From positions 1 through 64,000 of the forward strand of contig NZ_JASBQE010000003.1 in assembly GCF_029960785.1 (NCBI RefSeq): a stretch of 64,000 nucleotides of DNA, in the 5' to 3' direction. Under the pieces are notes generated by a model. It was not told the origin of the DNA, ran no database searches, and saw nothing but the letters and a program-made list of their open reading frames with translations. The stretch comes from Polyangium sp. 15x6. GTDB taxonomy: Bacteria > Myxococcota_A > Polyangia > Polyangiales > Polyangiaceae. The position numbers and the translations under genes were made by a program. Below, in pieces: positions 1-64,000 of the stretch; the stretch's first letter is position 1; the number at the start of each line of letters is the position of its first letter.

Positions 1-375
1 GCCCATGCCGCCCGCGCCAGCCATCCCGCCTGCGCCACCAGCACCGCCCATGCCGCCTGCGCCGCCCATTCCACCGGAGCCGCCCTCGCCGCCTGCGCCG
101 CCGCTGCCACCGCTGCCGCCCGCGCCCCCCTCGCCGCCGAGTCCGCCGGAGCCACCCGCGCCGCCTGCACCGCCCTCGCCACCCGTGCCCCCGGCACCGC
201 CGGGACCCATCCCTCCGATGCCGCCCGTGCCTCCGGCGCCGCCGGGACCCATCCCGCCCGGTCCGCCCGTCCCACTGCTGGAACTCCCGCTCGTCGTGGG
301 CGACTCGGCGTCGCATCCGACGCCGCCGGCGAGGCTCGCGACGGTGAAAAGGAAGATCGCAACGCGGCTCTGCAT
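1..375 (-). CDS. Gly-rich lipoprotein, 3' end beyond window
   Basis: This is an open frame on the minus strand that begins with ATG at 375 and runs off the window start after 125 codons. A GAGGAG ribosome site lies at 386-381, five bases before the ATG. The product starts MQSRVAIFLFTVASLAGG, a hydrophobic export signal ending in VGC, so the Cys is a probable lipidation site although the lipobox is not canonical. After a Ser/Thr stretch the visible remainder is almost only Gly with Ala, Met, Pro, Thr and Ser, in GGxGG repeats. In myxobacteria such repeats usually join the lipid anchor to a folded outer domain, which here lies outside the window. The proline-rich frame on the other strand is its shadow. 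Confidence 0.75.
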   Translation of the reverse strand, partial: MQSRVAIFLFTVASLAGGVGCDAESPTTSGSSSSGTGGPGGMGPGGAGGTGGIGGMGPGGAGGTGGEGGAGGAGGSGGLGGEGGAGGSGGSGGAGGEGGSGGMGGAGGMGGAGGAGGMAGAGGMG

Positions 376-460
376 GAAGGCTCCTCGTGAAGGGGGTGAC
401 GGGGCGATCCTCCCATTGCCCCTCCGATTCACGCGAGATCCGCGCGCGCCAGAAATGAGA

Positions 461-1498
461 TCAGGGCGCGCCAGAGCGAGCCCGCGCCCCGCGCATCTGG
501 CTCGCCGCGACGCCGTACCAGCGCTTGAATGCGCGCAGGAACGCGCCCGTCTCGCGGTACCCCAGGACCACCGCGATCTCCGCGAGCGGCATCTCCGTAT
601 CGCGCACGTAGGCGCCGGCCATCTCGCGCCGCAGCCCGTCGACGAGCTCCTGGAACGTCGTGCCCTCCTCCGTCAAGCGTCGCTGGAGCGTGCGCGGGCT
701 CATGGAGAGCGCGCGCGCCACGACCTCGAGATCGGGCGCTCCGTCACGCAACTTCTCGAACACCCGCTGTCGCACCTCCCCGAAAAAGTCGTGCGGTCGC
801 TCGCGCGCCACGCGGGAGCGCTCGGCGTGACGATCGAGGACCGACAAAAGCCGCGGATCCGACGTCGCGAGCGGGAGAACGAGCGCGTCGCCGGGGAGCG
901 CGAGCCCCGTCGCGCCTGCGTCGAACTCCAATCGAGGCGTCCCGAGCGCCTCGGCGAGCGCCGAGGTATCGCGCGGCGCGGGGTGACCGAACCAAGCGCG
1001 CTCCGGAACGACGGAGACACCCGAGAGCGCGCGGGTGCGTAGGAGCACGAGGACCACGAAACACTCGTTCGCGTGCCGCCCGAGGCACAACGGCGCGCCG
1101 GGAATCCGCTGCTGGAGGAGCCCCACGCCGCCGCGCTCCTCGAAGGTCGCCACGACCAGATCGTTGAGCAGCGCCGTGTAACGAGCGACGCGGACCAGGG
1201 CCTCGCGCACGGTCGGCGCGCTCAGGCAACTGAACTCGAGCAGGTCGTAGGTGCCGCGTTCTAGCTGCGCGGCGAGGTGCACGCCGAGGAACGGATCGCT
1301 CGCGACGCGGGCGGCCTCGTCGAGGAACGCGTAGAGCTTTGCGAGCGGCAGGACGACGTCGGGCTCGGTTTCGGCGCCGGGCGGCAGGCCGAAGGCCTCG
1401 ACGAGGGGGGACGGATCGACGCCGAGACCCCGGAGACGCGACAGGATCGGGCCGACGATCTGGGAGCGCATCGGTCGCACGAGGGCACGCGCAGGCAT
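461..1498 (-). CDS. AraC-family transcriptional regulator
   Basis: The product is a 345-residue DNA-binding regulator of the AraC type. The N-terminal part (about residues 20-200) resembles the arabinose-binding-like domain of the long AraC subfamily (PF12625), and the C-terminus carries two helix-turn-helix units: VARALSMSPRTLQRRLTEEG and the second with EIAVVLGYRETGAFLRAFKRW. The family length of roughly 340 residues fits a start at ATG 1498; ATG 1471 and ATG 1534 are alternatives. The frame stays open upstream only because it runs through a 21-bp tandem repeat, so the longer version is not credible. Its ligand and targets are unknown. It is divergent from the lipoprotein/ECF cluster that starts at 1987 and could bind the repeat array between them (inference). 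Confidence 0.85.
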   Translation of the reverse strand: MPARALVRPMRSQIVGPILSRLRGLGVDPSPLVEAFGLPPGAETEPDVVLPLAKLYAFLDEAARVASDPFLGVHLAAQLERGTYDLLEFSCLSAPTVREALVRVARYTALLNDLVVATFEERGGVGLLQQRIPGAPLCLGRHANECFVVLVLLRTRALSGVSVVPERAWFGHPAPRDTSALAEALGTPRLEFDAGATGLALPGDALVLPLATSDPRLLSVLDRHAERSRVARERPHDFFGEVRQRVFEKLRDGAPDLEVVARALSMSPRTLQRRLTEEGTTFQELVDGLRREMAGAYVRDTEMPLAEIAVVLGYRETGAFLRAFKRWYGVAASQMRGARARSGAP

Positions 1499-1539
1499 CG
1501 CGGCAAAGACTATAGCCGGAACGAAAGGCGCCATTGTCC

Positions 1540-1875
1540 TTGGCGAGAGCGGCTGTGTCCTTGCGGAACACGACCCCGCCCTTGGCGCGAGGCATCGTGT
1601 CCTTGCGGAACACGCCCCCGCCGTTGCGGAACACGACCCCGCCGTTGCGGAACACGCCCCCGCCGTTGCGGAACACGCCCCCGCCGTTGCGGAACACGCC
1701 CCCGCCGTTGCGGAACATGACCCCGCCCTTGCGGAACATGGCTCCGCTGTTGCGGAACACGACTCCGCCGTTGCGGAACACGACCCCGCCGTTGCGGAAC
1801 ACGCCCCCGCCGTTGCGGAACACGCCCCCGCCGTTGCGGAACATGACCCCGCCGTTGCGGAACGAAACCCCGCCC
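1540..1875. repeat. 21-bp tandem repeat array between divergent genes
   Basis: Sixteen head-to-tail units of 21 bp cover this interval. Units start at 1561, 1603, 1624, 1645 and so on every 21 bases to 1855; those at 1540 and 1582 are degenerate, and a further decayed unit follows at 1876. Each good unit starts TTGCGGAACACG and ends in a C-rich half with CCCCGCCG. Changes cluster at unit positions 11 and 13 and show no synonymous bias, so the array is not coding even though its length (seven codons) leaves frames open on both strands. A 21-bp period equals two helical turns, so every copy faces the same side of the DNA. It fills most of the 488-bp gap between the AraC-type gene and the lipoprotein gene at 1987. 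Confidence 0.95.
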
Positions 1876-1986
1876 TTGCCGCGGGAGAGAAAAACATCGC
1901 CCTCGCGTAGGGATCGGCCGGCTCGCCCCGTCAGTTGGATCGAGACCTCGCTGATGTATCGAGAGCGAGGCCGAGGAGAGACCATC

Positions 1987-3081
1987 ATGTTCACCCGTAC
2001 CCAGAAGTTCTTCGCGCCCCTTACCTTCGCTCTTGCCCTCGCCATGGGCGGTTGTGCGTCGGCGAGCCCGGACGAAGAGGTCGCCTCGGCCTCGGAAGCC
2101 TCGCAGGAAACCCAGGCGGCTCCGCACGAGCGCGGTGGCAAGTTCGGTCGTCACCACGGCGGCGGCGAGCTGCTCGTGACGGCGCTCCACGAGCTCGACC
2201 TGACGGACGCCCAGCGCAAGACCATCGAGGGCGCGCTCTCGACGCTCGGCGACACGCACGAAGCGGATCGGAAGGCGTTCCACAAGGCGCTCGCCGACGG
2301 CGTGCGCGCCGGCAAGATCGACGAGGCCGCCGTGAAGGCGAAGCTCGGCGACGGCGAGAAGATCGCGAGCGAGCGGCGCGCGGCCGTCGCGAAGGCGCTC
2401 ACCACGCTGCACGCGACGCTCACCCCGGCCCAGCGCGCCGAGCTCGTGACGCACGTCGAGGAGCGGATGGCGAAGCACGGGCCGGAAGGCATGAAGCACG
2501 CGCGGCGCCACGGCCCCGAGGACGGCGAGCGCGGGCCGCGTGGTCCCGAGGGCGCGATGCGTGGTCCCCGTGGCCCCGAGGGCGCGATGCGTGGCCCGCG
2601 TGGCCCCGAGGAAGGCGAGCGTGGTCCGCGTGGCCCCGAGGGCGCGATGCGTGGTCCCCGCGGCGAGCACGGGCCGATGGGCTTCTTCCTGCACGGGCTC
2701 GAGCTCCGCGACGAGCAACGCGAGCAGATCAAGACGGCGCTCGAGGCCGCGCGGCCCGAGAAGGCCGAGAAGCCCGAGGGGATGGATCGGGAGGCGTGGG
2801 CGAAGAAGCACGAGGAGATGCGCGCCCGGATGAAGGCAGCGTTCGACTCGTTCCGGAGCGAAAAATTCGACGCCGAGGCGCTCCTGCCCCCGAAGGAGAT
2901 GCGGCCGATGGGTGGTGATCACCTCGTGAAGGCGCTCTCCGCGATCGTGCCGGTGCTCGACGCCGAGCAGCGGAGCACGCTCGCGCAGCGGATCGAGGAA
3001 GGCCCCCAGATGCCGCCGCATTTCCGCGGCAAGCACGGCGGGCGCGAACACGGCGAGACGCAGGCGCCGCCCTCGCGGTAG
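1987..3081 (+). CDS. Spy-like lipoprotein with collagen-like linker
   Basis: The 364-residue product has a signal peptide and lipidation Cys at residue 23 (ALAMGGC). Two helical LTxxQ/Spy-like segments follow: one with ELDLTDAQRKTIEGAL and LTPAQRAEL, the other with LELRDEQREQIKTALEAAR and LDAEQRSTLAQRIEEG. Between them, about residues 180-228, lie five tandem copies of a 10-residue collagen-like unit RGPRGPEGAM. His-rich patches (GRHHGGG, HFRGKHGGREHG) could bind metal. Spy, CpxP and CnrX/ZraP proteins sense envelope damage or metal in the periplasm, and a similar role is inferred here. ATG 1987 follows GAGGAGAG. The gene heads a tight cluster with an ECF sigma factor 12 bases downstream. The in-frame upstream extension is repeat array and is not real coding. 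Confidence 0.85.
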   Translation: MFTRTQKFFAPLTFALALAMGGCASASPDEEVASASEASQETQAAPHERGGKFGRHHGGGELLVTALHELDLTDAQRKTIEGALSTLGDTHEADRKAFHKALADGVRAGKIDEAAVKAKLGDGEKIASERRAAVAKALTTLHATLTPAQRAELVTHVEERMAKHGPEGMKHARRHGPEDGERGPRGPEGAMRGPRGPEGAMRGPRGPEEGERGPRGPEGAMRGPRGEHGPMGFFLHGLELRDEQREQIKTALEAARPEKAEKPEGMDREAWAKKHEEMRARMKAAFDSFRSEKFDAEALLPPKEMRPMGGDHLVKALSAIVPVLDAEQRSTLAQRIEEGPQMPPHFRGKHGGREHGETQAPPSR

Positions 3082-3093
3082 AGTCCGGCGCGC

Positions 3094-3642
3094 ATGTCCG
3101 TCGATCTGAGGCTCGTCGCAGCGCGTGTGGCCGGTGGAGACGTGGCGGCCTTCCGGCCGATCGTCGACCACACGCGCGTGCCGCTCTATCGGCTCGCGGC
3201 GCGCCTCGTCGGCAACCTCGCCGACGCCGAGGACGCGCTCCAGGACGCCTACGCCAGCGCCTTCCGCGCCCTCTCGGAAGGTCGCTACGATGGCCGCGCC
3301 AAGATAGAGACCTGGCTCTACCGTATCGTGACGAACGCGTGCGTCGACCTCCTTCGCAAGCGCCGCGAGCGTCCCGCCGAGGAGACGGGCGAGCCCCGCT
3401 TCGACGGCCTCGTGCGCGCCGAGGCGCGCGTCGCCTTGAACGAGCTCGACGCGATGCTCAAGGCCCTCCAGCCACAAGATCGCGCGGCCCTCGTGCTCGT
3501 GACCGTGGAGGGGCTCTCGGCGAAGGAGGCCGCCGAGGCGCTCGGATGCAGCGAGGGGGCGCTCGAGCAGCGCCTCGTGCGAGCGAGGGCCGCGCTGCGC
3601 ACGAAGACCGAGGCGGGGGAGGTGTCCGATGGCCACGCGTGA
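3094..3642 (+). CDS. ECF-type RNA polymerase sigma factor
   Basis: A 182-residue sigma-70-family factor with the ECF layout. Region 2 holds LADAEDALQDAYASAFRAL and KIETWLYRIVTNACVDLLRK, the usual core-binding and -10 recognition helices. Region 4 has LQPQDRAALVLVTVEGLSAK followed by EAAEALGCSEGALEQRLVRA, the -35 recognition helix-turn-helix. Length and motif order are normal. The next gene begins 14 bases before its end, and that gene encodes a small protein with one membrane span, as expected for an anti-sigma partner. The cluster with Spy/CnrX-like proteins on both sides resembles the cnrYXH metal-sensing unit of Cupriavidus in content though not in order (known family comparison). The regulon is unknown. 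Confidence 0.92.
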   Translation: MSVDLRLVAARVAGGDVAAFRPIVDHTRVPLYRLAARLVGNLADAEDALQDAYASAFRALSEGRYDGRAKIETWLYRIVTNACVDLLRKRRERPAEETGEPRFDGLVRAEARVALNELDAMLKALQPQDRAALVLVTVEGLSAKEAAEALGCSEGALEQRLVRARAALRTKTEAGEVSDGHA

Positions 3643-4021
3643 ACAAGATCCGCTTTCGCATCTCGCAGCGCTCGCCCACGCCACCGAGGATCTGCGCCCG
3701 ACCGACGAGCTCACCGAGGCCGTACTCCTCGCGATCGAGCCTCCGGACGATCGGCTCGCGCGGATCGCCCGTGAGACCTCGGATCTCGCTCCGAGCGAGG
3801 ATTTCGTGTCGTCCGTGATGGCCAAGGTAGGCGTAGGCGCGGCGAGCGGCGCGCGTCCGGCCGAACCTCCGTGGTCGTCCGGCGTCGTCCGGTTCGGCCG
3901 GTTCGCCCTGATCGGCGCCGCGGCGGCGGCGGTCCTCGGACTCTGGCTGTCGCGAACGGCGGAGACAGGCTACGACTCGGCCGTCCTCGAGTCGGTGGCC
4001 TCCATCGAGGTATACGAATGA
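3629..4021 (+). CDS. Single-span putative anti-sigma factor
   Basis: The 130-residue product has a soluble N-terminal part of about 85 residues, one hydrophobic span at about 91-108 (RFALIGAAAAAVLGLWL) and a short outer tail. No HxxxCxxC zinc anti-sigma motif is visible, so it is not a classical ZAS protein; in size and topology it is closer to CnrY-type anti-sigma factors. It overlaps the ECF sigma gene by 14 bases at its start and shares an ATGA with the next gene, so the three are almost certainly translated together. The anti-sigma role is inferred from position and topology only. Confidence 0.65.
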   Translation: MATREQDPLSHLAALAHATEDLRPTDELTEAVLLAIEPPDDRLARIARETSDLAPSEDFVSSVMAKVGVGAASGARPAEPPWSSGVVRFGRFALIGAAAAAVLGLWLSRTAETGYDSAVLESVASIEVYE

Positions 4022-4434
4022 AATCCCGCCTGCTCCCCGCCTTCGTGCTCGCGGGCGTGTTCGTGCTCGGCGGCGTCGCCGGCGCGGGCGCGATGCGCGC
4101 CTACATGCTCCAGGACCTCCGCTCTCGCTTCGGCGGCCCGCCGGGCGAGGTGCGCACGCACCTGCGTGTCGAGTCCATGCGCCGGCACCTCGACCTCACG
4201 GCCGATCAGGTGGTCCGGGTCGAATCGATCTTCCGCGATACCGACGGCGAGCTCGAGCGCACGATGAAGCCTTGTCGCGACGGACTCGAAGCGCTGCACA
4301 AGAGCACCGACGATCGGATCGTCGAGATCCTCGACGCCTCCCAGCGCGTGCGCTTCCAGGAGTTCGCCGAGAAGCGCAAGCGAAGGCCCCACGGCCCGTT
4401 CCCACCGCCGCCGCCGGGCCCGCCGCCGGAGTGA
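4018..4434 (+). CDS. Membrane-anchored Spy/CnrX-like periplasmic sensor
   Basis: A 138-residue protein with an N-terminal hydrophobic anchor (PAFVLAGVFVLGGVAGAGAM) and a helical outer domain containing RRHLDLTADQVVRVESIF, the LTxxQ signature of Spy/CpxP and of CnrX/ZraP metal sensors. The C-terminus is basic and then proline-rich. The start ATG overlaps the stop of the anti-sigma gene (ATGA). In CnrX systems such a sensor binds metal outside and frees the sigma factor through the membrane anti-sigma; that role is inferred. No His-rich metal site is obvious, so it could respond to misfolded protein instead. Its stop codon touches the inverted-repeat element that follows. Confidence 0.75.
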   Translation: MKSRLLPAFVLAGVFVLGGVAGAGAMRAYMLQDLRSRFGGPPGEVRTHLRVESMRRHLDLTADQVVRVESIFRDTDGELERTMKPCRDGLEALHKSTDDRIVEILDASQRVRFQEFAEKRKRRPHGPFPPPPPGPPPE

Positions 4435-4760
4435 GCCGCCGCGCCGGGGCGCTGCCCCGGACCCCGCGGGGGCTGTTCGCCCCTCGACCCGAACCAGGGC
4501 AAGCCCTGGACTCGGGTTGGAAGAACCGCGCGATGCGCGGTTCTTCCAACGGCCGGTGCAAGACCAGGGGCAGCGTTGCCGATCGAAATGGCAGCGCGGC
4601 TGTTTTGGCTGGCAGGGTCGTCGCTGGTCTTGCCTCGGGCCTGTTCGATGAACTGCGCATCGCGCAGTTCATCGACCCCGGGTCCAGCGCTTGCGCTGGT
4701 CCGGGTCCAGGGGCGGATAGCCCCGGTGGGGCCTGGGGCAAAGCCCCAGCGCAGCGGCAC
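4433..4760. repeat. Structured inverted-repeat element, two 145-bp arms
   Basis: Bases 4433-4577 align without gaps to the reverse complement of 4616-4760. Each arm contains three hairpins at matching places: 4444-4460 pairs with 4733-4749, 4494-4509 with 4684-4699, and 4516-4550 with 4645-4675. The stems differ in sequence between arms but stay paired: CCGGGGC/GCCCCGG versus CTGGGGC/GCCCCAG, CCAGGGC/GCCCTGG versus CCAGCGC/GCGCTGG, and a 16-bp versus a 14-bp stem around the same GAT loop. The centre also holds inverted GCAAGACCAG copies. No transposase is present. It begins at the stop of the CnrX-like gene and ends 67 bases before the kinase gene, and may act as a transcription barrier, a REP/MITE-like mobile repeat, or a structured RNA. 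Confidence 0.88.
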
Positions 4761-4827
4761 CCAGATGAGACCCATGGGGGTGAGCCTGGCTTTACGCGCC
4801 CCACATCCAGGCGTTAGGCTGCCGCCC

Positions 4828-7800
4828 GTGACCCCGGCCGAGCTCTTCGGCGGCCGTTTCGCCATCGAGCGGCTCGCCAGCGCGGGCGGCATGGCCGAGG
4901 TGTATCGCGCGATCGATCGCGCGACCGGCGCGCGTGTCGCGCTCAAGGTCCTGCACGCCGCGGGGGCTCCGTTCGCTGGCCACTTCGCGCGGGAGAGCTA
5001 CGTCCTCGCCGGGCTCGATCACCCTGGCATCGTCCGGTACGTCGCGCATGGCGCCGCGCCCTCCGGCGAGCTCTTCCTCGCGATGGAGTGGCTCGAGGGT
5101 GAGGACCTCGCGCAGCGCTTGAGGCGCGGGCCCCTCTCCATCGCCGAGACCCTCACCCTCGGCGTGCGTGTCGCCGAGGCCCTTGGCGCCGCGCATGCGC
5201 GTGGCGTCGTGCATCGCGACATCAAGCCGAGCAACCTCTTCCTCCCGGACCGCGACATCGGCCGCGTGAAAATCCTCGACTTCGGCATCGCGCGGCCCCA
5301 GGCCACGCGGCCTGCGACACGCACGGGCATCCTCCTCGGGACACCGGGCTACATGGCCCCCGAGCAGGCCCTCGGCGCGCGCACCGTCGATCCTCGCGCC
5401 GACGTCTTTGCCCTCGGGTGCGTCCTCTACGAGTGCCTCGTGGGGCGACCCGCCTTCGAGGCCGAGCACCTCATGGTGCTCCTCTCCAAGATGCTCGCGC
5501 CCGAGCCCCCGCGCCCCGCCGACCTTCGCCCCGACACGCCCGCCGCGCTCGACGAGATCATCGCCCGCATGCTCTCGCACGAGCCCGCGCACAGGCCTGC
5601 CGACGGCGCGGCCGTCGCCGTCGAGATCGCCATGCTCGACGACGCGGAGACGGCCTGGGTCCAGGGCGGCGTGCCCTTCCATCGCCTCGGCGCGGCCACG
5701 CCGATCGAGGATCTCTTCGAGGTCACCGGCGTCGGGCTCCCCGACGACGTGCCCACCTTGGACGCGGCCAAGCGGCTCGGCGACGGCGCGTCCACCTTGC
5801 CCCTCGACGCCTGGTATCGCCAGAGCGCCTCCCCAGGCGCCCCGCAAACGCAGGTGCTCCCCGGCGCCTCCCTCGCGCTCGCCGGCTCCGAGGACGACAC
5901 CACGCTCGTCCCCCACACGCTCCTCGGCCGGCCTTCGCCGTGTGTCGGCCGCGAGCGCGAGATCGACGAGGTCTTGCGGGCGTTCGGTGCGGTCGTCTCC
6001 ACGGGCAAACCCTCGGCGCTCCTCGTCACCGGCGAACCGGGGGTCGGCAAGTCCCGCCTCGTCGCCGAGGTCGTCCGCGCCCTCGATCAGCGCGGCGGCC
6101 TGCTCGACGCCGAGGGCATCGTCCGCCCCGTCTCCGTCTTCACCGCCGAGGCCGCGCCGCTCGCTCAGGGCGCCGCCTTCGCCCTCGCGGCCGACCTCGT
6201 TCGCAATGCCGCTGGCCTCTCCCGCGCGGACTCGCTCTCCGCGAGGCGCGACAAACTCCTCGAACGCCTGGCGCGGCACCTCTCGCCTGCGTCGGCGGGC
6301 CGCGTCGTCGAGTTCCTCGGCGAGCTCACGGACGTGCCTTTCCCGGACGACACGAGCGTCCCGCTCCGCGCGGCGCGGCAGGACGCGCGGCTCATGGGCG
6401 ATCACCTCCGCCGCGCGTTCGAGGACTGGCTCGCCGCCGAGTGCGACGCGCGGCCCGTGCTCGTCGTGCTCGAAGACCTCGCCCGCGCCGACGCGGCGAG
6501 CATCGGCCTCTTCGAAGGCGCGCTGTCGAGCCTCGCCTCGCGCCCGCTCTTCCTGCTCGTCACGGACGCGCCCCCGTCCTTCGCGGCCGGCCGCGCGCGC
6601 GCCTTGCCCCTTCCGGCCCTGCTCTCCGATGCGGCACAGGCCATCGTCCGCCATGGCCTCGGCGAGGCCGCCGAGCCCGCGCTCATCACGCGGATCGTGC
6701 AGCGTGGGCTCGGCAGTCCGTATCGCCTGGAGCTTCTCACGCGTGCGGTGCGAGCGGCAGAAGACGTTCCCTCCGGCCCGACGCCCGAGCTCGTCCGCCG
6801 CGCCATCGACTCGCTCTCGCCTCTCGCGCAGCGCCTCCTCCGCGCCGCGAGCGTCTTCGGCGCGCGCTTCTGGCCCGGCGCCCTGCTCTCGGTCCTACCC
6901 GGCGGCGCCTCCGCGCGCACAGGCACCGAGCCGTGGCAAGCCGAGCGCAAAGCCCTCGCCGAGCTCGTCGCGGCCGAGCTCGTCGTGCGTCGCGGCGGTC
7001 GTATCCCGTGGGGCGAGGAGCACGTCTTCCGGCACGTGATCGTCCGCGAGGTCGCGTATGCCTCGCTCGACGACGGGGAGCGCGCGCGGCTGCACCTCGC
7101 GGTCGGCGCGTGGCTCGAGCGCGCGGGCGACACCGAGCCGGCCGTCCTCGCCGAGCATTTCAGCCTCGCCGGCGCGCCCGATCGCGCCGTCCCGTGGGCG
7201 GGCCTCGCGGCCGAGGCCGCCTTCGAGGCCAGCGACTTCGACGCCGTCCTCGCGTGGGTCGCGCGCGGCATCGCGGCCGCCTCGGCGGGCGAGGTCCGCG
7301 GCGCGCTCCGGCTCTTCGAATCGCAGGCTCGCAAGTGGAAGGGCGAGCATCGGGCCGCCCTCGAAGCCGGCAGCGACGCGCTCGGCCTCTTCCCGGTCGG
7401 CAGCCCCCTCTGGTACAGCGCCGCGGGCGAGGTCGTGCTCGCGGCGGGCAACCTCGGCGACGACGCCGCGCTCGGGGCCATCTTCGAGGCGCTCTCCGCG
7501 CTCGGCGCCGAGGGCGAGTCCGGCGGCCCGCACGTCATCGCCGTCGCGCGCGCGGCGCTCCAGCTCCTCATGGCCGGCCACCACGACCACGCCGAGGCCA
7601 TGTTCCGAGCCCTCGACACCCTCGACCGCCGCGTCGTCGCCGTCGACCCCGAGGTCGCCGCGTCCGTGCACCGCGCCCGCGCCTTCCGCGCGCTCTTCGC
7701 GGGCGACGCAGGCACGAGCGTGCGCGAGTTCGAGGCCGCCGCCGTCCGCTTCGAGGCCGTCGGCGATCTCCGGAACGCCTGCGTCCAGCGGGCCAACGTC

Positions 7801-8493
7801 GGCTCCGCGACGAACGAGCTCGGCGATTACGCGCGGGCCGAGGCCTCCTTGCGGGATGCGCTCGCGCAGGCCGAGCGCCTCGGCCTCGGCGCGCTCGTCG
7901 CGCACGCGAAGCTCAACCTCGCGCTCGCCCTCGCGCGCCAGGGCCAGCTCACCGAGGCCCACGCCTTTGCGCGCGAGGCGCTCACCACCTCCACGCGCCA
8001 GGGCGACCGCCGCGTCGAGGGGTATGCGCGCCTCTACCTCGGCATGATCCGCCTCGCTGGCCGGGACCTCGCGGCGGCCGAGGCCGAGGTCCGCGCCGCG
8101 ATCGACCTCCTCGCCGTGCACCCGCCCGTCCGCGCGCATGCGCTCGCCGTCCTCGGGCAGATCGCGCTCTTCCGCGGCGACGCGCGCGCGGCGCTCGGTC
8201 CCGCGGACGAAGCCATGCGCTTGCTCGAATCCCTCGGCGGCATCGAGGAGGGCGAATCGCTCGTGCGCCTCGTGCGGGCGGAGGCGCTCGCGTCGCTCGG
8301 GCTCGAGGCCGAGGCGCGCGAGGCGATCGTCTCGGCGTACGAGCGCCTCGACGACCGGGCCTCGAAGATCCGTGATCCGCTCTGGCGCGCGTGGTTCCTC
8401 GAAGCGGTACCGGAGAACGCGCGCACCGTGGAGCTCGCACGTGCGTGGGGCGTGGCCGAAAGTGCTTCGCAAGACGACGACACGAGCGCGTGA
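4828..8493 (+). CDS. PknK-like Ser/Thr kinase-ATPase-TPR protein
   Basis: A 1221-residue three-part signalling protein. Residues about 8-270 are a Hanks-type kinase with Lys40 (VALKVL), HRDIKPSN at 129-136, DFG at 151-153, and GTPGYMAPEQ in the activation region, so it should be active. A linker leads to an AAA/STAND-like ATPase with Walker A GEPGVGKS at 402-409 and a downstream LVVLEDLARAD Walker B-like strand. The C-terminal 500 residues are TPR-like helical repeats (for example ARAEASLRDALAQAERLGLG). This architecture is typical of myxobacterial PknK proteins. GTG 4828 is the chosen start because the kinase domain begins at once; upstream sequence in frame belongs to the inverted-repeat element. 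It stands alone, with formaldehyde dehydrogenase 109 bases downstream. Confidence 0.9.
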   Translation: MTPAELFGGRFAIERLASAGGMAEVYRAIDRATGARVALKVLHAAGAPFAGHFARESYVLAGLDHPGIVRYVAHGAAPSGELFLAMEWLEGEDLAQRLRRGPLSIAETLTLGVRVAEALGAAHARGVVHRDIKPSNLFLPDRDIGRVKILDFGIARPQATRPATRTGILLGTPGYMAPEQALGARTVDPRADVFALGCVLYECLVGRPAFEAEHLMVLLSKMLAPEPPRPADLRPDTPAALDEIIARMLSHEPAHRPADGAAVAVEIAMLDDAETAWVQGGVPFHRLGAATPIEDLFEVTGVGLPDDVPTLDAAKRLGDGASTLPLDAWYRQSASPGAPQTQVLPGASLALAGSEDDTTLVPHTLLGRPSPCVGREREIDEVLRAFGAVVSTGKPSALLVTGEPGVGKSRLVAEVVRALDQRGGLLDAEGIVRPVSVFTAEAAPLAQGAAFALAADLVRNAAGLSRADSLSARRDKLLERLARHLSPASAGRVVEFLGELTDVPFPDDTSVPLRAARQDARLMGDHLRRAFEDWLAAECDARPVLVVLEDLARADAASIGLFEGALSSLASRPLFLLVTDAPPSFAAGRARALPLPALLSDAAQAIVRHGLGEAAEPALITRIVQRGLGSPYRLELLTRAVRAAEDVPSGPTPELVRRAIDSLSPLAQRLLRAASVFGARFWPGALLSVLPGGASARTGTEPWQAERKALAELVAAELVVRRGGRIPWGEEHVFRHVIVREVAYASLDDGERARLHLAVGAWLERAGDTEPAVLAEHFSLAGAPDRAVPWAGLAAEAAFEASDFDAVLAWVARGIAAASAGEVRGALRLFESQARKWKGEHRAALEAGSDALGLFPVGSPLWYSAAGEVVLAAGNLGDDAALGAIFEALSALGAEGESGGPHVIAVARAALQLLMAGHHDHAEAMFRALDTLDRRVVAVDPEVAASVHRARAFRALFAGDAGTSVREFEAAAVRFEAVGDLRNACVQRANVGSATNELGDYARAEASLRDALAQAERLGLGALVAHAKLNLALALARQGQLTEAHAFAREALTTSTRQGDRRVEGYARLYLGMIRLAGRDLAAAEAEVRAAIDLLAVHPPVRAHALAVLGQIALFRGDARAALGPADEAMRLLESLGGIEEGESLVRLVRAEALASLGLEAEAREAIVSAYERLDDRASKIRDPLWRAWFLEAVPENARTVELARAWGVAESASQDDDTSA

Positions 8494-8602
8494 GAAGGGT
8501 TCTTCGCGACGATTTTTCGTGTGACGGCGAAAGGCCTCGTCGCTACGATGCGCGCGCGGGCGCCGGGAAAGCCCGCGCTGTTCGAGGCCGGAGGACGACA
8601 CC

Positions 8603-9712
<1,110 letters not shown>

Positions 9713-9751
9713 TCTTTGCGTCCGCGACCGGGGCGGGGTAGACCCTCGCAC

Positions 9752-10201
9752 ATGAGGGGATCCATCCTCGCCCTGGCCTCGCTTCTCGCCCTCGCCGGTT
9801 GCGAGAAATCCGTGCCGCCATCGACCTCGCAGCGCGTGACGCTCGTCCAGAAAGGCCCGGCCCAGATCGAGCTCGTGCCGGCCGCGGGGCAGCCCCCTTA
9901 TTGCCTCGTCTTCACCATCGCCGAGGGCGGCCCCATCCGCCACCTCACGATGCTCGAGGACAAGCTCTCGCCCGATTGCCCGGCCGGCGAGCCCATCGTC
10001 GGCAACGTCTTTCGGATCCCGCCGCGCGAGGGCAAGGTGAAGATCTTCGTCGTCTTCTCGGATCGCGCCCTCGAAGCCGACCCCATCGCGCGCCAGATCA
10101 GCGATCTCGTCTCCCAGAAACAGCCCGTCACCGCGATGGACCTGCGCGCGCCCGGCCGCGTCGTCGTCGAGACGCTCGAATTCACGCCCTCCTCGGGATA
10201 G
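9752..10201 (+). CDS. Small lipoprotein, unknown function
   Basis: A 149-residue protein whose signal peptide ends in a clean lipobox LALAGC with the lipidated Cys at residue 17. The mature part is predicted to be mostly beta (PPYCLVFTIAEGGPIRH, KVKIFVVFSDRALEAD) with further Cys residues. No family is recognised. It follows the formaldehyde dehydrogenase gene by 39 bases on the same strand and may be cotranscribed. It converges with the gene ending at 10211, leaving only nine bases between stops. Confidence 0.75.
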   Translation: MRGSILALASLLALAGCEKSVPPSTSQRVTLVQKGPAQIELVPAAGQPPYCLVFTIAEGGPIRHLTMLEDKLSPDCPAGEPIVGNVFRIPPREGKVKIFVVFSDRALEADPIARQISDLVSQKQPVTAMDLRAPGRVVVETLEFTPSSG

Positions 10202-10210
10202 CGGCGCGTT

Positions 10211-10654
10211 TCACCTGGGGTGCACGCTATGGCGTGCTGCGCGGCGGATCTGGTCGATGCGGGCGCGGGCTTCCTGCTCGCCGGTAGCGAATTCCATGGG
10301 AAATGGTACGCGTGATGGGGAGAGGATCCGGGCCGCGCGATACATGGTCATCACGACCATGCGTATCGAGAAGCTCCCGCCATAGGCGACGATGTGCCGG
10401 ATGGGGTAGGGCTTGTCGCGCTCCAGCCAGACCGCGCGCGCGCCGGGCTCCAGCGATTCGATCTGCGTCGCGTCGACGATGGCGTAAAAGCGGCCGACCT
10501 TCTCGCCGATCGTGTCGTAGATCTCCTTCATCCGCACGGTGTCGGCGGTCGTCGTGCTCCCGCGGAAGGCGATGAAGACGAGATCCGGCCGTTCCAGCCG
10601 GATTTCGTTGCGGCTCACTTCCCAGGTCGGCTTGGGGGAATCGAAAGGATCCAC
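10211..10654 (-). CDS. Paralogous 147-residue protein, downstream copy
   Basis: The 147-residue product is a clear paralogue of the gene at 10708-11151, sharing RLERPDLV, a region with FRGxTxxA, LEPGARA/LEAGARA, RHxVxxGxSF and a similar C-terminal half. Conservation and identical length place the start at GTG 10654 rather than an upstream frame extension. The strand-helix pattern recalls SpoIIAA-like/STAS-type small domains, but this is only a guess. It has its own promoter (10665-10693) matching that of its paralogue, so it need not depend on read-through. No ribosome site precedes the GTG, in keeping with a leaderless message. Confidence 0.75.
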   Translation of the reverse strand: MDPFDSPKPTWEVSRNEIRLERPDLVFIAFRGSTTTADTVRMKEIYDTIGEKVGRFYAIVDATQIESLEPGARAVWLERDKPYPIRHIVAYGGSFSIRMVVMTMYRAARILSPSRVPFPMEFATGEQEARARIDQIRRAARHSVHPR

Positions 10655-10664
10655 TCGGCCGTGT

Positions 10665-10693
10665 ATGCTACCAGCGACCGAGCGCGGGCACAA
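10665..10693 (-). promoter_or_regulatory. Sigma-70-type promoter of downstream paralogue
   Basis: Read on the minus strand, TTGTGC (10693-10688) is followed after exactly 17 bases by TAGCAT (10670-10665), preceded by TGG as in an extended -10. The start GTG is ten bases beyond the -10, so transcription would begin at or next to the start codon and give a leaderless mRNA. The neighbouring paralogue has the same two hexamers at the same spacing. Confidence 0.6.
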
Positions 10694-10707
10694 CCACGCG
10701 CGAACGC

Positions 10708-11151
10708 TCACGCGGACGCGCAGGCGTACCCCGCCTGGCTGCCGAGCGCGGCGAGACGCGTGCGCGCTTCTTGCTCCGTGGCGGCAAACTCGATGTGAAA
10801 ATCGAAAACCGAAGGCACGAGCAGCCGCCCGGCACGGTAGACCGTCATGATCACGGTACGTGTCGGGAAGCTGGCGCCGAAGCAGACGACGTGACGTAAC
10901 GGATAGACCTTTCCTCCGCGCGTCCAGGCTGCACGCGCGCCGGCCTCCAGAAATACGAGGTCGCTCGCGTCGAACAGGATGTCGAATTTCCCGACTTGCT
11001 TTCCGATCGCGATGTAGACATCCCGGATCTGTTCGGCTTCTGCGGCGCTCGTCGCGCCGCGGAAGGCAACGGAAACGAGGTCCGGCCGCTCCAACCGGAC
11101 CACATGACGACCGACCACCCAGCTCGGCATGGAGGAATCGATAAGGTCCAT
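10708..11151 (-). CDS. Paralogous 147-residue protein, upstream copy
   Basis: The start is ATG 11151, giving 147 residues, exactly the length of its neighbour at 10211-10654. It begins MDLIDSSMPSWVVGRHVVRL and shares RLERPDLV, FRGAT, LEAGARA and the RHVVCFGASF segment with the paralogue. There is no signal peptide or membrane span, so it is probably cytosolic. The family is not recognised; the alternation of strands and helices is compatible with a STAS-like fold (guess). Like its paralogue it lacks a ribosome site and has a -10 hexamer seven bases before the start codon. Confidence 0.75.
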   Translation of the reverse strand: MDLIDSSMPSWVVGRHVVRLERPDLVSVAFRGATSAAEAEQIRDVYIAIGKQVGKFDILFDASDLVFLEAGARAAWTRGGKVYPLRHVVCFGASFPTRTVIMTVYRAGRLLVPSVFDFHIEFAATEQEARTRLAALGSQAGYACASA

Positions 11152-11158
11152 TCGAATG

Positions 11159-11187
11159 ATGCTACCAGCAGCGCCAGGCGGGCACAA
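11159..11187 (-). promoter_or_regulatory. Sigma-70-type promoter of upstream paralogue
   Basis: On the minus strand TTGTGC (11187-11182), a 17-base spacer and TAGCAT (11164-11159) with an upstream TGG precede ATG 11151 by seven bases. Hexamers and spacing are identical to those before the paralogue at 10654, and the spacers are also similar, so the whole promoter was duplicated with the gene. A leaderless transcript is expected. Confidence 0.62.
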
Positions 11188-11308
11188 CAGCACGAACGGT
11201 CACGATACTGCTATTTGGTGTCGCGGAAATCGTCTCGGTCGAAAACCGATTTCGCGCACAGCGGATACGGATACAGCATGAGCCGTACAATGATGGTATG
11301 TTCGCTGT

Positions 11309-12358
11309 ATGTCAGCGTCATGCCGTCATGTTGGAGCTGTATCTCTCCTCGGCGCGCTCCTCGCGGGCTGCGGCGAAGCACCGGCAATCGAGGCGACCGC
11401 CACCGCCTGGCCCGAGGCCGACGCGCTCTTCCACGCCGATCCCCGCTGGCTCGGCGCCGACGACGCTTACTCCGTCGACCTCGGCGGCGGCCGCGTCCTC
11501 TGGCTCTTCGGCGATAGCTTCATCGCCACGAGCGACGCGAACGTCCGCGGCGAATCTCGCCTCGTGCGGAACAGCATCGCCATCCAGAATGGCTACGACC
11601 CGAGCGAGGCCGCGATCGCGTTTTTCTGGAACGGGCCGAAGGACGAGCCCGCTTCCTTTTTCCCCGAGAAGGACGGCATCTGGTACTGGCCCGGCGACGG
11701 CGAGCGGGTAGGGGACGAGCTCTTCCTCTTCATGATGGCCGTCCGCGCCGCGAGCGGCGGCCTCGGCTTCGAGGTGTTCGATGCCGACGTCTTCGTCGTC
11801 GAGAACCCCGACGACGCGCCGCCCGCGTGGGTCATGAAGGAGCTCGAAATGCCCTCGAACGACGATGGCGTCATCGTCGGCTCGGCGAGCGTGCTCGCGC
11901 ATGACGGGCACCTCTACGCATTCGGCGCCGACGAGTCCGGCGGGCACGACATCCACCTGACGCGCTTCCCCCTGCCCGCGTCGGGCCATATCGATTTCAC
12001 GAAGCCCGAGCCGCTCGGCCTCGCCTTCGAGGACGGGCAAACCGAGCTCACGGTGCACCACGACCGCGCCCGCGACCTCTGGATCAGCGTGCAGACCGAG
12101 GGCTTCGGCGCCTCCGATCTCGCGCTCCGCACGGCAAGCGACCTCCGCGGCCCCTATTCCGACCTCGAGACCTTCTACCATCCCCCCGAATCCGACCGCG
12201 AAGACACCATCGTTTACGCCGGCAAGGGCCACTCCGAGCTCGAAGGCGCCGATCTCGTGGTCACGTATGCCTCGAACAGCCTCGATTTCCCCACGCTCGT
12301 CGCCGATACCTCGCTCTATTTCCCGCGCTTCGTGCGCGTGACGCTCCGCACGCCCTGA
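11309..12358 (+). CDS. Surface lipoprotein, beta-propeller-like
   Basis: A 349-residue lipoprotein with lipobox LLAGC (Cys21). The mature part has repeated motifs ending in short hydrophobic strands with Asp/Trp/Gly turns (GGRVLWLFGDSFI, DGIWYWPGDGERV, GHLYAFGADESGG, DLWISVQTEGFG), the pattern of five-bladed propeller proteins of the DUF4185/DUF5005 or glycosidase type. The LWLFGDSF segment is typical of DUF4185-like proteins. Substrate and catalytic activity cannot be inferred. It is divergent from the duplicated gene pair. Confidence 0.72.
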   Translation: MSASCRHVGAVSLLGALLAGCGEAPAIEATATAWPEADALFHADPRWLGADDAYSVDLGGGRVLWLFGDSFIATSDANVRGESRLVRNSIAIQNGYDPSEAAIAFFWNGPKDEPASFFPEKDGIWYWPGDGERVGDELFLFMMAVRAASGGLGFEVFDADVFVVENPDDAPPAWVMKELEMPSNDDGVIVGSASVLAHDGHLYAFGADESGGHDIHLTRFPLPASGHIDFTKPEPLGLAFEDGQTELTVHHDRARDLWISVQTEGFGASDLALRTASDLRGPYSDLETFYHPPESDREDTIVYAGKGHSELEGADLVVTYASNSLDFPTLVADTSLYFPRFVRVTLRTP

Positions 12359-12413
12359 AATCGGCTCCGCGCTGCCACTATCGTCGCGGTTGCCGATCGG
12401 GTAATCTCGATCC

Positions 12414-13613
12414 ATGCTGCATCGATCTTTCTCCTCGACTTGGGCTGCCCTCGCGGGCGTGATGGGCCTCGTGATCGCGTCGGCGTGTGGCGACGCCGGA
12501 TCCAGCGCTTCTGGGAGCGGCGCATCGGGCGCTGCATCGGGCACCGGCGGTATGGGCGGCGGGGGCGGGGGCTCGGCGGGCGCGGGCGCGGGCACGTTCG
12601 GCTGCAATCCGGCCTGCGTCGAGCCGCAGACGTGTAGCTCCGTGGGCACGTGTATCGATCCCGGCACGTGCGCGGCCGACGGCGACTGCTCGCCGGGCAT
12701 GAAGTGCGACGGCGCCACGAAGACGTGCGTGCCGGGCGGCGGATGCGGCGCGCAGGAGGCGAAGGTCGAGACCATCCCGCCGAACATGCTGCTCGTGCTC
12801 GATCGCTCCTGCTCGATGACGGCGCTCGTCGGCAACGTGACGAAGTGGGACATCGCCGTCGCCGCCATCAACAAGATGACGACCGATTATACCGGCAAGA
12901 TTCGCTTCGGCCTCACGCTCTTCCCCGACCTCGTGACCCCGAATTGCCAGCAGGACGCGATCCCCATCCCCGTCGGCCCCGACAACGAGGCGGCCATTCA
13001 AGAGCTTCTCACGGCGGCGCTCGTGAAGGCCGACAAGTATTTCCCGGACGGCCCCTGCGTCACGAACATCCAGACCGCCGTCACGCAATCGACGACCGAG
13101 CCCGCGTTCAACGACGCCGATCGCGACAGTTATGCCGTGCTCATCACGGATGGCAAGGAGACGTGCGGCGCGGACGCGACGACCGAAATGGAAATCAAGA
13201 ACCTCTTCGAGCAGCGCGGCATCCCGACGTTCGTGATCGGCTTCGGGGCGGGCATCGATCCGGCGCAGATGAACGAGTTCGCGGCCGCCGGCGGCGTCCC
13301 GGCCGCGGGGGCGAACCAGTATTACGACGCGTCCGACCAGGCGAGCCTCGACATGGCGCTCGCGACGATCGCCAAGAAGACGCTCTCCTGCGCGTACACG
13401 CTCGACACGGTCCCGCCGAACCCGAGCGAGATCTACGTCTTCTTCGACAACACGACCGAGGTGAGCCGCGACGACACGAAGACGGACGGGTGGGACTACG
13501 ATCCGGGCAAGAACCAGGTCGTCTTTTACGGCCCGGCGTGTGATAGCTTGAAGAACGGCGTGGTCATGGACCTCGACATCGTCCTCGGCTGCCAGGAACC
13601 CACGCCGAACTGA
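12414..13613 (+). CDS. Lipoprotein with von Willebrand factor A domain
   Basis: The 399-residue product has a lipobox (VIASAC), a short Gly/Ser-rich linker and a Cys-rich segment (CNPACVEPQTC to CVPGGGC) resembling the short Cys repeats of myxobacterial surface proteins. A vWA domain follows with the metal-ion site DRSCSM (DxSxS), then ADRDSYAVLITDGKETCG and IPTFVIGFGAGIDPAQM. Such domains bind ligands or partner proteins through a divalent ion. It probably sits on the cell surface or in the periplasm. The following methyltransferase gene starts about 20 bases downstream and is functionally unrelated. Confidence 0.85.
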   Translation: MLHRSFSSTWAALAGVMGLVIASACGDAGSSASGSGASGAASGTGGMGGGGGGSAGAGAGTFGCNPACVEPQTCSSVGTCIDPGTCAADGDCSPGMKCDGATKTCVPGGGCGAQEAKVETIPPNMLLVLDRSCSMTALVGNVTKWDIAVAAINKMTTDYTGKIRFGLTLFPDLVTPNCQQDAIPIPVGPDNEAAIQELLTAALVKADKYFPDGPCVTNIQTAVTQSTTEPAFNDADRDSYAVLITDGKETCGADATTEMEIKNLFEQRGIPTFVIGFGAGIDPAQMNEFAAAGGVPAAGANQYYDASDQASLDMALATIAKKTLSCAYTLDTVPPNPSEIYVFFDNTTEVSRDDTKTDGWDYDPGKNQVVFYGPACDSLKNGVVMDLDIVLGCQEPTPN

Positions 13614-13634
13614 TCGGAAGGTTTGCCCTCGTTC

Positions 13635-14504
13635 ATGAAGCAGAAGCCCGACCCGCGCGCCCCCGGCGCCCAGGCCCCCGAGGTCGTCCACGGCCTGCGC
13701 GCCGGCCTCGCCGTCTTCGCCCGCCGCCCCGACGACATCCTCGCCGTCTCCTATGGCCGCGAGGTGCGCCGCGACCTCGAAACCCTCATCCGCTGGGCGG
13801 CGGCGCGCCGCGTCCCCTGCCACGAGCTCCGCGACGACGAGCTCGAGCGGATCGCGCACACGAAGAACCACGAGGGCCTCAGCCTCCACACGCGGCCGCG
13901 GGCGTGGCTCGGGACGAACGAGCTCGCGGACATGCTGGTCCGGACGCGCGGCGCGGCCATCGCGCTCGAGCGCGTGCGGAATCCCTACAACATCGGCGCC
14001 ATCGTGCGGAGCGCGGCGTTCTTCGGCCTCGACGCGGCGCTGCTCGGCGCGCCGGCCCCGCACCCGGGCCTGCCGCCCGACGCCGTGCGTGTGGCCGAGG
14101 GCGGCGCCGAAGAGCTCGCCTTTGCCCGCACGACGGACCTGCCCGACACCCTCGCGCGCCTCCGCGCCCGAGGGATCTCGATCGTGGGCGGCGAGAGCGA
14201 CGCCGCGGCGAACGCGTTCGGGTATTCGTTCAAGCGGCCGGTGGTCCTGGTGCTCGGCCACGAGCGCGAGGGTCTGTCCGAGCGAGCCAAGGCGCAATGC
14301 GACGCGCTCGTGGCGATCCCGGCAGCCGGGGCGGGGACGGTCGGGTCGCTGAACGTGTCGATCGCGGCGAGCGTGCTCCTGGCGGAGGTTGTCCGGGAGA
14401 ACTTGCTCGGGAAAAACCCGGCGCCCGCGTCGGCGGCGCCTGCCGGTTCCCCTGCGCGTCCACCTGCCGGCCCGCCGCGGGGGCGTCCGCCGCGGCGACG
14501 CTGA
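13635..14504 (+). CDS. TrmH/SpoU-family RNA 2'-O-methyltransferase
   Basis: The product of about 289 residues carries the three SPOUT motifs: motif 1 NPYNIGAIVRSAAFFGLDA, motif 2 PVVLVLGHEREGLSE, and motif 3 IPAAGAGTVGSLNVSIAASV. The N-terminal 90 residues form the usual substrate-binding domain (RRDLETLIRWAAARRVPCHE). It should methylate a ribose in rRNA or tRNA using S-adenosylmethionine as a knotted dimer. ATG 13635 is chosen; TTG 13623 directly follows GGAAGG and is possible. The C-terminal 35 residues are a Pro/Ala/Arg tail likely to bind RNA. The target nucleotide cannot be deduced. Confidence 0.9.
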   Translation: MKQKPDPRAPGAQAPEVVHGLRAGLAVFARRPDDILAVSYGREVRRDLETLIRWAAARRVPCHELRDDELERIAHTKNHEGLSLHTRPRAWLGTNELADMLVRTRGAAIALERVRNPYNIGAIVRSAAFFGLDAALLGAPAPHPGLPPDAVRVAEGGAEELAFARTTDLPDTLARLRARGISIVGGESDAAANAFGYSFKRPVVLVLGHEREGLSERAKAQCDALVAIPAAGAGTVGSLNVSIAASVLLAEVVRENLLGKNPAPASAAPAGSPARPPAGPPRGRPPRRR

Positions 14505-14514
14505 TCCCTGCCTT

Positions 14515-15069
14515 TCACCCCACCTTCCGCGCCCGCGTCGTCCCCAGCGTCTTCCGCACCAGGATCCGGTCTCCCGCTTCCCCCATCCGGACGAACCCCG
14601 CCTGCAGAAACGTACCGAGCGGCCCTGTCTCCTTCCCGGGCCGCGTCTTCGGCGGGTACGCGTCCAGGAACGTCTCCCCTTCGGCCGCCAGCGCGCTCTC
14701 GGCCTCGGCGAGCAGCACCCGCCCGAGCCCGAGCCTTCGGTAGCGCGGGACCACGAGCAGGCAGGCCACCGTCGGCACCCGCCCCGTGGTCGCGGCGGCG
14801 CTCGGCCCGAACGCCGCGAGCGCGCCGACGAGGCAGAGCCCCGCGGGAAAACCCCCCACGTACCCGGCAAAACCTTTGAGCTTCCCGGAGCGCATGTCGG
14901 CTCCCAGAATCTCGACCACCTCCCATGGGTCGAGCTCCGGTGGCTGTCCTGACAGACCGGGAAAAACGGCGTCCGGCACCTCGTCGAGTTCGTGCTCCAG
15001 CAGCGCCAGGCTCTCGGCGACCGTGGTGGGTTCGTCGGCGGAGACGGGAAGGACGTACGTGTCGAGCAT
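14515..15069 (-). CDS. GNAT-family N-acetyltransferase
   Basis: A 184-residue GNAT fold protein. The acetyl-CoA pyrophosphate-binding motif A is seen as VACLLVVPRYRRLGLGRVLL (RRLGLG), followed by AEAESALAAEG and a late strand near FLQAGFVRMGE. The substrate is unknown. It converges on the TrmH-family gene with a ten-base gap and is divergent from the gene at 15262, with a 192-base AT-richer spacer that should hold both promoters. Confidence 0.85.
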   Translation of the reverse strand: MLDTYVLPVSADEPTTVAESLALLEHELDEVPDAVFPGLSGQPPELDPWEVVEILGADMRSGKLKGFAGYVGGFPAGLCLVGALAAFGPSAAATTGRVPTVACLLVVPRYRRLGLGRVLLAEAESALAAEGETFLDAYPPKTRPGKETGPLGTFLQAGFVRMGEAGDRILVRKTLGTTRARKVG

Positions 15070-15261
15070 GGGTTTTACGGGACCGAACGCAGAGTCCCCT
15101 CAATGAGCTCCATGTGTCGAACGACCCGATCGTCCGGAAAAAAAGTGAGGCGATGAAAAATAAATCCCTCTCCGCGGGAAAACCGTAGGGCAACCCACGC
15201 TGCCTGGCGAGTGCACGAGAGGCATCGCGGCGGGCGGCGGGGCGCGTTATGTTTGGGTTCG

Positions 15262-15741
15262 ATGGTCCGGAAGTTCGGGCTCCCCGTCCTCACGCCTCGG
15301 CCGCCGCTGCCGACGGTCGATGCCATGCGCAAGCGCCTCGGCGGGCGTGCCTCGACCGAGCCCGGGACCGGGGACGCGGTCACGTTCACCACGCCGGGCG
15401 GCGTTCGCCTGATGGGCGTCGTCCTGTTCGTCCGGGGAGACGAGCTCGACGTGTGGGTCGACGAGAACGTGGTGCGCCGGACCCGTCGCGCGGCGGCCGC
15501 CCCGCTCGACGCCGCGCTCCCGCGGGACCTCGTGACGATCGCCGCCGACGCCCGGGTCTTCGCCACGCTGACCGAGGGCCAGCGGATCCGCTACCTCGAC
15601 GAGGGGCGCGTGGACGAGGGCACGCTCGTCGAGAAATGCAGGTTCGGCGCGCTCGTCGAGCGCGCCGACGGCACGATCGTCGGCCTCGGCTTCCGCAGGC
15701 TCTGGCCCGCGGACGCCGTGCCAGCGCGCGAACCTTCGTAG
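15262..15741 (+). CDS. Hypothetical protein with small beta domains
   Basis: The 159-residue product starts at ATG 15262 (MVRKFGLPVLTPRPPLP). Two similar beta-rich segments are visible, GDAVTFTTPGGVRLMGVVLF and GTLVEKCRFGALVERADGTI, each resembling an SH3/KOW-like barrel. No catalytic motif, signal or membrane span is evident. Its stop is directly followed by the stop codon of the convergent gene at 15742. It is likely a cytosolic protein of unknown role. Confidence 0.65.
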   Translation: MVRKFGLPVLTPRPPLPTVDAMRKRLGGRASTEPGTGDAVTFTTPGGVRLMGVVLFVRGDELDVWVDENVVRRTRRAAAAPLDAALPRDLVTIAADARVFATLTEGQRIRYLDEGRVDEGTLVEKCRFGALVERADGTIVGLGFRRLWPADAVPAREPS

Positions 15742-16302
15742 CTAGAGGCAGCTACAGATCGGATCGTTGATCGCGCAGGCGCAGCCCGTCGTGACCCGAG
15801 TGTTCGGTTTTCCCGGGACCGAGGTCGCGTCGTGCTTGTGCTGTTGCGGTTTCAGGCCGGTCGGCTGGTCCGGTGCTGTCTTCGGCTGCGCTTCGACTTC
15901 GGGCGGCGCTTGCGCCTCGACCGGCACCTTTGGCGCCTGGGCCTCGGCGGCCTCGGGCTTCGAGACGTCGTTCGTCGCGGTCGGCGCGGGCTCGGGTTTG
16001 CCGCAGGCCGCGACGAGCAGCGACGCACCCACGGCGAGGCGCAGGCGCGGCAAACTCCGGGCGGCCGGGGGACGCGGCTCGCGCTCGCGGAAGAGGACGT
16101 TCCCCTCCTCGTCGTGCTCCACCCGCACGCAGAGCGAATGCGGCCGGGCCGAGGCGATCAGGCGATCGGCCTCCTCGGGCGAGAGCTCGGCGAGCGCGAC
16201 GACCTGCTTGTCGCACGAACCGCAATGGCGTCGCGCCTCCGAACCCGTCATCGACTCCCAGCGCTCGCTGCAAGGCTCGGCGATGTGGAAGCGTCGAAGC
16301 AT
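15742..16302 (-). CDS. Cys-rich zinc-site protein with membrane segment
   Basis: The 186-residue product starts at ATG 16302 with MLRRFHIAEPCSERWESMTG, followed by RRHCGSCDKQVVALAELS. The pattern C-x3-W-x2-M-...-R-x-C-x2-C-x-K-x-V matches a small Cys domain found at the N-terminus of some TonB-family and sensor proteins in Bacteroidetes and myxobacteria, probably a metal site. A hydrophobic stretch ending LLVAACGK follows near residue 95, then a Pro/Ala/Glu-rich linker and a Cys-rich end (GCACAINDPICSCL). The order, cytosolic Cys domain then membrane then outer tail, suggests a sensor or anchor, but the role is unknown. Confidence 0.7.
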   Translation of the reverse strand: MLRRFHIAEPCSERWESMTGSEARRHCGSCDKQVVALAELSPEEADRLIASARPHSLCVRVEHDEEGNVLFREREPRPPAARSLPRLRLAVGASLLVAACGKPEPAPTATNDVSKPEAAEAQAPKVPVEAQAPPEVEAQPKTAPDQPTGLKPQQHKHDATSVPGKPNTRVTTGCACAINDPICSCL

Positions 16303-16349
16303 GGGGAAGAGTGTACGCCGGCAAGCCGGAAAAGGGGAGCCCTCGGGCG

Positions 16350-17084
16350 CTACGCCCCGCCGAGACGGGCCTGCGCGAACGTCCCCAGGCCGTTCACGAC
16401 GACCGGGGGGATCTCGTGCGCCCCGCCGTGCGGCACCCACGTCACGCCGGCTTTCGCCGAGGTCATCATGTCCCGCAGGATCTCGGCGCGCCCGAAGGGC
16501 AGGAGCGGATCACGCCGCCCGTGCGAGATGAACGCGGAGAGCCGCTCCCCGACCGCATCGAGCCCGGCCTGCCAGCGGTCGCCGCCGAGCCGGGTCCCCG
16601 AGAGCACGGCGAGGCCGGCGAACGGCTCGCGGAGGTGGGTCACGAGCTCGGTCGTGACCATGGCGCCCTGGGAAAACCCGCCGATGAGGAGCTGATCGCG
16701 CCGCACGCCGTGATCCTTCACGAGGACCTCGATGGTCTCCGCGAGCGCATCCCGCGCGGGCGCGAGCCCCTCGGGCACCTCGTCGAGGCGCTTCATGGCG
16801 CCGTCGATGTCGCCGCGCATGAGCAACGTCATCAGCCGATCCATGCCGATGTCCCACCAGGCACGACCGCGCATGCCGGGGCCGACTTCGACTTCGAGGG
16901 GGGCTTCGGGGAAGAACCAGCGGACGCCGCGGCCGGCGTCGATGACGCGGCAGAGGCTGACGAGGTCTTCCCCGGGCGCGCCGAAGCCGTGGCAGAGGAG
17001 AATCGCGGGGCCGTCGCCGCCGCCGCGGTGATCGTCGCCGCCGCGGGCGTGGACGCGGAGGGGGCCGAAGGTGCGGGGTTCCAT
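16350..17084 (-). CDS. Phospholipase/carboxylesterase-type alpha/beta hydrolase
   Basis: The 244-residue product has the alpha/beta-hydrolase serine esterase features of PF02230: oxyanion-region LLCHGFGAPGEDL, nucleophile elbow GGFSQGAMV, acid in ISHGRRDPLLPF and the catalytic His in VPHGGAHEIP. It has no signal peptide and should act in the cytosol on acyl esters or thioesters. ATG 17084 opens the frame. It lies 47 bases upstream of the Cys-domain gene on the same strand and could be cotranscribed. The natural substrate cannot be told from sequence. Confidence 0.9.
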   Translation of the reverse strand: MEPRTFGPLRVHARGGDDHRGGGDGPAILLCHGFGAPGEDLVSLCRVIDAGRGVRWFFPEAPLEVEVGPGMRGRAWWDIGMDRLMTLLMRGDIDGAMKRLDEVPEGLAPARDALAETIEVLVKDHGVRRDQLLIGGFSQGAMVTTELVTHLREPFAGLAVLSGTRLGGDRWQAGLDAVGERLSAFISHGRRDPLLPFGRAEILRDMMTSAKAGVTWVPHGGAHEIPPVVVNGLGTFAQARLGGA

Positions 17085-17141
17085 GGGGCGGGACGGTAGC
17101 AGGATTTCGAGGGGGTGGGGGAGGAGGGGCGGCTGCCGTGC

Positions 17142-17170
17142 TTGACAGGGCTCCGGGCCCAGCCATTACG
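17142..17170 (+). promoter_or_regulatory. Candidate promoter of the 118-residue gene
   Basis: A perfect -35 hexamer TTGACA at 17142-17147 is followed after 16-17 bases by CATTAC/ATTACG (17164-17170), a weak -10. ATG 17182 is about twelve bases further on and has no ribosome site, so the transcript would be almost leaderless. Confidence 0.4.
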
Positions 17171-17181
17171 CTCGCTGCCCC

Positions 17182-17538
17182 ATGCCCGGCTCGTTGTACC
17201 ACGCTCGACAGTTCGGCAGGCTTCCGTATCGCGGGAACGACCAGCGGGAGCACTGGGAAGTGGATATCATCGACGGAGACATGGACGTCGTCTCGTATTC
17301 GTCCTGGCAGGAGCTCGTGGAATACAGCGCGCGGCTCGGCGTACCGGTCGAGGTATGGCCCGACTTCACCGACGGCCACGGCGAGGGCATCGATGTGCCG
17401 CTCGATCGGGTCGATCGGATGCAGGGGGACCTCCGGGAGGCTTTGCGCAGATTGACCCCCGCCGAGGTCGCCGGGCACGCGTTGCTTGCGCGTATCGTCG
17501 GGTACCTTGCTCGCGGGGAGAAGGTGTTTTTCTGTTGA
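17182..17538 (+). CDS. 118-residue family member, immunity-like
   Basis: The 118-residue protein shares length and a scattered pattern with the product of 19173-19529: a DxD segment, SSWQELVEYSARLGVPVEVW against SISKLQELAEQQLGIPPETW, LREALRRLT against LRAVLGRYT, and a C-terminal LARGEKVFF against LREGFDF. It has no signal peptide or membrane span. Small single-domain acidic proteins in divergent tandem copies are often immunity proteins of toxin systems, but no toxin gene is next to it, so this is inference. A 3' remnant of the same family lies convergently just downstream. Confidence 0.65.
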   Translation: MPGSLYHARQFGRLPYRGNDQREHWEVDIIDGDMDVVSYSSWQELVEYSARLGVPVEVWPDFTDGHGEGIDVPLDRVDRMQGDLREALRRLTPAEVAGHALLARIVGYLARGEKVFFC

Positions 17539-17589
17539 ACAATACGAGGCAGGCTGATTTCGAAGGCCTCGAACACGGATTCGTAGGGT

Positions 17590-17672
17590 CGCCACCAAGC
17601 CTTCGCGCAGAAATCGAATCCTTCTCGGAGCGCTCGTGCGAAAGCTTGCAACGAGTAGTCATCCGGCCGGGA
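17590..17672 (-). pseudogene. 3' remnant of a 118-residue family gene
   Basis: On the minus strand this stretch encodes LQAFARALREGFDFCAKAW, nearly the same as the last residues (LQRLARALREGFDFCAKAW) of the gene at 19173-19529, and the DNA matches over about 75 bases. The stop that ends the intact gene is changed from TGA to TGG, and no upstream part of the gene is present. It is therefore a truncated duplicate. The wider 17539-17939 interval otherwise holds only a candidate promoter for the nuclease-like gene. Confidence 0.75.
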
Positions 17673-17817
17673 CGATGACTGGCTCAGTGAAGGCGAGGCA
17701 ACGGCAAGTGGGTAGTACTTCGCCTCGACGCACATGAGGTCGAGGTCATGAGGAAAAGTTCTTGTTCGGAACACCACGTGTGTTCGGGAGGGCCCGGTAC
17801 TCGAGACGCGCTCTCGG

Positions 17818-17845
17818 TTGGGTCGGGCTCAGGAGTTTGTAGTAT
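17818..17845 (+). promoter_or_regulatory. Candidate promoter of the EVE/nuclease-like gene
   Basis: TTGGGT at 17818-17823 and TAGTAT at 17840-17845 are separated by 16 bases. The start codon is at 17940, leaving a leader of roughly 90 bases ending in the ribosome site GAGGAAG. Confidence 0.4.
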
Positions 17846-17939
17846 GCTGAGCCCATCGTCGATACCTCAGGGCTCTCCGTCCGAGGACTTCCTGGCCCCG
17901 CTAACCCATGCCGACCGTCAACCACGAGGAAGAGACTCG

Positions 17940-19046
17940 ATGACTCACCTCATCACGCTGTTTTCCCCGGAAACGTATCGCCGGTTCTCAGAATCCAAGC
18001 GGGACACGAGTGCCGTGCGCATCCGCCAGCAGAAAGCGGCGGAGCGGGTGAGCGTCGGCGATTTTTTGGTTGCGTACATGACCGGACTCTCGAGGTGGGT
18101 GGGGCTCTTCGAGGTCACAGGTCGTGCCTACCGAGACCAAACACCTATCTTCGCGGAGAAGGACGATCCATTTGTTGTACGGTTGCCCATCAAGACGCAT
18201 GTGTGGCTAGCGCCACAGCACGGCCTTCCGATCCACGACCGCGCGTTGTGGCAAAAGCTCTCTTTCACGAGGGGCCACGAGCCGAACTCGACACTTTGGA
18301 CCGGCTCGGTCCGGACAAGCCTGGCGCCGCTCGACGCCGCCGACGCCAAGCTGCTTGATGCGCTGCTCCGCGCCCAGGCCGGAAAGCTGATCAACTACCC
18401 ACTCGATGCTAGCGAGGCCCGATTGATCGAGGAGCACCGTGTCCGGCGTGAGGGCGGTGAAGTCACGGTGAGCGTGCCCGAAGATGCAGTCGATTTGTCG
18501 TCGAATTCGCCAAAACTCGCGCGCGAATCAGTAAGGGTGCAGGCGCTTCTTGCAAAGATCGGCGCTACCATGGGTTTCCGGGTGTGGATTCCGACGAGCG
18601 ATCGCGCCAGCGTCCTGCGCGAGCAGCCTGCCGTGGAGCCAAGCCTCCTGCAGCAACTCCCGCTCAACTACGATAACACGACGCTCAAAACGATCGAGAA
18701 CATCGACGTGATCTGGTTGAAGGGGCGCTCAATGGCGCGCGCGTTCGAGGTCGAGCATACGACGGCGATCTATTCGGGGATCCTTCGCATGGCTGATCTG
18801 CTCGCCCTGCAGCCAAATATGGACATTCGGCTCCATATTGTCGGTCCAGAAGACCGCCGTCGCAAGGTTTTTGATGAAATTCGCCGTCCGGTCTTCTCCC
18901 TCATCGAAGGCAAGCCGCTCCAGGAACGCTGCACCTTCCTTTCCTATGATAGCGTTGATGAGCTCGCGAAGCTACCGCATCTCGGGCACGTCAACGACAG
19001 TATCTTGTCGGAATATGAGGATGATGCACGCTCCGAGGGAGCATGA
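17940..19046 (+). CDS. EVE/PUA-like plus PD-(D/E)XK-like nuclease, Type IV-like
   Basis: The 368-residue product joins two parts. The first 100 residues look like an EVE/PUA-type base-binding domain (RIRQQKAAERVSVGDFLVAY, then WVGLFEVTGRAYRDQTPIF). The C-terminal half resembles a PD-(D/E)XK nuclease: Asp256 in NIDVIWLKG, then Glu270 and Glu272 in AFEVEHTTAIYSGILRMADL, a D-x13-ExE spacing reminiscent of BamHI, where Lys is replaced by Glu. EVE-nuclease fusions are known or suspected modification-dependent restriction enzymes. ATG 17940 follows GAGGAAG. The gene is visibly less GC-rich than its surroundings and sits between 118-residue-family genes, consistent with transfer. No methylase or partner nuclease is adjacent. 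The nuclease call is moderate. Confidence 0.65.
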   Translation: MTHLITLFSPETYRRFSESKRDTSAVRIRQQKAAERVSVGDFLVAYMTGLSRWVGLFEVTGRAYRDQTPIFAEKDDPFVVRLPIKTHVWLAPQHGLPIHDRALWQKLSFTRGHEPNSTLWTGSVRTSLAPLDAADAKLLDALLRAQAGKLINYPLDASEARLIEEHRVRREGGEVTVSVPEDAVDLSSNSPKLARESVRVQALLAKIGATMGFRVWIPTSDRASVLREQPAVEPSLLQQLPLNYDNTTLKTIENIDVIWLKGRSMARAFEVEHTTAIYSGILRMADLLALQPNMDIRLHIVGPEDRRRKVFDEIRRPVFSLIEGKPLQERCTFLSYDSVDELAKLPHLGHVNDSILSEYEDDARSEGA

Positions 19047-19172
19047 TGTCGAGCCCAAGTTGTCGGATCGGCTGATACCGAGAGTGGCCCACCGAGTGGT
19101 TTGGCTGTGCTTTGCCCAGAGGCAGAGTCGGAATCCTCCCATGCTACAATCAATCAACGAACGCCGCGCAAG

Positions 19173-19529
19173 TCACCAAGCCTTCGCGCAAAAATCGAAT
19201 CCTTCCCGCAGCGCTCGCGCCAGTCTTTGCAACCAGTAGTTATACGGCAGCTCATCGAGCGTGTACCGGCCGAGGACTGCACGTAACTCGCTGCACTTGG
19301 CGAGCACGTCCTCCATCGGGAGATTCTCTTCGAGCTCCACGTCCTCGTAAAATGGCCAGGTTTCGGGTGGAATCCCGAGCTGCTGCTCGGCGAGCTCCTG
19401 GAGCTTGCTGATTGAGCTCCAGGACATGTTCTCGGAATCCAGGTCGGCTCCGACCAATCCCAGATTCCCGCCGTCATCGCCCGGCGGCTCCAGACGGAGA
19501 TTCTTGCCGATGTAGATGGTCGCGCCCAT
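19173..19529 (-). CDS. 118-residue family member, immunity-like
   Basis: Starting at ATG 19529 the product is MGATIYIGKNLRLEPPG and so on to FDFCAKAW, 118 residues, the same length as the gene at 17182. It is acidic in the middle (YEDVELEENLPMEDVL) and has a helical C-terminal half. No signal, span or catalytic motif is seen. The shared WP, LG and LR..L positions with the other copy support a common family. Function is unknown; an immunity or antitoxin role is a guess based on size, acidity and duplication around the nuclease-like gene. Confidence 0.7.
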   Translation of the reverse strand: MGATIYIGKNLRLEPPGDDGGNLGLVGADLDSENMSWSSISKLQELAEQQLGIPPETWPFYEDVELEENLPMEDVLAKCSELRAVLGRYTLDELPYNYWLQRLARALREGFDFCAKAW

Positions 19530-19617
19530 CGCCCGAGCATAGGACGGCGCGCGCATCGCATCAAGCATGCGTCGGCTTGTGCCGATGGCCGAGGGGTGGC
19601 ATGCTGCCGCGCGCAAA

Positions 19618-19953
19618 ATGACCATCGAGAACGAAACCGTGAAGCAGCGAAAATTCCTCGCGTCGATGATCGAGGACGACTACTACCCGAAGCACCTCGT
19701 CGAGAAGGGGCAGCGGCTGCTCGCGGCGCTGGCGGAGCGTATCGAGAAAGATGCGCCCAAAGGAAGCGCGGTCTACGCGCTCACGCACACGACGACCGAG
19801 GCATTCAACGAGCTCCAGGAGGAGTTTTACGAAGCGGAGAGTGAGATCGAGACCGTCGCGCGTGAGGCCATCGCGGAGGACATCGGCTTCATCCTCGACG
19901 CCTATGGGTACGAGTTCGACATCGAAGAGGCGATCGCGCCGCGGGATTGGTGA
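19618..19953 (+). CDS. DUF5713-like protein
   Basis: The 111-residue product MTIENETVKQRKFLASMIED followed by DYYPKHLVEKG, VYALTHTTTEAFNELQEEF, EIETVAREAIAEDIGFILDA and a terminal IAPRDW matches my recollection of the DUF5713 family in length and in these segments. These proteins are small, acidic and cytosolic with no known activity. The ATG is preceded by GCAAA rather than a clear ribosome site. Its stop overlaps the GTG start of the next gene (GTGA), so the two products are made together. Confidence 0.75.
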   Translation: MTIENETVKQRKFLASMIEDDYYPKHLVEKGQRLLAALAERIEKDAPKGSAVYALTHTTTEAFNELQEEFYEAESEIETVAREAIAEDIGFILDAYGYEFDIEEAIAPRDW

Positions 19954-20261
19954 CCGTGCTCGGCGTCCAGGTCCAGATCGTGCGATTCGCCGATGACGCG
20001 CAGCCCGGCTGGGTCGAGTGCCACTTGATCGACGCGCACGGCCGCCGCTGGTCGTTCCTCGAGAAAGTGCCGGTCGTCACCCTGGCGCCCTTGGACGAGC
20101 AAAGCGAGTACCCGCAACCGGGCATCGTCGCTTGCGAGGTCCTCACGCGGCGCGGAGGGATTGCCCGCATCGATACGGCCCAGCCGTGGGCCATTGAATC
20201 GACCGAGGGGGAGACGCAATTCGATGTGCAGGAGTCCCTCCTGGTCGAGGTCGACTGGTAA
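19950..20261 (+). CDS. Small beta-rich partner of DUF5713-like gene
   Basis: The 103-residue product begins at GTG 19950, which overlaps the preceding stop (GTGA); TTG 19947 is also in frame. It is predicted to be mostly beta: TVLGVQVQIVRFADDAQPGW, RRWSFLEKVPVVTLAPLD, and FDVQESLLVEVDW. There is no signal peptide. I do not recognise the family with certainty. Tight coupling to the DUF5713-like gene suggests a complex or a shared job. Translational coupling is the main evidence for the start. Confidence 0.65.
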   Translation: MTVLGVQVQIVRFADDAQPGWVECHLIDAHGRRWSFLEKVPVVTLAPLDEQSEYPQPGIVACEVLTRRGGIARIDTAQPWAIESTEGETQFDVQESLLVEVDW

Positions 20262-20601
20262 GGACGGCAGCGGCGCGGGGACGTCCGGCGGATCCTCGGG
20301 GGACGTCGTCCACCACCATCCATTCCCGTCCGAGCTCCCTCCCGTAGGCGCCGAATCGAGCTGTCCCTCGAGCTCCCCAATGGCCGTGCGAATCTCTTCG
20401 AGACGCTCTTCCGCGCCTTCCGCCTCGCACAGCGCCTCGGCCGCCCTCGAGCTTGCGAGGGCTTCCGCTCCCCGGCAGTTCCGTCGCCATCGTGATCCGT
20501 CATGCGCGTGATCCTATCGCAAGTCACGCTCCGCAGGACACGCGGTTTTCCGTTGATCGCCCCCGCTGAATCGGAGGACGCTTCTGCCTGGAGCGAATCC
20601 C
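20262..20601. other. 340-bp interval without supported gene
   Basis: No frame with both a start and a protein-like composition was found. One minus-strand frame through about 20320-20480 reads like a real helical protein (EALCEAEGAEERLEEIRTAI) but has no start codon, so it may be a decayed gene end. The + strand should contain the promoter for the gene at 20602. Confidence 0.5.
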
Positions 20602-22968
20602 ATGCCCGACCTCATTTTCCTCCGTTTTCGTGCGACTTCGGGTGGAAACGTCGACGTGCCGGTCCTCCTCGCCGGCGCGGGAAAGGACGCCGCCGAGCGC
20701 TGGAAGGACGCGCTTCGCACGCCCGGCGTGCACGTGCTGCTCGAAGGGGACCGTGATTATGCCGTGAGCCTCGCGCCCCCCGCCTCGGAGGCGACGATCC
20801 AGATGCTCCAGGCCAGCCGGAAGAAGAGCGTGCGCGTCGTCTTCCCCGGACGAACCCCCGTGCTGCGCAGGATCGCCGACGTCGCCGTCGTCCCGCCGAA
20901 GCAGGTCGGGCTTGCCTCCGCCCCCGAAGCGGCCGCGGCCCTCGATTTGACGGCCGGGCGCGAGGGCGCGCCGTCGTTATGGCTCCTGCCCGACGGATCG
21001 TTCGCCACCGAGCCGGGGCCGCCGCCGCGTGGCCTCGACGCGGGCCCCGCGCTCGTCCGCGCCGCGCGCTGGATCTCGTCCCGTCGCACCACCACCTTCG
21101 AGCGCCTCTTCCCGCCGAGCGCGTTTCGCCCCGACGAACCCTTGCGCCCCGAGCGGCTCACCGCCCCGCAGGCCGCGGGGCTCCTCGCCCAGGCCCGGAG
21201 CGCGTTCGCCGCCGCCGGGGCGAACACCGAATATGCGCGAAATGCGCTGCTCGCGGCCGCGCAGGTCCGATCGGCCACGCTCACCGTGCTCTCGCACCTC
21301 GTGGCCACGGCGCTCCGGGATCCCGAGTTCCGTGCGGCGGCCGATCAGGCCGCGGCCCTGATGTTCGCGCTCGTCGCCGGCGAGACGGGGCCTTCGGCCG
21401 TGCCGGCGCTCCGGGCGCACGCGATTCAGCTCCTCTCGATGCGCGCGCCGGCGCTCTCGGCCGCGGACCGGGAGCTCGCGCGGAGCCTCGTCCGGAGCCT
21501 CGTGCGCGAGGCGCCGCCCTACGACGACCTCGCCGGACCTTGGCGTTTCGCCATGTGCTCGGCCCGCGATTTCCACGAGGGCGAGGTCGACATCTTCATC
21601 GACCGCTACGATTTTCGCGAAATCCCAGCGCCCGAGGGCTCGCCGACGCCGCCGAAATACGGGACGTATCGCGTCCTCGAAGCCCCGTTCCGCACCCCGA
21701 GCGGCGATCCCGTCTGGCTCTATGCCCGCGCCGCGCGGCCCGACGACGAGAACCTCGAGATGGCCGACCCGGCCTTCGTCGGCGTCTTCATCAACCGCCA
21801 CGCCCAGCTCGGCGCCTACGACATGCGCGCCGCCACGGCCACGGTCCGCCAGGCCGGCTACAAGATCATGATGAACGCGCAATGTGCTGGACTGACAACC
21901 CGTTTCGCCATCGCGCGCGCCTTCCCCGACGCCGACATCTACTCGTCCTGGGACAGCACGTATTTTCGTAACGGCGGACCCGACGGCAAGATGAACGCCT
22001 CCGAGGGCGTCGATTGCTTCGTCGAGCTCTTGCGCGGCATGTGCGAGAAGGAGACGCACGCCGAGATCGAGGCCCGCATGCGGCGCGTGCAATGGCACCA
22101 CGCGCAGGCCCACTTCCCCGGCTTCTCGCAGTTCGTCGGGCCTGGCAATCCCCTCGTCGTCGCGCGCTTCCAGGACGTCAACCGCGACGGCCGCGCTGAC
22201 CTCTACGACGGCTTCCTCGACCTCACGATCGCGGATCTCGCCGAGGACCTGCGCGCCTCGCTCACGCCGCGGGATCCCGGCGTCGCGCCCTCGCAGATCG
22301 GCGGCGAGGCGGCCACGGGGCTCGGCTGGGCCGCGGGCAGCATGAACCGCGTCACGCAATACTCGGATCTCTGGGCGGGTTTGCCGGGACAAAGCGAGCT
22401 CTTCTACATCTTCCACGCGGGCGGCTTCTACGATCGGGGCGAGCCGCCGGCCGACGTGCCCGGGGGTTTGCCCGGCGAGCGGCTCGGGGCCTTGCCGGCC
22501 GTTTGTCGGTACGTACGTGGGACGGACGAGCCGGCGGGTATGCAGGCGGACGTGATGATGCACGCCCACCTGAGCCACGCGGGCAAAGAATTGAAGCGCC
22601 TGCTATGCGCGGCCGACGCCATGTGGCGCGCCTTCGACACGGGCCTGCTCGATGGCCCGCCCATGCACACGCTCGCGGGCAAGCGCGGCGCCATCCTGCT
22701 CACGCTCGCGGGCCTGCTCGAGTTCCCCGCCGACCAGAACTTCGTCGACGGCCTCTGGTCCATGGCGCTCGAAGCCCTGCGATTCCCGCCCATCTCGAGG
22801 TCGGTCGTCCGCGGATGTATCACCGAGGCCGACCACGAAGCGTCGAACTACTACGGTTCGCGCCGGGGGCTCGTGCAGCTTTTGGAGGATCTCGGGAAAT
22901 CGGATCCGCTCGCGCTTTCGGTGCTCGAATCGGAGGATCCGAAGGTGGGACGGGCGAAGGAGATTTAG
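20602..22968 (+). CDS. Large protein with possible caspase-like fold and EF-hand
   Basis: A 788-residue protein without signal peptide. The N-terminal 110 residues are an alpha/beta domain (TPGVHVLLEGDRDYAVSL), then a helical Ala-rich region about 190-310. In the middle, AFVGVFINRHAQLGAYDM and YKIMMNAQCAGLTTRFAIA place His400 and Cys428 at the ends of two consecutive hydrophobic strands, the arrangement of the His-Cys dyad in caspase, clostripain and gingipain folds. DVNRDGRADLYDGF further on is a good EF-hand-type calcium loop. No family was recognised overall. A calcium-linked cysteine peptidase is possible, but the His lacks the usual flanking Gly. ATG 20602 is the only good start. It stands alone between spacers. 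Confidence 0.7.
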   Translation: MPDLIFLRFRATSGGNVDVPVLLAGAGKDAAERWKDALRTPGVHVLLEGDRDYAVSLAPPASEATIQMLQASRKKSVRVVFPGRTPVLRRIADVAVVPPKQVGLASAPEAAAALDLTAGREGAPSLWLLPDGSFATEPGPPPRGLDAGPALVRAARWISSRRTTTFERLFPPSAFRPDEPLRPERLTAPQAAGLLAQARSAFAAAGANTEYARNALLAAAQVRSATLTVLSHLVATALRDPEFRAAADQAAALMFALVAGETGPSAVPALRAHAIQLLSMRAPALSAADRELARSLVRSLVREAPPYDDLAGPWRFAMCSARDFHEGEVDIFIDRYDFREIPAPEGSPTPPKYGTYRVLEAPFRTPSGDPVWLYARAARPDDENLEMADPAFVGVFINRHAQLGAYDMRAATATVRQAGYKIMMNAQCAGLTTRFAIARAFPDADIYSSWDSTYFRNGGPDGKMNASEGVDCFVELLRGMCEKETHAEIEARMRRVQWHHAQAHFPGFSQFVGPGNPLVVARFQDVNRDGRADLYDGFLDLTIADLAEDLRASLTPRDPGVAPSQIGGEAATGLGWAAGSMNRVTQYSDLWAGLPGQSELFYIFHAGGFYDRGEPPADVPGGLPGERLGALPAVCRYVRGTDEPAGMQADVMMHAHLSHAGKELKRLLCAADAMWRAFDTGLLDGPPMHTLAGKRGAILLTLAGLLEFPADQNFVDGLWSMALEALRFPPISRSVVRGCITEADHEASNYYGSRRGLVQLLEDLGKSDPLALSVLESEDPKVGRAKEI

Positions 22969-22997
22969 CAGGAGCAGCGAATCTCAGGCTGCTCTGC
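22968..22997 (+). terminator. Imperfect hairpin after the large gene
   Basis: Bases 22968-22978 (GCAGGAGCAGC) pair with 22988-22997 (GCTGCTCTGC) apart from one bulged base, starting at the stop codon. There is no T tract, so it could be an mRNA-end stabiliser or a weak terminator. Confidence 0.4.
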
Positions 22998-23524
22998 GAG
23001 ATGGGGCAGCGAGCTCGCCTCGGGAGGTGAATCGGCAGGCCTTTGCCTGGCCGAGGAAACCGACCGTAGCAATCCACCGCGTTGGCGACCGCGTTGCGCC
23101 CTGAGCCCAAGCTTCGCCCCGATCTCGTTCGGCTTCTGGCAGAACCTCGGCCCGAGTCCTCGATACGCGCTTTCCAGGTGGTCGACGCTCTCCGCCTGCC
23201 ACGTGCTTCTGCTTCAGCCATCGAGCGATTGTCCCCGGACCGTGGCGCACCGCTCAACCCCGCAGCCGATGCCGGAGAAACCGACTTGCCACTTGCTCAC
23301 CGTTTGCCGCGAGGCGTCGTTCGACGTGGCGACCTCGCCATTGCTCCTGTCGTCCGCGCATCCCTCACGCACTGATTCTCTCCATCAGCGCGTGGCCCCT
23401 TCTTGGCAATCCGTTCGAACACGTGCACGTTTCCTTCGCGCCGGGTGACGCGCGCTGCGATCGGCGAATGTACCCTCGCCTGCGAGATGTTCGACCGGGC
23501 ATGGATACGGGAAATGGGGGATCC
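22998..23524. other. 527-bp spacer, no supported gene
   Basis: The spacer begins with a dispersed repeat (23008-23055). A minus-strand frame over 22984-23250 contains ARWLKQKHVAGGE, which looks like part of a helix-turn-helix or recombinase-type protein, but it has no proper start context or continuation. I treat it as non-coding or as a gene remnant. The end of the spacer should hold the promoter for the DUF4360 array. Confidence 0.5.
23008..23055. repeat. Dispersed 48-bp repeat, copy 1
   Basis: This stretch, from AGCGAGCTCGCCTCGGG to TTTGCCTGGCCGAG, matches 60048-60094 with a few differences and one gap. In both copies the last part can fold into a small hairpin around CTTT/TTT (GGC...GCCTGGCC). 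At 60 kb it runs into a 40-nt terminator-like hairpin; here that part is missing. Confidence 0.8.
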
Positions 23525-24163
23525 ATGAGCAGTACGAAGACGCGAGCAATGTTCACGGTGAGCCTGCTCGGCCTTGCCCTGGGCACTTCGGCGGCGGAGG
23601 GGCGCACCGTCCCCCCACCCACCTCGGGGCTCGCCGTGGAGAGCGTCCAGGCCATGGGCACGGGTTGCATGGACGCTTCCGCGGTGCACGTGGAATTTTC
23701 GCCGGCAGGCGACGAGATCATCGTTCGATATGGCCCAGGCCAGCTCAGTCTCGCGGCGGGGCCGGGCATCCCGCTCTCGTTGATGGGCAGTTATTGCAGG
23801 CTCCAGCTCCGGCTGCGGGTACCGCAGGGGTACTCCTATGCGATCACCGGCATCACGCATGAGGGGTATGCGGACCTCGACCCTGGCGTCACGGCACGGC
23901 GCACGGCGTGGTTCTGGTTCTCGGGCATGGTGGCCCCTTACCGCACGGTGGCCCTCGTCGGGCCTTTCGCGGGGAACTATCGGCTCACGAGCGATGTGGG
24001 GGCCAATCCGCGATACTCCGCATGCGGATCGAGCGCCCCGCTGTTTCTCTTGATGAATGTCGGACTTTCGAACCTCGACAATCCGAATGGGATGGGAACC
24101 GTGGACGCTGGCGAAGCGGGCCCGATCATCCGTTACCGCCTTTCTTGGCAGCAGTGCGGCTGA
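23525..24163 (+). CDS. DUF4360-family secreted protein, copy 1
   Basis: The 212-residue product has an export signal (MFTVSLLGLALGTSAAEG) and then the DUF4360 features: MGTGCMDASAVHVEFSPAGD, LMGSYCRLQLRLRVPQGYSY, ITGITHEGYADLDPGV, and a C-terminal RYRLSWQQCG. The conserved Cys residues should form disulphides outside the cytoplasm. DUF4360 proteins are secreted by actinobacteria, fungi and myxobacteria and have no settled function. ATG 23525 is preceded by GGGGGA; ATG 23501 is an alternative. It is the first of three tandem paralogues on this strand. Confidence 0.85.
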   Translation: MSSTKTRAMFTVSLLGLALGTSAAEGRTVPPPTSGLAVESVQAMGTGCMDASAVHVEFSPAGDEIIVRYGPGQLSLAAGPGIPLSLMGSYCRLQLRLRVPQGYSYAITGITHEGYADLDPGVTARRTAWFWFSGMVAPYRTVALVGPFAGNYRLTSDVGANPRYSACGSSAPLFLLMNVGLSNLDNPNGMGTVDAGEAGPIIRYRLSWQQCG

Positions 24164-24302
24164 CGGCGCGCCGTCCCGTCGCCCCGGGCGAGTTACTTGC
24201 GCTACGCGCCGACGAAAGGCAGGTTTCACGCGGGAGGCCGTCAGGGGAACAAATGCTTTCAAGAGCCGTTGAGAACCCCTCGTCTGGCCAAAGGAGGCAG
24301 AG

Positions 24303-24938
24303 ATGAAAGCGAGATTCATGGGGCTTCTGGTCACAATGGCGACGATGGGACTCGGCGTGGCAGGCTCTCCGGGTGTGGCCACGGCGCAGCCCGAGGTGCC
24401 AGAATTCGTCCGGATTCGGAACATCCAGTACAGCGGCCCCGCGTGCCCCCAAGGCAGCGCGAACGTGTCGACGTTCGCGAACAATACGGCGTTCCTCGTC
24501 ACATACAACGAGTTCCTCGTGGAGGCCGCCCCGGGGTTCCCTCCTTCACAGGGCAACAAGCAATGTACGTTGAGCATCGAGGTCGAGCACCCGCCGGGGT
24601 GGAGCTACACGATTGGCAGCATCGTGTACCGTGGGAATGCCGTGCTGGGTAGGAACGTCAGCGCGCGGTTCCGGGCACGCTATAACTTCCCTGGCACCGC
24701 CTCGTCCTCGAACGAGGTGTTCATGAGCGGGCCCACGAACAGCGATTTCGAGCTGCCGAAGGATTTCTCTCTCGAGGTCTGGGAGCCTCGCTGCACCGGG
24801 GGGGCTTTGCCCATCATCGTGACGGGGACGGCAGCCATCGACACCACGAGGGAGCCGCAGGGAACCGGCATCATCCGCGTGGAGCAGACGGACGGTACAT
24901 TCGACATGATCATCAACCTCCGCTGGAGGCGTTGCTGA
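24303..24938 (+). CDS. DUF4360-family secreted protein, copy 2
   Basis: A 211-residue paralogue of its neighbours with signal peptide ending near TAQPEVPEF. It keeps YSGPACPQGSANVSTFANNT, LVTYNEFLVEAAPG, KQCTLSIEVEHPPGWSYTIG and the final INLRWRRC. AAGGAGG at 24289-24296 is a near-perfect ribosome site for ATG 24303, better than that of the other copies. A 14-bp-stem terminator follows 44 bases after the stop. The segment LVTYNEFLVEA is the source or sister of the gene fragment at 25041-25143. Confidence 0.88.
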   Translation: MKARFMGLLVTMATMGLGVAGSPGVATAQPEVPEFVRIRNIQYSGPACPQGSANVSTFANNTAFLVTYNEFLVEAAPGFPPSQGNKQCTLSIEVEHPPGWSYTIGSIVYRGNAVLGRNVSARFRARYNFPGTASSSNEVFMSGPTNSDFELPKDFSLEVWEPRCTGGALPIIVTGTAAIDTTREPQGTGIIRVEQTDGTFDMIINLRWRRC

Positions 24939-24981
24939 TCGAAATGATCCGAGCGCCGCGGAGGTGCGTCCGTGGAGATGC

Positions 24982-25018
24982 CATGGGAGAGGCTGGGGAC
25001 ATCGCAGCCTCTCCCATG
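24982..25018 (+). terminator. Hairpin terminator of DUF4360 copy 2
   Basis: CATGGGAGAGGCTG (24982-24995) and CAGCCTCTCCCATG (25005-25018) are a perfect 14-bp inverted repeat with a nine-base loop, followed by CTTATT. The T tract is short, but position and stem strength support a terminator. Confidence 0.7.
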
Positions 25019-25040
25019 CTTATTGGCACGAGAAACCACC

Positions 25041-25143
25041 GTGTCATGGCGTAACTTTGCCAACGATACAGCGGTCCTCGTCACATACGACGAGCTCATC
25101 GTGGAGGCCGGCCCTGGTTTGTGTCTCTCTCAGGGCTACGCTG
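25041..25143 (+). pseudogene. DUF4360 gene fragment
   Basis: The frame reads VSWRNFANDTAVLVTYDELI then VEAGPGLCLSQGY, matching residues VSTFANNTAFLVTYNEFLVE and so on of copy 2 at both protein and DNA level. Nothing before or after it matches the family and there is no signal peptide in frame. It lies between the terminator of copy 2 and copy 3, so the 323-bp gap contains a piece left by duplication or recombination within the array. Confidence 0.78.
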
Positions 25144-25261
25144 GACGACCTCTTGCAATGCTTGGCATCCGGAGCAGGTTTCTCACGCAGTGGGACGTTG
25201 GTGGTTCGAGCGCGTTCCCTGAAACGGAAGCACTGCGGAGCATCCCGCGAACGACGAGGGC

Positions 25262-25888
25262 ATGACCATGACCAAACGAATGATTCTTTTTCTCTCCTCC
25301 ATCGCCATGGCGCTCGTCGGCCCCGGGGGCATGACGCCTGCGGCTGCCCAGCCTGCGCCTGCAGGCGTGAGGGTCGGGCGCGTTCAATTCAGCGGGGCCG
25401 GATGCCCATCCGGCGCGGGGACCGCGGTGCTCGTCGATGGCGGCCAGGCGCTTCGCGTCACCTTGATGGGATTACGCGTCCGCGGCGGTGCTGGGCTGCC
25501 GCTCTCAGCGGGCAACCAATCTTGCACGGCCAGCATCGAGCTTTTGCCCCCGCCGGGCTTGCGATATGTCGTCAACAACATCAACGCGCAGGGCAACGTG
25601 GCGCTCGCCGATCGCGTGCGTGCGCGCATCCGTATCCGCGCGAATTTCCCTGGCGGGGAGGGGATGTCGCGTGAGGCCACGGTCGGAGGGCCTGCGCGCC
25701 GGAGCTTCGCGCTTGCAGGCGCGGTAAGACCCATCGTGTCCCGTTGTGGGACACGACTGCCGCTCATCTTGACGGTGACCGTTGCCATCGACACGACACG
25801 GAACCCGAGCGGAGCCGCGGAGGTGCGGGGCGCGGGCAGGAATGGCGATCTGGAGGTGCGATTGCCGCTGCAATGGCAGCGCTGCTGA
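25262..25888 (+). CDS. DUF4360-family secreted protein, copy 3
   Basis: A 208-residue member with signal peptide (MILFLSSIAMALVGPGG, then AAAQPAPAG). Family landmarks are VQFSGAGCPSGAGTAVLVDG, NQSCTASIELLPPPGLRYVV and the C-terminal LEVRLPLQWQRC. ATG 25262 and ATG 25268 are both possible; GACGAGG precedes the first. It is more basic (RVRARIRIRANFPG) than the other two copies. It converges on the minus-strand gene ending at 26021. Confidence 0.86.
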   Translation: MTMTKRMILFLSSIAMALVGPGGMTPAAAQPAPAGVRVGRVQFSGAGCPSGAGTAVLVDGGQALRVTLMGLRVRGGAGLPLSAGNQSCTASIELLPPPGLRYVVNNINAQGNVALADRVRARIRIRANFPGGEGMSREATVGGPARRSFALAGAVRPIVSRCGTRLPLILTVTVAIDTTRNPSGAAEVRGAGRNGDLEVRLPLQWQRC

Positions 25889-25983
25889 TGCCCGCCCGCA
25901 ACGTCGAGACCGCATGTTTCTTCCCGAACCATGCGCTCATCGCGTCTCGCCAATGCAGCGCCAGTCTCCCCTGGGGCCGTCTG

Positions 25984-26023
25984 CTGGCCGAGAGGGGGAC
26001 GCGAGGCGTCCCCCTCGGGACTA
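25984..26023 (-). terminator. Repeated 40-nt hairpin at a gene 3' end, copy 1
   Basis: A stem of GAGGGGGACGC and GCGTCCCCCTC around a GAG loop lies directly after, and partly includes, the stop codon of the minus-strand gene at 26021. The entire 40 nt is identical to 60086-60125, where it also overlaps a stop codon. Terminator function is inferred; there is no T tract. Confidence 0.65.
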
Positions 26024-27976
26024 AAGCTTCGTTCCGGGCTTCTTCCCCGGCGCCGGCGCCTTGCCGCTGGGGCCGCCGAGCACGCTGTCGGGCGCCTCGG
26101 GGGCCATCTGCTGCACATCGTCGGGATCGAGCGGGCCGTACGCCTTGCTGCCGAGCTTGAAGAAGACGCGACGCATCCTGTCGCTGAGCTGGTCGAACGC
26201 GCGCGCGGCCATGACGTCGTAGACGCGGCCCTCGCTCGGGCCGCCGCCGATGCCGTACATCGGATTCGTGTAGTCGACCGTGAAGTGGTCCGGCGGCTGC
26301 ACGGGCAGGTCGAACTCGAGTTTGTCCGTCTCGCCCGGGATCTTCATGGCCACGTGGAAGTCGACCACGATGCCGACGAACTTGCGGTCGCCCTTGTCCT
26401 CGGTGAAGAAATCGCCGGCCCAGCCGACCTCGTAACGCACCTCGATCGTCGGCGCCTCGACGCTACTGGCCTCGGGCTCCTTGGTGATCGTGTTGCCCTT
26501 CAGCGAGTCGAGCGCGTCGCGCACCTGCGCCGTGTCGCGGTAATCGATGTTGCGCAGGCGCTCGAGCGGATCACGATCGTCCTTCGGCTGCACCGCGAGG
26601 GGCTTGCCGTCGGGGCCGATGCGCGGGCCTTGCTTCAGCGCCATCACGTCGGCCGGGAAGACCTTCTCGAAGCCCTGCTGCAGGTTGCGCACGATCTCCG
26701 ACTCGCGCTGCACGCCCACCTTCTCGCCGAAATGCGGGGCCACGGGGACGATGTTGCCGCCGCCGGCGAGCTCGCCGCCGAGCTTGCTCTTGAGCAGCTC
26801 GTCGACCTTGTCGAGCTTCTCGGTCGACGGCGCCTCGAAGCGCACCTCGACGCGAGCCGTGTCGTTTTTCTCGAGGTACCCGAGGAGCTTCTCCATGAAC
26901 GGCAGGAGCTTCGCATCGTCGGTCGAGGCCTGCTCGCGGAACTCGCCGAGCGTCTTCGTGAAGAGCGCGTGGATCTCGTCGCGCGCCTCCTTCTCGACCA
27001 CCGATTTCGGGTATTTCTTGAGGAAGTCGCGCAGCGCCGTGACCGAGCCCTTTTCCTTGGCCTCGCGGAGCGCCGCGCGCGGCAGGTGCTCGTCGCGCGC
27101 CTCGTCGAGGTGGCGCTTGCACTCGCGGACGTACTGCTCCCACGTGTACTCGCGATCGACTTCCTTCGCATGCGCGAACATCGCCTCGTCGCTCGCGACG
27201 TTGCGCAGGTGCCACATCGGCAGCGCGAGCAAGGCCGCGGCGGCCCCGGAGACGCCGAGGATCGTGCCCTTCGCGAAGAGCGCGCCGATCGATTTCGCGG
27301 CCGGCTGCTGCATGTCCTCGTCGCGCGGCGCCTGCACGGCCCAGGTGTCCTTGACGCGCACCTCGAAGAGCGGATCGAGCTTCATCAGCCTCTCGAAGTC
27401 CCGCGCCTCTGCCGCCTCGCGGATCCCGCGCTGGGAATCGCCGAGCTGCCGGAGGACCTCCTCCGCGCGCTCCTTGCCGTGGATCGTGAACGTCTCGGTG
27501 ATGCCGCCCTCGAACGTGAACGTGAGCGTCGTGCCGTTGTAAATCCCGTTCGTGTGCTGATGGACGCCGCGGAAATCCACGAGCGTGCTCATCGGCACGA
27601 CGCGAAGGACGCGCTCCTCCGCGTTGATGAAATCCATCGGGAAAAGGAAGCGCCCGGGCTTGTACGGCAGCGCGGAGCCGAGGCGGACGCGACGGACCAG
27701 AAGCAGGATCGACAGGAAGACGATCGCCGCGCCGAGGAAGTAAAGGAACATCACGGGCATGGACTGGATCCCTTGCCCGTAGTCGTGGAGGGCCGTGCCG
27801 ACCACGAGGATGAAGCCGAGGAGCGCGAGGACGAACCACCCCGCGATGGCTGCGCCTTGCGAGGGCACGCTCGACAAAAGGGGGTACGGGTACGACTGGT
27901 GCTGCATGCAGCTGATGAGCCGCTCCCGCACCTCCCTCGGCAATGCATTGAAATCGACGCGCTTGGCCTCTGCCAT
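26021..27976 (-). CDS. Large membrane-anchored protein, unknown function
   Basis: The 651-residue product starts at ATG 27976 behind GGAGGT. Three hydrophobic segments are seen: IAGWFVLALLGFILVVGTAL, PVMFLYFLGAAIVFLSILLL and TILGVSGAAAALLALPMWHL. Between the second and third is a PH-like beta region (RVLRVVPMSTLVDFRGVH). The long C-terminal region is helical and charged (ECKRHLDEARDEHLPRAALR), then beta-rich with EVRYEVGWAGDFF. No family is recognised. The gene is followed by a hairpin repeated elsewhere in the window. The small two-span protein gene at 28120 lies upstream on the same strand and could be part of the same transcript. Confidence 0.75.
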   Translation of the reverse strand: MAEAKRVDFNALPREVRERLISCMQHQSYPYPLLSSVPSQGAAIAGWFVLALLGFILVVGTALHDYGQGIQSMPVMFLYFLGAAIVFLSILLLVRRVRLGSALPYKPGRFLFPMDFINAEERVLRVVPMSTLVDFRGVHQHTNGIYNGTTLTFTFEGGITETFTIHGKERAEEVLRQLGDSQRGIREAAEARDFERLMKLDPLFEVRVKDTWAVQAPRDEDMQQPAAKSIGALFAKGTILGVSGAAAALLALPMWHLRNVASDEAMFAHAKEVDREYTWEQYVRECKRHLDEARDEHLPRAALREAKEKGSVTALRDFLKKYPKSVVEKEARDEIHALFTKTLGEFREQASTDDAKLLPFMEKLLGYLEKNDTARVEVRFEAPSTEKLDKVDELLKSKLGGELAGGGNIVPVAPHFGEKVGVQRESEIVRNLQQGFEKVFPADVMALKQGPRIGPDGKPLAVQPKDDRDPLERLRNIDYRDTAQVRDALDSLKGNTITKEPEASSVEAPTIEVRYEVGWAGDFFTEDKGDRKFVGIVVDFHVAMKIPGETDKLEFDLPVQPPDHFTVDYTNPMYGIGGGPSEGRVYDVMAARAFDQLSDRMRRVFFKLGSKAYGPLDPDDVQQMAPEAPDSVLGGPSGKAPAPGKKPGTKL

Positions 27977-28119
27977 GGCGACCTCCGAACGGAAGCCGCG
28001 AGCCGAGCGACCTCCCGAGCCGAGCACGATACGCGAGGCCCTCTCCGTGTGTCTACGGGAGGCGCGTTTTCCGCGGCAGCTCGTGGGAAATCACGCGTCG
28101 ACGGATTTCGCTGTCGCTT

Positions 28120-28440
28120 TCAGCGCACCACGGCGCGCGACGACAGCATCTCGTTCTCGAGCTTGACGATCTTGTTGTAGACGCCGATCAAGAGCAGCGA
28201 CGGCACCCACTGTCCGACGAAGTTCGCGAGCTCGAGGCGCTTCGAGTAACCGAAGCGGCTCTGCGGGCGGGCCGAGGCCGCGAGGCTGGCCGAGAGCAAC
28301 ATCGAGCCGAACGCGAGGCCGAGATACGCGATCGACGGCAAGCGCGAGGTCTGGCGCTCGATGAGCTGCGTCGTCCTGCCCTCGTTCTTGTTCAAGGTGG
28401 AGGTCATGCCCTGCGTGGAGACGTCGAACGACTGATCCAT
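28120..28440 (-). CDS. Small two-span membrane protein
   Basis: A 106-residue protein starting at ATG 28440 behind a strong GGGAGGAA ribosome site. A hydrophilic N-terminus (MDQSFDVSTQGMTSTLNKNE) precedes two predicted spans, SIAYLGLAFGSMLLSASLAA and FVGQWVPSLLLIGVYNKIV, with a basic loop between. It resembles small bacterial membrane proteins seen near stress genes, but no function can be given. Confidence 0.72.
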   Translation of the reverse strand: MDQSFDVSTQGMTSTLNKNEGRTTQLIERQTSRLPSIAYLGLAFGSMLLSASLAASARPQSRFGYSKRLELANFVGQWVPSLLLIGVYNKIVKLENEMLSSRAVVR

Positions 28441-28543
28441 GGATTCCTCCCGGGGCCCCGACGAAGAGACGACAGGCCCGCGCCGGCCGACGCTTGCGAC
28501 GATCACGCCAACGGGAGAAGCGTGCAGGGGAGAAGCGAGGAGG

Positions 28544-28948
28544 CTAGTTCAGCACCTTGGGCGGCGTGCGTTTCGGCGCCTCGCGGCGGGCGATCGGGCC
28601 CGCCTGGTGCAGGACGAGGCGAAAGGCGCCGTCCTCGCGGACGAACAGGTTCGTCGCGACGAGCTCGTTTCCGTCGATGGACTCCGCGCACACGACGAAC
28701 GCCGTGTCGCCGAGGACGGTCGCCGTCGGCCGCGTGGCGACGATCGCCGGAGCGGCCGGGCTCGTGAGGATGGCGCGGAAGCTCGCCATGACCTCGGCGC
28801 GCCCGCGCACCACGTCCCAGCCCGGATGCACGCACGCGACGCCCGCGCGCCGGGCCCAGAGATCGTCCATCGCCGTGAGGTCGCGCCGCGCGAACGCCGT
28901 GTAAAATGCCGCGTTCGCGGCGAGGACCTCCGCTTCGTCCGACGCCAT
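28544..28948 (-). CDS. SnoaL/NTF2-like protein
   Basis: The 134-residue product has the cone-shaped NTF2 pattern: helix EVLAANAAFYTAFARRDLTA, DLWARRAGVACVHPGW, RGRAEVMASFRAIL and the strands VLGDTAFVVCAESI, ELVATNLFVREDGAFRLVLH. This is the calcium/calmodulin kinase-association or DUF4440-like group, found both as enzymes and as ligand-binding proteins. ATG 28948 is placed after GGAGAGGAGG. The C-terminal extension PKRTPPKVLN is short. Substrate unknown. Confidence 0.85.
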   Translation of the reverse strand: MASDEAEVLAANAAFYTAFARRDLTAMDDLWARRAGVACVHPGWDVVRGRAEVMASFRAILTSPAAPAIVATRPTATVLGDTAFVVCAESIDGNELVATNLFVREDGAFRLVLHQAGPIARREAPKRTPPKVLN

Positions 28949-29236
28949 GGCTCGAAACCTCCTCTCCGCCGGGGACGATATCAAAGCCAGAGCGCCCGGT
29001 CGACTTTCGCGGGCCGTGCCAGCGGCGTGTGCTGTAGCTCCATGACGGGCGGGCGCAGCCGCGAGCGGCACGGGGGTCGCCGTACCGCCGCGCGAGCTCG
29101 TGAGCCACGAGGCTTCGACTTCCCACCTGCTCGCCGCGCGGGGCCTCGGCGAGCGGCGCGACGAGCAGGCCGCGAGGGGCCGTCAACCGCGGGCCTTGCC
29201 GGCCCCGGCGAACTCGGGTGATGATGGCCGGACGTC

Positions 29237-29665
29237 ATGAGCCATCAGGGCCCGTACTTCATCCCCTCCGGCGCTCCCCCCGGAACGCCCCTCTTGATGG
29301 AGGAGGATCGTCCGCCGGAAGGGGTCTATTATTTCCGCATCTATGCGGTGCTGATGATCCTCATGCTCCTCGGCGTGTTCGCGTTCGGGCTTTACCTGAT
29401 GCTCGGGCCCGTCATGCGGGGTGCGTCCGGATCGTCCGCGACGGGGGAGTTCGTGATGGGGCTCTTCGCCGCGGGCTTCTCGTTCGTCGTCATCATCCCG
29501 CACGCGATCGTGCTCTTCGCCGGCAAGGCGCGGTGGGCCTACACGCTCGGGATCATCCTCATCGGGCTGAACATGCTGTGGAATACGTGCTGTCTGCCCA
29601 TCACGATCCCGCTGCTCATCATGTGGATGAAGCCCGAGACGAAGCGCTGGTACGGCGCGACTTGA
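29237..29665 (+). CDS. Three-span membrane protein
   Basis: The 142-residue product has a short Pro-rich N-terminus and three hydrophobic segments: YAVLMILMLLGVFAFGLYLM, VMGLFAAGFSFVVIIPHAIV and LGIILIGLNMLWNTCCLPIT. It is probably an inner-membrane protein; no family or partner is recognised. The 288 bases before it, back to the divergent SnoaL-like gene, hold no supported gene. ATG 29237 directly follows GGACGTC, a poor ribosome site. Confidence 0.7.
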   Translation: MSHQGPYFIPSGAPPGTPLLMEEDRPPEGVYYFRIYAVLMILMLLGVFAFGLYLMLGPVMRGASGSSATGEFVMGLFAAGFSFVVIIPHAIVLFAGKARWAYTLGIILIGLNMLWNTCCLPITIPLLIMWMKPETKRWYGAT

Positions 29666-29785
29666 GCCTTCGCCCGTCGCCTCCCCCGTTCTCCCTGTAA
29701 AACGCGTTTCGACGCGAACACATTCGCGTGAAGCGTGCGCCCGGCGCGGGAGGTGCACGCCTGCGCCCGGTACGGGGGATCGATT

Positions 29786-30610
29786 ATGAAGGCGATCATG
29801 CTGGCGATCGTGCTCGGGCTCTGTCTGCTCGGGTGCGGCGCGAATATCCGTCAGCCGGCCCGGGAGGCGACGCTGGGCGCGATTTCGGCGCTCGATACGC
29901 CTCCCGAGGACGTCGAGCTCGCCCGCAAGATGGGCCTCTTGCTCGACCGTTTCTTGACGAATGCGCTCGCGTCCGGCCCGCCGCCGAGCATCGAGGAGAT
30001 CTCCGCGAACGCGATGCGGGGCGCGATGCGAGGGCTCACGGCGACCGTGCCCGAGCAGAGGTGGATCGTGCGTCATCTCGTCACGGAGTCCCTGCGCACG
30101 GCCGTCGATACCGTGATGGATGAGCGCGGCCCGATCAGCCAGGCAGCCGCGAGGGCCGGCGAGCAGGCGGCCATGGGGCTCGTGCGCGGGATGAACAACG
30201 GGGAAAAACAGACGACGTCGCTCGTCGGGGAGGTCTCGGGCGAGATGGGCCGGTCGCTCACGCGCGCGATGGGCGGCGAGATCGCAGGCTGGTTCGGCCC
30301 GGACGCCGAGGGGCCGCTCGCGGACGCGATGGCCGCGGCCGCCGAGCGCGCGGCCGGGGCGGCGGTGCGCGGGGCCATCGCCGCGGCGAAGGACGAGGTC
30401 GCGCAGTGCAACACGGGCACGGGCGAGCCGTGCGTGAGCGATGTCGTGGCCGCGCTGAGCCGCTCGGCCGCGCGCGGGGCGAGCGAGGGCGTGAGGCGGG
30501 AGATCCAGCCCCTGCCGGTCGGAATCGCGTTCGCCGTGGGGCTCGCGGTGGCGCTGCTCGGGATCCGGCTCCTGCGCGAGTGGCGCTCGCGCAAGCGTCC
30601 GACGACCTGA
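29786..30610 (+). CDS. Helical lipoprotein with C-terminal membrane span
   Basis: A 274-residue protein with lipobox LCLLGC (Cys17). The body is helical and Ala/Gly-rich, with repeats of the kind EISANAMRGAMRGL, AGEQAAMGLVRGMN and AAERAAGAAVRGAIAAAKDE. A single hydrophobic span, GIAFAVGLAVALLGIRLL, sits near the C-terminus and is followed by a basic tail RSRKRPTT. A lipid anchor at one end and a span at the other is unusual: the protein could reach across the periplasm if sorted to the outer leaflet (inference). Function unknown. Confidence 0.75.
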   Translation: MKAIMLAIVLGLCLLGCGANIRQPAREATLGAISALDTPPEDVELARKMGLLLDRFLTNALASGPPPSIEEISANAMRGAMRGLTATVPEQRWIVRHLVTESLRTAVDTVMDERGPISQAAARAGEQAAMGLVRGMNNGEKQTTSLVGEVSGEMGRSLTRAMGGEIAGWFGPDAEGPLADAMAAAAERAAGAAVRGAIAAAKDEVAQCNTGTGEPCVSDVVAALSRSAARGASEGVRREIQPLPVGIAFAVGLAVALLGIRLLREWRSRKRPTT

Positions 30611-30676
30611 CGAGCCGAGGACGCGCGGGCCGCTTCCATCTTGCCACGTGGGGCAGGATGAGGAAGAAGGGCCTCG

Positions 30677-31228
30677 TTGGAAGAGCCGGAGACATTGCTG
30701 CAGAACGAGGCGGGCACGATCGTGGCCGAGGGCCCGCTCGTGCTCGTCTGCGACTGCCCCGGCGGCTTTGCCGATACGCTGGTGAAGCTCTACGCGCCGT
30801 TCGCGCTCGTGGCGTCGATCCTCGTCTCCATCATCGTCGGGCTGCGCGCGGCGCCTTTCCCCATCCTGTTCGTCGCGATCGTCTGGACGACCGCCGCCAC
30901 GATCGGCAATCGCATCGCGAAGCGGAGCGCGCGCAAGCACGGTCGCTTCCGTGTCGATCTCGAGCGTGGTGAGATCGTACAGCAGGGGCGGGGTTTTTCC
31001 CGGACGCTCGACGCGCGGGCGCTTCTCCATGCGGCGACGCCCGTGGTGGCCGGGGTGGAAGGGGAATCGACCGAGCCCGGGTTCGAGCCGCGCTGGCTCT
31101 TGCTCGTCATGCAAAGCGGCGAGGAGCTCCGGCTCGGCAAGGGGCCGGCGCACGCGCTCCGGCCCGTTGTCGTTTTTCTGCGGGAGGCGGGGGTGCAGAT
31201 GAAGGGCAATCGGGGGCGTCTCTCCTAG
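30677..31228 (+). CDS. Two-span membrane protein, TTG start
   Basis: The 183-residue frame begins at TTG 30677 behind GAGGAAGAAGG; no ATG or GTG is available before the first span. Two hydrophobic stretches, LYAPFALVASILVSIIVGLR and PFPILFVAIVWTTAATIG, are followed by a basic loop and a soluble beta-rich domain (GRFRVDLERGEIVQQ, PRWLLLVMQSGEELRLG). The layout suggests a PH-like cytosolic domain on a membrane hairpin. No family was recognised. Confidence 0.68.
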   Translation: MEEPETLLQNEAGTIVAEGPLVLVCDCPGGFADTLVKLYAPFALVASILVSIIVGLRAAPFPILFVAIVWTTAATIGNRIAKRSARKHGRFRVDLERGEIVQQGRGFSRTLDARALLHAATPVVAGVEGESTEPGFEPRWLLLVMQSGEELRLGKGPAHALRPVVVFLREAGVQMKGNRGRLS

Positions 31229-31328
31229 GCCCTTCCGAAGGCGCGCCGCGCCGAGTACGATCGGCCGCGGGATGGGGAGGGGCGGACGTCGACCGCACGG
31301 GGCAGGCAGCCCCGAGCGGGCTGGGCTC

Positions 31329-31550
31329 GTGATCTTTTCGATCACGCTCGTGTTCAGCGGGAGCGCCCGCGCCGAGCCGGGCGTCGAGTTCTCGGGGGGA
31401 GCTGGCTTCGGCGCAGAGGTCACGAACATCGCATCGGGGCGTATGGACTTCACAATCCCGGAGGGGATGTTCTGCAACGAGTTTCCCAAAGCCGTGCTGG
31501 CAGCGTTCGGGGAGAAATATAAGTATCTCGGCGCCAGGGTGACGAAATGA
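31329..31550 (+). CDS. Short exported protein coupled to immunity-like genes
   Basis: The GTG at 31329 gives a 73-residue product with a signal peptide (VIFSITLVFSGSARAEPGVE); an ATG at 31272 would add an Arg-rich leader. The mature part ends EFPKAVLAAFGEKYKYLGAR then VTK, which looks like the end of a toxin-type domain rather than a whole protein. Its stop overlaps the start of the next gene (ATGA). I infer a short effector or a deleted toxin retained with its immunity genes, but there is no direct proof. Confidence 0.5.
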   Translation: MIFSITLVFSGSARAEPGVEFSGGAGFGAEVTNIASGRMDFTIPEGMFCNEFPKAVLAAFGEKYKYLGARVTK

Positions 31551-32089
31551 TGAAGATAACTCGTTCCGAGCTGCTCGACGTCGTCTACCGCTTCTATCCG
31601 CGGGGAATGCTGGACATCGCGCGTGAGCACGTCCCTCCCGGCGAGTTCGTCTACGACGACACGGAGGAGCACCGCCGCCTGGTGGAAGCCTCGAGCCGCG
31701 GGCGAGCGGAGTACCCAACGTGGAAGGCGATGATCCGCCGCCTGGGGGATCGATACGGCCTTCAAAACGAATCGCTCCATCTGCTCTCGGGCGGCACCGA
31801 CCCGGCCTACTCGGCCCGCATCTGGCTGACCGACGAAACGGCCCTCAGCTTCCACGTGTCTTTGCTCGGGCCCTACTATGGGATCCACCTCCCCGGCATC
31901 CCCGAGGAGGAGCCGGTGGCGCGCGAGGTCGCGCGGGAGATCGAGGCAACGTACCCCGGATATCAGAGGATCCCGCCGGAGCTCGGTGAAGTGATCGTGC
32001 CGGATCTGTTCGCGCCCAGGGCTTATTTGGGCGTGGCGACCACCTACATCTGCCTCTTTTCGGAAGTCTGGACCTGGGTCGATCTATGA
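31547..32089 (+). CDS. Immunity-like paralogue, short form
   Basis: The 180-residue product is homologous to the first two thirds of the next gene's product: both start with ELLDxVYRxYPRG, then EEHxRLVxA, SLHLxxGGxDxxYS, FxVSxLxPYYxIH, AREIEATxxxxxxPPE and TLL/VIVPDL. There is no signal or span. The start ATG overlaps the upstream stop and its own stop is overlapped by the next start (ATGA), so three genes are coupled. The family is not named with confidence; tandem, unequal paralogues behind a short exported protein are typical of immunity genes (inference). Confidence 0.72.
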   Translation: MMKITRSELLDVVYRFYPRGMLDIAREHVPPGEFVYDDTEEHRRLVEASSRGRAEYPTWKAMIRRLGDRYGLQNESLHLLSGGTDPAYSARIWLTDETALSFHVSLLGPYYGIHLPGIPEEEPVAREVAREIEATYPGYQRIPPELGEVIVPDLFAPRAYLGVATTYICLFSEVWTWVDL

Positions 32090-33189
32090 AACACACCCTC
32101 GACGAACTCCTGGACATCGTCTACCGGTACTATCCCCGCGGGGTCGGGATGGTCGACGGCGATCTCGATAGAAATGCCATCGACAATTCCGAAGAGCACG
32201 CCCGGCTCGTGGCCGCGCGCAAAAAGGCGGCGACGGACGAGCGCTGGCACGCCTTGCGGCGTCGCATCGAGGAGCGCTTTCCCGAGGCGCCGCTCATGAA
32301 CTACTCGCTCCACCTCCCGACCGGCGGCCACGACGCCTGCTATTCCTTCGCCATCCATCTCCCCGGCGCCAGCCGTGATCGATCGCTGTGGTTCCAGGTG
32401 AGCTTCTTGGCTCCGTACTACATCATCCACAAGTCGTGCACGATCGACATCGTCAAAGAGACACGAAAAGACTTCTTCCCGGTCATCTTTCAGGGCCTCC
32501 ATTTTCAGGTCGATGGCAGCCCGTTCGATCCAAGGCTCGTCTCGAACCCGGACGATGAACGGTTGAAGCACGTCACCATCGAGCGCCACTACATCACCTT
32601 CGATCTGCTGCCCGACGAGCGGCCGTATGCGGAGTGGATCGCCCGCGAAATCGAGGCGACCTTCGGCTGCGAGCCGATGCCGCCCGAGGTCGGGACCCTG
32701 CTCGTGCCCGATCTGGCGACCCCGCATCTCCCGGGGGAAAACAGGCTTTATGATTGCCTGTTCTCGGACCAGCATACGTGGGTGAAACCCTCACCGTCCG
32801 ACGTGCCCGCACCCGGCGTGAGGGTCGACCCGAGCCAACTGACCGAGCCGTTCAAGGCGGTCCTCACGGTCCAGGCGGCGCTCTTCGGCACCCTGCTCAC
32901 GCTGGAGCGAGAGACGAAGTCATTCTATGCTGTGGTAGGTACGGACGGGACCCTGCGCAAAGAGGAAATGCTCCGGATACTCGCGGAGATCCGAAAGCAC
33001 CTCGACCTGCCGGCGACTCCCCGAGTCATCGCGGCCAAGGGCGAGCTCGAAGCTTCCATGCGCGCGTTCGAAACGCTGCTCGCCGCCTGGGAAGGTGACG
33101 GCGCCCCCTCGGACGCCATGGTCGCCTGGGCCTCGAACTTCCTGGCCCGCTGGGACGTGGACGAGAACGAAGCGCCCCGAGACGCCTAA
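32086..33189 (+). CDS. Immunity-like paralogue, long form
   Basis: The 367-residue product carries the same domain as its upstream neighbour with an insertion of about 55 residues in the middle (around TRKDFFPVIFQGLHFQVDGS) and a helical C-terminal extension of about 120 residues (TEPFKAVLTVQAALFGTLLT to FLARWDVDENEAPRDA). It is likely a soluble cytosolic protein. The start is fixed by an ATGA overlap. It converges with the gene ending at 33191, leaving a single base between the stops. Confidence 0.75.
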   Translation: MKHTLDELLDIVYRYYPRGVGMVDGDLDRNAIDNSEEHARLVAARKKAATDERWHALRRRIEERFPEAPLMNYSLHLPTGGHDACYSFAIHLPGASRDRSLWFQVSFLAPYYIIHKSCTIDIVKETRKDFFPVIFQGLHFQVDGSPFDPRLVSNPDDERLKHVTIERHYITFDLLPDERPYAEWIAREIEATFGCEPMPPEVGTLLVPDLATPHLPGENRLYDCLFSDQHTWVKPSPSDVPAPGVRVDPSQLTEPFKAVLTVQAALFGTLLTLERETKSFYAVVGTDGTLRKEEMLRILAEIRKHLDLPATPRVIAAKGELEASMRAFETLLAAWEGDGAPSDAMVAWASNFLARWDVDENEAPRDA

Positions 33190-33190
33190 C

Positions 33191-33937
33191 TCATCCCTTG
33201 CGCGCCCTCGGCCGCGCCGCTTCGCGCAACAGCTCCGCCACCTGCGCGTCGGCCTCCCCCACCATGGCCAGGATCCGATAGGCGGCTCCCCACCGCTTGG
33301 CCTGGCGCTGCACGGCGTCCGACTTCGCCGCGGTCGCCGTCTTCGTCGCCCCCTTTTTCGTCGCTCGGTCCGAGAGCTTCTCGGAGAGCGCGTCCGCGTC
33401 CGCCTCCAGCTTCTTCAATCGCTCGACCGGAACCTTCCGCGCCGCGAGCGACGCGTGGACGGCAGGGAGACCGATGAGCGCGCGGGCATCCTTCAAGATC
33501 TCCGCCCGGAGCGCCTCGGTGCTGGTCGAGCGCGACGCGACGCGCTCCGTTTTGCCTTCCTCGCCCTGCACGGTTCGAACCGTCACCCGCGCTTCATTCT
33601 TGATGATCTGCTGCAAGGCCGCGACGAGGTCGGTTTTCCCGACGTCCTCGTGATCCTGTCGGACGAGCCGCACCACACCCATGACGGCGACGTATTCCTT
33701 TTGCACCTCGGCGAAATGGAGCATCACGTCCGCGGTCGCGGCGATGCCCCCTCCGGCGGCCGTGCTCTTGGCCAGCTCCAGGGCCTCGACCTCGAGGCCC
33801 GCGTCCCGGATCCGCTCGAGATCCGAGGCGAGCCCGCCAAAGGATTCGAAGAGCGCGAGGAGCTCCGACCTGGTCAAAATGCACTGGGCCGCGCGCGTAC
33901 GCGCGGCGACGATCTGGGGAGAGATTGCAGATGCCAC
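33191..33937 (-). CDS. Helical cytosolic protein, unknown
   Basis: A 248-residue protein starting at GTG 33937 without an obvious ribosome site. It is rich in Ala, Glu, Lys and Arg and predicted to be almost all helix (LTRSELLALFESFGGLASDL, ALRAEILKDARALIGLPAVH, RLKKLEADADALSEKLSD), with a Lys/Thr-rich stretch (KKGATKTATAAKSD) near residue 205. No membrane span or motif is seen. It may be a structural or DNA-associated protein. The divergent spacer upstream of it contains the 22-bp tandem array. Confidence 0.68.
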   Translation of the reverse strand: MASAISPQIVAARTRAAQCILTRSELLALFESFGGLASDLERIRDAGLEVEALELAKSTAAGGGIAATADVMLHFAEVQKEYVAVMGVVRLVRQDHEDVGKTDLVAALQQIIKNEARVTVRTVQGEEGKTERVASRSTSTEALRAEILKDARALIGLPAVHASLAARKVPVERLKKLEADADALSEKLSDRATKKGATKTATAAKSDAVQRQAKRWGAAYRILAMVGEADAQVAELLREAARPRARKG

Positions 33938-34034
33938 ACGCGGACTTTACAGAAAGGACGGCTTGAAAAGCAAGCACGAGCACACTTGAACGCTTGGGGC
34001 TACGCCCAAGGCCGGAAGACGCGGCTCCCTCCCC

Positions 34035-34245
34035 CGGCAGAAGGCGCCGAACCCCCCCGCAGAAGGAGACGCGGCTCCCGGTAGAGGTAGGTCACATCAC
34101 CGGCAGAAAGCGCGGGCGACACCGGCAGAAGGCGCGGGCGACACCGGCAGAAGGCGCGGGCGACACCGGCAGAAGGCGCGGGCGACACCGGCAGAAGGCG
34201 CGGGCGACACCGGCAGAAGGCGCGAGCGATACCGGCAGAAGGCGA
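34035..34245. repeat. 22-bp tandem repeat array in a divergent spacer
   Basis: Seven units start at 34099, 34121, 34143, 34165, 34187, 34209 and 34231, each beginning ACCGGCAGAAGGCG and continuing CGGGCGAC. The last unit is only partly kept, and weaker relatives lie at about 34035 and 34058. The repeats fill most of the 359-bp gap between the GTG at 33937 and the ATG at 34297. A 22-bp period is close to two helical turns. The reading frames it keeps open are artefacts of periodicity. Confidence 0.93.
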
Positions 34246-34296
34246 AATCCCGATTGTCGCGGGATCGCACGTCCTGTAGCATGGGTGCTTCCCCAC

Positions 34297-35046
34297 ATGC
34301 TTACCCTCTTGCGCTGGACCGCCCCCCTGCTGCTCTTCGCGACGACCGCGGCGTGCGCCGAGCCGGCCGCGCCGTGCATCGTCTCCTCCAAGCCCTACTT
34401 CGCTCGTTACGGCGTCATCTCGCAGACCGGCCCGTGCAGCCCGCGCCTCGGCGAGGACGTGGGGCTCGAGGTGTATCCCGGGGCGAGCGGGGGCGCGCCG
34501 ACCATCGCCGTGCAATCGCAGACGCTGAAGAGCTTGTGGTTCCAGGGCGAGTCCGAGAACGCAAACCACGACGACCAGCGATCCTACGCGCTCGGGGATT
34601 TTGCCGAGAGCGCGGGAGCGGACGGGATCTGTCGCGCGGGCGACCTCGCGCCGGCGGAGATCGATCTCCCGCCGGTGTACATCTCCGACGACCTCGGCAA
34701 CCCGTTCCTCGTCTTTGGCGGGCACGTCCGGGAGACCTGGCGAAACCTCGCCATGTACGTCTCGCCCGACCTGCCCGGCGTGCGGTTCGCCGCCGAGCTC
34801 GAGGTCGAGGATTTCACGCAGGGGTGCACGATGAAGTACACGGTGGCGGCGCTCTCGCCGTCGGCGTATTGCGGCGAATTCGGCGATTTCAACGATCTGC
34901 CGAACGACGTGTTCTGCTCGCCCGCGCCCATCCAGATGGCCGCGGGGCTCCACCCCGGCTCCGGGATCGACCCGCGGATCGCCACGCATTGTGATGAGGC
35001 GACGCTCCACTGCGTGCTCGTGGGCGATCCGCTCGACCCGCTTTGA
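34297..35046 (+). CDS. Lipoprotein upstream of outer-membrane receptor
   Basis: The 249-residue product has an export signal ending in TTAAC (lipid Cys20). The mature protein is beta-rich with at least eight Cys residues (EPAAPCIVSSKPYF, TGPCSPRLGED, ADGICRAGDLAP, FTQGCTMKYTV, AYCGEFGDF, DVFCSPAP, HCDEATLHC), implying disulphides in the periplasm or at the surface. The upstream in-frame extension is the tandem array. It is followed after 35 bases by an Oar/TonB-type receptor gene, suggesting the two act together at the outer membrane. No family recognised. Confidence 0.75.
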   Translation: MLTLLRWTAPLLLFATTAACAEPAAPCIVSSKPYFARYGVISQTGPCSPRLGEDVGLEVYPGASGGAPTIAVQSQTLKSLWFQGESENANHDDQRSYALGDFAESAGADGICRAGDLAPAEIDLPPVYISDDLGNPFLVFGGHVRETWRNLAMYVSPDLPGVRFAAELEVEDFTQGCTMKYTVAALSPSAYCGEFGDFNDLPNDVFCSPAPIQMAAGLHPGSGIDPRIATHCDEATLHCVLVGDPLDPL

Positions 35047-35081
35047 TTTCGAGGTCCCGACGAACGTTTGGAGGACGAAAC

Positions 35082-37910
35082 GTGGTGTTTCCGCTCCGGA
35101 TCCCGCTCGCCGCCTCCCTCGTGGGGGTTTTCCTGGCCATACCGCCCGCCCACGCGGAGGAGCCCCTGCCGAGTGGTCTCGGCGAGGGGAGCGCCACGCG
35201 ATGGGGAGAGTCGCTCGACCCGAGCGGGCTCCGCCTCCTGCCGCTCTCTTCCCCGGAGCAGCGCGGCGGGCCCGCGCGATCGTTCGAGAACCTCGCTTTG
35301 CTCCTGCCGGGGACGCTGGCCGATCGTTATGGCGTGTCGTTCGTCGGCGCGAGCTCGCCCGAGAACACGTTTTTCGTGGACGGGATTCGCGTCGGCCATC
35401 CGACGTATGGCATTCTCCAGATGCCGCTCTCGATGGAGTTCGTGGAGCGCGCCGACATCACCGTGATCGGGGCCGATCCGGCGTTCGGTCGGGGCGGCGG
35501 GCTGTACGACGTGACGACGAAGAGCGGCGGGAATCAGTGGCACGCCTCGACGTGGGGCGGCCTCGCGCCGGGCGCGCTCGAAGGGGAGCGGGTGCCGAAG
35601 GTCTTCGAGGGCACGGTGATCCATACAGATCCGCGCCTCGACGGCGTGCGGGATCTCGGCGGGTCGGTGGGCGGGCCCATCGTGAAGGACCGGCTCTTCT
35701 TTTTCGCGGGCGGGAGCCTCGCCCGGCGGCGATATCGCCTGGAGCGCAGCTTGCGGTCGCTGTCGTGGGGCACGGAGCTGGACGAATTCGGCGGCCTCTC
35801 GCTCGTGCCCGAGATCGATCCGGAGACCGGCGCCCAGAAAACGACGCTGCTGCCGAACTCGCAGAGCACGCAGTTCGCCCAGGGCGATATCGGGCAATGG
35901 ATCGGCAAGCTCACGTACAGGCCCTCGAAGACGCGGGAGATCTCGCTCTCCGTGTTCGGCTCCTTCGCGGGATCCGGGGGCGGCGCGGTGTATCCGTTCG
36001 ACCTCGCGAGCGAAGGGGTCGGCGTGGACAATTTGAATGGGGAGCATGCCGCCCTCGGCCGCAGGGAGACGGCCCTCACGAATGCGGTGGTGCTCCGCGG
36101 GACGTCCGTGTTCGCGCGTGGCAATGCCCGGCTCGACGCGGCGCTCGGATGGGTGCGCAGCGAGAACGAAACGCGGGCGGCGGATGGTTCGGGCGTCGAC
36201 GACATCGGGCGCGAGGGGACGCTCGCGCACGTGCCGCGCATGCTCTGGCGGCGCGGCGGCGCTGTCGGACCGCACCCGTTCACCCATTTCGAGGATCTGA
36301 CCACGCCGGCGCTCGTCGCCTGCGCCCCGACGGGGCAAAGCACGGACCTCATTTTGAACTGCCCGGCGAGCTCGTATGCGATGGGCGGCCCCGGGCTCCT
36401 GTCGCGGTCCACCGCGGATCGTATCGAGGGGCGCGCCGTCGTGTCGCTGCGGGCGCGTGGCCTCGGCGAGCACAGGATCCGCGCCGGCATCGATTTCGAG
36501 GTCGCGACGCTCGCATACGTGCGCGGGTATTCGGGCGCGGTCCTCCTGCGGGAGGACGTCAATGGCGGCTTCGTGCAGAACGACCGGTTCGGCTACCTCC
36601 GCGGCCCCGACGATCCCGTCGTGTTCGATACGGTCTCGACGAGGGTGACGTCGTACGCGGCGGGCGGGTTCGTCGCGGATACATGGCACATCGTCCCGGG
36701 GCTCGTGGCCGAGGCGAGCCTGCGGTACGACGCGCAGGTGCTCGGCGGGGGGACGCTCGCCTTGCCGTTCATGCTCGCGCCGCGCGCCGCCATTTCGTGG
36801 GACCCCACGAAGACCGGGCGGGCGCGGGTGTTCGCGACGTACGGGATGCGATACCAGGCCGTGCCGCTCGACGTGGCGGCGCGTGGGATCTCGAGGGAGA
36901 GCAAGGTCACGAGCATTCACACGATGGGGGGCCGCTGCGACGTCAACGAGCCCGAGGACGCTTATGGCGGCTGCCCCGCGGACACGGCCATCCTGTTTCA
37001 AACGTCGGCCGAGCCGAGCTCCCTGTCCGATCCGCAGACGAGCCAGGCCTCGATCGATCCCGAGATCGAAGGGCCCGCGTATCATCAATGGGTCGTCGGC
37101 GGGGACGTCGTGGGGCCGCTCGGCGTGCGGCTCGGGGTCGTGTACGTGCACGATCAGCTCATCCGCACGATCGAGGATACGACCTTCACCACGAGCGGGG
37201 GTTTGATCGGCAATCCGGGCGGGGGGGCGTGGGCGTTCATGACGTCGGCGGAGCGGGTGTACGACGCGTTCTCGATCTCCTTGATGCGGCCGTTCGCGGG
37301 CGGGTTCGTCGGCGTCGCGAGTTACACGCTCTCGTCGCTGCGCGGCAATTACGAGGGGTTTTTCCTGAGCCGCACGGGGCAGCTCGATCCGAACATGACG
37401 CGCGCGTTCGACACGCCCGAGCTCGACGCGAACGGGACGGGCCCCTTGCCCGGGGATCACACGCATTCGATCAAGCTTTACGCGGGGAAAGAGGTCGTCT
37501 TGCCGGCCGGGGTGATCCTCGAAGCGGGGGCGGGGTACACCGCGCTCTCGGGGTCGCCGTACAGCGCGCTCGGCGCGCATCCGTGGTTCGGGGCGAGCGA
37601 GGTGTACCTCTTGCCGCGGGGCTCGGTCGGGCTGACGCCGTGGTTGCATCGCATCGACGCGCGGTTCGGCGTGTCGGCGCTCCTCGGCAAGGGCCTCCGG
37701 CTCGGCGCGAACGTCGAGGTCTACAACCTGGCGGACAGCCGGACGCCCACGGCATTCGAGGAGAATTTCACGTACGACGCGGTTCTTCCCATCGAGGGCG
37801 GCGTCCGCGAGAGCATTCCGGCGGGGATCAAGAAAAACCCTCGTTACGAAAAACCCGTGGCCTTTCAGGCGCCGCGGCAGGTGCGGTTCGGGTTGCGCGT
37901 CGATTATTGA
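35082..37910 (+). CDS. Oar-like TonB-dependent outer-membrane receptor
   Basis: The 942-residue product starts at GTG 35082 behind GGAGGACGAA, with signal peptide FPLRIPLAASLVGVFLAI and cleavage near PAHAEE. A plug domain holds ENTFFVDGIRVGHPTYGILQ, VERADITVIGADPAFGRG and YDVTTKSGGNQWHAS, the last typical of Oar/TonB plug proteins. The rest is a beta-barrel with GGSVGGPIVKDRLFFFAG, repeated aromatic-ended strands and a final FGLRVDY. No carboxypeptidase-like N-terminal domain and no clear TonB box is seen, which is short for Oar. It probably takes up or exports a substrate with the preceding lipoprotein. Its stop overlaps the convergent gene by seven bases. Confidence 0.85.
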   Translation: MVFPLRIPLAASLVGVFLAIPPAHAEEPLPSGLGEGSATRWGESLDPSGLRLLPLSSPEQRGGPARSFENLALLLPGTLADRYGVSFVGASSPENTFFVDGIRVGHPTYGILQMPLSMEFVERADITVIGADPAFGRGGGLYDVTTKSGGNQWHASTWGGLAPGALEGERVPKVFEGTVIHTDPRLDGVRDLGGSVGGPIVKDRLFFFAGGSLARRRYRLERSLRSLSWGTELDEFGGLSLVPEIDPETGAQKTTLLPNSQSTQFAQGDIGQWIGKLTYRPSKTREISLSVFGSFAGSGGGAVYPFDLASEGVGVDNLNGEHAALGRRETALTNAVVLRGTSVFARGNARLDAALGWVRSENETRAADGSGVDDIGREGTLAHVPRMLWRRGGAVGPHPFTHFEDLTTPALVACAPTGQSTDLILNCPASSYAMGGPGLLSRSTADRIEGRAVVSLRARGLGEHRIRAGIDFEVATLAYVRGYSGAVLLREDVNGGFVQNDRFGYLRGPDDPVVFDTVSTRVTSYAAGGFVADTWHIVPGLVAEASLRYDAQVLGGGTLALPFMLAPRAAISWDPTKTGRARVFATYGMRYQAVPLDVAARGISRESKVTSIHTMGGRCDVNEPEDAYGGCPADTAILFQTSAEPSSLSDPQTSQASIDPEIEGPAYHQWVVGGDVVGPLGVRLGVVYVHDQLIRTIEDTTFTTSGGLIGNPGGGAWAFMTSAERVYDAFSISLMRPFAGGFVGVASYTLSSLRGNYEGFFLSRTGQLDPNMTRAFDTPELDANGTGPLPGDHTHSIKLYAGKEVVLPAGVILEAGAGYTALSGSPYSALGAHPWFGASEVYLLPRGSVGLTPWLHRIDARFGVSALLGKGLRLGANVEVYNLADSRTPTAFEENFTYDAVLPIEGGVRESIPAGIKKNPRYEKPVAFQAPRQVRFGLRVDY

Positions 37911-38437
37911 GGCCGCGCCGCACGCACGATTTCACCGGGCGCGGGCAGGGTCTCGTTCGAAGGGACCTCGACGAGCTCGGCGTAGTCGCATTCGGAGATC
38001 ATCTCGTTGGCCCTCCCCGCTTCGACCCAGCCGACCGAGAGCGTCAGGATCGACGAGACGTCGTGGTGCAGGAAATAATGCCCCCCGGGCGCGGCGGTCA
38101 GGTTCGCGTCGACCACCGTGTCGGAGCCGAGCTCCGCGTCCACGTCGTCGCCGTACCGGGAGACGATCCGGTGCACCCCGGGCTCGGCGAGATAGCAGAA
38201 ATACGACGGGCCCTTGGTCATGCCGACGAGCCGGCCATTGTCGCGCACGACGGCGGGCACGAGGAAGGCGACCGCGTACGGGCGGACGACGCAGATCCGC
38301 GCGGCGTCCGGGGGCAAGGGCGCGAGCGCGCCCGGCGGCGCGTTCTCGTGCAGGGCGAGCTCGTATTTCGTGCAGGACAGCGCGAGGAGGCCCGTGAGGG
38401 ACGCGAAGGCGAAGGGGAGGGCGCGTCGAGCGAGCAT
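37904..38437 (-). CDS. DUF2846-like lipoprotein
   Basis: A 177-residue lipoprotein starting at ATG 38437 with lipobox LLALSC (Cys22). The body contains ARICVVRPYAVAFLVPAVVR, RLVGMTKGPSYFCYLAEPG, GVHRIVSRYGDDVDAE and GGHYFLHHDVSS, the pattern of DUF2846: an N-terminal strand, a ligand loop, then PGxH. These small lipoproteins are common but uncharacterised. The gene converges on, and overlaps by seven bases, the receptor gene. No good ribosome site is visible, so an upstream start cannot be ruled out. Confidence 0.78.
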   Translation of the reverse strand: MLARRALPFAFASLTGLLALSCTKYELALHENAPPGALAPLPPDAARICVVRPYAVAFLVPAVVRDNGRLVGMTKGPSYFCYLAEPGVHRIVSRYGDDVDAELGSDTVVDANLTAAPGGHYFLHHDVSSILTLSVGWVEAGRANEMISECDYAELVEVPSNETLPAPGEIVRAARPQ

Positions 38438-38469
38438 GCCCGGCGTGATAGAATGGCGCGCGCGAGGCG

Positions 38470-39390
38470 TCAACGAGCAGGCGTACGCGTCCGCAATCCT
38501 TCGAGCCAGGGCGCGAGGTCGTCGGGCCACGGGCTCTCCCAGGCGAGGGACTCGCCCGTCCGCGGGTGGACGAAGCCGAGCCGGGTGGCGTGGAGCGCGA
38601 GGCGCGGCGGATCCAGCGGGCTCGTCTTTCCGTACTTGCGATCCCCGAGCACGGGGTGGCCTTCGTGCAGCGCGTGCAGGCGAATCTGGTGGGTGCGGCC
38701 CGTGGTGAGGCGGAATCGCGTGAGCGTCGCGCCGGGGGTGTCCGGGGGGGAGAGGCGTTCGAGCACCGTGGCGTGGGAGACGGCGCGTTTGCCGGCCACG
38801 GGCTCCTCGATGGTGCGTTCGTCCCAGGGGACGACACCGAGGAGCGCCGCGAGGTAGACGCGATCGAAATCATGGGCGCGAATTCGATCGGAGAGGGCGC
38901 GGTTCGCCGCTTCGGTCCGCGCGAAGACGACGAGCCCGCTCGTGTCGAGATCGAGCCGGTGGACGACGTAGATCGTGCCGCCGAGGGTACGGCCGAGCAG
39001 ATCCGCGAGGTTTCCGCGGTCGCTCTCGGGCGTCGGCGCTGTCACGAGGCCGGAGGGTTTGTCCACGACCACGAGGTCGTCGTCCTTGTAGACCACGCGG
39101 AAGGGCGGGAGGGTGGCCTCGTCCTTGGCGCGCGCGGCGGCGCCGACCTCCTTGGTCGCCCGGTCGAGCGCGCCGCCGAGGTGAGCGAGGATGGTTTGTC
39201 CGGGCCGGATCGCGCGTCCGGCGACCTTGACGCGGGCGCCGTCGACGAAGACGCCGCCGAGGTCGATGGCGACGCGGGCCTTGCGGCGCGAGAGGCCGGG
39301 GACGTTCGCGGCGAGGACTTGATCGAGCCTTTGCCCGGCGTCCTCGGGGCGAGCGACGAAGCGGTAGCGCTGGTGGGAGAGGCCTGTCAT
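38470..39390 (-). CDS. RluA-family pseudouridine synthase
   Basis: The 306-residue product has an N-terminal S4 RNA-binding domain (GQRLDQVLAANVPGLSRRKA) and the RluA catalytic core with VVHRLDLDTSGLVVFARTEA, in which the first Asp after HRL is the nucleophile, and TGRTHQIRLHALHEGHPVLG. It isomerises uridine to pseudouridine in rRNA or tRNA. ATG 39390 gives the usual family length of about 300. The specific target (RluA, RluC or RluD class) cannot be told from the motifs alone. It is 15 bases downstream of the glyoxalase-like gene. Confidence 0.93.
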   Translation of the reverse strand: MTGLSHQRYRFVARPEDAGQRLDQVLAANVPGLSRRKARVAIDLGGVFVDGARVKVAGRAIRPGQTILAHLGGALDRATKEVGAAARAKDEATLPPFRVVYKDDDLVVVDKPSGLVTAPTPESDRGNLADLLGRTLGGTIYVVHRLDLDTSGLVVFARTEAANRALSDRIRAHDFDRVYLAALLGVVPWDERTIEEPVAGKRAVSHATVLERLSPPDTPGATLTRFRLTTGRTHQIRLHALHEGHPVLGDRKYGKTSPLDPPRLALHATRLGFVHPRTGESLAWESPWPDDLAPWLEGLRTRTPAR

Positions 39391-39405
39391 TGCGGTGGTC
39401 GTGGG

Positions 39406-39798
39406 TCAGGGGGCCGGATCGGGGAAGTGGCTGAGGCCGATCAGGTTTCCGTCGGGGTCGCGGGTGTAGAGGGTATACGGGCTCTCGCGTTCGATGGGAA
39501 AACCTGCCTCTGCGAGGGTCGTGCGCCAGCGCTCGCGCGCGTCCGGGCGGATGCCGAGCGCGAGGCAATGCAGGCCGGGGGCCGTGTCCTCGCGGTGCGG
39601 GGCATTCGGCGAACCCGCGCGCTCGACGGCCAGAAACGCGCCGCCTCCGAGCGTGAGCCATACCGAGCGCGGCTGCCCTGCGGCGTCGTCCCAGCGGCGC
39701 AGGACGGGCAGGCCGAGCACCCCCGAATAGAAGCGCTCGGCCCGATCGAGATCGGCGACGACGACGGCGAGGTGGTGGACGGCGAGGGGGGTCTCCAT
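39406..39798 (-). CDS. VOC-superfamily (glyoxalase-like) protein
   Basis: The 130-residue product starts at ATG 39798 (METPLAVHHLAVVVADLDRA). It has the VOC two-module layout: HHLAVVVADLDRAERFYSGV in module one and GLHCLALGIRPDAR with YTLYTRDPDGNLIGLSHF in module two. His at the start, His/Glu in the second module and the DPDGN turn support a metal-binding enzyme or resistance protein, such as glyoxalase, dioxygenase or antibiotic-binding types. Substrate unknown. Confidence 0.85.
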   Translation of the reverse strand: METPLAVHHLAVVVADLDRAERFYSGVLGLPVLRRWDDAAGQPRSVWLTLGGGAFLAVERAGSPNAPHREDTAPGLHCLALGIRPDARERWRTTLAEAGFPIERESPYTLYTRDPDGNLIGLSHFPDPAP

Positions 39799-39904
39799 CG
39801 AGGCGGGCAAGGTATCGCATCGCCGGGGCCGGGAGGAGCGCATTGCGCCCGTCGGGATGACGAGGGGCTTGACGCCTTCCGCGCATGACGGCAAAAGCTC
39901 GGTC

Positions 39905-40288
39905 ATGCGCGAAGAGAACATGGGGATCGTCAAGTCGCTTGTCAGCGTTGCCTGGGCCGATGGCCACTACGACGCGAAGGAACGCGAGATGGTCGATGCG
40001 TTGCTCTCCGCGTTCGAGGCGACCGAGGAGCAGGCCGCCGAGATCCGCGCGTACGCGGCCGAGAAGAAGACCCTCGATGACATCCCCGTGTGGGACATGC
40101 CGTTCGACGACCGCCGCGTGCTCCTGCAGCACGCCGTGCTTCTCACCTACGTCGACGGCGAGCAGCACGAGATCGAGAAGAAGTTCGTGCAGGAGCTCTG
40201 CGGGAAGCTGGAGCTCGATCCGGAAGAGGCGAAGAAAATCGTCGAGGCCGCCGAGCATCGCGCCAAGAAGTTCTTGAACCTGCTCTGA
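39905..40288 (+). CDS. TerB-like protein
   Basis: The 127-residue product (ATG 39905; ATG 39920 also possible) is helical and acidic: LVSVAWADGHYDAKEREMVD, LLSAFEATEEQAAEIRAYAA, LLTYVDGEQHEIEKKFVQEL and LELDPEEAKKIVEAAEHRAK. The paired ADGHYDAKE and VDGEQHEIE segments match the TerB/tellurite-resistance domain, where acidic residues bind metal. These proteins are cytosolic or peripheral-membrane. A -35-like TTGACG at 39869 lies 36 bases before the start, without a convincing -10. Confidence 0.82.
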   Translation: MREENMGIVKSLVSVAWADGHYDAKEREMVDALLSAFEATEEQAAEIRAYAAEKKTLDDIPVWDMPFDDRRVLLQHAVLLTYVDGEQHEIEKKFVQELCGKLELDPEEAKKIVEAAEHRAKKFLNLL

Positions 40289-40368
40289 TCGATCCGCCCC
40301 GATCGAACTGCCTCGGGTGGCCCTTCCGACGCCTCGACGTCGCCGCTACGCTGCGAGTCGGAGGCGAC

Positions 40369-40761
40369 ATGCAGGATCATCGCAGGGAAGGGCCGGACGG
40401 GCAGGGCGAGCGGCGCGGCGAGCGGCACGAGGGCCACGGCGAGGGACGGCAAGCCGAGGGGCCCGAGGGCACGGATTTTCTCGATCTCGAGGTCTCGAAG
40501 GTCCTCTACAGCGAGGCCGCGGCGCTGACACGCGCGGCGGCGCGCGAGATCTTGAAGGACGCCATCAAGGAGCGGCTCCGGGCGCGGCTCGGGCCGCGGC
40601 TCGAAGCGATCGCGCGCATCGCGGCGGACGAGCTCGCCGACGACATCGAGGCAAACCTCGCCATCGAGTCGGTCGTGGAGGGCCGCAGGCACGCGCGCGC
40701 GGCGCGCGAGGAGGCGATCCGGAAGGCCCTCGCCCCGACGCACGAGCACACCAAGGAATAG
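40369..40761 (+). CDS. Small helical protein with charged N-terminus
   Basis: A 130-residue product starting at ATG 40369 behind GGAGGCGAC. The first 35 residues are Gly/Glu/Arg/His-rich and likely disordered; the rest is helical (SKVLYSEAAALTRAAAREIL, ERLRARLGPRLEAIARIAAD, VEGRRHARAAREEAIRKAL). No family or motif is recognised. It follows the TerB-like gene by about 80 bases on the same strand. Confidence 0.65.
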   Translation: MQDHRREGPDGQGERRGERHEGHGEGRQAEGPEGTDFLDLEVSKVLYSEAAALTRAAAREILKDAIKERLRARLGPRLEAIARIAADELADDIEANLAIESVVEGRRHARAAREEAIRKALAPTHEHTKE

Positions 40762-40871
40762 CGTTGGACGAACCTTTTACGTACGGGCAGACATCGGACG
40801 GGCTCGGACGGACCTACATGGGCCTTCCTGGCTGGAGAAGTTGAAGAACCTGCTCGACACTCCTCTCGTAA

Positions 40872-40894
40872 CGTTGTACAAACCATGTACAACG
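40872..40894. promoter_or_regulatory. 23-bp operator-like inverted repeat
   Basis: CGTTGTAC (40872-40879) and GTACAACG (40887-40894) form a perfect 8-bp inverted repeat with a seven-base spacer, 17 bases before the start of the DUF4388 gene. Size and symmetry fit the binding site of a dimeric helix-turn-helix regulator. The regulator is not evident nearby. Confidence 0.55.
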
Positions 40895-40911
40895 GAAGGA
40901 AGGGAGTGCTC

Positions 40912-41733
40912 ATGTTCGACAGCGCCGCCCTTGGGGATGGGGGAGGAGCGTGGTTCGGTGGGGCCACGACGGACGCCGGTTGGGGCGATCGGGCGGGCGT
41001 CTCCTCGGATCGCGCGCGGGGTCGGCTCATCCTCCGAGGTCAACTCGACGAGGTAGGGCTCGACGATCTGCTCGGCACCCTCGGCTCCCGAGGCCGGACG
41101 TGCGTCGTTTCGGTCCGATCCCCGAAGCGGCGAGGCGAGATCGTCCTCGAGCGAGGGCGCGTGCTCCGCGCCCGCGCCGACGGGGTGCCAGCGGACGCCG
41201 ACGTCGAGGTCACGCTCGCCGCCCTTCGAGGCGTTTCCCACGCGGTGTTCGACGTGCTCGCGCTCGACGAGCGAGGTTCGTCGTCGTGGCCGCCGCCACG
41301 CCCGCCGTCCTCCGAGACGCCGACCGCGTCCCTGCGCCCGGCGATGCTGGAAGGCAATGCGACGGAGGTGGCGCTGGCCGCGGCCGTGATGAATGCGTGC
41401 TCGGTCTACACGCGCAAATGGCTGGGGCCGAAGCTCGCGTCGTCGATCATGCTGACGGCCTGGGCGCGCACGGCGGCGGAGCATCCGGCGATGGATGCCT
41501 TCCGGATCTCGGCGGACGGCATGGTGACGGTGGCAGGCGTGGAGCGGGCGCGGTCCGCGATTCCGAAGGCGGTGGCCACGTGGGTGTTTGCCGTCTTCGA
41601 GGCCGCCTCGATGTTCCATGCGGCGCGTTTCCAGCGATATCACGTCCCCGAGATGCTCGGGGGCCTGATGCGACTGCTCGACAAGGGGGGATGGGGTGAG
41701 GCGTTCCGAATTCGAGATGGAGGTGTTCGTTGA
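40912..41733 (+). CDS. DUF4388 (PATAN-like) signalling protein
   Basis: The 273-residue product starts at ATG 40912 behind GGAAGGAAGGGAG. Residues about 35-120 carry the DUF4388 pattern: RGRLILRGQLDEVGLDDLLG, TLGSRGRTCVVSVRSPKRRG, EIVLERGRVLRARADG. The rest is a helical domain of unknown type, with RPAMLEGNATEVALAAAVMN and MDAFRISADGMVTVAGVERA. DUF4388 proteins are signalling components common in deltaproteobacteria. The stop overlaps the TTG start of the PYP-like gene (TTGA), so the two are coupled and probably interact. An inverted-repeat operator lies just upstream. Confidence 0.8.
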   Translation: MFDSAALGDGGGAWFGGATTDAGWGDRAGVSSDRARGRLILRGQLDEVGLDDLLGTLGSRGRTCVVSVRSPKRRGEIVLERGRVLRARADGVPADADVEVTLAALRGVSHAVFDVLALDERGSSSWPPPRPPSSETPTASLRPAMLEGNATEVALAAAVMNACSVYTRKWLGPKLASSIMLTAWARTAAEHPAMDAFRISADGMVTVAGVERARSAIPKAVATWVFAVFEAASMFHAARFQRYHVPEMLGGLMRLLDKGGWGEAFRIRDGGVR

Positions 41734-42707
41734 GCCGGGGGTTCTTCAAGGCCGTGCAGGCCGCGATGGTATCGGAGGACGGCACGCTCGACGCCGTTGA
41801 GCGCATCGCCTCCATGTCGAAGGAGGAGGTCGACGAGCTCCCGTACGGGTTCGTGGTGCTCGACGAGGTCGGCACGATTCTTTTGTACAACCGATACGAG
41901 TCCTCCCTTTCGCGCCTGCCTCCCGAGCGGGTCGTCGGGAAAAACTGGTTCAAGGAGGTCGCTCCTTGCACGCGGGTGGAGGCGTTTCACGGGCGCTTCC
42001 GGGCGCTCGTGCAGGACGAGGCGCGCCTCTCGGAGAGCTTCCGGTTTCGATTTCATTTCATGCACGGGACGCAGGACGTGGCCGTGCAGTTCGTGAAGGC
42101 GCCGCCCGTGGTGACGCTGCCGCTCGTGCAAGAAGGCACGGCGGCGCGGATCTTCATGACCGTGGTGCGACGGCCGGTGGTCGAGGTGGGCGCGAATCAG
42201 GCCGGCCACGATTGGCAGAAGAGCCTCGGGACGATCGGCGGGGTTTTGCCGGTGCTGCTCGACGCGCTGCCCGCGCTGCTCGAACGGCTCGGGCCGCGCG
42301 GCGCGATCGAGCTCGGCGAGCACGTGGGGCGCGCCATGGCGCTGGTGATCGAGTCGGAGGCCGACGCGCACACGCGCGAGGGCGGGCGCGCGCCGGTGCT
42401 CGCCCCGGGCGCGCTCGACGGCGTGCTCGCGCGGGCAGGGCTCGGTCGCGTGGCGATCGAGGGGGCGGCGTGGTCCGAGCAGAAGCGCGTCCATTGCGAG
42501 CTGCGTCCGCCGTTCGAGGTGGAGGCGGCGGAGACGGCGCTCTTTTACGGAGCCTTGCTCTCGGCCGCGATGGGCTCGGGCCTCGGCGAGCCGTGCCAGG
42601 CGCGCTTCGCGGAGGACCGGAAGCCGCACGAGGTGCCGTGGCTCGTCGAGGTTTGTCCGGCCACGTCAGGGGAGCGTCGGAGCGAGCTTACGTCGAGCTC
42701 TTTTTGA
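41730..42707 (+). CDS. PYP-like PAS sensor with V4R-like C-terminus
   Basis: The 325-residue product starts at TTG 41730 behind GGAGGTG. Residues 37-120 are a photoactive yellow protein-type PAS domain: LPYGFVVLDEVGTILLYNRY, then VVGKNWFKEVAPCTRVEAFH. It aligns without gaps to Halorhodospira PYP (offset 11): Tyr53, Glu57 and Cys80 match Tyr42, Glu46 and Cys69; Thr50 is Ser61 and Arg52 is Leu63. So the coumaroyl attachment Cys and its hydrogen-bond partners are kept. The C-terminal part (RAGLGRVAIEGAAWSEQKRV, GSGLGEPCQARFAED) resembles a V4R ligand-binding domain. It is coupled to the upstream DUF4388 gene. Coumarate-making enzymes are not in the window, so light sensing is unproven. Confidence 0.82.
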   Translation: MSRGFFKAVQAAMVSEDGTLDAVERIASMSKEEVDELPYGFVVLDEVGTILLYNRYESSLSRLPPERVVGKNWFKEVAPCTRVEAFHGRFRALVQDEARLSESFRFRFHFMHGTQDVAVQFVKAPPVVTLPLVQEGTAARIFMTVVRRPVVEVGANQAGHDWQKSLGTIGGVLPVLLDALPALLERLGPRGAIELGEHVGRAMALVIESEADAHTREGGRAPVLAPGALDGVLARAGLGRVAIEGAAWSEQKRVHCELRPPFEVEAAETALFYGALLSAAMGSGLGEPCQARFAEDRKPHEVPWLVEVCPATSGERRSELTSSSF

Positions 42708-42788
42708 CGCGGAAGCCGCGAGCGACACGCTGGACGCGCCGCCGCGCGTACGCGATCGTGGGGTCTCAACCTTCCTCAGGAGACTTCC

Positions 42789-43583
42789 ATGAATCATCTT
42801 CGCAGCCTCGGCGTTCTCCTCGGTCTTGGCCTCACGCTCGCCGCCGTGGCGTGCGGCGAGGACCAGGGCGGCAGCGGCGGATCGAGCAGCTCCAGCAGCA
42901 CCGGTAGCACCGGCGGCACCGGCGGTACGGGCGGTACGGGCGGCGCTGGCGGCACCGGCGGCGTGGGCGGCGCGGGTGGCACCGGCGGCGCCGGCGGGAG
43001 CGAAGCGAAGAGCCTCAGCTTCTTCGTCTCCAGCACCGGGAGCACGACGGCCAACCTGGGCGGGCTCGACGGGGCGGACAAGAGGTGCCAGGACCTGGCC
43101 ACCCCGGTCGGCGCCGGGGCGAAGACCTGGCGCGCCTACCTCAGCGTCGAGAAGGGTCCGAACGGAGAGCCCGTGCACGCCAAGGACAGGATCGGCACCG
43201 GCCCCTGGTACAACGCGAAGGGTGAGATGGTGGCGGCGAACCTGACCGAGCTGCACGCGAGGTACGGCGATCACAAGGTGTTCCTCGACGAAAAGGGCGA
43301 GATGGTGCCGGGTCAGTGGGAAGGCTCCCCCACGCCGAACCAGCACGATGTCCTCACCGGCACGGCGCGCGACGGCACCCTCGTCCCCGGGCAAACCTGC
43401 GCGGACTGGACGTCCGAAGACGCCACCATGACCGCCCAGGTGGGCCATAGCGATGGGCTCGGTCCCAATATGAGCGACGCCGAGATGTACCGGCCGTGGA
43501 ATTCGGTGCACGTCAACGGCAACTGCGGCGACACCGCCCCGAAGGGCGGCAACGGGCGCGTTTACTGCTTCGCGGCGGATTGA
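42789..43583 (+). CDS. Lipoprotein with DUF1554 lectin-like domain
   Basis: The 264-residue product has lipobox LAAVAC, an Asp/Ser patch, then a stretch of GGTGG/GGAGG repeats (about residues 40-72). The folded domain matches the DUF1554/C-type-lectin-like group: LSFFVSSTGSTTANLGGLDG, ADKRCQDLATPVGAGAKTWR, AYLS, and later CADWTSEDATMTAQVGHSDG and a final GNGRVYCFAAD. Conserved Cys residues support a disulphide-bonded fold on the cell surface. The coding Gly/Thr repeats also form a DNA-level repeat. The gene ends inside a convergent small gene. Confidence 0.86.
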   Translation: MNHLRSLGVLLGLGLTLAAVACGEDQGGSGGSSSSSSTGSTGGTGGTGGTGGAGGTGGVGGAGGTGGAGGSEAKSLSFFVSSTGSTTANLGGLDGADKRCQDLATPVGAGAKTWRAYLSVEKGPNGEPVHAKDRIGTGPWYNAKGEMVAANLTELHARYGDHKVFLDEKGEMVPGQWEGSPTPNQHDVLTGTARDGTLVPGQTCADWTSEDATMTAQVGHSDGLGPNMSDAEMYRPWNSVHVNGNCGDTAPKGGNGRVYCFAAD

Positions 43584-43765
43584 GCGAACGCGACCACGCT
43601 CATCGGCTGCGTATCATCCCAGGCGAGATCGATCGCTTCGTCGGCCGGCGGCGGGACGGATTCCAGCGTGGAATCCGCCCGCGCAGGCCGCGGGGCCGGG
43701 ATGTCGGCCGCGGGGGCCGAAGGAAGCGTTTGTCCTGAACCGGGGAAGGGGAAAAACGAGGGCAC
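43562..43765 (-). CDS. Small protein overlapping a lipoprotein gene end
   Basis: A GTG at 43765 with a perfect AGGAGGT ribosome site (43778-43772, six-base spacing) opens a 67-residue frame that ends inside the 3' end of the convergent lipoprotein gene, a 22-base antisense overlap. The product starts VPSFFPFPGSGQTLPSAPAA and ends AIDLAWDDTQPMSVVAFAQS then AAKQ. It has no signal peptide. The site strength makes it likely to be translated, but no homologue is recognised. Confidence 0.5.
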   Translation of the reverse strand: MPSFFPFPGSGQTLPSAPAADIPAPRPARADSTLESVPPPADEAIDLAWDDTQPMSVVAFAQSAAKQ

Positions 43766-43837
43766 GAGGGGACCTCCTGGGAGAGCGAGAGGTGATTCTC
43801 TCTCTCGCTCCATCGACCGGAGACCCCCGGCAGTTGC

Positions 43838-44761
43838 TTATTTTTTCTGCCCGGCGTCCTTCGCCCGCTTGTCCACGTCGGCGAGCAGCGCCGAAAGCGC
43901 GTCCGCGTGGCGCTTCTGCGCGGCCGCGATGCGCTCCTCCATCTTCGGCTCCATCTCGCGGGCCTGCGTGAGCGATCCGTCGATCTGCGCCTTGCTCTCC
44001 TGGGCGCGCGCGATGCGGGCCTCGCTCGCCTTCTGGTCCGCGTCCTTGCCCTTGCCCTGCGAGGCGCGCTCCCGGGCGATGTAATCGTCGAGCGTCTTCT
44101 TCACCTGCTCGGCTTCTTCGATGAGCGCGCGCAGGCGCACCTTCTCCTCGACCATCGCAATGTGCACGAGGTAACTCGCGCGGCTGAGCTGGTCGGCTTG
44201 CTCCTCGAGCGTGGCCGCGTCTTCCTTGCTGAGCTCGGTCCGGTGACGGTCGATGATCGCGTGGGCCTCGTTCCGCTCGCGGAGCCGCTTTTCGAGCTGC
44301 TTGCCGACAGAATCGGTGAGCGCCTTGCCGACGGTGCCCGAGAGGTCGACCTCGCAGCCCTTTTGCTTGGCCACATAGGTGGCCGAGCCGGCGACCTTCT
44401 TGACGATCTCGTCCTCTTCGGCGACGAAAAACGCCGCCGCGCCCTGGACCTCGCGGTTGCGCTCGACGTACGCGTGGCTCCGGCCCGCGTCGTTCGCGGT
44501 GCGGTGAATGTCACCGACCACGCTCCAGTCGGGCGCCTTGAGGCCCTTCGTGTACTCGGAAAAACCGGAGGTGAGCGTCCGCGCGTCGTCGTCGTCGCGG
44601 CCGAAATCCTTGACGATCTGCTGGGTGACGACCGGATAGTCCTGCGCGTATCCGGGCTGCGTCGCCGAGGAGGCGATTTCGGGCTCGGGCTTCGGGGCAG
44701 AGCAAGCGACGGCGCCCGTGGCGAGCAAGAAGGCGAGGGAATACGCTCGAAGTCCGTTCAT
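43838..44761 (-). CDS. Coiled-coil lipoprotein
   Basis: A 307-residue lipoprotein with a signal ending GAVAC (Cys20). The mature part is helical with heptad-like charged stretches: GKQLEKRLRERNEAHAIID, LSKEDAATLEEQADQLSRAS, KVRLRALIEEAEQVKKTLDD and MEPKMEERIAAAQKRHADAL. It is probably an elongated periplasmic or surface protein. No family was recognised. Function unknown. Confidence 0.78.
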   Translation of the reverse strand: MNGLRAYSLAFLLATGAVACSAPKPEPEIASSATQPGYAQDYPVVTQQIVKDFGRDDDDARTLTSGFSEYTKGLKAPDWSVVGDIHRTANDAGRSHAYVERNREVQGAAAFFVAEEDEIVKKVAGSATYVAKQKGCEVDLSGTVGKALTDSVGKQLEKRLRERNEAHAIIDRHRTELSKEDAATLEEQADQLSRASYLVHIAMVEEKVRLRALIEEAEQVKKTLDDYIARERASQGKGKDADQKASEARIARAQESKAQIDGSLTQAREMEPKMEERIAAAQKRHADALSALLADVDKRAKDAGQKK

Positions 44762-44823
44762 GGGGCGAAGTAAAGACCTCCGCCCCGAGAAAGGTCAAGT
44801 CAAGAGCAACGTTGTCCCACGTT

Positions 44824-45330
44824 TCAGGTGGTCAGCGACGGGACCAGATCGAGCATGTAGAAACGATTGCAGCCGTGGTGTCCAGTGCAGCCGAGCTGAC
44901 GATCGAGGCGGCGAAAGCCGAGGCGCTCGTAGAGGCGCATCGCCGAATCCATGCCCGTGAGCGTCTCCAGGTAGACGTGGGCGAACCCGCGCTCGCGCGC
45001 GACCCCGAGGACGTGCCGGAGCAGGCGCTCGCCCATTCCTTTGCCGCGCGCCTCGCGCAAAAAGTACATCTTGCGGAGCTCGGCCGTGTCCGCGTCGCCA
45101 CCCTCGAGCGGCCCGATCCCCGCGCCGCCCACGACGCGGCCATCCATTTCGACGACCAAATACGCGGAGCGAGGCCCGGAATACGCCGCGCTCATGGCCG
45201 AGACCTCGGGATCGTGAATGGCAAACCCGGGGCCGTCCGCGCCAAACTCGGGCATCACGGCGCGGATGACCGCGGCGACCGCAGGATCGTCCTCGGGGCG
45301 AATGGGGCGAAAGGAGATGGCGTCGGACAT
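44824..45330 (-). CDS. GNAT-family N-acetyltransferase
   Basis: The 168-residue product (ATG 45330) has GNAT motifs: AYLVVEMDGRVVGGAGIGPL, ELRKMYFLREARGKGMGERL with RGKGMG for acetyl-CoA, and AMRLYERLGFRRLDRQLG. It is the last gene of the minus-strand run that carries the molybdenum hydroxylase, 28 bases after the FAD subunit gene. The acceptor could be an amino compound; no link to the hydroxylase can be shown. Confidence 0.87.
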   Translation of the reverse strand: MSDAISFRPIRPEDDPAVAAVIRAVMPEFGADGPGFAIHDPEVSAMSAAYSGPRSAYLVVEMDGRVVGGAGIGPLEGGDADTAELRKMYFLREARGKGMGERLLRHVLGVARERGFAHVYLETLTGMDSAMRLYERLGFRRLDRQLGCTGHHGCNRFYMLDLVPSLTT

Positions 45331-45358
45331 GGAAATGTTTGACGGGCCAATCGAGTTT

Positions 45359-46255
45359 TCAGACCGGCGCGCCGAGATCGCGGAGGAAGCCGCGCACGAC
45401 GGCCTTCGCGGCGTGCTTGCGGTACTCGCGCGTGGAGCGGACGTCGTCGATGGGCGCGATGTCCGAGAGGACGGCGGCATCCAGCGCATCGGCCGTGATG
45501 TCGGAGAGGGGGCGCGAGAGGACGAGGGCGCGGGTCTGCAAGAGGGTCGCGGTGACCGGCGCGACGGAGGCCATGCCGAGGCCAAATCGCACGACCCGAT
45601 CCTCGGAGCGCACGGCGATGCCCGCGAGCGCGACCTTGGAGATGGCCTGCGCCCGCCGCGTGCCGACCTTGCGCCAGAGCCAGGGCGAACCCTCGGGCGG
45701 GAGCGCGAGCTCGACGGCGACGATGACCTCGTCCGGCGCGCGCGAGCCCTGCTTGTAGCCAGTCTGCAGCGCGGAGAAGGGGATCCGGCGCTCGCCGCGG
45801 ACGCTCTTCACGACGATCGCGGCGTCGTAGGCCGCGAGCGCCGCGACGCCGTCCGCCGCGGGCGAGGCCGTCGCGAGGTTGCCGCCGAGCGTGCCGCGGG
45901 CCTGGATCTGGATCGCGCCGAGCTCGCGGGCCATCGCGGCGAGCAGCGGGGCGCGCTCGATGACCGCGGGGTGACGGCGGATCTCGAGGTACGTCGTGGC
46001 CGCGCCGATGCGCAAAAGGCCGCGCGTCGCCGTGATGCCGCGGAGCTCGGCCATGCGGGAGACGTCGACGACGAGGGGCAAGGGATCGGCGTCGGGGCGC
46101 GGGGGTTTGAGCTCTTGCTCGACGACCCAGTCGGTGCCGCCCGCGAGCAGGACCGTGGCCTCGCCGCGCGCGTGACGCTCCGCCACGAGCCCGCAGAGCG
46201 CGTCGAGCGAGGCCGCCCGCCGCATGTCGTGGAGGGGAAGATCCGCGAGGCTCAC
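45359..46255 (-). CDS. Molybdenum hydroxylase FAD-binding subunit
   Basis: The 298-residue product starts at GTG 46255, overlapping the stop of the 2Fe-2S gene (GTGA). The FAD domain has VLLAGGTDWVVEQELKPP, IGAATTYLEIRRHPAVI and GAIQIQARGTLGGNLATASP, and the CO dehydrogenase-type C-terminal domain follows (LWRKVGTRRAQAISKVALAG). It transfers electrons from the iron-sulphur subunit to an acceptor. Length and motifs fit CoxM/XdhB-type subunits. Confidence 0.92.
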   Translation of the reverse strand: MSLADLPLHDMRRAASLDALCGLVAERHARGEATVLLAGGTDWVVEQELKPPRPDADPLPLVVDVSRMAELRGITATRGLLRIGAATTYLEIRRHPAVIERAPLLAAMARELGAIQIQARGTLGGNLATASPAADGVAALAAYDAAIVVKSVRGERRIPFSALQTGYKQGSRAPDEVIVAVELALPPEGSPWLWRKVGTRRAQAISKVALAGIAVRSEDRVVRFGLGMASVAPVTATLLQTRALVLSRPLSDITADALDAAVLSDIAPIDDVRSTREYRKHAAKAVVRGFLRDLGAPV

Positions 46256-46725
46256 GCCGCCCCTCCCGCGCGCTCGCGCGCCGCCTCGCGGATGCTGTCG
46301 ACGATGCGCTGATACCCGGTACAGCGGCAGAGGTTGCCCGCGATGGCCTCGCGGATCTCCTCGTCGCTCGGATCGGGCCTTCGCGCGAGGAGCGCCTCGG
46401 CCGAGATGAGCATGCCGGGGGTGCAGATGCCGCACTGCGCGCCGCCGTGATCGACGAAGCAACGCGCGAGCGGGCCGAGGTGCGTGGCGTCCGAGAGGCC
46501 CTCGACGGTGGTGACGGCGCGGCCTTCGCACTGGCCGATCGAGACGAGGCAGGCGTTCACGGGTTCGCCATCGAGCAGCACCGTGCACGAGCCACACTCG
46601 CCCTCGCCGCAACCCTCCTTGGTCCCCGGCAGGCCGAGCGGACCGCGGAGCGCGTCGAGCAGCCGCACGAGCGGCGGCAGGTCGACCTCGCGCGAACGGC
46701 CGTTGAGGGTGAGCGTGATCTTCAA
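46252..46725 (-). CDS. Molybdenum hydroxylase 2Fe-2S subunit
   Basis: A 157-residue two-cluster ferredoxin-like subunit. Plant-type cluster ligands are Cys39, 44, 47 and 59 ([18 protein letters not shown]); the second cluster has Cys98, 101, 133 and 135 ([19 protein letters not shown]). It passes electrons from the molybdenum site to FAD. It sits three bases after gloA and overlaps the FAD subunit gene. This matches CoxS/XdhC-small family proteins in length. Confidence 0.96.
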
Positions 46726-46728
46726 GGG

Positions 46729-47121
46729 TTACTCCTCCACCTTGCGCTGGATGAACTCGATCTTGTAGCCGTCCGGATCCTCGACGAACGCGATCACGGT
46801 GGTGCCGTGCTTCATCGGGCCCGCCTCGCGCGTGACCTTGCCGCCGCGCTTCTTGACCTCTTCGCAAGCCTTGTACGCGTCGTCGACCTGGATCGCGATG
46901 TGGCCGTAGCCCGTGCCGATCTCGTAGCTCTTCGTGTCCCAGTTGTGCGTGAGCTCGAGGACCGCCGTCTCCGACTCGTCGCCGTAGCCGATGAACGCGA
47001 GCGTGAACCGGCCCTCGGGATAGTCGCGCCGGCGGATGAGCTTCATGCCGAGGACGTCCGTGTAAAACGCGAGCGATCGGTCGAGGTCGCCGACGCGGAG
47101 CATGGTGTGGAGGATTCGCAT
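46729..47121 (-). CDS. gloA: Lactoylglutathione lyase (glyoxalase I)
   Basis: The 130-residue enzyme converts the methylglyoxal-glutathione adduct to S-lactoylglutathione. Metal ligands occur at exactly the Escherichia coli positions: His5, Glu56, His74 and Glu122. Other landmarks are [20 protein letters not shown] and [12 protein letters not shown]. It lies inside the molybdenum hydroxylase run, 36 bases after the catalytic subunit and three bases before the 2Fe-2S subunit, an unusual location. Cotranscription is likely. Confidence 0.95.
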
Positions 47122-47157
47122 GGTCGTGCGTTCTTTCTCGGTTCGCGGGCCTTCGCG

Positions 47158-49485
47158 TCAGCCCTTCAACGCTTGGGGCTTCGGGTCGCCTTCGGCGCCC
47201 TTCGCCCCAAACCCCTTGCGGGTGGTCTGGAGCTCGAGCAGCCGCTCCGGCAACAGGGGAAGATCCCGTGCGAAAATTCCCGTGGCGTGCTCGACGGCCG
47301 CGGCGATCGCCGGCGCGCCGCCGTCCATGGGCAGCTCGCCGACGCCCTTGGCGCCGCCGCCGGGGCCGTACGCGTACGGAGCTTCGACGAGGTCGACGTG
47401 CATGGGAGGCGCGTCGAGCGCGGTCGGGATGATGTAGTTCGTCATGCGCGGGTTCTGGATGAGGCCGTTCTTCCAGACGACGTCCTCCCAGAGCGCCCAG
47501 CCGATCGCCTGGAGGCTGCCGCCCTCGATCTGGCCCTTGCACATGACGGGGTGGATCGCCTTGCCCACGTCCGTCGCGGACCAGAAGCCCGTGACCGTGA
47601 CCTCGAGCGTGTCGAGGTCGACCTCGACCTCGGCCACGTCGCACGCGTAGCCGTACACGGGGTACGCGTCGCCCTTGTACGTGCTGTCGTCCCAGGTGAC
47701 CCAGCCGGGATGCTCGTACTGCACGAGCGCGGTGACCTCGCGTTCCTTGGTGAGCAAACGATCCGCGGCCGCGGTGAATTCGCCGCCGGAAGCCTCCTGC
47801 TCGGCGCGGACGCGCGCGGCGACTTCACGCGCGGCGCGCTCGACGATGCCGCCGACGACCATGACCGTGCGCGAGGCGACCGTGGGGCCGGAGTCGGGAA
47901 CGTACGAGGTCGAAGGAACGGCGAAGTCGACGTCCTCGAGGCGGACGCCCGCGGCGTCGGCCGCGATCTGGCGGAAGACGGTCTCGGTGCCCTGGCCGAT
48001 GTCGGTCGAGGCGGTGCGGATCCGCAAGCGGCCGCCGGGCAGGAGATCCACGGCGACGCGTCCCTTGAGGTGCTTCTCGCCCGAGCCGGTGAAGCCCGCG
48101 CCGTGCATGAAGACGCTCGCGCCGATGCCCCGCGCGACGCGGCCGCGGACGACCGGAGCCGCTTTGCGTTTGTCGTGGTACCCGCTCGCCGTGAGGGCCT
48201 TGTCCACGCACTCGGCGACGCCGACGGAGCCGCGCAGGGTCTGACCCGTGGCCGTGGTGTCGCCCTCGCGCAGCATGTTCTGCGCCTTGAGGTCCATCGG
48301 GTCGCGGCCGAGCTCCTCCGCGACGCGGTCGAGGTGCCGCTCGATCGCCCAGATGGTCTGGGGCGCGCCGAAGCCGCGGAAAGCGCCGTTCGGCGGGGTG
48401 TTCGTGGCGACGGCGATGGCGTCGATGCGCACGTCGTCCCAGCGATAGACGCCGGCCGCGTGGAGGGCGCCGCGCGAGAGGACGACGGGCGTGAGCGTCA
48501 TGTACGCGCCGCCATCCATGAGGATGCGGATGGAGAGCGCGCGGAGCGTGCCGTCACGATCGCAGCCGGAGGTGATCTCGCAGATGGCCGGGTGACGCTT
48601 GGTGGTCGCCTCGATGTCCTCCTTGCGGTCGTAGATCATGCGCACGGGCTTGCCGCTCTTCTGCGCGAGGAGGGCCGCGTGGAGGGCGATCACCGAGGGA
48701 TACTCCTCCTTGCCGCCGAACCCGCCGCCCGTGACGGCCTGCGTGACGTGTACGCGATCGGCGGCGAGGTCGAAGCCGTGGACGAGCGCTTTGTGCACGT
48801 AATAAGGGCACTGGAGGGAGCCCGTGACGTGGACGCCCTTGTCGTCCCAGCGGGCGATCACGCCCTGCGGCTCGATGTAGAGCTGCTCCTGGTGGTGCGT
48901 CGTGTAGCGGCCGCGGACGACGATCTCGCAGCTCGCGATCGCGGCTTCGATCGCGGCGGCGCTGCCGGCCGGGTCGGGGAGGTCGGCGCGGCCCTTCGTG
49001 ATGGAGAAGCGCTTGTGGACGTTGTCCTCGCCCCAGATGACGTCGACCTTGGCGAACGATTGCTCGGGGTCGAGGACGGGTGTGAGCGGCTCGAGGTCGA
49101 GCTTCACGGCGCGTACGGCCTGCGCGAGCTTGCGTTTGTCCGCGCACGCGAGGAGGACGACGGGCTCGTAGGCGTGGCGGATCTGATCCGCCGCGAGGAT
49201 CGGCTGCTCGGCGGAGATGCACTGGACCTCGTTCACCGCGAGATCCGAGGCGCGCACGACGGTGACGTCGCTCCAGTCGAACGCGGGATCGAGGGTGATG
49301 CCGCGGAGTCGAGCGCGCGGGACGGGGCTGCGCACGGTGGCGCCGAAGAGCTCACCGGGCTCGTGGGGGAGGTCGTCGACGTACGCGGCGCGCCCCGTCA
49401 CCTTGGACGCTCCATCGGTGCGCGGTACGTTGGTCCCGATGAAGGGAGGGCGGGCAGACGAAGCGTTTTGCGCGGCGGTCGTCAT
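47158..49485 (-). CDS. Molybdenum hydroxylase catalytic subunit
   Basis: The 775-residue product binds the molybdopterin cofactor. Signatures: TDGASKVTGRAAYVDDLP at the N-terminus, TQAVTGGGFGGKEEYP, NGAFRGFGAPQTIWAIE, STDIGQGTETVFRQIAADA and GPGGGAKGVGELPMDGG, the last with the Glu that acts as base in the xanthine dehydrogenase family. ATG 49485 is the start; GTG 49497 is possible. The substrate is not determined: xanthine, aldehyde and aromatic hydroxylases all fit. Substrate-channel residues were not assigned. Confidence 0.94.
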   Translation of the reverse strand: MTTAAQNASSARPPFIGTNVPRTDGASKVTGRAAYVDDLPHEPGELFGATVRSPVPRARLRGITLDPAFDWSDVTVVRASDLAVNEVQCISAEQPILAADQIRHAYEPVVLLACADKRKLAQAVRAVKLDLEPLTPVLDPEQSFAKVDVIWGEDNVHKRFSITKGRADLPDPAGSAAAIEAAIASCEIVVRGRYTTHHQEQLYIEPQGVIARWDDKGVHVTGSLQCPYYVHKALVHGFDLAADRVHVTQAVTGGGFGGKEEYPSVIALHAALLAQKSGKPVRMIYDRKEDIEATTKRHPAICEITSGCDRDGTLRALSIRILMDGGAYMTLTPVVLSRGALHAAGVYRWDDVRIDAIAVATNTPPNGAFRGFGAPQTIWAIERHLDRVAEELGRDPMDLKAQNMLREGDTTATGQTLRGSVGVAECVDKALTASGYHDKRKAAPVVRGRVARGIGASVFMHGAGFTGSGEKHLKGRVAVDLLPGGRLRIRTASTDIGQGTETVFRQIAADAAGVRLEDVDFAVPSTSYVPDSGPTVASRTVMVVGGIVERAAREVAARVRAEQEASGGEFTAAADRLLTKEREVTALVQYEHPGWVTWDDSTYKGDAYPVYGYACDVAEVEVDLDTLEVTVTGFWSATDVGKAIHPVMCKGQIEGGSLQAIGWALWEDVVWKNGLIQNPRMTNYIIPTALDAPPMHVDLVEAPYAYGPGGGAKGVGELPMDGGAPAIAAAVEHATGIFARDLPLLPERLLELQTTRKGFGAKGAEGDPKPQALKG

Positions 49486-49529
49486 CGCAGGCGACACGAT
49501 ACCGCGGAACGCGGCGATGGAGAACGCTC

Positions 49530-50579
49530 TCAGAAGGTATCGGCGAGCTCGAGCAGGCGGCGTGGATGGTAGACGTCACGCAGCGCGCTCGGTGGGCGGT
49601 CCTCCAGCGCACCGAGGACACGCGCGCGCCACGCGGCCGGGATCGCATCCTCGCCGAAGCGCGCGCCGAGGAGCGCGCCCGTGATCGCGCCGTTCGTGTC
49701 GGCGTCGCCGCCTCGGTTGACGACGTCGATCAGTGCGGCCTCGTAGGACGGAGCATGCAGGAGCTCCCAGAGCGCGAGCCGGAACGCCACGCGGACGAAC
49801 CCTTGCTGGCGATGCACGTGAATCTCGGGGCCGTAGAGCTCGGGATCGTCTCGGACGGCGAGCTCGAGATCCCAGCGCAGCTCGGCACGCGCGGCCTCGA
49901 CGTCACGGCCGTCGCTGGGGACGATGTCGATGAGCGTCGCCGCGGCCGCCTCGACCTCGGCGCGCACGGTCTCGAACATGTCCGTCGCCGAGGCGCGTCC
50001 CGCGCCGGCCGCGGCGATCGCGGCGCAGAGCGCGGCGCAGGTGATGCGGCAACGCGGGTCGTAGTGGGTGATCGCGCTGTCGGCGAGCGCGGCCATGCGG
50101 CGCGCTTCGGGGGCATGCGCGAGCGCGACGCCGATCGGCGCGATCCGCATGAGCGAGCCGTTGCCCGCGGTCTTGCGCTCGGAGTGGATCCAGGCGCGGC
50201 GCGCGGCTTCGCCGAGGGAGACGCCGCGGGCAATCATGGAGAGCGAGGCGTGCGTGAGGTTGCCGATGTCGAAGGCATGCTCGACCCACGCGACGTAACG
50301 CGCAGCCACGTCGGCCGCATGAAAACGGCCGTGCTCTTTCAAACTGAGCGCGAGGCACGTGGCCATCTGCGTGTCGTCGGTGACCTGCCCGGGCGTGACG
50401 CGGAACGGTCCGCCGCCCGTGACGTCGGTGTGCGGGCCCTTGGCGAACTCGGGGAAGGGCGGCGCCTCGCGCGCCTGGAACTCGAGCGTGGTGCCGAGCG
50501 CGTCGCCCACCGCGAGGCCGAGCAAGGTGCCGCGCGCCCACGCGCGCCGGGAGCCAGGAACAAGCGGTGTTTCGTCCAC
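49530..50579 (-). CDS. ADP-ribosylglycohydrolase family protein
   Basis: The 349-residue product (GTG 50579, behind AAAGGACG) has the DraG/ARH metal-site motifs: ARGTLLGLAVGDALGTTLEF, VTDDTQMATCLALSLKEHG, NGSLMRIAPIGVALA and VNRGGDADTNGAITGALLGA. Mg-binding Asp residues are all present, so it should remove ADP-ribose from a protein or nucleotide. It lies between the MocA-like gene and the hydroxylase catalytic subunit. Whether it regulates that enzyme is unknown. Confidence 0.93.
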   Translation of the reverse strand: MDETPLVPGSRRAWARGTLLGLAVGDALGTTLEFQAREAPPFPEFAKGPHTDVTGGGPFRVTPGQVTDDTQMATCLALSLKEHGRFHAADVAARYVAWVEHAFDIGNLTHASLSMIARGVSLGEAARRAWIHSERKTAGNGSLMRIAPIGVALAHAPEARRMAALADSAITHYDPRCRITCAALCAAIAAAGAGRASATDMFETVRAEVEAAAATLIDIVPSDGRDVEAARAELRWDLELAVRDDPELYGPEIHVHRQQGFVRVAFRLALWELLHAPSYEAALIDVVNRGGDADTNGAITGALLGARFGEDAIPAAWRARVLGALEDRPPSALRDVYHPRRLLELADTF

Positions 50580-50596
50580 GAGGCGTCCTTTCCGAG

Positions 50597-51232
50597 CTAG
50601 TGGCCGTCGCCGAGGAACGAGGGCGGCGCGCGCAGGTACCGCATCGCCTCGGCCGGCGTGTTGATGTCCACGAGGACGTCGGCATCGTCGACGTCGACGT
50701 CACGAAGATCGGCGCCGAGCGCATGCAGATGATCCCGCAGCGGAGGCGGGTTCGGCTGGCGATACCGATCGAGCGCGCGGCCCTGGAGCGCGACGGGGTG
50801 CCCCGCGCGTCCGCCGTGCCGCGGGCGCGTCGCGAGCGGAGGCGCGCCGTCCGCGCCGAGGGCCCCGAGCAAGGCCGCCGTCGTCGTCGCACGGGCAGGC
50901 AACGTGTCGACGGGGCAAACGAGCACGCGATCGTTCGCGTCGACGCGCTGGACGGCCGTCGCGATCGAGCCCGCGGGGCCGAGCTCGTCGGCCGCGTCGG
51001 AGACGACGAGGTCGAGCCCCGGACGGACGAACGGGATGAGCGCCTGCACGATGGGCTTGCGCGCGACGACGACGACCCGCGAGGACTCGGACGAGAGTCG
51101 GGCCTCGGCGTGCGCGATCGCGAGCGGTCGCGGCTTCTGCCCGGGCGGCCCGGGCCAGAGGAGCAGCGCTTTCGGTCCGCCGAGGCGCATGCCTCTCCCG
51201 GCCGCGAGAACGATCGACACGGTGTTCGTCAT
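50597..51232 (-). CDS. MobA/MocA-like nucleotidyltransferase
   Basis: A 211-residue NTP-transferase starting at ATG 51232, which overlaps the XdhC-like gene by four bases. The signature VSIVLAAGRGMRLGGPKALL binds the nucleotide; SDAADELGPAGSIATAVQRV and DRVLVCPVDTLPARA follow, with an Asp in a position for metal. In hydroxylase operons MocA enzymes add CMP to the molybdenum cofactor. Position beside xdhC-like and hydroxylase genes favours MocA over a housekeeping MobA, but that is inference. Confidence 0.85.
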   Translation of the reverse strand: MTNTVSIVLAAGRGMRLGGPKALLLWPGPPGQKPRPLAIAHAEARLSSESSRVVVVARKPIVQALIPFVRPGLDLVVSDAADELGPAGSIATAVQRVDANDRVLVCPVDTLPARATTTAALLGALGADGAPPLATRPRHGGRAGHPVALQGRALDRYRQPNPPPLRDHLHALGADLRDVDVDDADVLVDINTPAEAMRYLRAPPSFLGDGH

Positions 51233-52185
51233 GCGTCCTCTTCCTTCTCGGCCTCGCCGTGCCCATGGCCGCGCGCACCACGGCGCGTGCCGGAGAAACC
51301 GGCGCGCCACGATACGAGCTCGGCCGCGATCGCGACGCCGATCTCCGCTGGAAGGCGCGCGCCCACGTCCACGCCGAGCGGCATGCGGACGCGCGCGATG
51401 TCTGCCGCCGAGACGCCCTTCGTTTCGAGCCGCGCGCGTGTCCTCGCCGCCTTCGCGCGGCTCCCGACGCCCCCGACGAACCCGAATCCGGCGCCGAGGG
51501 CCCACTCGATCGCAGCCTGATCGAGCTGGTGATCGTGCGTCATGACGAGCGCGGCGGCGCGGGCGAGATCCGCGGGGAGCGAGGCGCGGACCTCGGGGTC
51601 GTCGTGATCGGCCTGGAAGAGGCGCAAGCGAGGCGCGTCCGCGCCGTTCGGGCCGGCGGACGGTCGCGGCAAACGCGCGGGATCGGCCGCGACCTCCCGC
51701 GCGTCGCAGAGCGTCACGCCGAACCCGAGCGAGGCGAGCAGGGGCGCGAGGTAGACGCCGACGTGGCCGGCGCCGACGACGAGCACCGAGAGGTCGGGGG
51801 AGAGGGGCTCGATCAGGATCTCGGCGGAGCCGCCGCAACACATGCCGAGCGAGGGCCCGAGGCGGAAGGTGTCGACGCGCGGAGCAGGCGCGTCCGCGGT
51901 GAGTGCCGCAGCCATCGCGGCGAGGACCGCGCGCTCGACCGCGCCGCCCCCGACGGTCCCGATCGCGGCGCCGGAGGGGAAGAGGGCGAGCTTCTGCCCG
52001 GGCGTGCAAGGCGCCGAGCCTTGCCGGGCGATCACCGTGGCGACGACGACGCGTTCGCCTCGCTCGAGCGCATCGAGCGCGGCCCGCAGCACCTCGGGCG
52101 GAGGTGCTGTGCGAGGGATGACCGTGGATACGTCGAGCACCGGATGCGCCGAGTGTAGCGGCGGAATCGTGGTCGGGAAAGGCAT
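51229..52185 (-). CDS. XdhC/CoxI-family cofactor insertion protein
   Basis: The 318-residue product begins at ATG 52185. The N-terminal XdhC domain has VVVATVIARQGSAPCTPGQK and GTVGGGAVERAVLAAMAAAL; the C-terminal Rossmann part has VLVVGAGHVGVYLAPLLASL and GFGFVGGVGSRAKAARTRAR. These chaperones deliver and sulphurate the molybdenum cofactor of xanthine dehydrogenase-type enzymes. It starts the minus-strand run and is divergent from the gene at 52295 with a 109-base spacer. A His/Gly-rich tail (GARGHGHGEAEKEEDA) may bind metal. Confidence 0.92.
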   Translation of the reverse strand: MPFPTTIPPLHSAHPVLDVSTVIPRTAPPPEVLRAALDALERGERVVVATVIARQGSAPCTPGQKLALFPSGAAIGTVGGGAVERAVLAAMAAALTADAPAPRVDTFRLGPSLGMCCGGSAEILIEPLSPDLSVLVVGAGHVGVYLAPLLASLGFGVTLCDAREVAADPARLPRPSAGPNGADAPRLRLFQADHDDPEVRASLPADLARAAALVMTHDHQLDQAAIEWALGAGFGFVGGVGSRAKAARTRARLETKGVSAADIARVRMPLGVDVGARLPAEIGVAIAAELVSWRAGFSGTRRGARGHGHGEAEKEEDA

Positions 52186-52294
52186 CCCGCGGCAGAGGCA
52201 GTGGCGAAAGAGCCCGCGCGCCGTATCCTCGCGCCGTGGACGAACGGCGAGTCGAGGCGGCGCGCGGCGCACGCAGGGCGAACGAGGCCAGGAC

Positions 52295-54016
52295 ATGACG
52301 GCGCGCAGAGCCCCGGATTTCCGTCTGGAAGAGGCGATCCGCGACCCCGGCTTCTCGCCGCGCCGGAGCGACGCGGCCGCGCTGGTCGAGCTCGTCGCGG
52401 AGGAAGGGGAGCGCACGGACGACGCGGAACGATCGCTGCTGCGCCTCGGCGTGGAGGCTGCTCGCGTCGCGATCGAGCGCGCGCGCACGGCCGAGGCGAA
52501 ACCACGCGCGCGGCTCGTCGCGTTCGTGGGGAAAGTCGCGGCCGAGCATGCCGAGCCCGAGCTGTCGGTTTTTCTGATCGGCGCGCTCGGCGACGCGGAT
52601 CCGCGGACGCGCCGCTTCGCCGCGAACGCGCTCGGTAAGCTTCGCGGGCCCGAGGTGGCTGCCGCGCTCGCGGCTGCGCTCGCCGCGGAGAACGATGCGC
52701 CCGCGCGGCGCGCGATGGCCGCGGCGCTCGGCAAGACGGGCGGCGACGAAGCTGCTCGCGCGCTCCGCGAGCTCGACACGGGCAGCGACGAGCTCCTCGC
52801 GCGCGCCACGGCGAAGGCCTCGCTCATGGCGCAGAGGACCGCCGGCCGCGAGGTCCCCTCGACCTTCGAGGTCCACAAGCCCGCGCCCTCGCCCGTGCCC
52901 GTCGCGCTCCACTGCCGCGCGGGCCTCGCGCCGATCCTGCGCGACGAGATCGACGTCCGGCTCGCGCCACGCCTCGCGCCGGACGGCCGCGAGGATCGCG
53001 TCCTCGCCACGCTCGTCGGCCCGCCCGAGCGCCTCTTCGACGCGAGGACCATGCTCTTCTTCGGCTTCCCGCTCCCGCCCGTGCCGCTCGATCCCGCGGG
53101 CGACATCGCCGAGGCCCTCGCGCGCTCGCTCACGTCGCCCGAGGCTCTCCGTTTGCTCGAACATTTCACGACCGGCCCCATCCGCTTCCGGATCGCCTGG
53201 GCCGGCGGCGGCAAGCGCCGCGCGAGCACGTGGCGCGCGGCCGAGGCGATCGCCGCGGCGAACCCGAAGCTCGTCAACGACCCGACCGAGAGCACCTGGG
53301 AGGCGCTCGTGCACGAGCTTCCCGATCGCCACGCGATCGAGGTCGAGCTCTGCCCGCGCGTCGAGGATCCACGCTTCACCTACCGCGAGCGCGACGTGCC
53401 CGCGGCCTCGCACCCGACGATCGCCGCCGCGCTCGTGCGGGTCGCGGGCGTCCACGCCGACGACGTCGTCTGGGATCCCTTCGTCGGTTCGGGTACCGAG
53501 CTCTGCGAGCGCGTGCTCGCCGGCCCGTACGCGCGCTTGCTCGGCACGGACATGGCTCCCGCCGCGCTCGAAGCGGCCCGCCAGAACCTCGCGGCCGTCG
53601 GCATCGAGGACGCCGTGCTCGCACGGGGGGACGCCCTCTCGTTCGTGCCGCGCGGCGCGCCGCCGACGGTCGTCCTGACGAACCCGCCGATGGGACGGCG
53701 CGTTTTGCGCGGGATCGATCTGCACGAGTTCTTCGATCGGTTCCTCGCGCACGTCGCGGAGGTCCTGGAGCCGGGAGGCCGGATCGCGTGGATCTCGCCG
53801 CTGCCCGCGCAAAGCGCCCGCGCCGCGCGGGAGCTCGGGCTCGAACGAGCGTTCGTGCAGCGCCTCGACATGGGCGGCTTCGACGCGGAGCTCCAGCTCC
53901 TGATCAACCGGCGACGGAGAAACGAGCGCGACTTCGGCCGCGGCTCGGGCTCCTCGCGCGAGCCCACGTGCGCGCCGGAGCGACGGGGCCGGCCCCGCGC
54001 GCCGGGCCGGCGATGA
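52295..54016 (+). CDS. HEAT-repeat/RlmL-type RNA methyltransferase fusion
   Basis: The 573-residue product starts at ATG 52295. Residues about 20-190 are HEAT-like helices (SVFLIGALGDADPRTRRFAA, RRAMAAALGKTGGDEAARAL). The C-terminal half is a class I methyltransferase of the UPF0020/RlmL group: DDVVWDPFVGSGTELCERVL (SAM motif), LGTDMAPAALEAARQNLAAV and VVLTNPPMGRRVLRG (the NPP motif of base N-methyltransferases). Between them is a THUMP-like region (VALHCRAGLAPILRDEIDVR). The usual enzyme methylates 23S rRNA guanine; the HEAT part is unusual. The basic tail may bind RNA. Confidence 0.82.
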   Translation: MTARRAPDFRLEEAIRDPGFSPRRSDAAALVELVAEEGERTDDAERSLLRLGVEAARVAIERARTAEAKPRARLVAFVGKVAAEHAEPELSVFLIGALGDADPRTRRFAANALGKLRGPEVAAALAAALAAENDAPARRAMAAALGKTGGDEAARALRELDTGSDELLARATAKASLMAQRTAGREVPSTFEVHKPAPSPVPVALHCRAGLAPILRDEIDVRLAPRLAPDGREDRVLATLVGPPERLFDARTMLFFGFPLPPVPLDPAGDIAEALARSLTSPEALRLLEHFTTGPIRFRIAWAGGGKRRASTWRAAEAIAAANPKLVNDPTESTWEALVHELPDRHAIEVELCPRVEDPRFTYRERDVPAASHPTIAAALVRVAGVHADDVVWDPFVGSGTELCERVLAGPYARLLGTDMAPAALEAARQNLAAVGIEDAVLARGDALSFVPRGAPPTVVLTNPPMGRRVLRGIDLHEFFDRFLAHVAEVLEPGGRIAWISPLPAQSARAARELGLERAFVQRLDMGGFDAELQLLINRRRRNERDFGRGSGSSREPTCAPERRGRPRAPGRR

Positions 54017-55924
54017 TCACTTCTTCAGCAGCGTGAAGTAAACGGTGGCGCCCACGGCGAGCAGCACGAGCGCGATGAGCGCGCCGAGCAGCAAGCCCTT
54101 CGCGGTGCTCGGCGGCGCCGGCTGCATCACGACCGGCGGAGGCGGCGTGACGCGAGGCGAAGGCGCGCTCTCCCGCGCGAGCGCCGGAGGCGGCGTGACG
54201 CGGGGCGAAGGCGCGCTCTCCCGCGCGACGGCGTACGGCGAAGGCGCGCTCTCCCGCGCGACGGCGAACGGCGAAGGCGCGCTCTCCCGTGCGACGGCGA
54301 ACGGCGAAGGCGCGCTCTCCCGCGCGACGGCGTACGGCGAAGGCGCGCTCTCCCGTGCGACGGCGAACGGCGAAGGCTGAGGCATCGCAGAGGCGCGCAT
54401 CGCTTGCTCGGGCGAGAGCGGCGGCCGCTCGTCGGAGACGCTCGCGAAGAGATCCGGCAGCGCGTTCATCGGCGGCTGCGGCTGCGGCGCGAGGTCGGCG
54501 AGGTTCGCGGGGAGCGACGTCGACGAGCTCTCCTCGGGCAGCACCATCGTCGGCTCGGGCGCGCGCATGTCGGGCGCCGGCACGGGCACGGGCGCGGGGC
54601 CCTGCGCAGGCGGCGGCTCCGGCACCTCGCGCATCACCGTCGCCTCGTCGTCGATGGCGTGTGGCACCGGCGGCGTGGGTTCGTCGCGGATCTCCGGTCC
54701 CGTGGCAGCCGCGGCGACCTCGGCCGAGATCGGGTTCACGGGCGTCGCGCGATCGGCCTCTGCGCCGTCGTCTTGCTTCGTCTGCCTCAGCAGCTCGAGA
54801 GGCGCCTCGCGCATCACCGTGGCGTCTTCGTCGTCGCCGTCGTCGATGACCGCCTCGCGGGAGATGCCGCCCACCGGCGGCGCGAGCGGCGCCTTCGCGA
54901 CTGCGGCCGGCGCAGCGGGCTGCGCGGGACGCACGCCGGCGGCAGGTCGCGCTGCCGCACGCGCAGCAGGGCCACCGGCCGCGCGCCCCATCATGCCGAA
55001 CCCTGTGCCCGGCTGTGGCCCGACCGGACGCACGCCGGCCGACGCAGGCCCGTTCCCGGATGCCGGCGCGACTCCGGCGGGCGCGACGTTCGGCGCGGAC
55101 GGCGCCGGCTTTCGTGCCGGCACCATCGGGATCTTCATGAGCGACGTCTTCGCGTTCTCGTCGTCGTCTTCCAGCAGATCGTGCGCCTTCGGCAGCGGCG
55201 CGCCGGGCACCGTGGCGGCCGCGAGCGCGCTGACCGCCGGCATGTTGGGCACCGTCTGCGCTGTCGTCCGCGAGGACGACGCGGGGCCGGCCTCGCGCTT
55301 CGCCATGGCCGCGCGGACCGCTTGCACGTTGGGCACCGCGCGCATGACCGTGCGCGCCTCGTCGTCGTCCTCTTCGAGCTCCGCATCGACGAGCGCCGGC
55401 AGATCCTTCACCGTCGGATCCGGGTGCCACGACTCGAGCGCCTGCCGGAGCGCGGTGATCGTCGAGGCGCGGCGCGTCGCATCGCGCTCGAGTGCGGCAT
55501 CGAGGATGTGTTGCAGGTCGTCGTCGCCGACGTCGAACGTCGAGAGCGGCGCGGGGGACGCCGACACGACCTTCTGCCGGATGCTGTCCTCGTCGCTCGC
55601 GTGGAAGGGGCTCGTGCCCGTGAGGAGCGTGTAGAGCGTCGCGGCCGCGGCCCACGTGTCGTCGGCGAGCGCCTTGGTCCCTTTGAGGATCCGCTCCGGC
55701 GAGTGGAAGTCGATGCGGTTCGGCGCGGAGGTGCTGGCGACGAGCATCCCGATCGAGGTGCGCGGCACGGCCGCCGTCTTGACGGACGCGGGCGACACGC
55801 CGCCGTGCGACTGCCCCCGTGAATGCAGCGCCTCGAGCTTCTTCGTGAGCCGGATGATCCAGCCGACGGCGTCGAGCTCGTTCAACGGGCCGTCACGTGC
55901 AATCCGATCCGCAAGCGTTTCCAC
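54017..55924 (-). CDS. C-lobe-only pseudokinase with tail anchor
   Basis: The 635-residue product starts at GTG 55924 behind GAGGA. It begins with kinase C-lobe sequence (SVETLADRIARDGPLNELDA-like region to ALHSRGQSHGGVSPASV), so the N-lobe, the ATP Lys and the P-loop are missing. The HRD loop reads SHGGVSPAS, and DFG is lost, but HSPERILKG and DDTWAAAATLYTLLTGTSPF keep the APE and subdomain IX fold. A 400-residue Pro/Ala/Glu-rich tail with acidic EEDDDEARTV-type repeats and five copies of an 11-residue SPFAVARESAP unit leads to a C-terminal membrane span (GLLLGALIALVLLAVGATVY). It cannot be catalytic; it is likely a scaffold. Confidence 0.8.
   Translation of the reverse strand: METLADRIARDGPLNELDAVGWIIRLTKKLEALHSRGQSHGGVSPASVKTAAVPRTSIGMLVASTSAPNRIDFHSPERILKGTKALADDTWAAAATLYTLLTGTSPFHASDEDSIRQKVVSASPAPLSTFDVGDDDLQHILDAALERDATRRASTITALRQALESWHPDPTVKDLPALVDAELEEDDDEARTVMRAVPNVQAVRAAMAKREAGPASSSRTTAQTVPNMPAVSALAAATVPGAPLPKAHDLLEDDDENAKTSLMKIPMVPARKPAPSAPNVAPAGVAPASGNGPASAGVRPVGPQPGTGFGMMGRAAGGPAARAAARPAAGVRPAQPAAPAAVAKAPLAPPVGGISREAVIDDGDDEDATVMREAPLELLRQTKQDDGAEADRATPVNPISAEVAAAATGPEIRDEPTPPVPHAIDDEATVMREVPEPPPAQGPAPVPVPAPDMRAPEPTMVLPEESSSTSLPANLADLAPQPQPPMNALPDLFASVSDERPPLSPEQAMRASAMPQPSPFAVARESAPSPYAVARESAPSPFAVARESAPSPFAVARESAPSPYAVARESAPSPRVTPPPALARESAPSPRVTPPPPVVMQPAPPSTAKGLLLGALIALVLLAVGATVYFTLLKK
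54204..54380 (-). repeat. 33-bp coding tandem repeat in pseudokinase tail
   Basis: Units begin at 54204, 54237, 54270, 54303, 54336 and a partial one at 54369, spaced exactly 33 bases and encoding the 11-residue unit SPFAVARESAP or its Tyr variant on the minus strand. The near-identity at DNA level shows recent expansion. Proline- and charge-rich repeats of this type often serve as flexible or phosphorylatable linkers. Confidence 0.88.
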
Positions 55925-56012
55925 CGATATCCTCAGCCTAGTTGCCGGAGCGACCCGTCGTCTACGACGACGCTCGTTCGCTCGTGGGAAAATCTGCTAG
56001 GTTCGCCGCGTC

Positions 56013-56258
56013 ATGGGTCGGAGTGGTCGCTTTCCTCGATCGACATGGCCCACGTGGCTTCTTCCGCTTGCCCTGCTCGGGTGCCAGCGCGAGCTCGACA
56101 TGGCCAAGCATTACGACGATCGCAACGCGGCCACAACGATCCGCTACATCGGCGTTCGCGAAGCGACCCGGCAGTACCCGGATTACGGCGTCATCCAAAG
56201 CACGATCCTCACGGGCGATGCTGGAAGCGGCGCGAAGAAGGAAGGGCGCGCTCCGTGA
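56013..56258 (+). CDS. Short lipoprotein, 81 residues
   Basis: ATG 56013 opens an 81-residue frame with a basic start, a hydrophobic stretch and LALLGC (Cys24), a usable lipobox. The rest reads QRELDMAKHYDDRNAATTIR and so on with no known motif. It is coupled by a GTGA overlap to the next lipoprotein gene, which supports translation. Function unknown. Confidence 0.62.
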   Translation: MGRSGRFPRSTWPTWLLPLALLGCQRELDMAKHYDDRNAATTIRYIGVREATRQYPDYGVIQSTILTGDAGSGAKKEGRAP

Positions 56259-57031
56259 GACGCGTGCTCGTGTCTGCCGTCCTCGCGAGCGGGCTCTTCG
56301 GCTGCGCCTCGCCACAACGGCTCGCGGCGGAGCTCGTCGCCGCGGCGACCCCGGGGCACCTCAGGCCCGTCGTCGCGTGCTGGGAAAAGGAGTACGAGGC
56401 CTCCGGCTTCGAGGGCGAGTACATGGCCACGATCGACCTCGAAATCTCGAGCTCCGAGGTCATCGAGAGCGCCCGCGTCACCGCGCTCGAACCGACGGGC
56501 GAGAGCCGGAGCGAGCTCGACACCGGCCCGTTCCGCGCGTGCCTGGAGAAGGCCTTCGTCGGGATCGAGCTGCCGAGCGAGGAGGACGCCGACGGGCCCG
56601 GGTACAGCTCGATCGTCGGAGCCTCGGTGCGCAACTACAAGATCGCGTTCCTCGGCGATCAGGACGAGCGCCGCAAGCGCGCCGGAGGCCGGCAGGCGCA
56701 CGTGCTCATCGGCCCGCGCGCCGATCGATGCCAGGGCCTCTACGTCTACCATCCGCCGCGCGACACCTCCGCGCTCTTCACCGAGATCGCGCTCGGCAAG
56801 GCGCGAGCCGAGAGCGCGCGGGGCAAGGATCGCGACCAGCACGCGCGCGAGCTGCAGAAGACGTACGACCTCCAGCTCGAGCTCGCCGCGCGGCTCCGCG
56901 CCGATCTCGCCGACACCTCGCTCCCGCCCGTGAACCGGAAGCGCCTCACCGAGGCGCTCGATACGGCCCGAACGGAGGCGCGCGCGACCGGGGCGGCCAT
57001 CGGCTGCAAGCCCTTCGAAGACCCTCGCTAA
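56255..57031 (+). CDS. Lipoprotein, unknown function
   Basis: The GTG at 56255 overlaps the stop of the preceding gene. The 258-residue product has lipobox GLFGC (Cys17) and a soluble domain with GHLRPVVACWEKEYEASGFE, EYMATIDLEISSSEVIESAR and FRACLEKAFVGIELPSEEDA, which resembles the TonB-C-like or AgmX/PglI-type outer domain seen in myxobacterial lipoproteins. The C-terminus is a helical region (RELQKTYDLQLELAARLRAD). Together with the short lipoprotein upstream it may form an envelope pair. Confidence 0.74.
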   Translation: MRRVLVSAVLASGLFGCASPQRLAAELVAAATPGHLRPVVACWEKEYEASGFEGEYMATIDLEISSSEVIESARVTALEPTGESRSELDTGPFRACLEKAFVGIELPSEEDADGPGYSSIVGASVRNYKIAFLGDQDERRKRAGGRQAHVLIGPRADRCQGLYVYHPPRDTSALFTEIALGKARAESARGKDRDQHARELQKTYDLQLELAARLRADLADTSLPPVNRKRLTEALDTARTEARATGAAIGCKPFEDPR

Positions 57032-57094
57032 CCGTCGGAAAAAGCTAGCGTCCGCCCGCTTCCGGCCCCATCACAAGGGTGAGGGGGAACCCAT

Positions 57095-58054
57095 ATGACG
57101 GTGACAAGGGCAGATCTCGAGCGTTGCCTCGACCTCGCGAAGAGCTCGGTCGTCGAGCCGCGCATGGGCCTGTTCGGCCCCACGAGCCGAACCTGGCACA
57201 TCGCGCGCGAGGGCGTCGTCTTCCTCGCCGGCGGCGCGGCCGCGCTCCAGCAGCTCGCGCATCCGTTCGTCGCGTACGGCGTCGCCGAGCATTCGGTCAC
57301 GCGCGAGGACACCTTCGGCCGCTTCCTGCGCACGTTCGAGAACGTCTACGCGATGATCTTCGGCCCGCTCGATCGCGCCATCCGATCGGCGCGGGCGGTG
57401 CACACGATCCACGAGCGCGTGACCGGCGTGATCACCGAAACCGCCGGCACCTGGTCCGCGGGCACGCGTTACAAGGCGAACGACGAGGGCGCGCTGCGCT
57501 GGGTCTTCACGACCTTGATCATCAACGCGGTGCGCGCCTACGAGCTCGTCATCGATCCGCTCGAGGAGCACGAGAAGGACGAGTATTACGCGGAATCGCG
57601 TCGCTTCGCGCTCCTCTTCGGGCTCGAAGAGGAGGACCTGCCGGACTCCTACGCCGCGTTCGAGCGCTCCTTCGACGACACGATTCGCTCGGGCTCGATC
57701 GTCGTCACTGCGCCCGCGCGCGAGCTCGCGGAGTACCTTCTCGCGCCGCCGCACCCCGCGCTCGGCCTCGCGTGGCGCTGGTACACGATGATGACCGCGT
57801 CGCTCTTGCCCGAGGCGCTGCGCGAAGGGTTCGGCCTGCCGTTCGGGCCTCGCGAGCACGCGCGTGTCGACGCCTCGATCCACGCGATCCGCCGCGCCTA
57901 TCCTCGCATCCCCGCCCGGGTCCGCCACGTTCCCGCGTACACCGCGGCCGAGCGTCGCCTCGCGTCGGGCGAAAACTACGTCCGCGAGCCCGACACGGGC
58001 CGCCCCTTCTTGCTCAAGCTTCTTTTGCGCATGAGCCGCGCCGCTGTCCTTTGA
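57095..58054 (+). CDS. MpaB/Lcp-family (DUF2236) protein
   Basis: The 319-residue product has the PF09995 pattern: an N-terminal AREGVVFLAGGAAALQQLAH with His, then PFVAYGVAEHSVTRED, TFGRFLRTFENVYAMIFG, IRSARAVHTIHERVTG (RxxHxxH-like) and EYYAESRRFALLFGL. Members include rubber oxygenase Lcp (haem b) and fungal MpaB, acting as oxygenases or dehydratases. His residues for haem binding appear conserved, although I cannot prove haem. No signal peptide. ATG 57095 follows GAGGGGGAA. Confidence 0.85.
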   Translation: MTVTRADLERCLDLAKSSVVEPRMGLFGPTSRTWHIAREGVVFLAGGAAALQQLAHPFVAYGVAEHSVTREDTFGRFLRTFENVYAMIFGPLDRAIRSARAVHTIHERVTGVITETAGTWSAGTRYKANDEGALRWVFTTLIINAVRAYELVIDPLEEHEKDEYYAESRRFALLFGLEEEDLPDSYAAFERSFDDTIRSGSIVVTAPARELAEYLLAPPHPALGLAWRWYTMMTASLLPEALREGFGLPFGPREHARVDASIHAIRRAYPRIPARVRHVPAYTAAERRLASGENYVREPDTGRPFLLKLLLRMSRAAVL

Positions 58055-58057
58055 GCG

Positions 58058-59965
58058 CTAACCACGCGCCGGTCGCCTTCGCTCCTTGAACCAGGCGCGC
58101 ACCTTTCGCATCCGCGAGAGCTGCTTCCACGGCGCCCGCATCTTGCACGTGGACGCCTCGTCCGTGCCTTCCTTCGCGCCCCAGCGCACCTCGGGACAGT
58201 CGTTCGGGTTGTATCCGACCTCCAGCAGCTCCGCCCGCGAAACCACGTCCGCGAGCGAGAGCGAGAACGACGACCCATCACTCCGCACGTACGTAAAACG
58301 CCGTGTTTCGAGCTCCTGCGCCAGCGTCGCGTCGAGCTCCGCGCGCACCTCGGCCGCCGCCTTCCCCGGCGGCATCGCGTACCGCTCCGGCCTTCGCTCG
58401 ACGCGCGCCGGCAGCGCGCGGGCCACGTCGATCGCCACGAGCAGGCGGAGATCGCGCGACGGCGTGGAAAAGTCCTCCCACGGCCCCACCGTCTCGAAGA
58501 TGCTCGCGCCGTCGGGCATCTCCACCGACTTTCCGCCGCCTTGCCGGTATTTTCGCCCGTTCTCCACGGACACGACGCGCCCCTTCACCTGCTCTTCCAG
58601 CGCGTCGATCATCTCGATCAGCGCGCGCTTCGGATCGAGCGGCAACGGCGAGAGCACGTCGTCCACGCGATCGTAAAACCCCTCCACGCCGTGCTCGTAC
58701 TGCTCCATCGCGTGGTCGCCGTGGTCCGGATGCGCGGCGATCTCCTGATTCGACAGCGGGCGCAGCGCCCCGCGCTCGATCACGAGCGGCCGGAACCGCT
58801 TGAAGCCCGGGCTCCCGAGCGAAGGATCGAGCGCGAAAAGGAAGTTTCCGCGCCAGTACCGCCGCCGCGCCACCGTCCCATCCGGCTGCCCGTCCACCGC
58901 GAGCAGCATCCCCGCGCGCTCGCTCGTCTGCGGCACCCGCTTCACCACGACGAGCACGTGCCCGTACGGATCCGCGTAGATCGTCCCCGGCCGGAGCGCT
59001 CGTTCGTCGAGACGAACCGGATAAAAGTCCGTCTCGTCGTCGTCGCCCGCGGTCCGTCCCGTCCCCGAGTGCACCGTGTCCGCCAGCGTCGTCCGCACGA
59101 ACTCCGCGAAGCCCGCCATCGGATCGGTGCGCACGTGCCGCGGCCATTCGAGGCTCGATCGAGGCCGCTTGCAGAACGGCGCCCGGCCGCCGCCGCCGCG
59201 CGTGCATGACGAGTATGCGAACGGGAGCTGCATTTTGAACGCAAAATAAGCCCGCAGCGCGTACGGCAGATCCGCGCAGTCCGGATCGAGCACCGGCGCG
59301 TCCGGCCCTGCGTCGTCCTCGCCGCGGCCGAGGTGATCGTGCAGCAGGTTCCGCTTCGGATCGCGGATCGCCTCGTGCAGCGCCGGGAACGTGAGCGGCT
59401 CGCCGAGCGGCGCGTCGAAGAGTGCCTCGATCCACGCCGCATACAGGTTCTCCGTCGCCTTCTCCCACGCCGCGGAGATCGGCCACATCCCGCGCGAGGC
59501 GCGCGGCGGCTCGTCCGCGTCGTCGATCGTCACGTCCTTGCACGCGCGCGCCGCCTGCGCCTCCGCGAGCACCACGCGCAGCGTCCCCGCCTCGGGCGCG
59601 GGCACGGTCACGTTCCAGAAGTACGGCCCTGCGCCGCGCCGCTCGTCCGCGCGAACGACCGTTTTTCCGCTCCCATCCTGGACGACGAGCGCCCCCGCGC
59701 TCGCAACGTCTGCGACCGCGATGATCCGCAGCGGCGTCCCGGGGCGCGGCTTGCGTGGCGAGACGAAGAGCGCGAACGCGGGCGAATCCGCGCACGTCTC
59801 GATCACCGGCGGTGGATCGTTCGTCGGGACGAACGCCGCGGCGGAGGCTTTGGGCAGCGCCGTCACGGCGAGCCCGCGGGCTGCCGTGATCGGCGAGGCG
59901 CGCCCACCGGGCTCACCACAACCGGCGAGCGCCGCGAGCACGACGAAGGCCCCAAGCCGCAGCAT
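58058..59965 (-). CDS. Papain-like cysteine peptidase-type lipoprotein
   Basis: The 635-residue lipoprotein starts at ATG 59965 (GTG 59974 also open) with lipobox AALAGC (Cys16). A beta domain follows (FALFVSPRKPRPGTPLRIIA, YFWNVTVPAPEAGTLRVVLA). In the middle, DPDCADLPYALRAYFAFKMQ places a Cys at the start of a helix and IYADPYGHVLVVVKRVPQ places a His in a strand, the layout of transglutaminase/papain-like peptidases. The C-terminal third is acidic-basic helical. It should act in the periplasm on peptidoglycan or protein. The catalytic assignment is tentative. Confidence 0.72.
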   Translation of the reverse strand: MLRLGAFVVLAALAGCGEPGGRASPITAARGLAVTALPKASAAAFVPTNDPPPVIETCADSPAFALFVSPRKPRPGTPLRIIAVADVASAGALVVQDGSGKTVVRADERRGAGPYFWNVTVPAPEAGTLRVVLAEAQAARACKDVTIDDADEPPRASRGMWPISAAWEKATENLYAAWIEALFDAPLGEPLTFPALHEAIRDPKRNLLHDHLGRGEDDAGPDAPVLDPDCADLPYALRAYFAFKMQLPFAYSSCTRGGGGRAPFCKRPRSSLEWPRHVRTDPMAGFAEFVRTTLADTVHSGTGRTAGDDDETDFYPVRLDERALRPGTIYADPYGHVLVVVKRVPQTSERAGMLLAVDGQPDGTVARRRYWRGNFLFALDPSLGSPGFKRFRPLVIERGALRPLSNQEIAAHPDHGDHAMEQYEHGVEGFYDRVDDVLSPLPLDPKRALIEMIDALEEQVKGRVVSVENGRKYRQGGGKSVEMPDGASIFETVGPWEDFSTPSRDLRLLVAIDVARALPARVERRPERYAMPPGKAAAEVRAELDATLAQELETRRFTYVRSDGSSFSLSLADVVSRAELLEVGYNPNDCPEVRWGAKEGTDEASTCKMRAPWKQLSRMRKVRAWFKERRRPARG

Positions 59966-60004
59966 GGCCGACACTTACCGCGGCGGAAAGCCGGGAAGCA
60001 ATAA

Positions 60005-60038
60005 CCTCGAACATCGTTCGACCGAACGATGTTCGAGG
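60005..60038. repeat. 16-bp-stem palindrome in the spacer at 60 kb
   Basis: CCTCGAACATCGTTCG at 60005-60020 pairs perfectly with the 16 bases at 60023-60038 around a two-base centre. It lies in the 157-base gap between minus-strand genes and could be a terminator, an attachment-like site or part of the repeat that follows. No T tract is present. Confidence 0.7.
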
Positions 60039-60047
60039 AGATCGCGA

Positions 60048-60094
60048 AGCGAGCTCCCTCGGGGGGTGAATCGGCCGGGCTTTGCCTGGCCGAG
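60048..60094. repeat. Dispersed 47-bp repeat, copy 2
   Basis: This copy matches 23008-23055 closely (AGCGAGCTC, GGGTGAATCGGC, TTTGCCTGGCCGAG). It touches the palindrome at 60005-60038 on one side and overlaps the 40-nt hairpin on the other, so 60005-60125 is a compact composite. Confidence 0.8.
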
Positions 60095-60125
60095 AGGGGG
60101 ACGCGAGGCGTCCCCCTCGGGACTA
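60086..60125 (-). terminator. Repeated 40-nt hairpin at a gene 3' end, copy 2
   Basis: All 40 bases are identical to 25984-26023, and the stop codon of the minus-strand barrel gene lies inside the repeat, exactly as in the other copy. The stem is GAGGGGGACGC with GCGTCCCCCTC and a GAG loop, with an outer extension. A terminator or 3'-end processing role is inferred. Confidence 0.65.
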
Positions 60126-61880
60126 GAAGCTGTATTTCGCGCGGGTGAACACGGTCGACCCGCCCGTCTCCGGGGAGCCGAACTTCGTGTAGGGCTTGCC
60201 GAGCTGGAGCAGCGCCCCCGCCGCGAGCTCCAGCCCATTGCCGAAGTTGTAATCGAGCTCCGGGAAGATGACCATCGAGAACCCTTCCGCGCTGAGGGGC
60301 GAGATCGTCCGACGCACGCGTTTCCCCTCGTCGTTGTCCCACGTCTCCTCGACGAGCGGCGTCGCGTCGAGGATCGTGAACAGCCGGAACATGCCCGCCT
60401 GGTTCGCGAATTTGAAATCGGCCCCGAGCACCACGTAATCGCCGAGCCGCGGCCGCAAAATCTCGCGCGAGCACATCTCGCCGTTTTTCGCGAGCGTGCA
60501 GGCGAGCACGTTCGCCCCGTCGACCACGCCGCTCTGCCGGACCACGTATCCTTCCTTGATCCAGTCGCCCGCGCCGTACTCGTCCACGAGCCCGTGCACC
60601 CACATCGCGTTCACGTACACGTGCTCACCGAACGTGTAATCGAGGCCGAGCACCCATTTCAAGAACGGTGTGTCGTCCACCACGAGCGGCTCCCGCCCGC
60701 CGGCTCCCCCGGGCCGCCCGTCGCCGTCGTAATCGTATTCGCCGGCGGGCTGCGGGATTCCGAACGCGAGCTCGTCGTTCGTCAGCCGGATCGACTGGCG
60801 CTGCGGCACCACGAGCGCGCCCTCGAAGCGATACCCGATGCCGCTGATCTCCTCCGAGATCCACGAGAACGGGTTCACCTCGCCCGTGGCGTTCAGCCCG
60901 TAGACGTGCATCCGCGGATACTCGAGCGTCACGTCCGTGAGCAGGACCCCGTCGACGCAATCGTTCGCATCGTTCGGGTTACAGCGTCGGCCGAGGGCCT
61001 GGCGTGTGTGGTTGCTCCGCGGCTGCGGGAAATCCGTGCGGCCGTTGTAATACGAGAGCGCGATGTCGTGCTCCTTGATCGTGCCCGCGATCCGGTAGGC
61101 GACCTGCATGTTGTCGAACGTCGGCTCGGGCATCACGGGCGTCACGTTGCCGATGATCGTCGGGTGGCCGAACAGCGTCTGCGCCGTGGCCTGCTCGGCG
61201 ACCACGCGCTGCCGGAGCGAATCCGAGACGAACGGCAATCGATCGAGCTGCGCCACCGCGAGCGAGCCGGAGAGCGGCAGCATCGCGGGCTTGAAGATCG
61301 GCACGAGCACGCCGGAGATCGACCACTCCTCCGAGATCCAGTAATCGGCCTTCACCATGAAATTGGCGATCTGCCGGCCGAACAGCAGCGGATCACGCAG
61401 ATCGTCGGAGTTCAGGTTGTTCGTCGGGTTGAACTGATCGCCGACGCCCCAGGAGACGACCTGCTGGCCGATGCGCAGGTCGAGCCCCTTCACGAAGAGG
61501 CCCTCGGCCTCCATGTAGACCGCGCGCGCTTCGAGGCGGTACGGGTCGGCCTTCTCGATCCGCGAGAGGTCGCCGACGGCCGTCATTCGCTCGGGATAGC
61601 CGCTCCACACGAAATCGACCGCCGCGACGCCGTGGAACCGCCCGTAATCCGCCTCGAGCTTCAGGCCGAGCGTATTCCAGTTGCGCTCGACGCCCGCCGG
61701 CAGCTCCTGCCGCGAATACCAGTCGCCCACGCCCACGGGCTGCATGCGGAAGCGCAGATCACTCTGGATGCGGCCGCTCCAATCGAGTTCGAGCTCGTCG
61801 GCCTGGGCGCTCGTCGCCGTGCCGAGCAGGAGGGCGAGGGAGCAGAGGGTCGCGCTGCCCCGACGAACGTGGCGGTACAT
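60123..61880 (-). CDS. DUF1302-like outer-membrane beta-barrel
   Basis: The 585-residue product has a signal peptide (RRGSATLCSLALLLGTATSA) and a beta-barrel rich in aromatic-ended strands: GRIQSDLRFRMQPVGVGDWY, WNTLGLKLEADYGRFHGVAA, IGQQVVSWGVGDQFNPTNNL, FLKWVLGLDYTFGEHVYVNA and a C-terminal FTRAKYSF ending in Phe. This fits DUF1302 proteins, which are found with DUF1329/LolA-like partners and MMPL pumps. It is the third gene of the cluster, 99 bases after the LolA-like gene, and likely the outer-membrane exit of the system. Confidence 0.84.
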   Translation of the reverse strand: MYRHVRRGSATLCSLALLLGTATSAQADELELDWSGRIQSDLRFRMQPVGVGDWYSRQELPAGVERNWNTLGLKLEADYGRFHGVAAVDFVWSGYPERMTAVGDLSRIEKADPYRLEARAVYMEAEGLFVKGLDLRIGQQVVSWGVGDQFNPTNNLNSDDLRDPLLFGRQIANFMVKADYWISEEWSISGVLVPIFKPAMLPLSGSLAVAQLDRLPFVSDSLRQRVVAEQATAQTLFGHPTIIGNVTPVMPEPTFDNMQVAYRIAGTIKEHDIALSYYNGRTDFPQPRSNHTRQALGRRCNPNDANDCVDGVLLTDVTLEYPRMHVYGLNATGEVNPFSWISEEISGIGYRFEGALVVPQRQSIRLTNDELAFGIPQPAGEYDYDGDGRPGGAGGREPLVVDDTPFLKWVLGLDYTFGEHVYVNAMWVHGLVDEYGAGDWIKEGYVVRQSGVVDGANVLACTLAKNGEMCSREILRPRLGDYVVLGADFKFANQAGMFRLFTILDATPLVEETWDNDEGKRVRRTISPLSAEGFSMVIFPELDYNFGNGLELAAGALLQLGKPYTKFGSPETGGSTVFTRAKYSF

Positions 61881-61979
61881 GCTTCGTTTGACCTCGGGTC
61901 CTTGAAATGCGTCGCGCCGCCCGTCCCGTGGTGGGAGGAGGCGGCGCGCGTATCTACTCTATCTCGGGCGGGGCGAAAT

Positions 61980-62735
61980 CTACTTTTCGAGGCTGCGCTT
62001 CGAGAAGAGATCGTCGCTCATCTCCTCGTTCACCTTCCACGCCTTGCGGATCATCTTCGTCCAGTGGCCGCCCTTCGTGTGGTCGACCATCTTGAGCTCC
62101 TGCGGGCTGCAAATATTACTCTGGCAGTCGTAGGTCGTGCGCGTCTCGGTCTTCACGTGCTTGCCGGCCGCGTTGTAGTACTTGATCTCCGTCGGCAGGT
62201 TCTTGTCCTTCTGGACCTTGAACTCGATCTTGCCGTGCGGGACCGTCTGGCCCGCCTTCGCCGTCGCCACGAGCGTCTGCTCCGCGGCCGCGTCCGCGGC
62301 GAGCTGCGCGTCGTAGAAGGCCGCGTACGCCTGCGTCGCGAGGTCGTCCTGGCTGAAGGCGAGCCCCATGAAGCCTTGATCGGTCACGTGGCTGGCGATC
62401 CGCCGGATCTTCCCGAACGCCGGGAGATACACGTACATCTGCGTGGGCGAGAGGATGAGGACCTTGGTCCCCTTCATGTCGGCGGGCGCGGTGAACTCGG
62501 TCAGGCGCTTTTCGCCCTTGATGTAGACCTTGAGCCCCATCTTCTTCTCGTCTTTGCCGGGCTCTTTGTTGACGACCTCGTACTCGTAGTACTGGGTCTT
62601 CGCGCGGTTCATCGCCTCTTCCATCGCCTTGAGGGCCTTGTCGCCCGGGGCGTCGGCGCCCGCATGCCCGGCCCAGAGCAGGGCCGCGAGGAGGGGAGCA
62701 GAGGCGGAAAGCCAACCACGGAAAGCTGTACTCAT
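61980..62735 (-). CDS. LolA-like outer-membrane lipoprotein-sorting protein
   Basis: The 251-residue protein has a signal peptide (SASAPLLAALLWAGHAGADA) and a LolA-like half-barrel region: MEEAMNRAKTQYYEYEVVNK, KKMGLKVYIKGEKRLTEFTA, MKGTKVLILSPTQMYVYLPA, and TEIKYYNAAGKHVKTETRTT. It matches PF17131-type proteins usually encoded beside MMPL pumps, where they may carry lipids across the periplasm. Its ATG overlaps the stop of the pump gene (ATGA), so expression is coupled. Confidence 0.87.
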   Translation of the reverse strand: MSTAFRGWLSASAPLLAALLWAGHAGADAPGDKALKAMEEAMNRAKTQYYEYEVVNKEPGKDEKKMGLKVYIKGEKRLTEFTAPADMKGTKVLILSPTQMYVYLPAFGKIRRIASHVTDQGFMGLAFSQDDLATQAYAAFYDAQLAADAAAEQTLVATAKAGQTVPHGKIEFKVQKDKNLPTEIKYYNAAGKHVKTETRTTYDCQSNICSPQELKMVDHTKGGHWTKMIRKAWKVNEEMSDDLFSKRSLEK

Positions 62736-64000
62736 CTCGAACCTCGTTCGTTCAGGGAAGGGCTCGTGCTCGTGTCGAGAACGGTGTCCGACGCATCGGA
62801 CGCAGGTGCGGCGCTCGGTATTCTAGTCCCGTCGCCGTAGTAGCGCGTTTTGCGCGCGAAGAGGGGGATCACCAGCATCGTGGCCAGGGCCGCCGCCACC
62901 ATGGCCGCCGCCGTCAGGCCTCCCACGTTCTTCAGGGGCCGCGCCTCGCCGAGCGTGAGCACGAAAAAGCCGGCCGCGACCATCCACGCGCTCATCCAGA
63001 TCGCCGGCCCGGCCCGCCGCGCGGCCGTCGTGGCCGCCTCCGCGAGCGGGGACTTCTCCGGCGAGCTCCATGCGACCATCAGGTGTACCGCATAGTCCAC
63101 GCCCGCCCCGATGATCAAGCTCGGAAGCATCGACGTCCCGATGTCGAGCGGGACGCCGAGCAGCCCCATGCCGCCATAAATCACCGCCATCGTCAGCATG
63201 ATGGGAAGCACGCCGAGCAAGCCGCTCCAGAACGACCGGAACAGCCCGACCATGAGCAGCAGCACAAAACCGAGCGCGAAGAACAGGCTCTTCCAATGGT
63301 TCGACGCGACGCTCCTCGACAGGCCCGCGTGCATCACGGGCAGACCCGTCACCGCGACCGCGAGCTTCTGCTCTCCCGACGTGGAGGGCTCGGCACCCGC
63401 CGCGCCCGCGGCCGGCGGCAGCGCGAGGGCCGGCACGTCGAGGTCCATCCACGCGGCCGCGATCGCAGCGTAGAACCGTTCCCCCTTCAACCCCGCCGGC
63501 GCCGCGATCTTCGCGTCGAGGGCGAACTCTTTCGCCCGCGCCATCGCCTCGCTCCGCCGCCAGATCTCCTCCAGCGGGCGATCGACCGTGTCCGCGAGAT
63601 CGGTGACGAGCGTGTCGCCCACGGGTTTGTCGAGGGCGGCTGCGATCGCCTCCGCGAGCTTCGCCTCGTCGGGCCGCGATCCGAGCGCCGTGAGCGCGCG
63701 CGCGACCTTGTCGATCGCCTCGGGCCCTTCGAGCTCCACGCTGCACTCCTCCGAGCCGAGGAACCGCGTGAGCGCGGCGCGCGTGGCCTCCGAGGCGTCG
63801 GCCTTCGCCGGCGCCGCGAGGCGAGCCTCGAGATCCGGCTGCTCGGGCATGGGGGTGCCAAAGGCCTTCCCGACCGCGCGCATGCGGGCCGCGGCGAGAG
63901 CGCGCGCGCGGGCCGTGACCTCGTCCTTCCGGGCCCCCTTCGCCTCGGCCACCGTGTACTTCGTCGTGATCGCCGTGCTCGCGACCTCTCGAATTCGTTC
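62732..64000 (-). CDS. MMPL/RND-family exporter, 5' end beyond window
   Basis: The frame runs open to the window edge through IREVASTAITTKYTVAEAKG, so only the C-terminal part is seen (about 422 residues). It includes a periplasmic loop, then a block of membrane helices: FFALGFVLLLMVGLFRSFWS, LGVLPIMLTMAVIYGGMGLL, GVPLDIGTSMLPSLIIGAGV, DYAVHLMVAW, IWMSAWMVAAGFFVLTLGEA and GLTAAAMVAAALATMLVIPL. This is the second half of an MMPL-type RND exporter; GAGVDYAVHL is a typical motif. It forms one unit with the coupled LolA-like and barrel genes, probably exporting a lipid or hydrophobic compound. Confidence 0.9.
   Translation of the reverse strand, partial: ERIREVASTAITTKYTVAEAKGARKDEVTARARALAAARMRAVGKAFGTPMPEQPDLEARLAAPAKADASEATRAALTRFLGSEECSVELEGPEAIDKVARALTALGSRPDEAKLAEAIAAALDKPVGDTLVTDLADTVDRPLEEIWRRSEAMARAKEFALDAKIAAPAGLKGERFYAAIAAAWMDLDVPALALPPAAGAAGAEPSTSGEQKLAVAVTGLPVMHAGLSRSVASNHWKSLFFALGFVLLLMVGLFRSFWSGLLGVLPIMLTMAVIYGGMGLLGVPLDIGTSMLPSLIIGAGVDYAVHLMVAWSSPEKSPLAEAATTAARRAGPAIWMSAWMVAAGFFVLTLGEARPLKNVGGLTAAAMVAAALATMLVIPLFARKTRYYGDGTRIPSAAPASDASDTVLDTSTSPSLNERGSR

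Follow-up and report, generated by a model that had tools for sequence, protein, structure and literature searches.

Organization of the locus

The window, a 64,000-nucleotide stretch of the genome of the soil myxobacterium Polyangium sp. 15x6 (contig NZ_JASBQE010000003.1, positions 1 to 64,000), carries two overlapping genes whose features are collected in Table 1. The upstream gene encodes a protein with DUF4388, which we take to be a PatA-N/PATAN-like domain, and the downstream gene encodes a PAS domain of the photoactive yellow protein (PYP) type fused to a V4R-like domain. The ATG at 40912 is the likely start of the upstream gene, as the Met-Phe found there is invariant in seven aligned partner proteins. 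Tandem repeats of CarH type end 19 bp ahead of this start codon; no sigma-70-like promoter was found at the operon.

Table 1. Features of the PYP–DUF4388 locus (positions in the window)
Feature	Position	Strand	Remarks
Two tandem 11-bp CarH-type direct repeats	40871..40892	+	N4-T-N2-ACA-N; ACGTTGTACAA, ACCATGTACAA
DUF4388 partner gene	40912..41733	+	likely ATG 40912; ORF opens at ATG 40885
DUF4388 domain (PF14332) in partner	41035..41355	+	36.5 bits, cut-off 25
C-terminal helical region of partner	41347..41709	+	conserved in seven aligned partners from four genera
PYP-V4R fusion gene	41730..42707	+	TTG start, 325 aa; 4-base overlap (TTGA) with upstream partner stop
PYP-type PAS domain, residues 18-148	41781..42173	+	phmmer, TIGR02373, structure comparison
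Tyr53	41886..41888	+	PYP Tyr42
Glu57	41898..41900	+	PYP Glu46
Cys80	41967..41969	+	PYP Cys69, chromophore attachment residue
Degenerate V4R-like domain, residues 160-321	42207..42692	+	zinc ligands not conserved
Weak terminator-like hairpin at gene end	42684..42700	+	2 in 2.5 kb, 1.1 by chance

A PYP-type sensor domain

When the protein is compared with the PDB by phmmer, 33 of 34 listed sequences (E ≤ 1) represent PYP, Ppr-PYP, or tags derived from PYP, with 1mzu the best match (E 2.9e-16) and H. halophila PYP at E 1.1e-14. PYPs also lead the structure comparison of the domain (1mzu_C, Z 16.1, rmsd 1.5, 106 aligned). Its match to TIGR02373 (E 9.8e-24, 83.8 bits) lies below the curated cut-off of 143.05, which is reached in just one of 377 Myxococcota genomes (G180); the model has been reported to cover ~20% of PYP homologs (PMC9664959). 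Together, phmmer, TIGR02373, and the structure comparison rule out an ordinary PAS domain with a chance match to PYP.

The printed PDB alignments run without a gap from their start through Cys80, as the first-pass annotation had claimed, and both they and the pocket comparison match the Tyr/Glu/Cys triad as it had proposed. Seven of nine pocket residues are identical to PYP. The surroundings have diverged further than the two substitutions near the pocket that were originally noted. Relative to H. halophila PYP, the window protein has Ser50 for Thr (its Ser61) and Leu52 for Arg (its Leu63), and in addition Val31 for Ile, Trp62 for Phe, Phe94 and Phe98 for Tyr, His100 for Met (its His112), and Phe119 for Trp. 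Across 72 aligned Polyangiales domains, Cys69 and Glu46 are each invariant (72/72), and position 42 is Tyr in 68 and Phe in four. The traits used to delimit the family in PMC9664959 are all present: a PAS domain nearest PYP, Cys69, and Tyr42 and Glu46, the latter two being usual rather than strict. Judged by its sequence, the PAS domain of the ORF at 41730–42707 belongs to the PYP family and has the full triad. It shares the PAS fold, Tyr42, Glu46, Cys69, and most pocket residues with H. halophila PYP and Rhodospirillum centenum Ppr-PYP, but differs from both in its fusion to a V4R-like domain and in that no tyrosine ammonia-lyase (TAL) or coumarate ligase (pCL) was found. PYP-type receptors are less rare than had been supposed, since PYP-like PAS domains are present in 46 of the 183 genomes of the order at E ≤ 1e-6; the family is thought to have originated in Myxococcota (PMC9664959).

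The V4R-like domain and its relatives with zinc ligands

In the structural model (pLDDT 70.6, built on nine sequences), the C-terminal domain has the V4R/phenol-sensor fold (5frx, Z 12.8, rmsd 3.1, 149 aligned; 2osd, Z 11.3, rmsd 3.7, 125 aligned). A PDB sequence search with this domain gave no meaningful match, and none of four DUF4388-paired (type-1) proteins scanned (the window protein, L126, L006, and L032) passes the Pfam V4R cut-off (PF02830). The original description as V4R-like is thus supported by the fold and by a sister family, but not by the Pfam model. The predicted fold resembles that of the phenol sensors PoxR, DmpR, and MopR and of MJ1460 (Z 12.8 to 11.3), but the window domain lacks their conserved zinc ligands, an AAA+ output, and a sequence match to them.

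The sister family consists of type-2 PYP-V4R proteins, which form one supported clade with type 1 in the Polyangiales (100/97). By hhalign, the type-1 and type-2 V4R domains match with a probability of 88.5 (P 2.8e-6), the match covering the first half of the domain alone. Six of seven type-2 proteins scanned pass PF02830, the exception being the apparently frameshifted L020. The two types share an architecture; type 2 has Ala50 and Phe100, a Ser/Thr kinase gene rather than a DUF4388 gene upstream (11 of 12 loci), and intact zinc ligands. C152/E175/C178/C186 are invariant in 11/11 aligned type-2 domains, and we take such a Cys/Glu/Cys/Cys set to be the V4R zinc ligands; no Cys is invariant across nine type-1 V4R-like domains. 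Partner exchange alongside zinc kept or lost constitutes a natural experiment on signal relay in PYP-V4R proteins.

One might suppose that the PYP and V4R domains now sense nothing and merely stabilize or localize the DUF4388 protein, as the loss of conserved zinc ligands and the absence of the V4R-like domain in G152, where the PYP and DUF4388 pair is kept, would allow. The chromophore triad is nevertheless strictly conserved while whole type-1 proteins of other genera fall to 33%–44% identity, and we regard such a scaffold as improbable.

The architecture itself is less unusual than first thought, as 20 PYP-V4R fusion proteins have already been reported (PMC12826048, J Bacteriol Dec 2025). 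They share with the window protein an N-terminal PYP, a C-terminal V4R-fold domain, and no evident output domain; features that may set the window protein apart are a zinc-less V4R domain below Pfam detection, an overlapping DUF4388 gene, and CarH-type repeats. DUF4388, Polyangium, and Sorangium are absent from the main text of that report. In the literature searched we found no zinc-less, DUF4388-coupled, CarH-boxed PYP-V4R subtype, and a search for DUF4388 returned nothing related; PATAN and PYP are treated separately in the accessible part of PMC5812497. What is new here is the tandem CarH-type repeats before a zinc-less, DUF4388-coupled PYP-V4R operon, PYP-V4R fusions being already known.

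A conserved DUF4388 partner

The assignment of DUF4388 to the upstream protein holds at the PF14332 cut-off (Table 1). Among the matches listed, the operon partners in G148, G149, G150, G152, and G164 also exceed it, as does that in G166 (L125); the G109 partner (L123) does not, and that of G052 is not among the matches listed, in scans that covered the operon partners of all type-1 genomes except G163. Fold comparison of the partner gave no informative match (best Z 5.5), an absence that we do not count as evidence.

A DUF4388-type partner lies upstream of the PYP gene in 10/10 type-1 loci, and scans of other PYP-like loci found none beside them. In all ten, the start of the PYP gene can overlap the stop of its partner gene by 4 bases. 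The partner and type-1 PYP occur in exactly the same ten of 183 genomes, and neither was found in the other 173. Adjacency by chance is expected at ~0.001–0.002 per genome, under a gene-density assumption. Given the uniform adjacency, the exact co-occurrence, and the overlap, a chance neighbor is very unlikely, and the coupling is stronger than originally claimed. On the evidence of gene order and distribution, the PYP and DUF4388 genes are conserved as one unit. PMC9664959 and PMC12826048 both name the signaling partners of PYP as a gap in knowledge, and this strict co-occurrence points to a candidate in the culturable genera Polyangium and Sorangium.

CarH-type repeats upstream of the operon

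Both 11-bp repeats fit N4-T-N2-ACA perfectly, and the pair doubles as a 19-bp palindrome, TTGTACAAACCATGTACAA (40874–40892). In the accessible text of PMC9304148, T and ACA form the repeat motif of CarH sites; the search rule given there is three 11-bp repeats, with binding to one or two accompanied by weaker flanking ones also reported. The flanking 11-bp units on either side of the window pair do not fit the motif. The site thus falls short of the three-repeat rule, which counts against reading the locus as a light module. LitR sites have a 12-base spacer (PMC9758184); the spacer here is five.

The box is the sole match in the 13.4-Mb genome at one mismatch or fewer to TTGTAC-N6-TGTACAA. It stands in the same place in 5/5 Polyangium loci with the operon, and is exact also in G052, a member of another family. 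Across 595 kb around PYP-like genes, counting duplicates, each of the 12 matches at ≤2 mismatches falls at a type-1 operon (seven distinct ones of the ten), and a reversed-control box has no match in the same 595 kb. No box lies within 400 bp in G164, and G163 and G109 have 3-mismatch sites only. Genome-wide counts at ≤2 mismatches are not above the reversed control (e.g., six versus five in G000), and we therefore give weight to boxes that are exact or conserved in position. Ten genomes contain 34 sites at ≤2 mismatches, of which 19, picked post hoc, were inspected.

Several related sites, at 0–2 mismatches, occur elsewhere in these genomes. One is 0.6–0.7 kb from carH and directly before a redoxin-like gene in 5/5 Polyangium with the operon, a conservation that is weak evidence because this promoter is alignable across Polyangium; in G000 a crtI-like gene lies on the other side of carH. 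Another, in G109, lies between divergent polyprenyl-synthetase and crtI/crtD-like domains at 11-bp pitch, and a third, in G052, 3 bp before a photolyase ORF. The carH-crtI intergenic stretch was considered as a doublet site and rejected, with no T..ACA pair at 11-bp pitch in 5/5 Polyangium. The genome encodes a MerR-B12 protein with the Wx9EH motif; the CarH-like protein scores 125 where the cut-off is 400. The accessible portions of PMC9304148 place Sorangium cellulosum carotenoids under B12/light control and describe a Sorangiineae CarH regulon with CarH-type repeats at crtI-carH and crtE-crtD. The present case is alike in its tandem 11-bp repeats and in these gene pairs, but the targets named in those portions are carotenoid genes, the PYP operon not being among them. 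Since related boxes are found close to carH, between paired carotenoid genes, and ahead of a photolyase gene, the PYP–DUF4388 operon is probably part of a light regulon. The box would then be a link between operon and light that does not rest on the PYP domain, a support that we infer from sequence.

The redoxin-like gene behind one related box also fits a thiol or redox sensor, in which Cys80 would react with light-formed oxidants or electrophiles and the domain would work without a chromophore. A redox use of PYP domains has been proposed for some methylobacterial Ppr (PMC9664959), but that proposal concerns domains that have lost Cys69 and acquired new cysteines, whereas here Cys69 is kept with Glu46 and Tyr42, and the alignment of nine contains no second invariant Cys. 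We consider it a poor candidate.

Chromophore supply

Each of the ten type-1 genomes has one PF00221 match, and all ten are histidine ammonia-lyase (hutH) over its cut-off; none is a TAL. The cut-off of the PYP-type coumarate ligase model (TIGR02372) was exceeded in 0/183 genomes, in a search that scored nine of 79 first-look candidates in G000 and had no positive control among 14 control genomes. With no TAL or PYP-type ligase found in these searches, a PYP with its own coumarate pathway was rejected. The first-pass annotation had named two findings that would refute its reading, no coumarate-activation genes and no chromophore binding at Cys80; the former is what the search returned, as regards TAL and PYP-type ligase. 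We dropped the missing pCL as disproof, since in G180, too, whose PYP is TIGR02373-positive, nothing exceeds the TIGR02372 cut-off, and the five genes scanned around that PYP include no recognizable ligase or lyase. With G180 also without the ligase, and TAL in just 5% of published pyp operons (PMC12826048), a p-coumarate chromophore is not refuted. A PYP photoreceptor need not encode its own supply of activated p-coumarate.

The same absence of TAL and PYP-type ligase would suit a PYP-fold chemical sensor, in which Cys80 would bind a different activated acyl or phenolic compound, or a free ligand would sit in the pocket. Light would then not be the signal, and the operon would belong to a light regulon only for photo-oxidative or phenolic stress. 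The nearness of the V4R-like domain to PoxR, DmpR, and MopR (Z 12.8–11.4) and the pocket changes Phe62→Trp, Tyr98→Phe, and Met100→His point the same way. Against it, Glu46 and Cys69, invariant over 72 divergent domains, fit a photoactive site, the box is of CarH type, and TAL is mostly missing from published pyp operons as well. On balance a chemical sensor seems unlikely, though it is the most serious competitor to a light sensor.

A possible light-response module

We see slightly less than an even chance that the operon is a two-gene light-response module, a CarH-controlled PYP blue-light switch signaling to the DUF4388 protein. In the dark with B12, CarH would repress the operon, and light would release CarH so that both proteins are made. 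Cys80 would bear, through a thioester bond, a chromophore of cinnamate type (p-coumarate or a related compound), taken from the environment or made by an unknown enzyme, and the PAS domain with this chromophore would act as a blue-light switch. Position 100 of PYP affects recovery. Ser50, together with His100 in place of Met100, would be expected to shift absorption to the blue and to alter recovery, probably making it slow; no paper on M100A in PYP turned up in the literature searched. The V4R-like domain may serve as a dimerization or relay module. The signal would pass to the DUF4388 protein by protein contact, changing a surface-motility or developmental output.

A working precedent is PixD-PixE of Synechocystis, where a sensor of blue light, PixD, likewise passes its signal to a protein of the PatA family, PixE; as described in the accessible part of PMC7690835, PixE is a response regulator of the PATAN type and has been proposed to act on PilB1. 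PixD is a BLUF protein and not a PYP, and we claim no homology between the sensors. PixE has a receiver domain; the N-terminal region present in orthologues of the Polyangium partner is missing from that partner.

A more elaborate reading, which we hold as possible but somewhat doubtful, is a two-tier circuit: light-derepression through B12-CarH would add a second blue-light receptor, based on PYP, with the PatA-family DUF4388 protein as its direct output partner, V4R zinc having been kept in kinase-coupled relatives and lost on the change of partner. The odds of both the module and the circuit are lowered slightly by the departure from the three-repeat rule and by the carH-crtI stretch without a doublet. 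If the two-tier reading is true, the locus would provide the first PYP-effector pair of its kind to be genetically fixed. It offers a testable answer to the question of which proteins PYP-type sensors signal to.

PYP-Type PAS Domain of the Window Protein

The window protein joins an N-terminal PAS domain to a degenerate V4R-like domain, an architecture that the sequence establishes together with the Tyr/Glu/Cys triad of photoactive yellow protein (PYP). Pfam assigns the PAS domain to PF08448/PF00989, and the PYP model TIGR02373 matches it with an E-value of 9.8e-24 (83.8 bits, below the cut-off of 143.05); a search of the PDB lists 34 sequences at E ≤ 1, and PYP, Ppr-PYP, or PYP-derived tags account for 33 of them. 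As the first-pass annotation proposed, Tyr53, Glu57, and Cys80 occupy the places of Tyr42, Glu46, and Cys69 in PYP, and the alignment between them is free of gaps. Its statement that only Thr50 and Arg52 differ near the pocket was right about Ser50 and Leu52 but too narrow, as positions 31, 62, 94, 98, 100, and 119 are changed as well. Seven of nine published pocket residues are identical (Ile31->Val and Phe62->Trp differ), as are 12 of 15 further conserved PYP residues (Phe28->Tyr, Gly86->Ala, and Trp119->Phe differ); outside both sets lie Thr50->Ser, Arg52->Leu, Tyr94->Phe, Tyr98->Phe, and Met100->His. Ser50 and Leu52 are not unusual, because the family consensus is Ala50 and Leu52, and the two characterised PYPs with Ser50 have blue-shifted absorption (PMC12826048).

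Coordinates of the operator and of genes at the PYP operon of the window
Feature	Position	Strand	Remarks
Operator palindrome TTGTACAAACCATGTACAA	40874-40892	+	19 bp before ATG 40912, a start conserved in orthologues
PYP-V4R ORF	41730-42707	+	325 aa; TTG start within the upstream gene's stop (41733)
Gly/Ser/Thr-rich protein with DUF1554	42789-43583		directly downstream of the PYP gene

PYP Relatives and the C-Terminal Domain

Kinship places the host in Polyangium; its 13.4-Mb assembly, 98% complete, has a single PYP-like match. Across the order, PYP-like PAS domains (E ≤ 1e-6) occupy 73 places in 46 of 183 genomes and 24 of 83 genera, and 44 of 377 genomes in a phylum sample match TIGR02373 at E ≤ 1e-12, one of them over the cut-off. 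We retrieved 72 of the 73 places; our residue alignment comprises 72 domains, the window's included, with L001 (the window's own copy) and L010 (a duplicate of L032) dropped. Glu46 and Cys69 are invariant in it (72/72 each), although homologs lacking Cys69 may escape this set, since rows were recruited via similarity to the window protein. Position 42 is Tyr in 68 domains and Phe in four; at position 100 there are 24 His, 12 Phe, 12 Met, and 24 other residues or gaps.

A maximum-likelihood tree of 73 PYP-like domains, based on few columns and with 16 of 70 inner branches open, places three groups on one branch each: window-like PYP-V4R proteins (type 1; n = 10 rows, 99/93), a sister group of PYP-V4R proteins (type 2; n = 12, 95/95), and PYP-histidine kinases (n = 12, 100/99), the labels being assigned here from the regions flanking the PAS domain. 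Types 1 and 2 fall in one clade (100/97) together with a third group, ten coiled-coil PYPs.

PYP-V4R fusions are already known (PMC12826048). None of four type-1 proteins scanned matches Pfam V4R. We modelled the C-terminal domain with AlphaFold (nine sequences, pLDDT 70.6) and re-compared the Foldseek candidates; the model resembles the phenol-sensing domain of PoxR, with Z 12.8 and rmsd 3.1 over 149 aligned positions, and MJ1460, a V4R protein, with Z 11.3 over 125. By profile comparison, the type-1 and type-2 domains are linked over their first halves (prob 88.5, P 2.8e-6), and an order-wide search with the type-1 domain returned nine strong and three weak matches, the weak ones directly 3' of type-2 PYP domains. 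PF02830 is passed by six of seven type-2 proteins scanned, the exception (L020) being seemingly frameshifted after the PAS domain. C152, E175, C178, and C186 are invariant in type 2 (11 rows aligned, L020 omitted), with a spacing that we take to be that of the DmpR/MopR zinc ligands; the type-1 domain has no invariant Cys (nine rows aligned). In Polyangium G152 (L005, G152:C2) the V4R part is lost, and tblastn over the locus gave nothing significant for it. This locus lacks the domain yet keeps the PYP-DUF4388 pair and the operator, and G152 encodes a second, single-domain PYP-like protein (L045).

At 11 of 12 type-2 loci (L031, L034-L039, L041, L015, L020, and L028) a same-strand Ser/Thr kinase gene ends 8-66 bp 5' of the PYP domain; no kinase gene was found at L027, which has little flank. 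All six upstream kinases scanned are PF00069, and each of the 11 carries a short C-terminal tail built around [STP]-[LIFM]-D, possibly a docking peptide. The coiled-coil PYPs (L011-L014, L016-L019, L021, and L032:6470-7138), related to types 1 and 2, have a conserved protein encoded upstream at five loci (no Pfam match at 0.01 in the two of five scanned) and a Roadblock/LC7 (MglB-type fold) gene nearby at two. On contig G052:C79 (L032/L127) a type-1 operon has, within a few kb, genes for a coiled-coil PYP, a receiver-domain protein, and a histidine kinase with Hpt, giving a cluster with two PYP-like proteins.

The DUF4388 Partner

The gene upstream of the window PYP encodes a DUF4388 protein, and DUF4388 is presumably the PATAN domain. 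The pairing, also established from sequence, bears out the coupling claimed on first reading: a search with a model built on the upstream protein recovers the partner at 10/10 type-1 loci and at none of the other PYP-like loci searched (L011-L030 with only 1.5 kb of flank), and in 10/10 the PYP frame offers a start codon that overlaps the partner stop by four bases. Partner (E ≤ 1e-15) and type-1 PYP share exactly the same 10 of the order's 183 genomes; neither was found in the remaining 173, which include Polyangium G151. Full-length partner matches in the phylum sample (369-530 bits) fall in six genomes, all within the 10, the next best match scoring 41 bits. Pfam DUF4388 passes at at least seven of the 10 operons (G000, G148, G149, G150, G152, G164, and G166) and fails for the Byssovorax partner (G109). 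With 16 DUF4388 matches in the host genome, chance adjacency to the PYP gene would be ~0.1%, assuming one gene per 1.15 kb. Partners from other genera are 63-105 residues longer, the extra sequence being N-terminal and read by eye as receiver-like. The G152 locus has no match to the window DUF1554 protein.

PYP-V4R may contact the DUF4388 protein, and the output would act on motility or development. There is a precedent in PixD-PixE, a pairing in which a PATAN protein is bound by a blue-light sensor and for which PilB1 is the proposed target (PMC7690835; PMC5812497), and two M. xanthus PATAN proteins were among the candidates of a T4P study that then followed another protein (PMC11580455). In the literature searched, supplements aside, we found no report of a PYP with DUF4388, a Ser/Thr kinase neighbour, or a CarH box.

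A Putative CarH-Type Operator

The operator sequence is the only match at ≤1 mismatch in the host genome. The other four Polyangium loci carry it as TTGTACGAACCATGTACAA; G052, which belongs to a different family, has TTGTACATAGTATGTACAA. Among Sorangium genomes, G166 has a 2-mismatch site, G163 a 3-mismatch site 181 bp upstream, and G164 none within 400 bp; the PYP operon of Byssovorax G109 has 3-mismatch sites. As 11-bp units the window operator forms two perfect repeats of N4-T-N2-ACA, the CarH motif (PMC9304148). It falls outside the three-repeat search rule of that study because the flanking units do not fit; the same study reports that a single repeat or a pair, flanked by weaker units, can suffice for CarH recognition. 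TGTACA also occurs in LitR-type sites, but with a longer spacer (PMC9758184). CarH may mediate light-induced expression of the operon.

Across 10 genomes, sites at ≤2 mismatches total 34, which is no evidence in itself because a reversed control gives about as many. We inspected 19 of them, picked post hoc, and six are PYP operons. In each of the five Polyangium with the operon, a redoxin-like gene is preceded by a site, and a carH-like gene lies 0.6-0.7 kb from that site; the carH-crtI intergenic stretch carries the 11-bp doublet in none of the five. The host carH-like gene is divergent from a crtI-like gene, and its product combines a MerR domain with both B12 domains, carries a Wx9EH motif, and scores 125 against the NCBI CarH model (cut-off 400). 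In Byssovorax G109 two overlapping sites with 11-bp pitch are flanked by the start of a polyprenyl synthetase domain on one side and that of a crtI/crtD-like domain on the other, resembling the S. cellulosum crtE-crtD pair, there published with three tandem repeats. The sole other site in G052 is 3 bp before a photolyase ORF. Of the five other sites inspected, those in L187, L190, and L191 showed no light-related neighbour (L187 and L191 judged by eye). The host redoxin gene (L180:6638-7183, G000:C202) is redoxin/YtfJ-like. A TTGTACA-type site in L189 (host) lies near an NAD-binding_7 (siroheme-synthase-like) gene, as does a similar site in L186 (G149); the divergent gene at L189 codes for a sigma factor that has a long N-terminal extension.

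Chromophore Supply

The PYP domain would carry a thioester chromophore. The genome check for ammonia-lyase and coumarate ligase suggested at first pass found hutH as the sole PF00221 match, exactly one per type-1 genome (10/10), each over the cut-off, and no TIGR02372 match over the cut-off in 183 genomes, the best first-look candidates being scored (9 of 79 in the host) without a positive control. This leaves room for chromophore supply, because tyrosine ammonia-lyase occurs in only 5% and coumarate ligase in 32% of pyp operons, and uptake or broad-range enzymes have been suggested (PMC12826048). Five genomes (G178-G182) encode second ammonia-lyases (L109-L113) with a different selectivity motif, RYHGCG, and a weak TIGR02372-like ligase is encoded ≤3 kb away in G178 and G179; these loci are possibly aryl-polyene-type pigment clusters.
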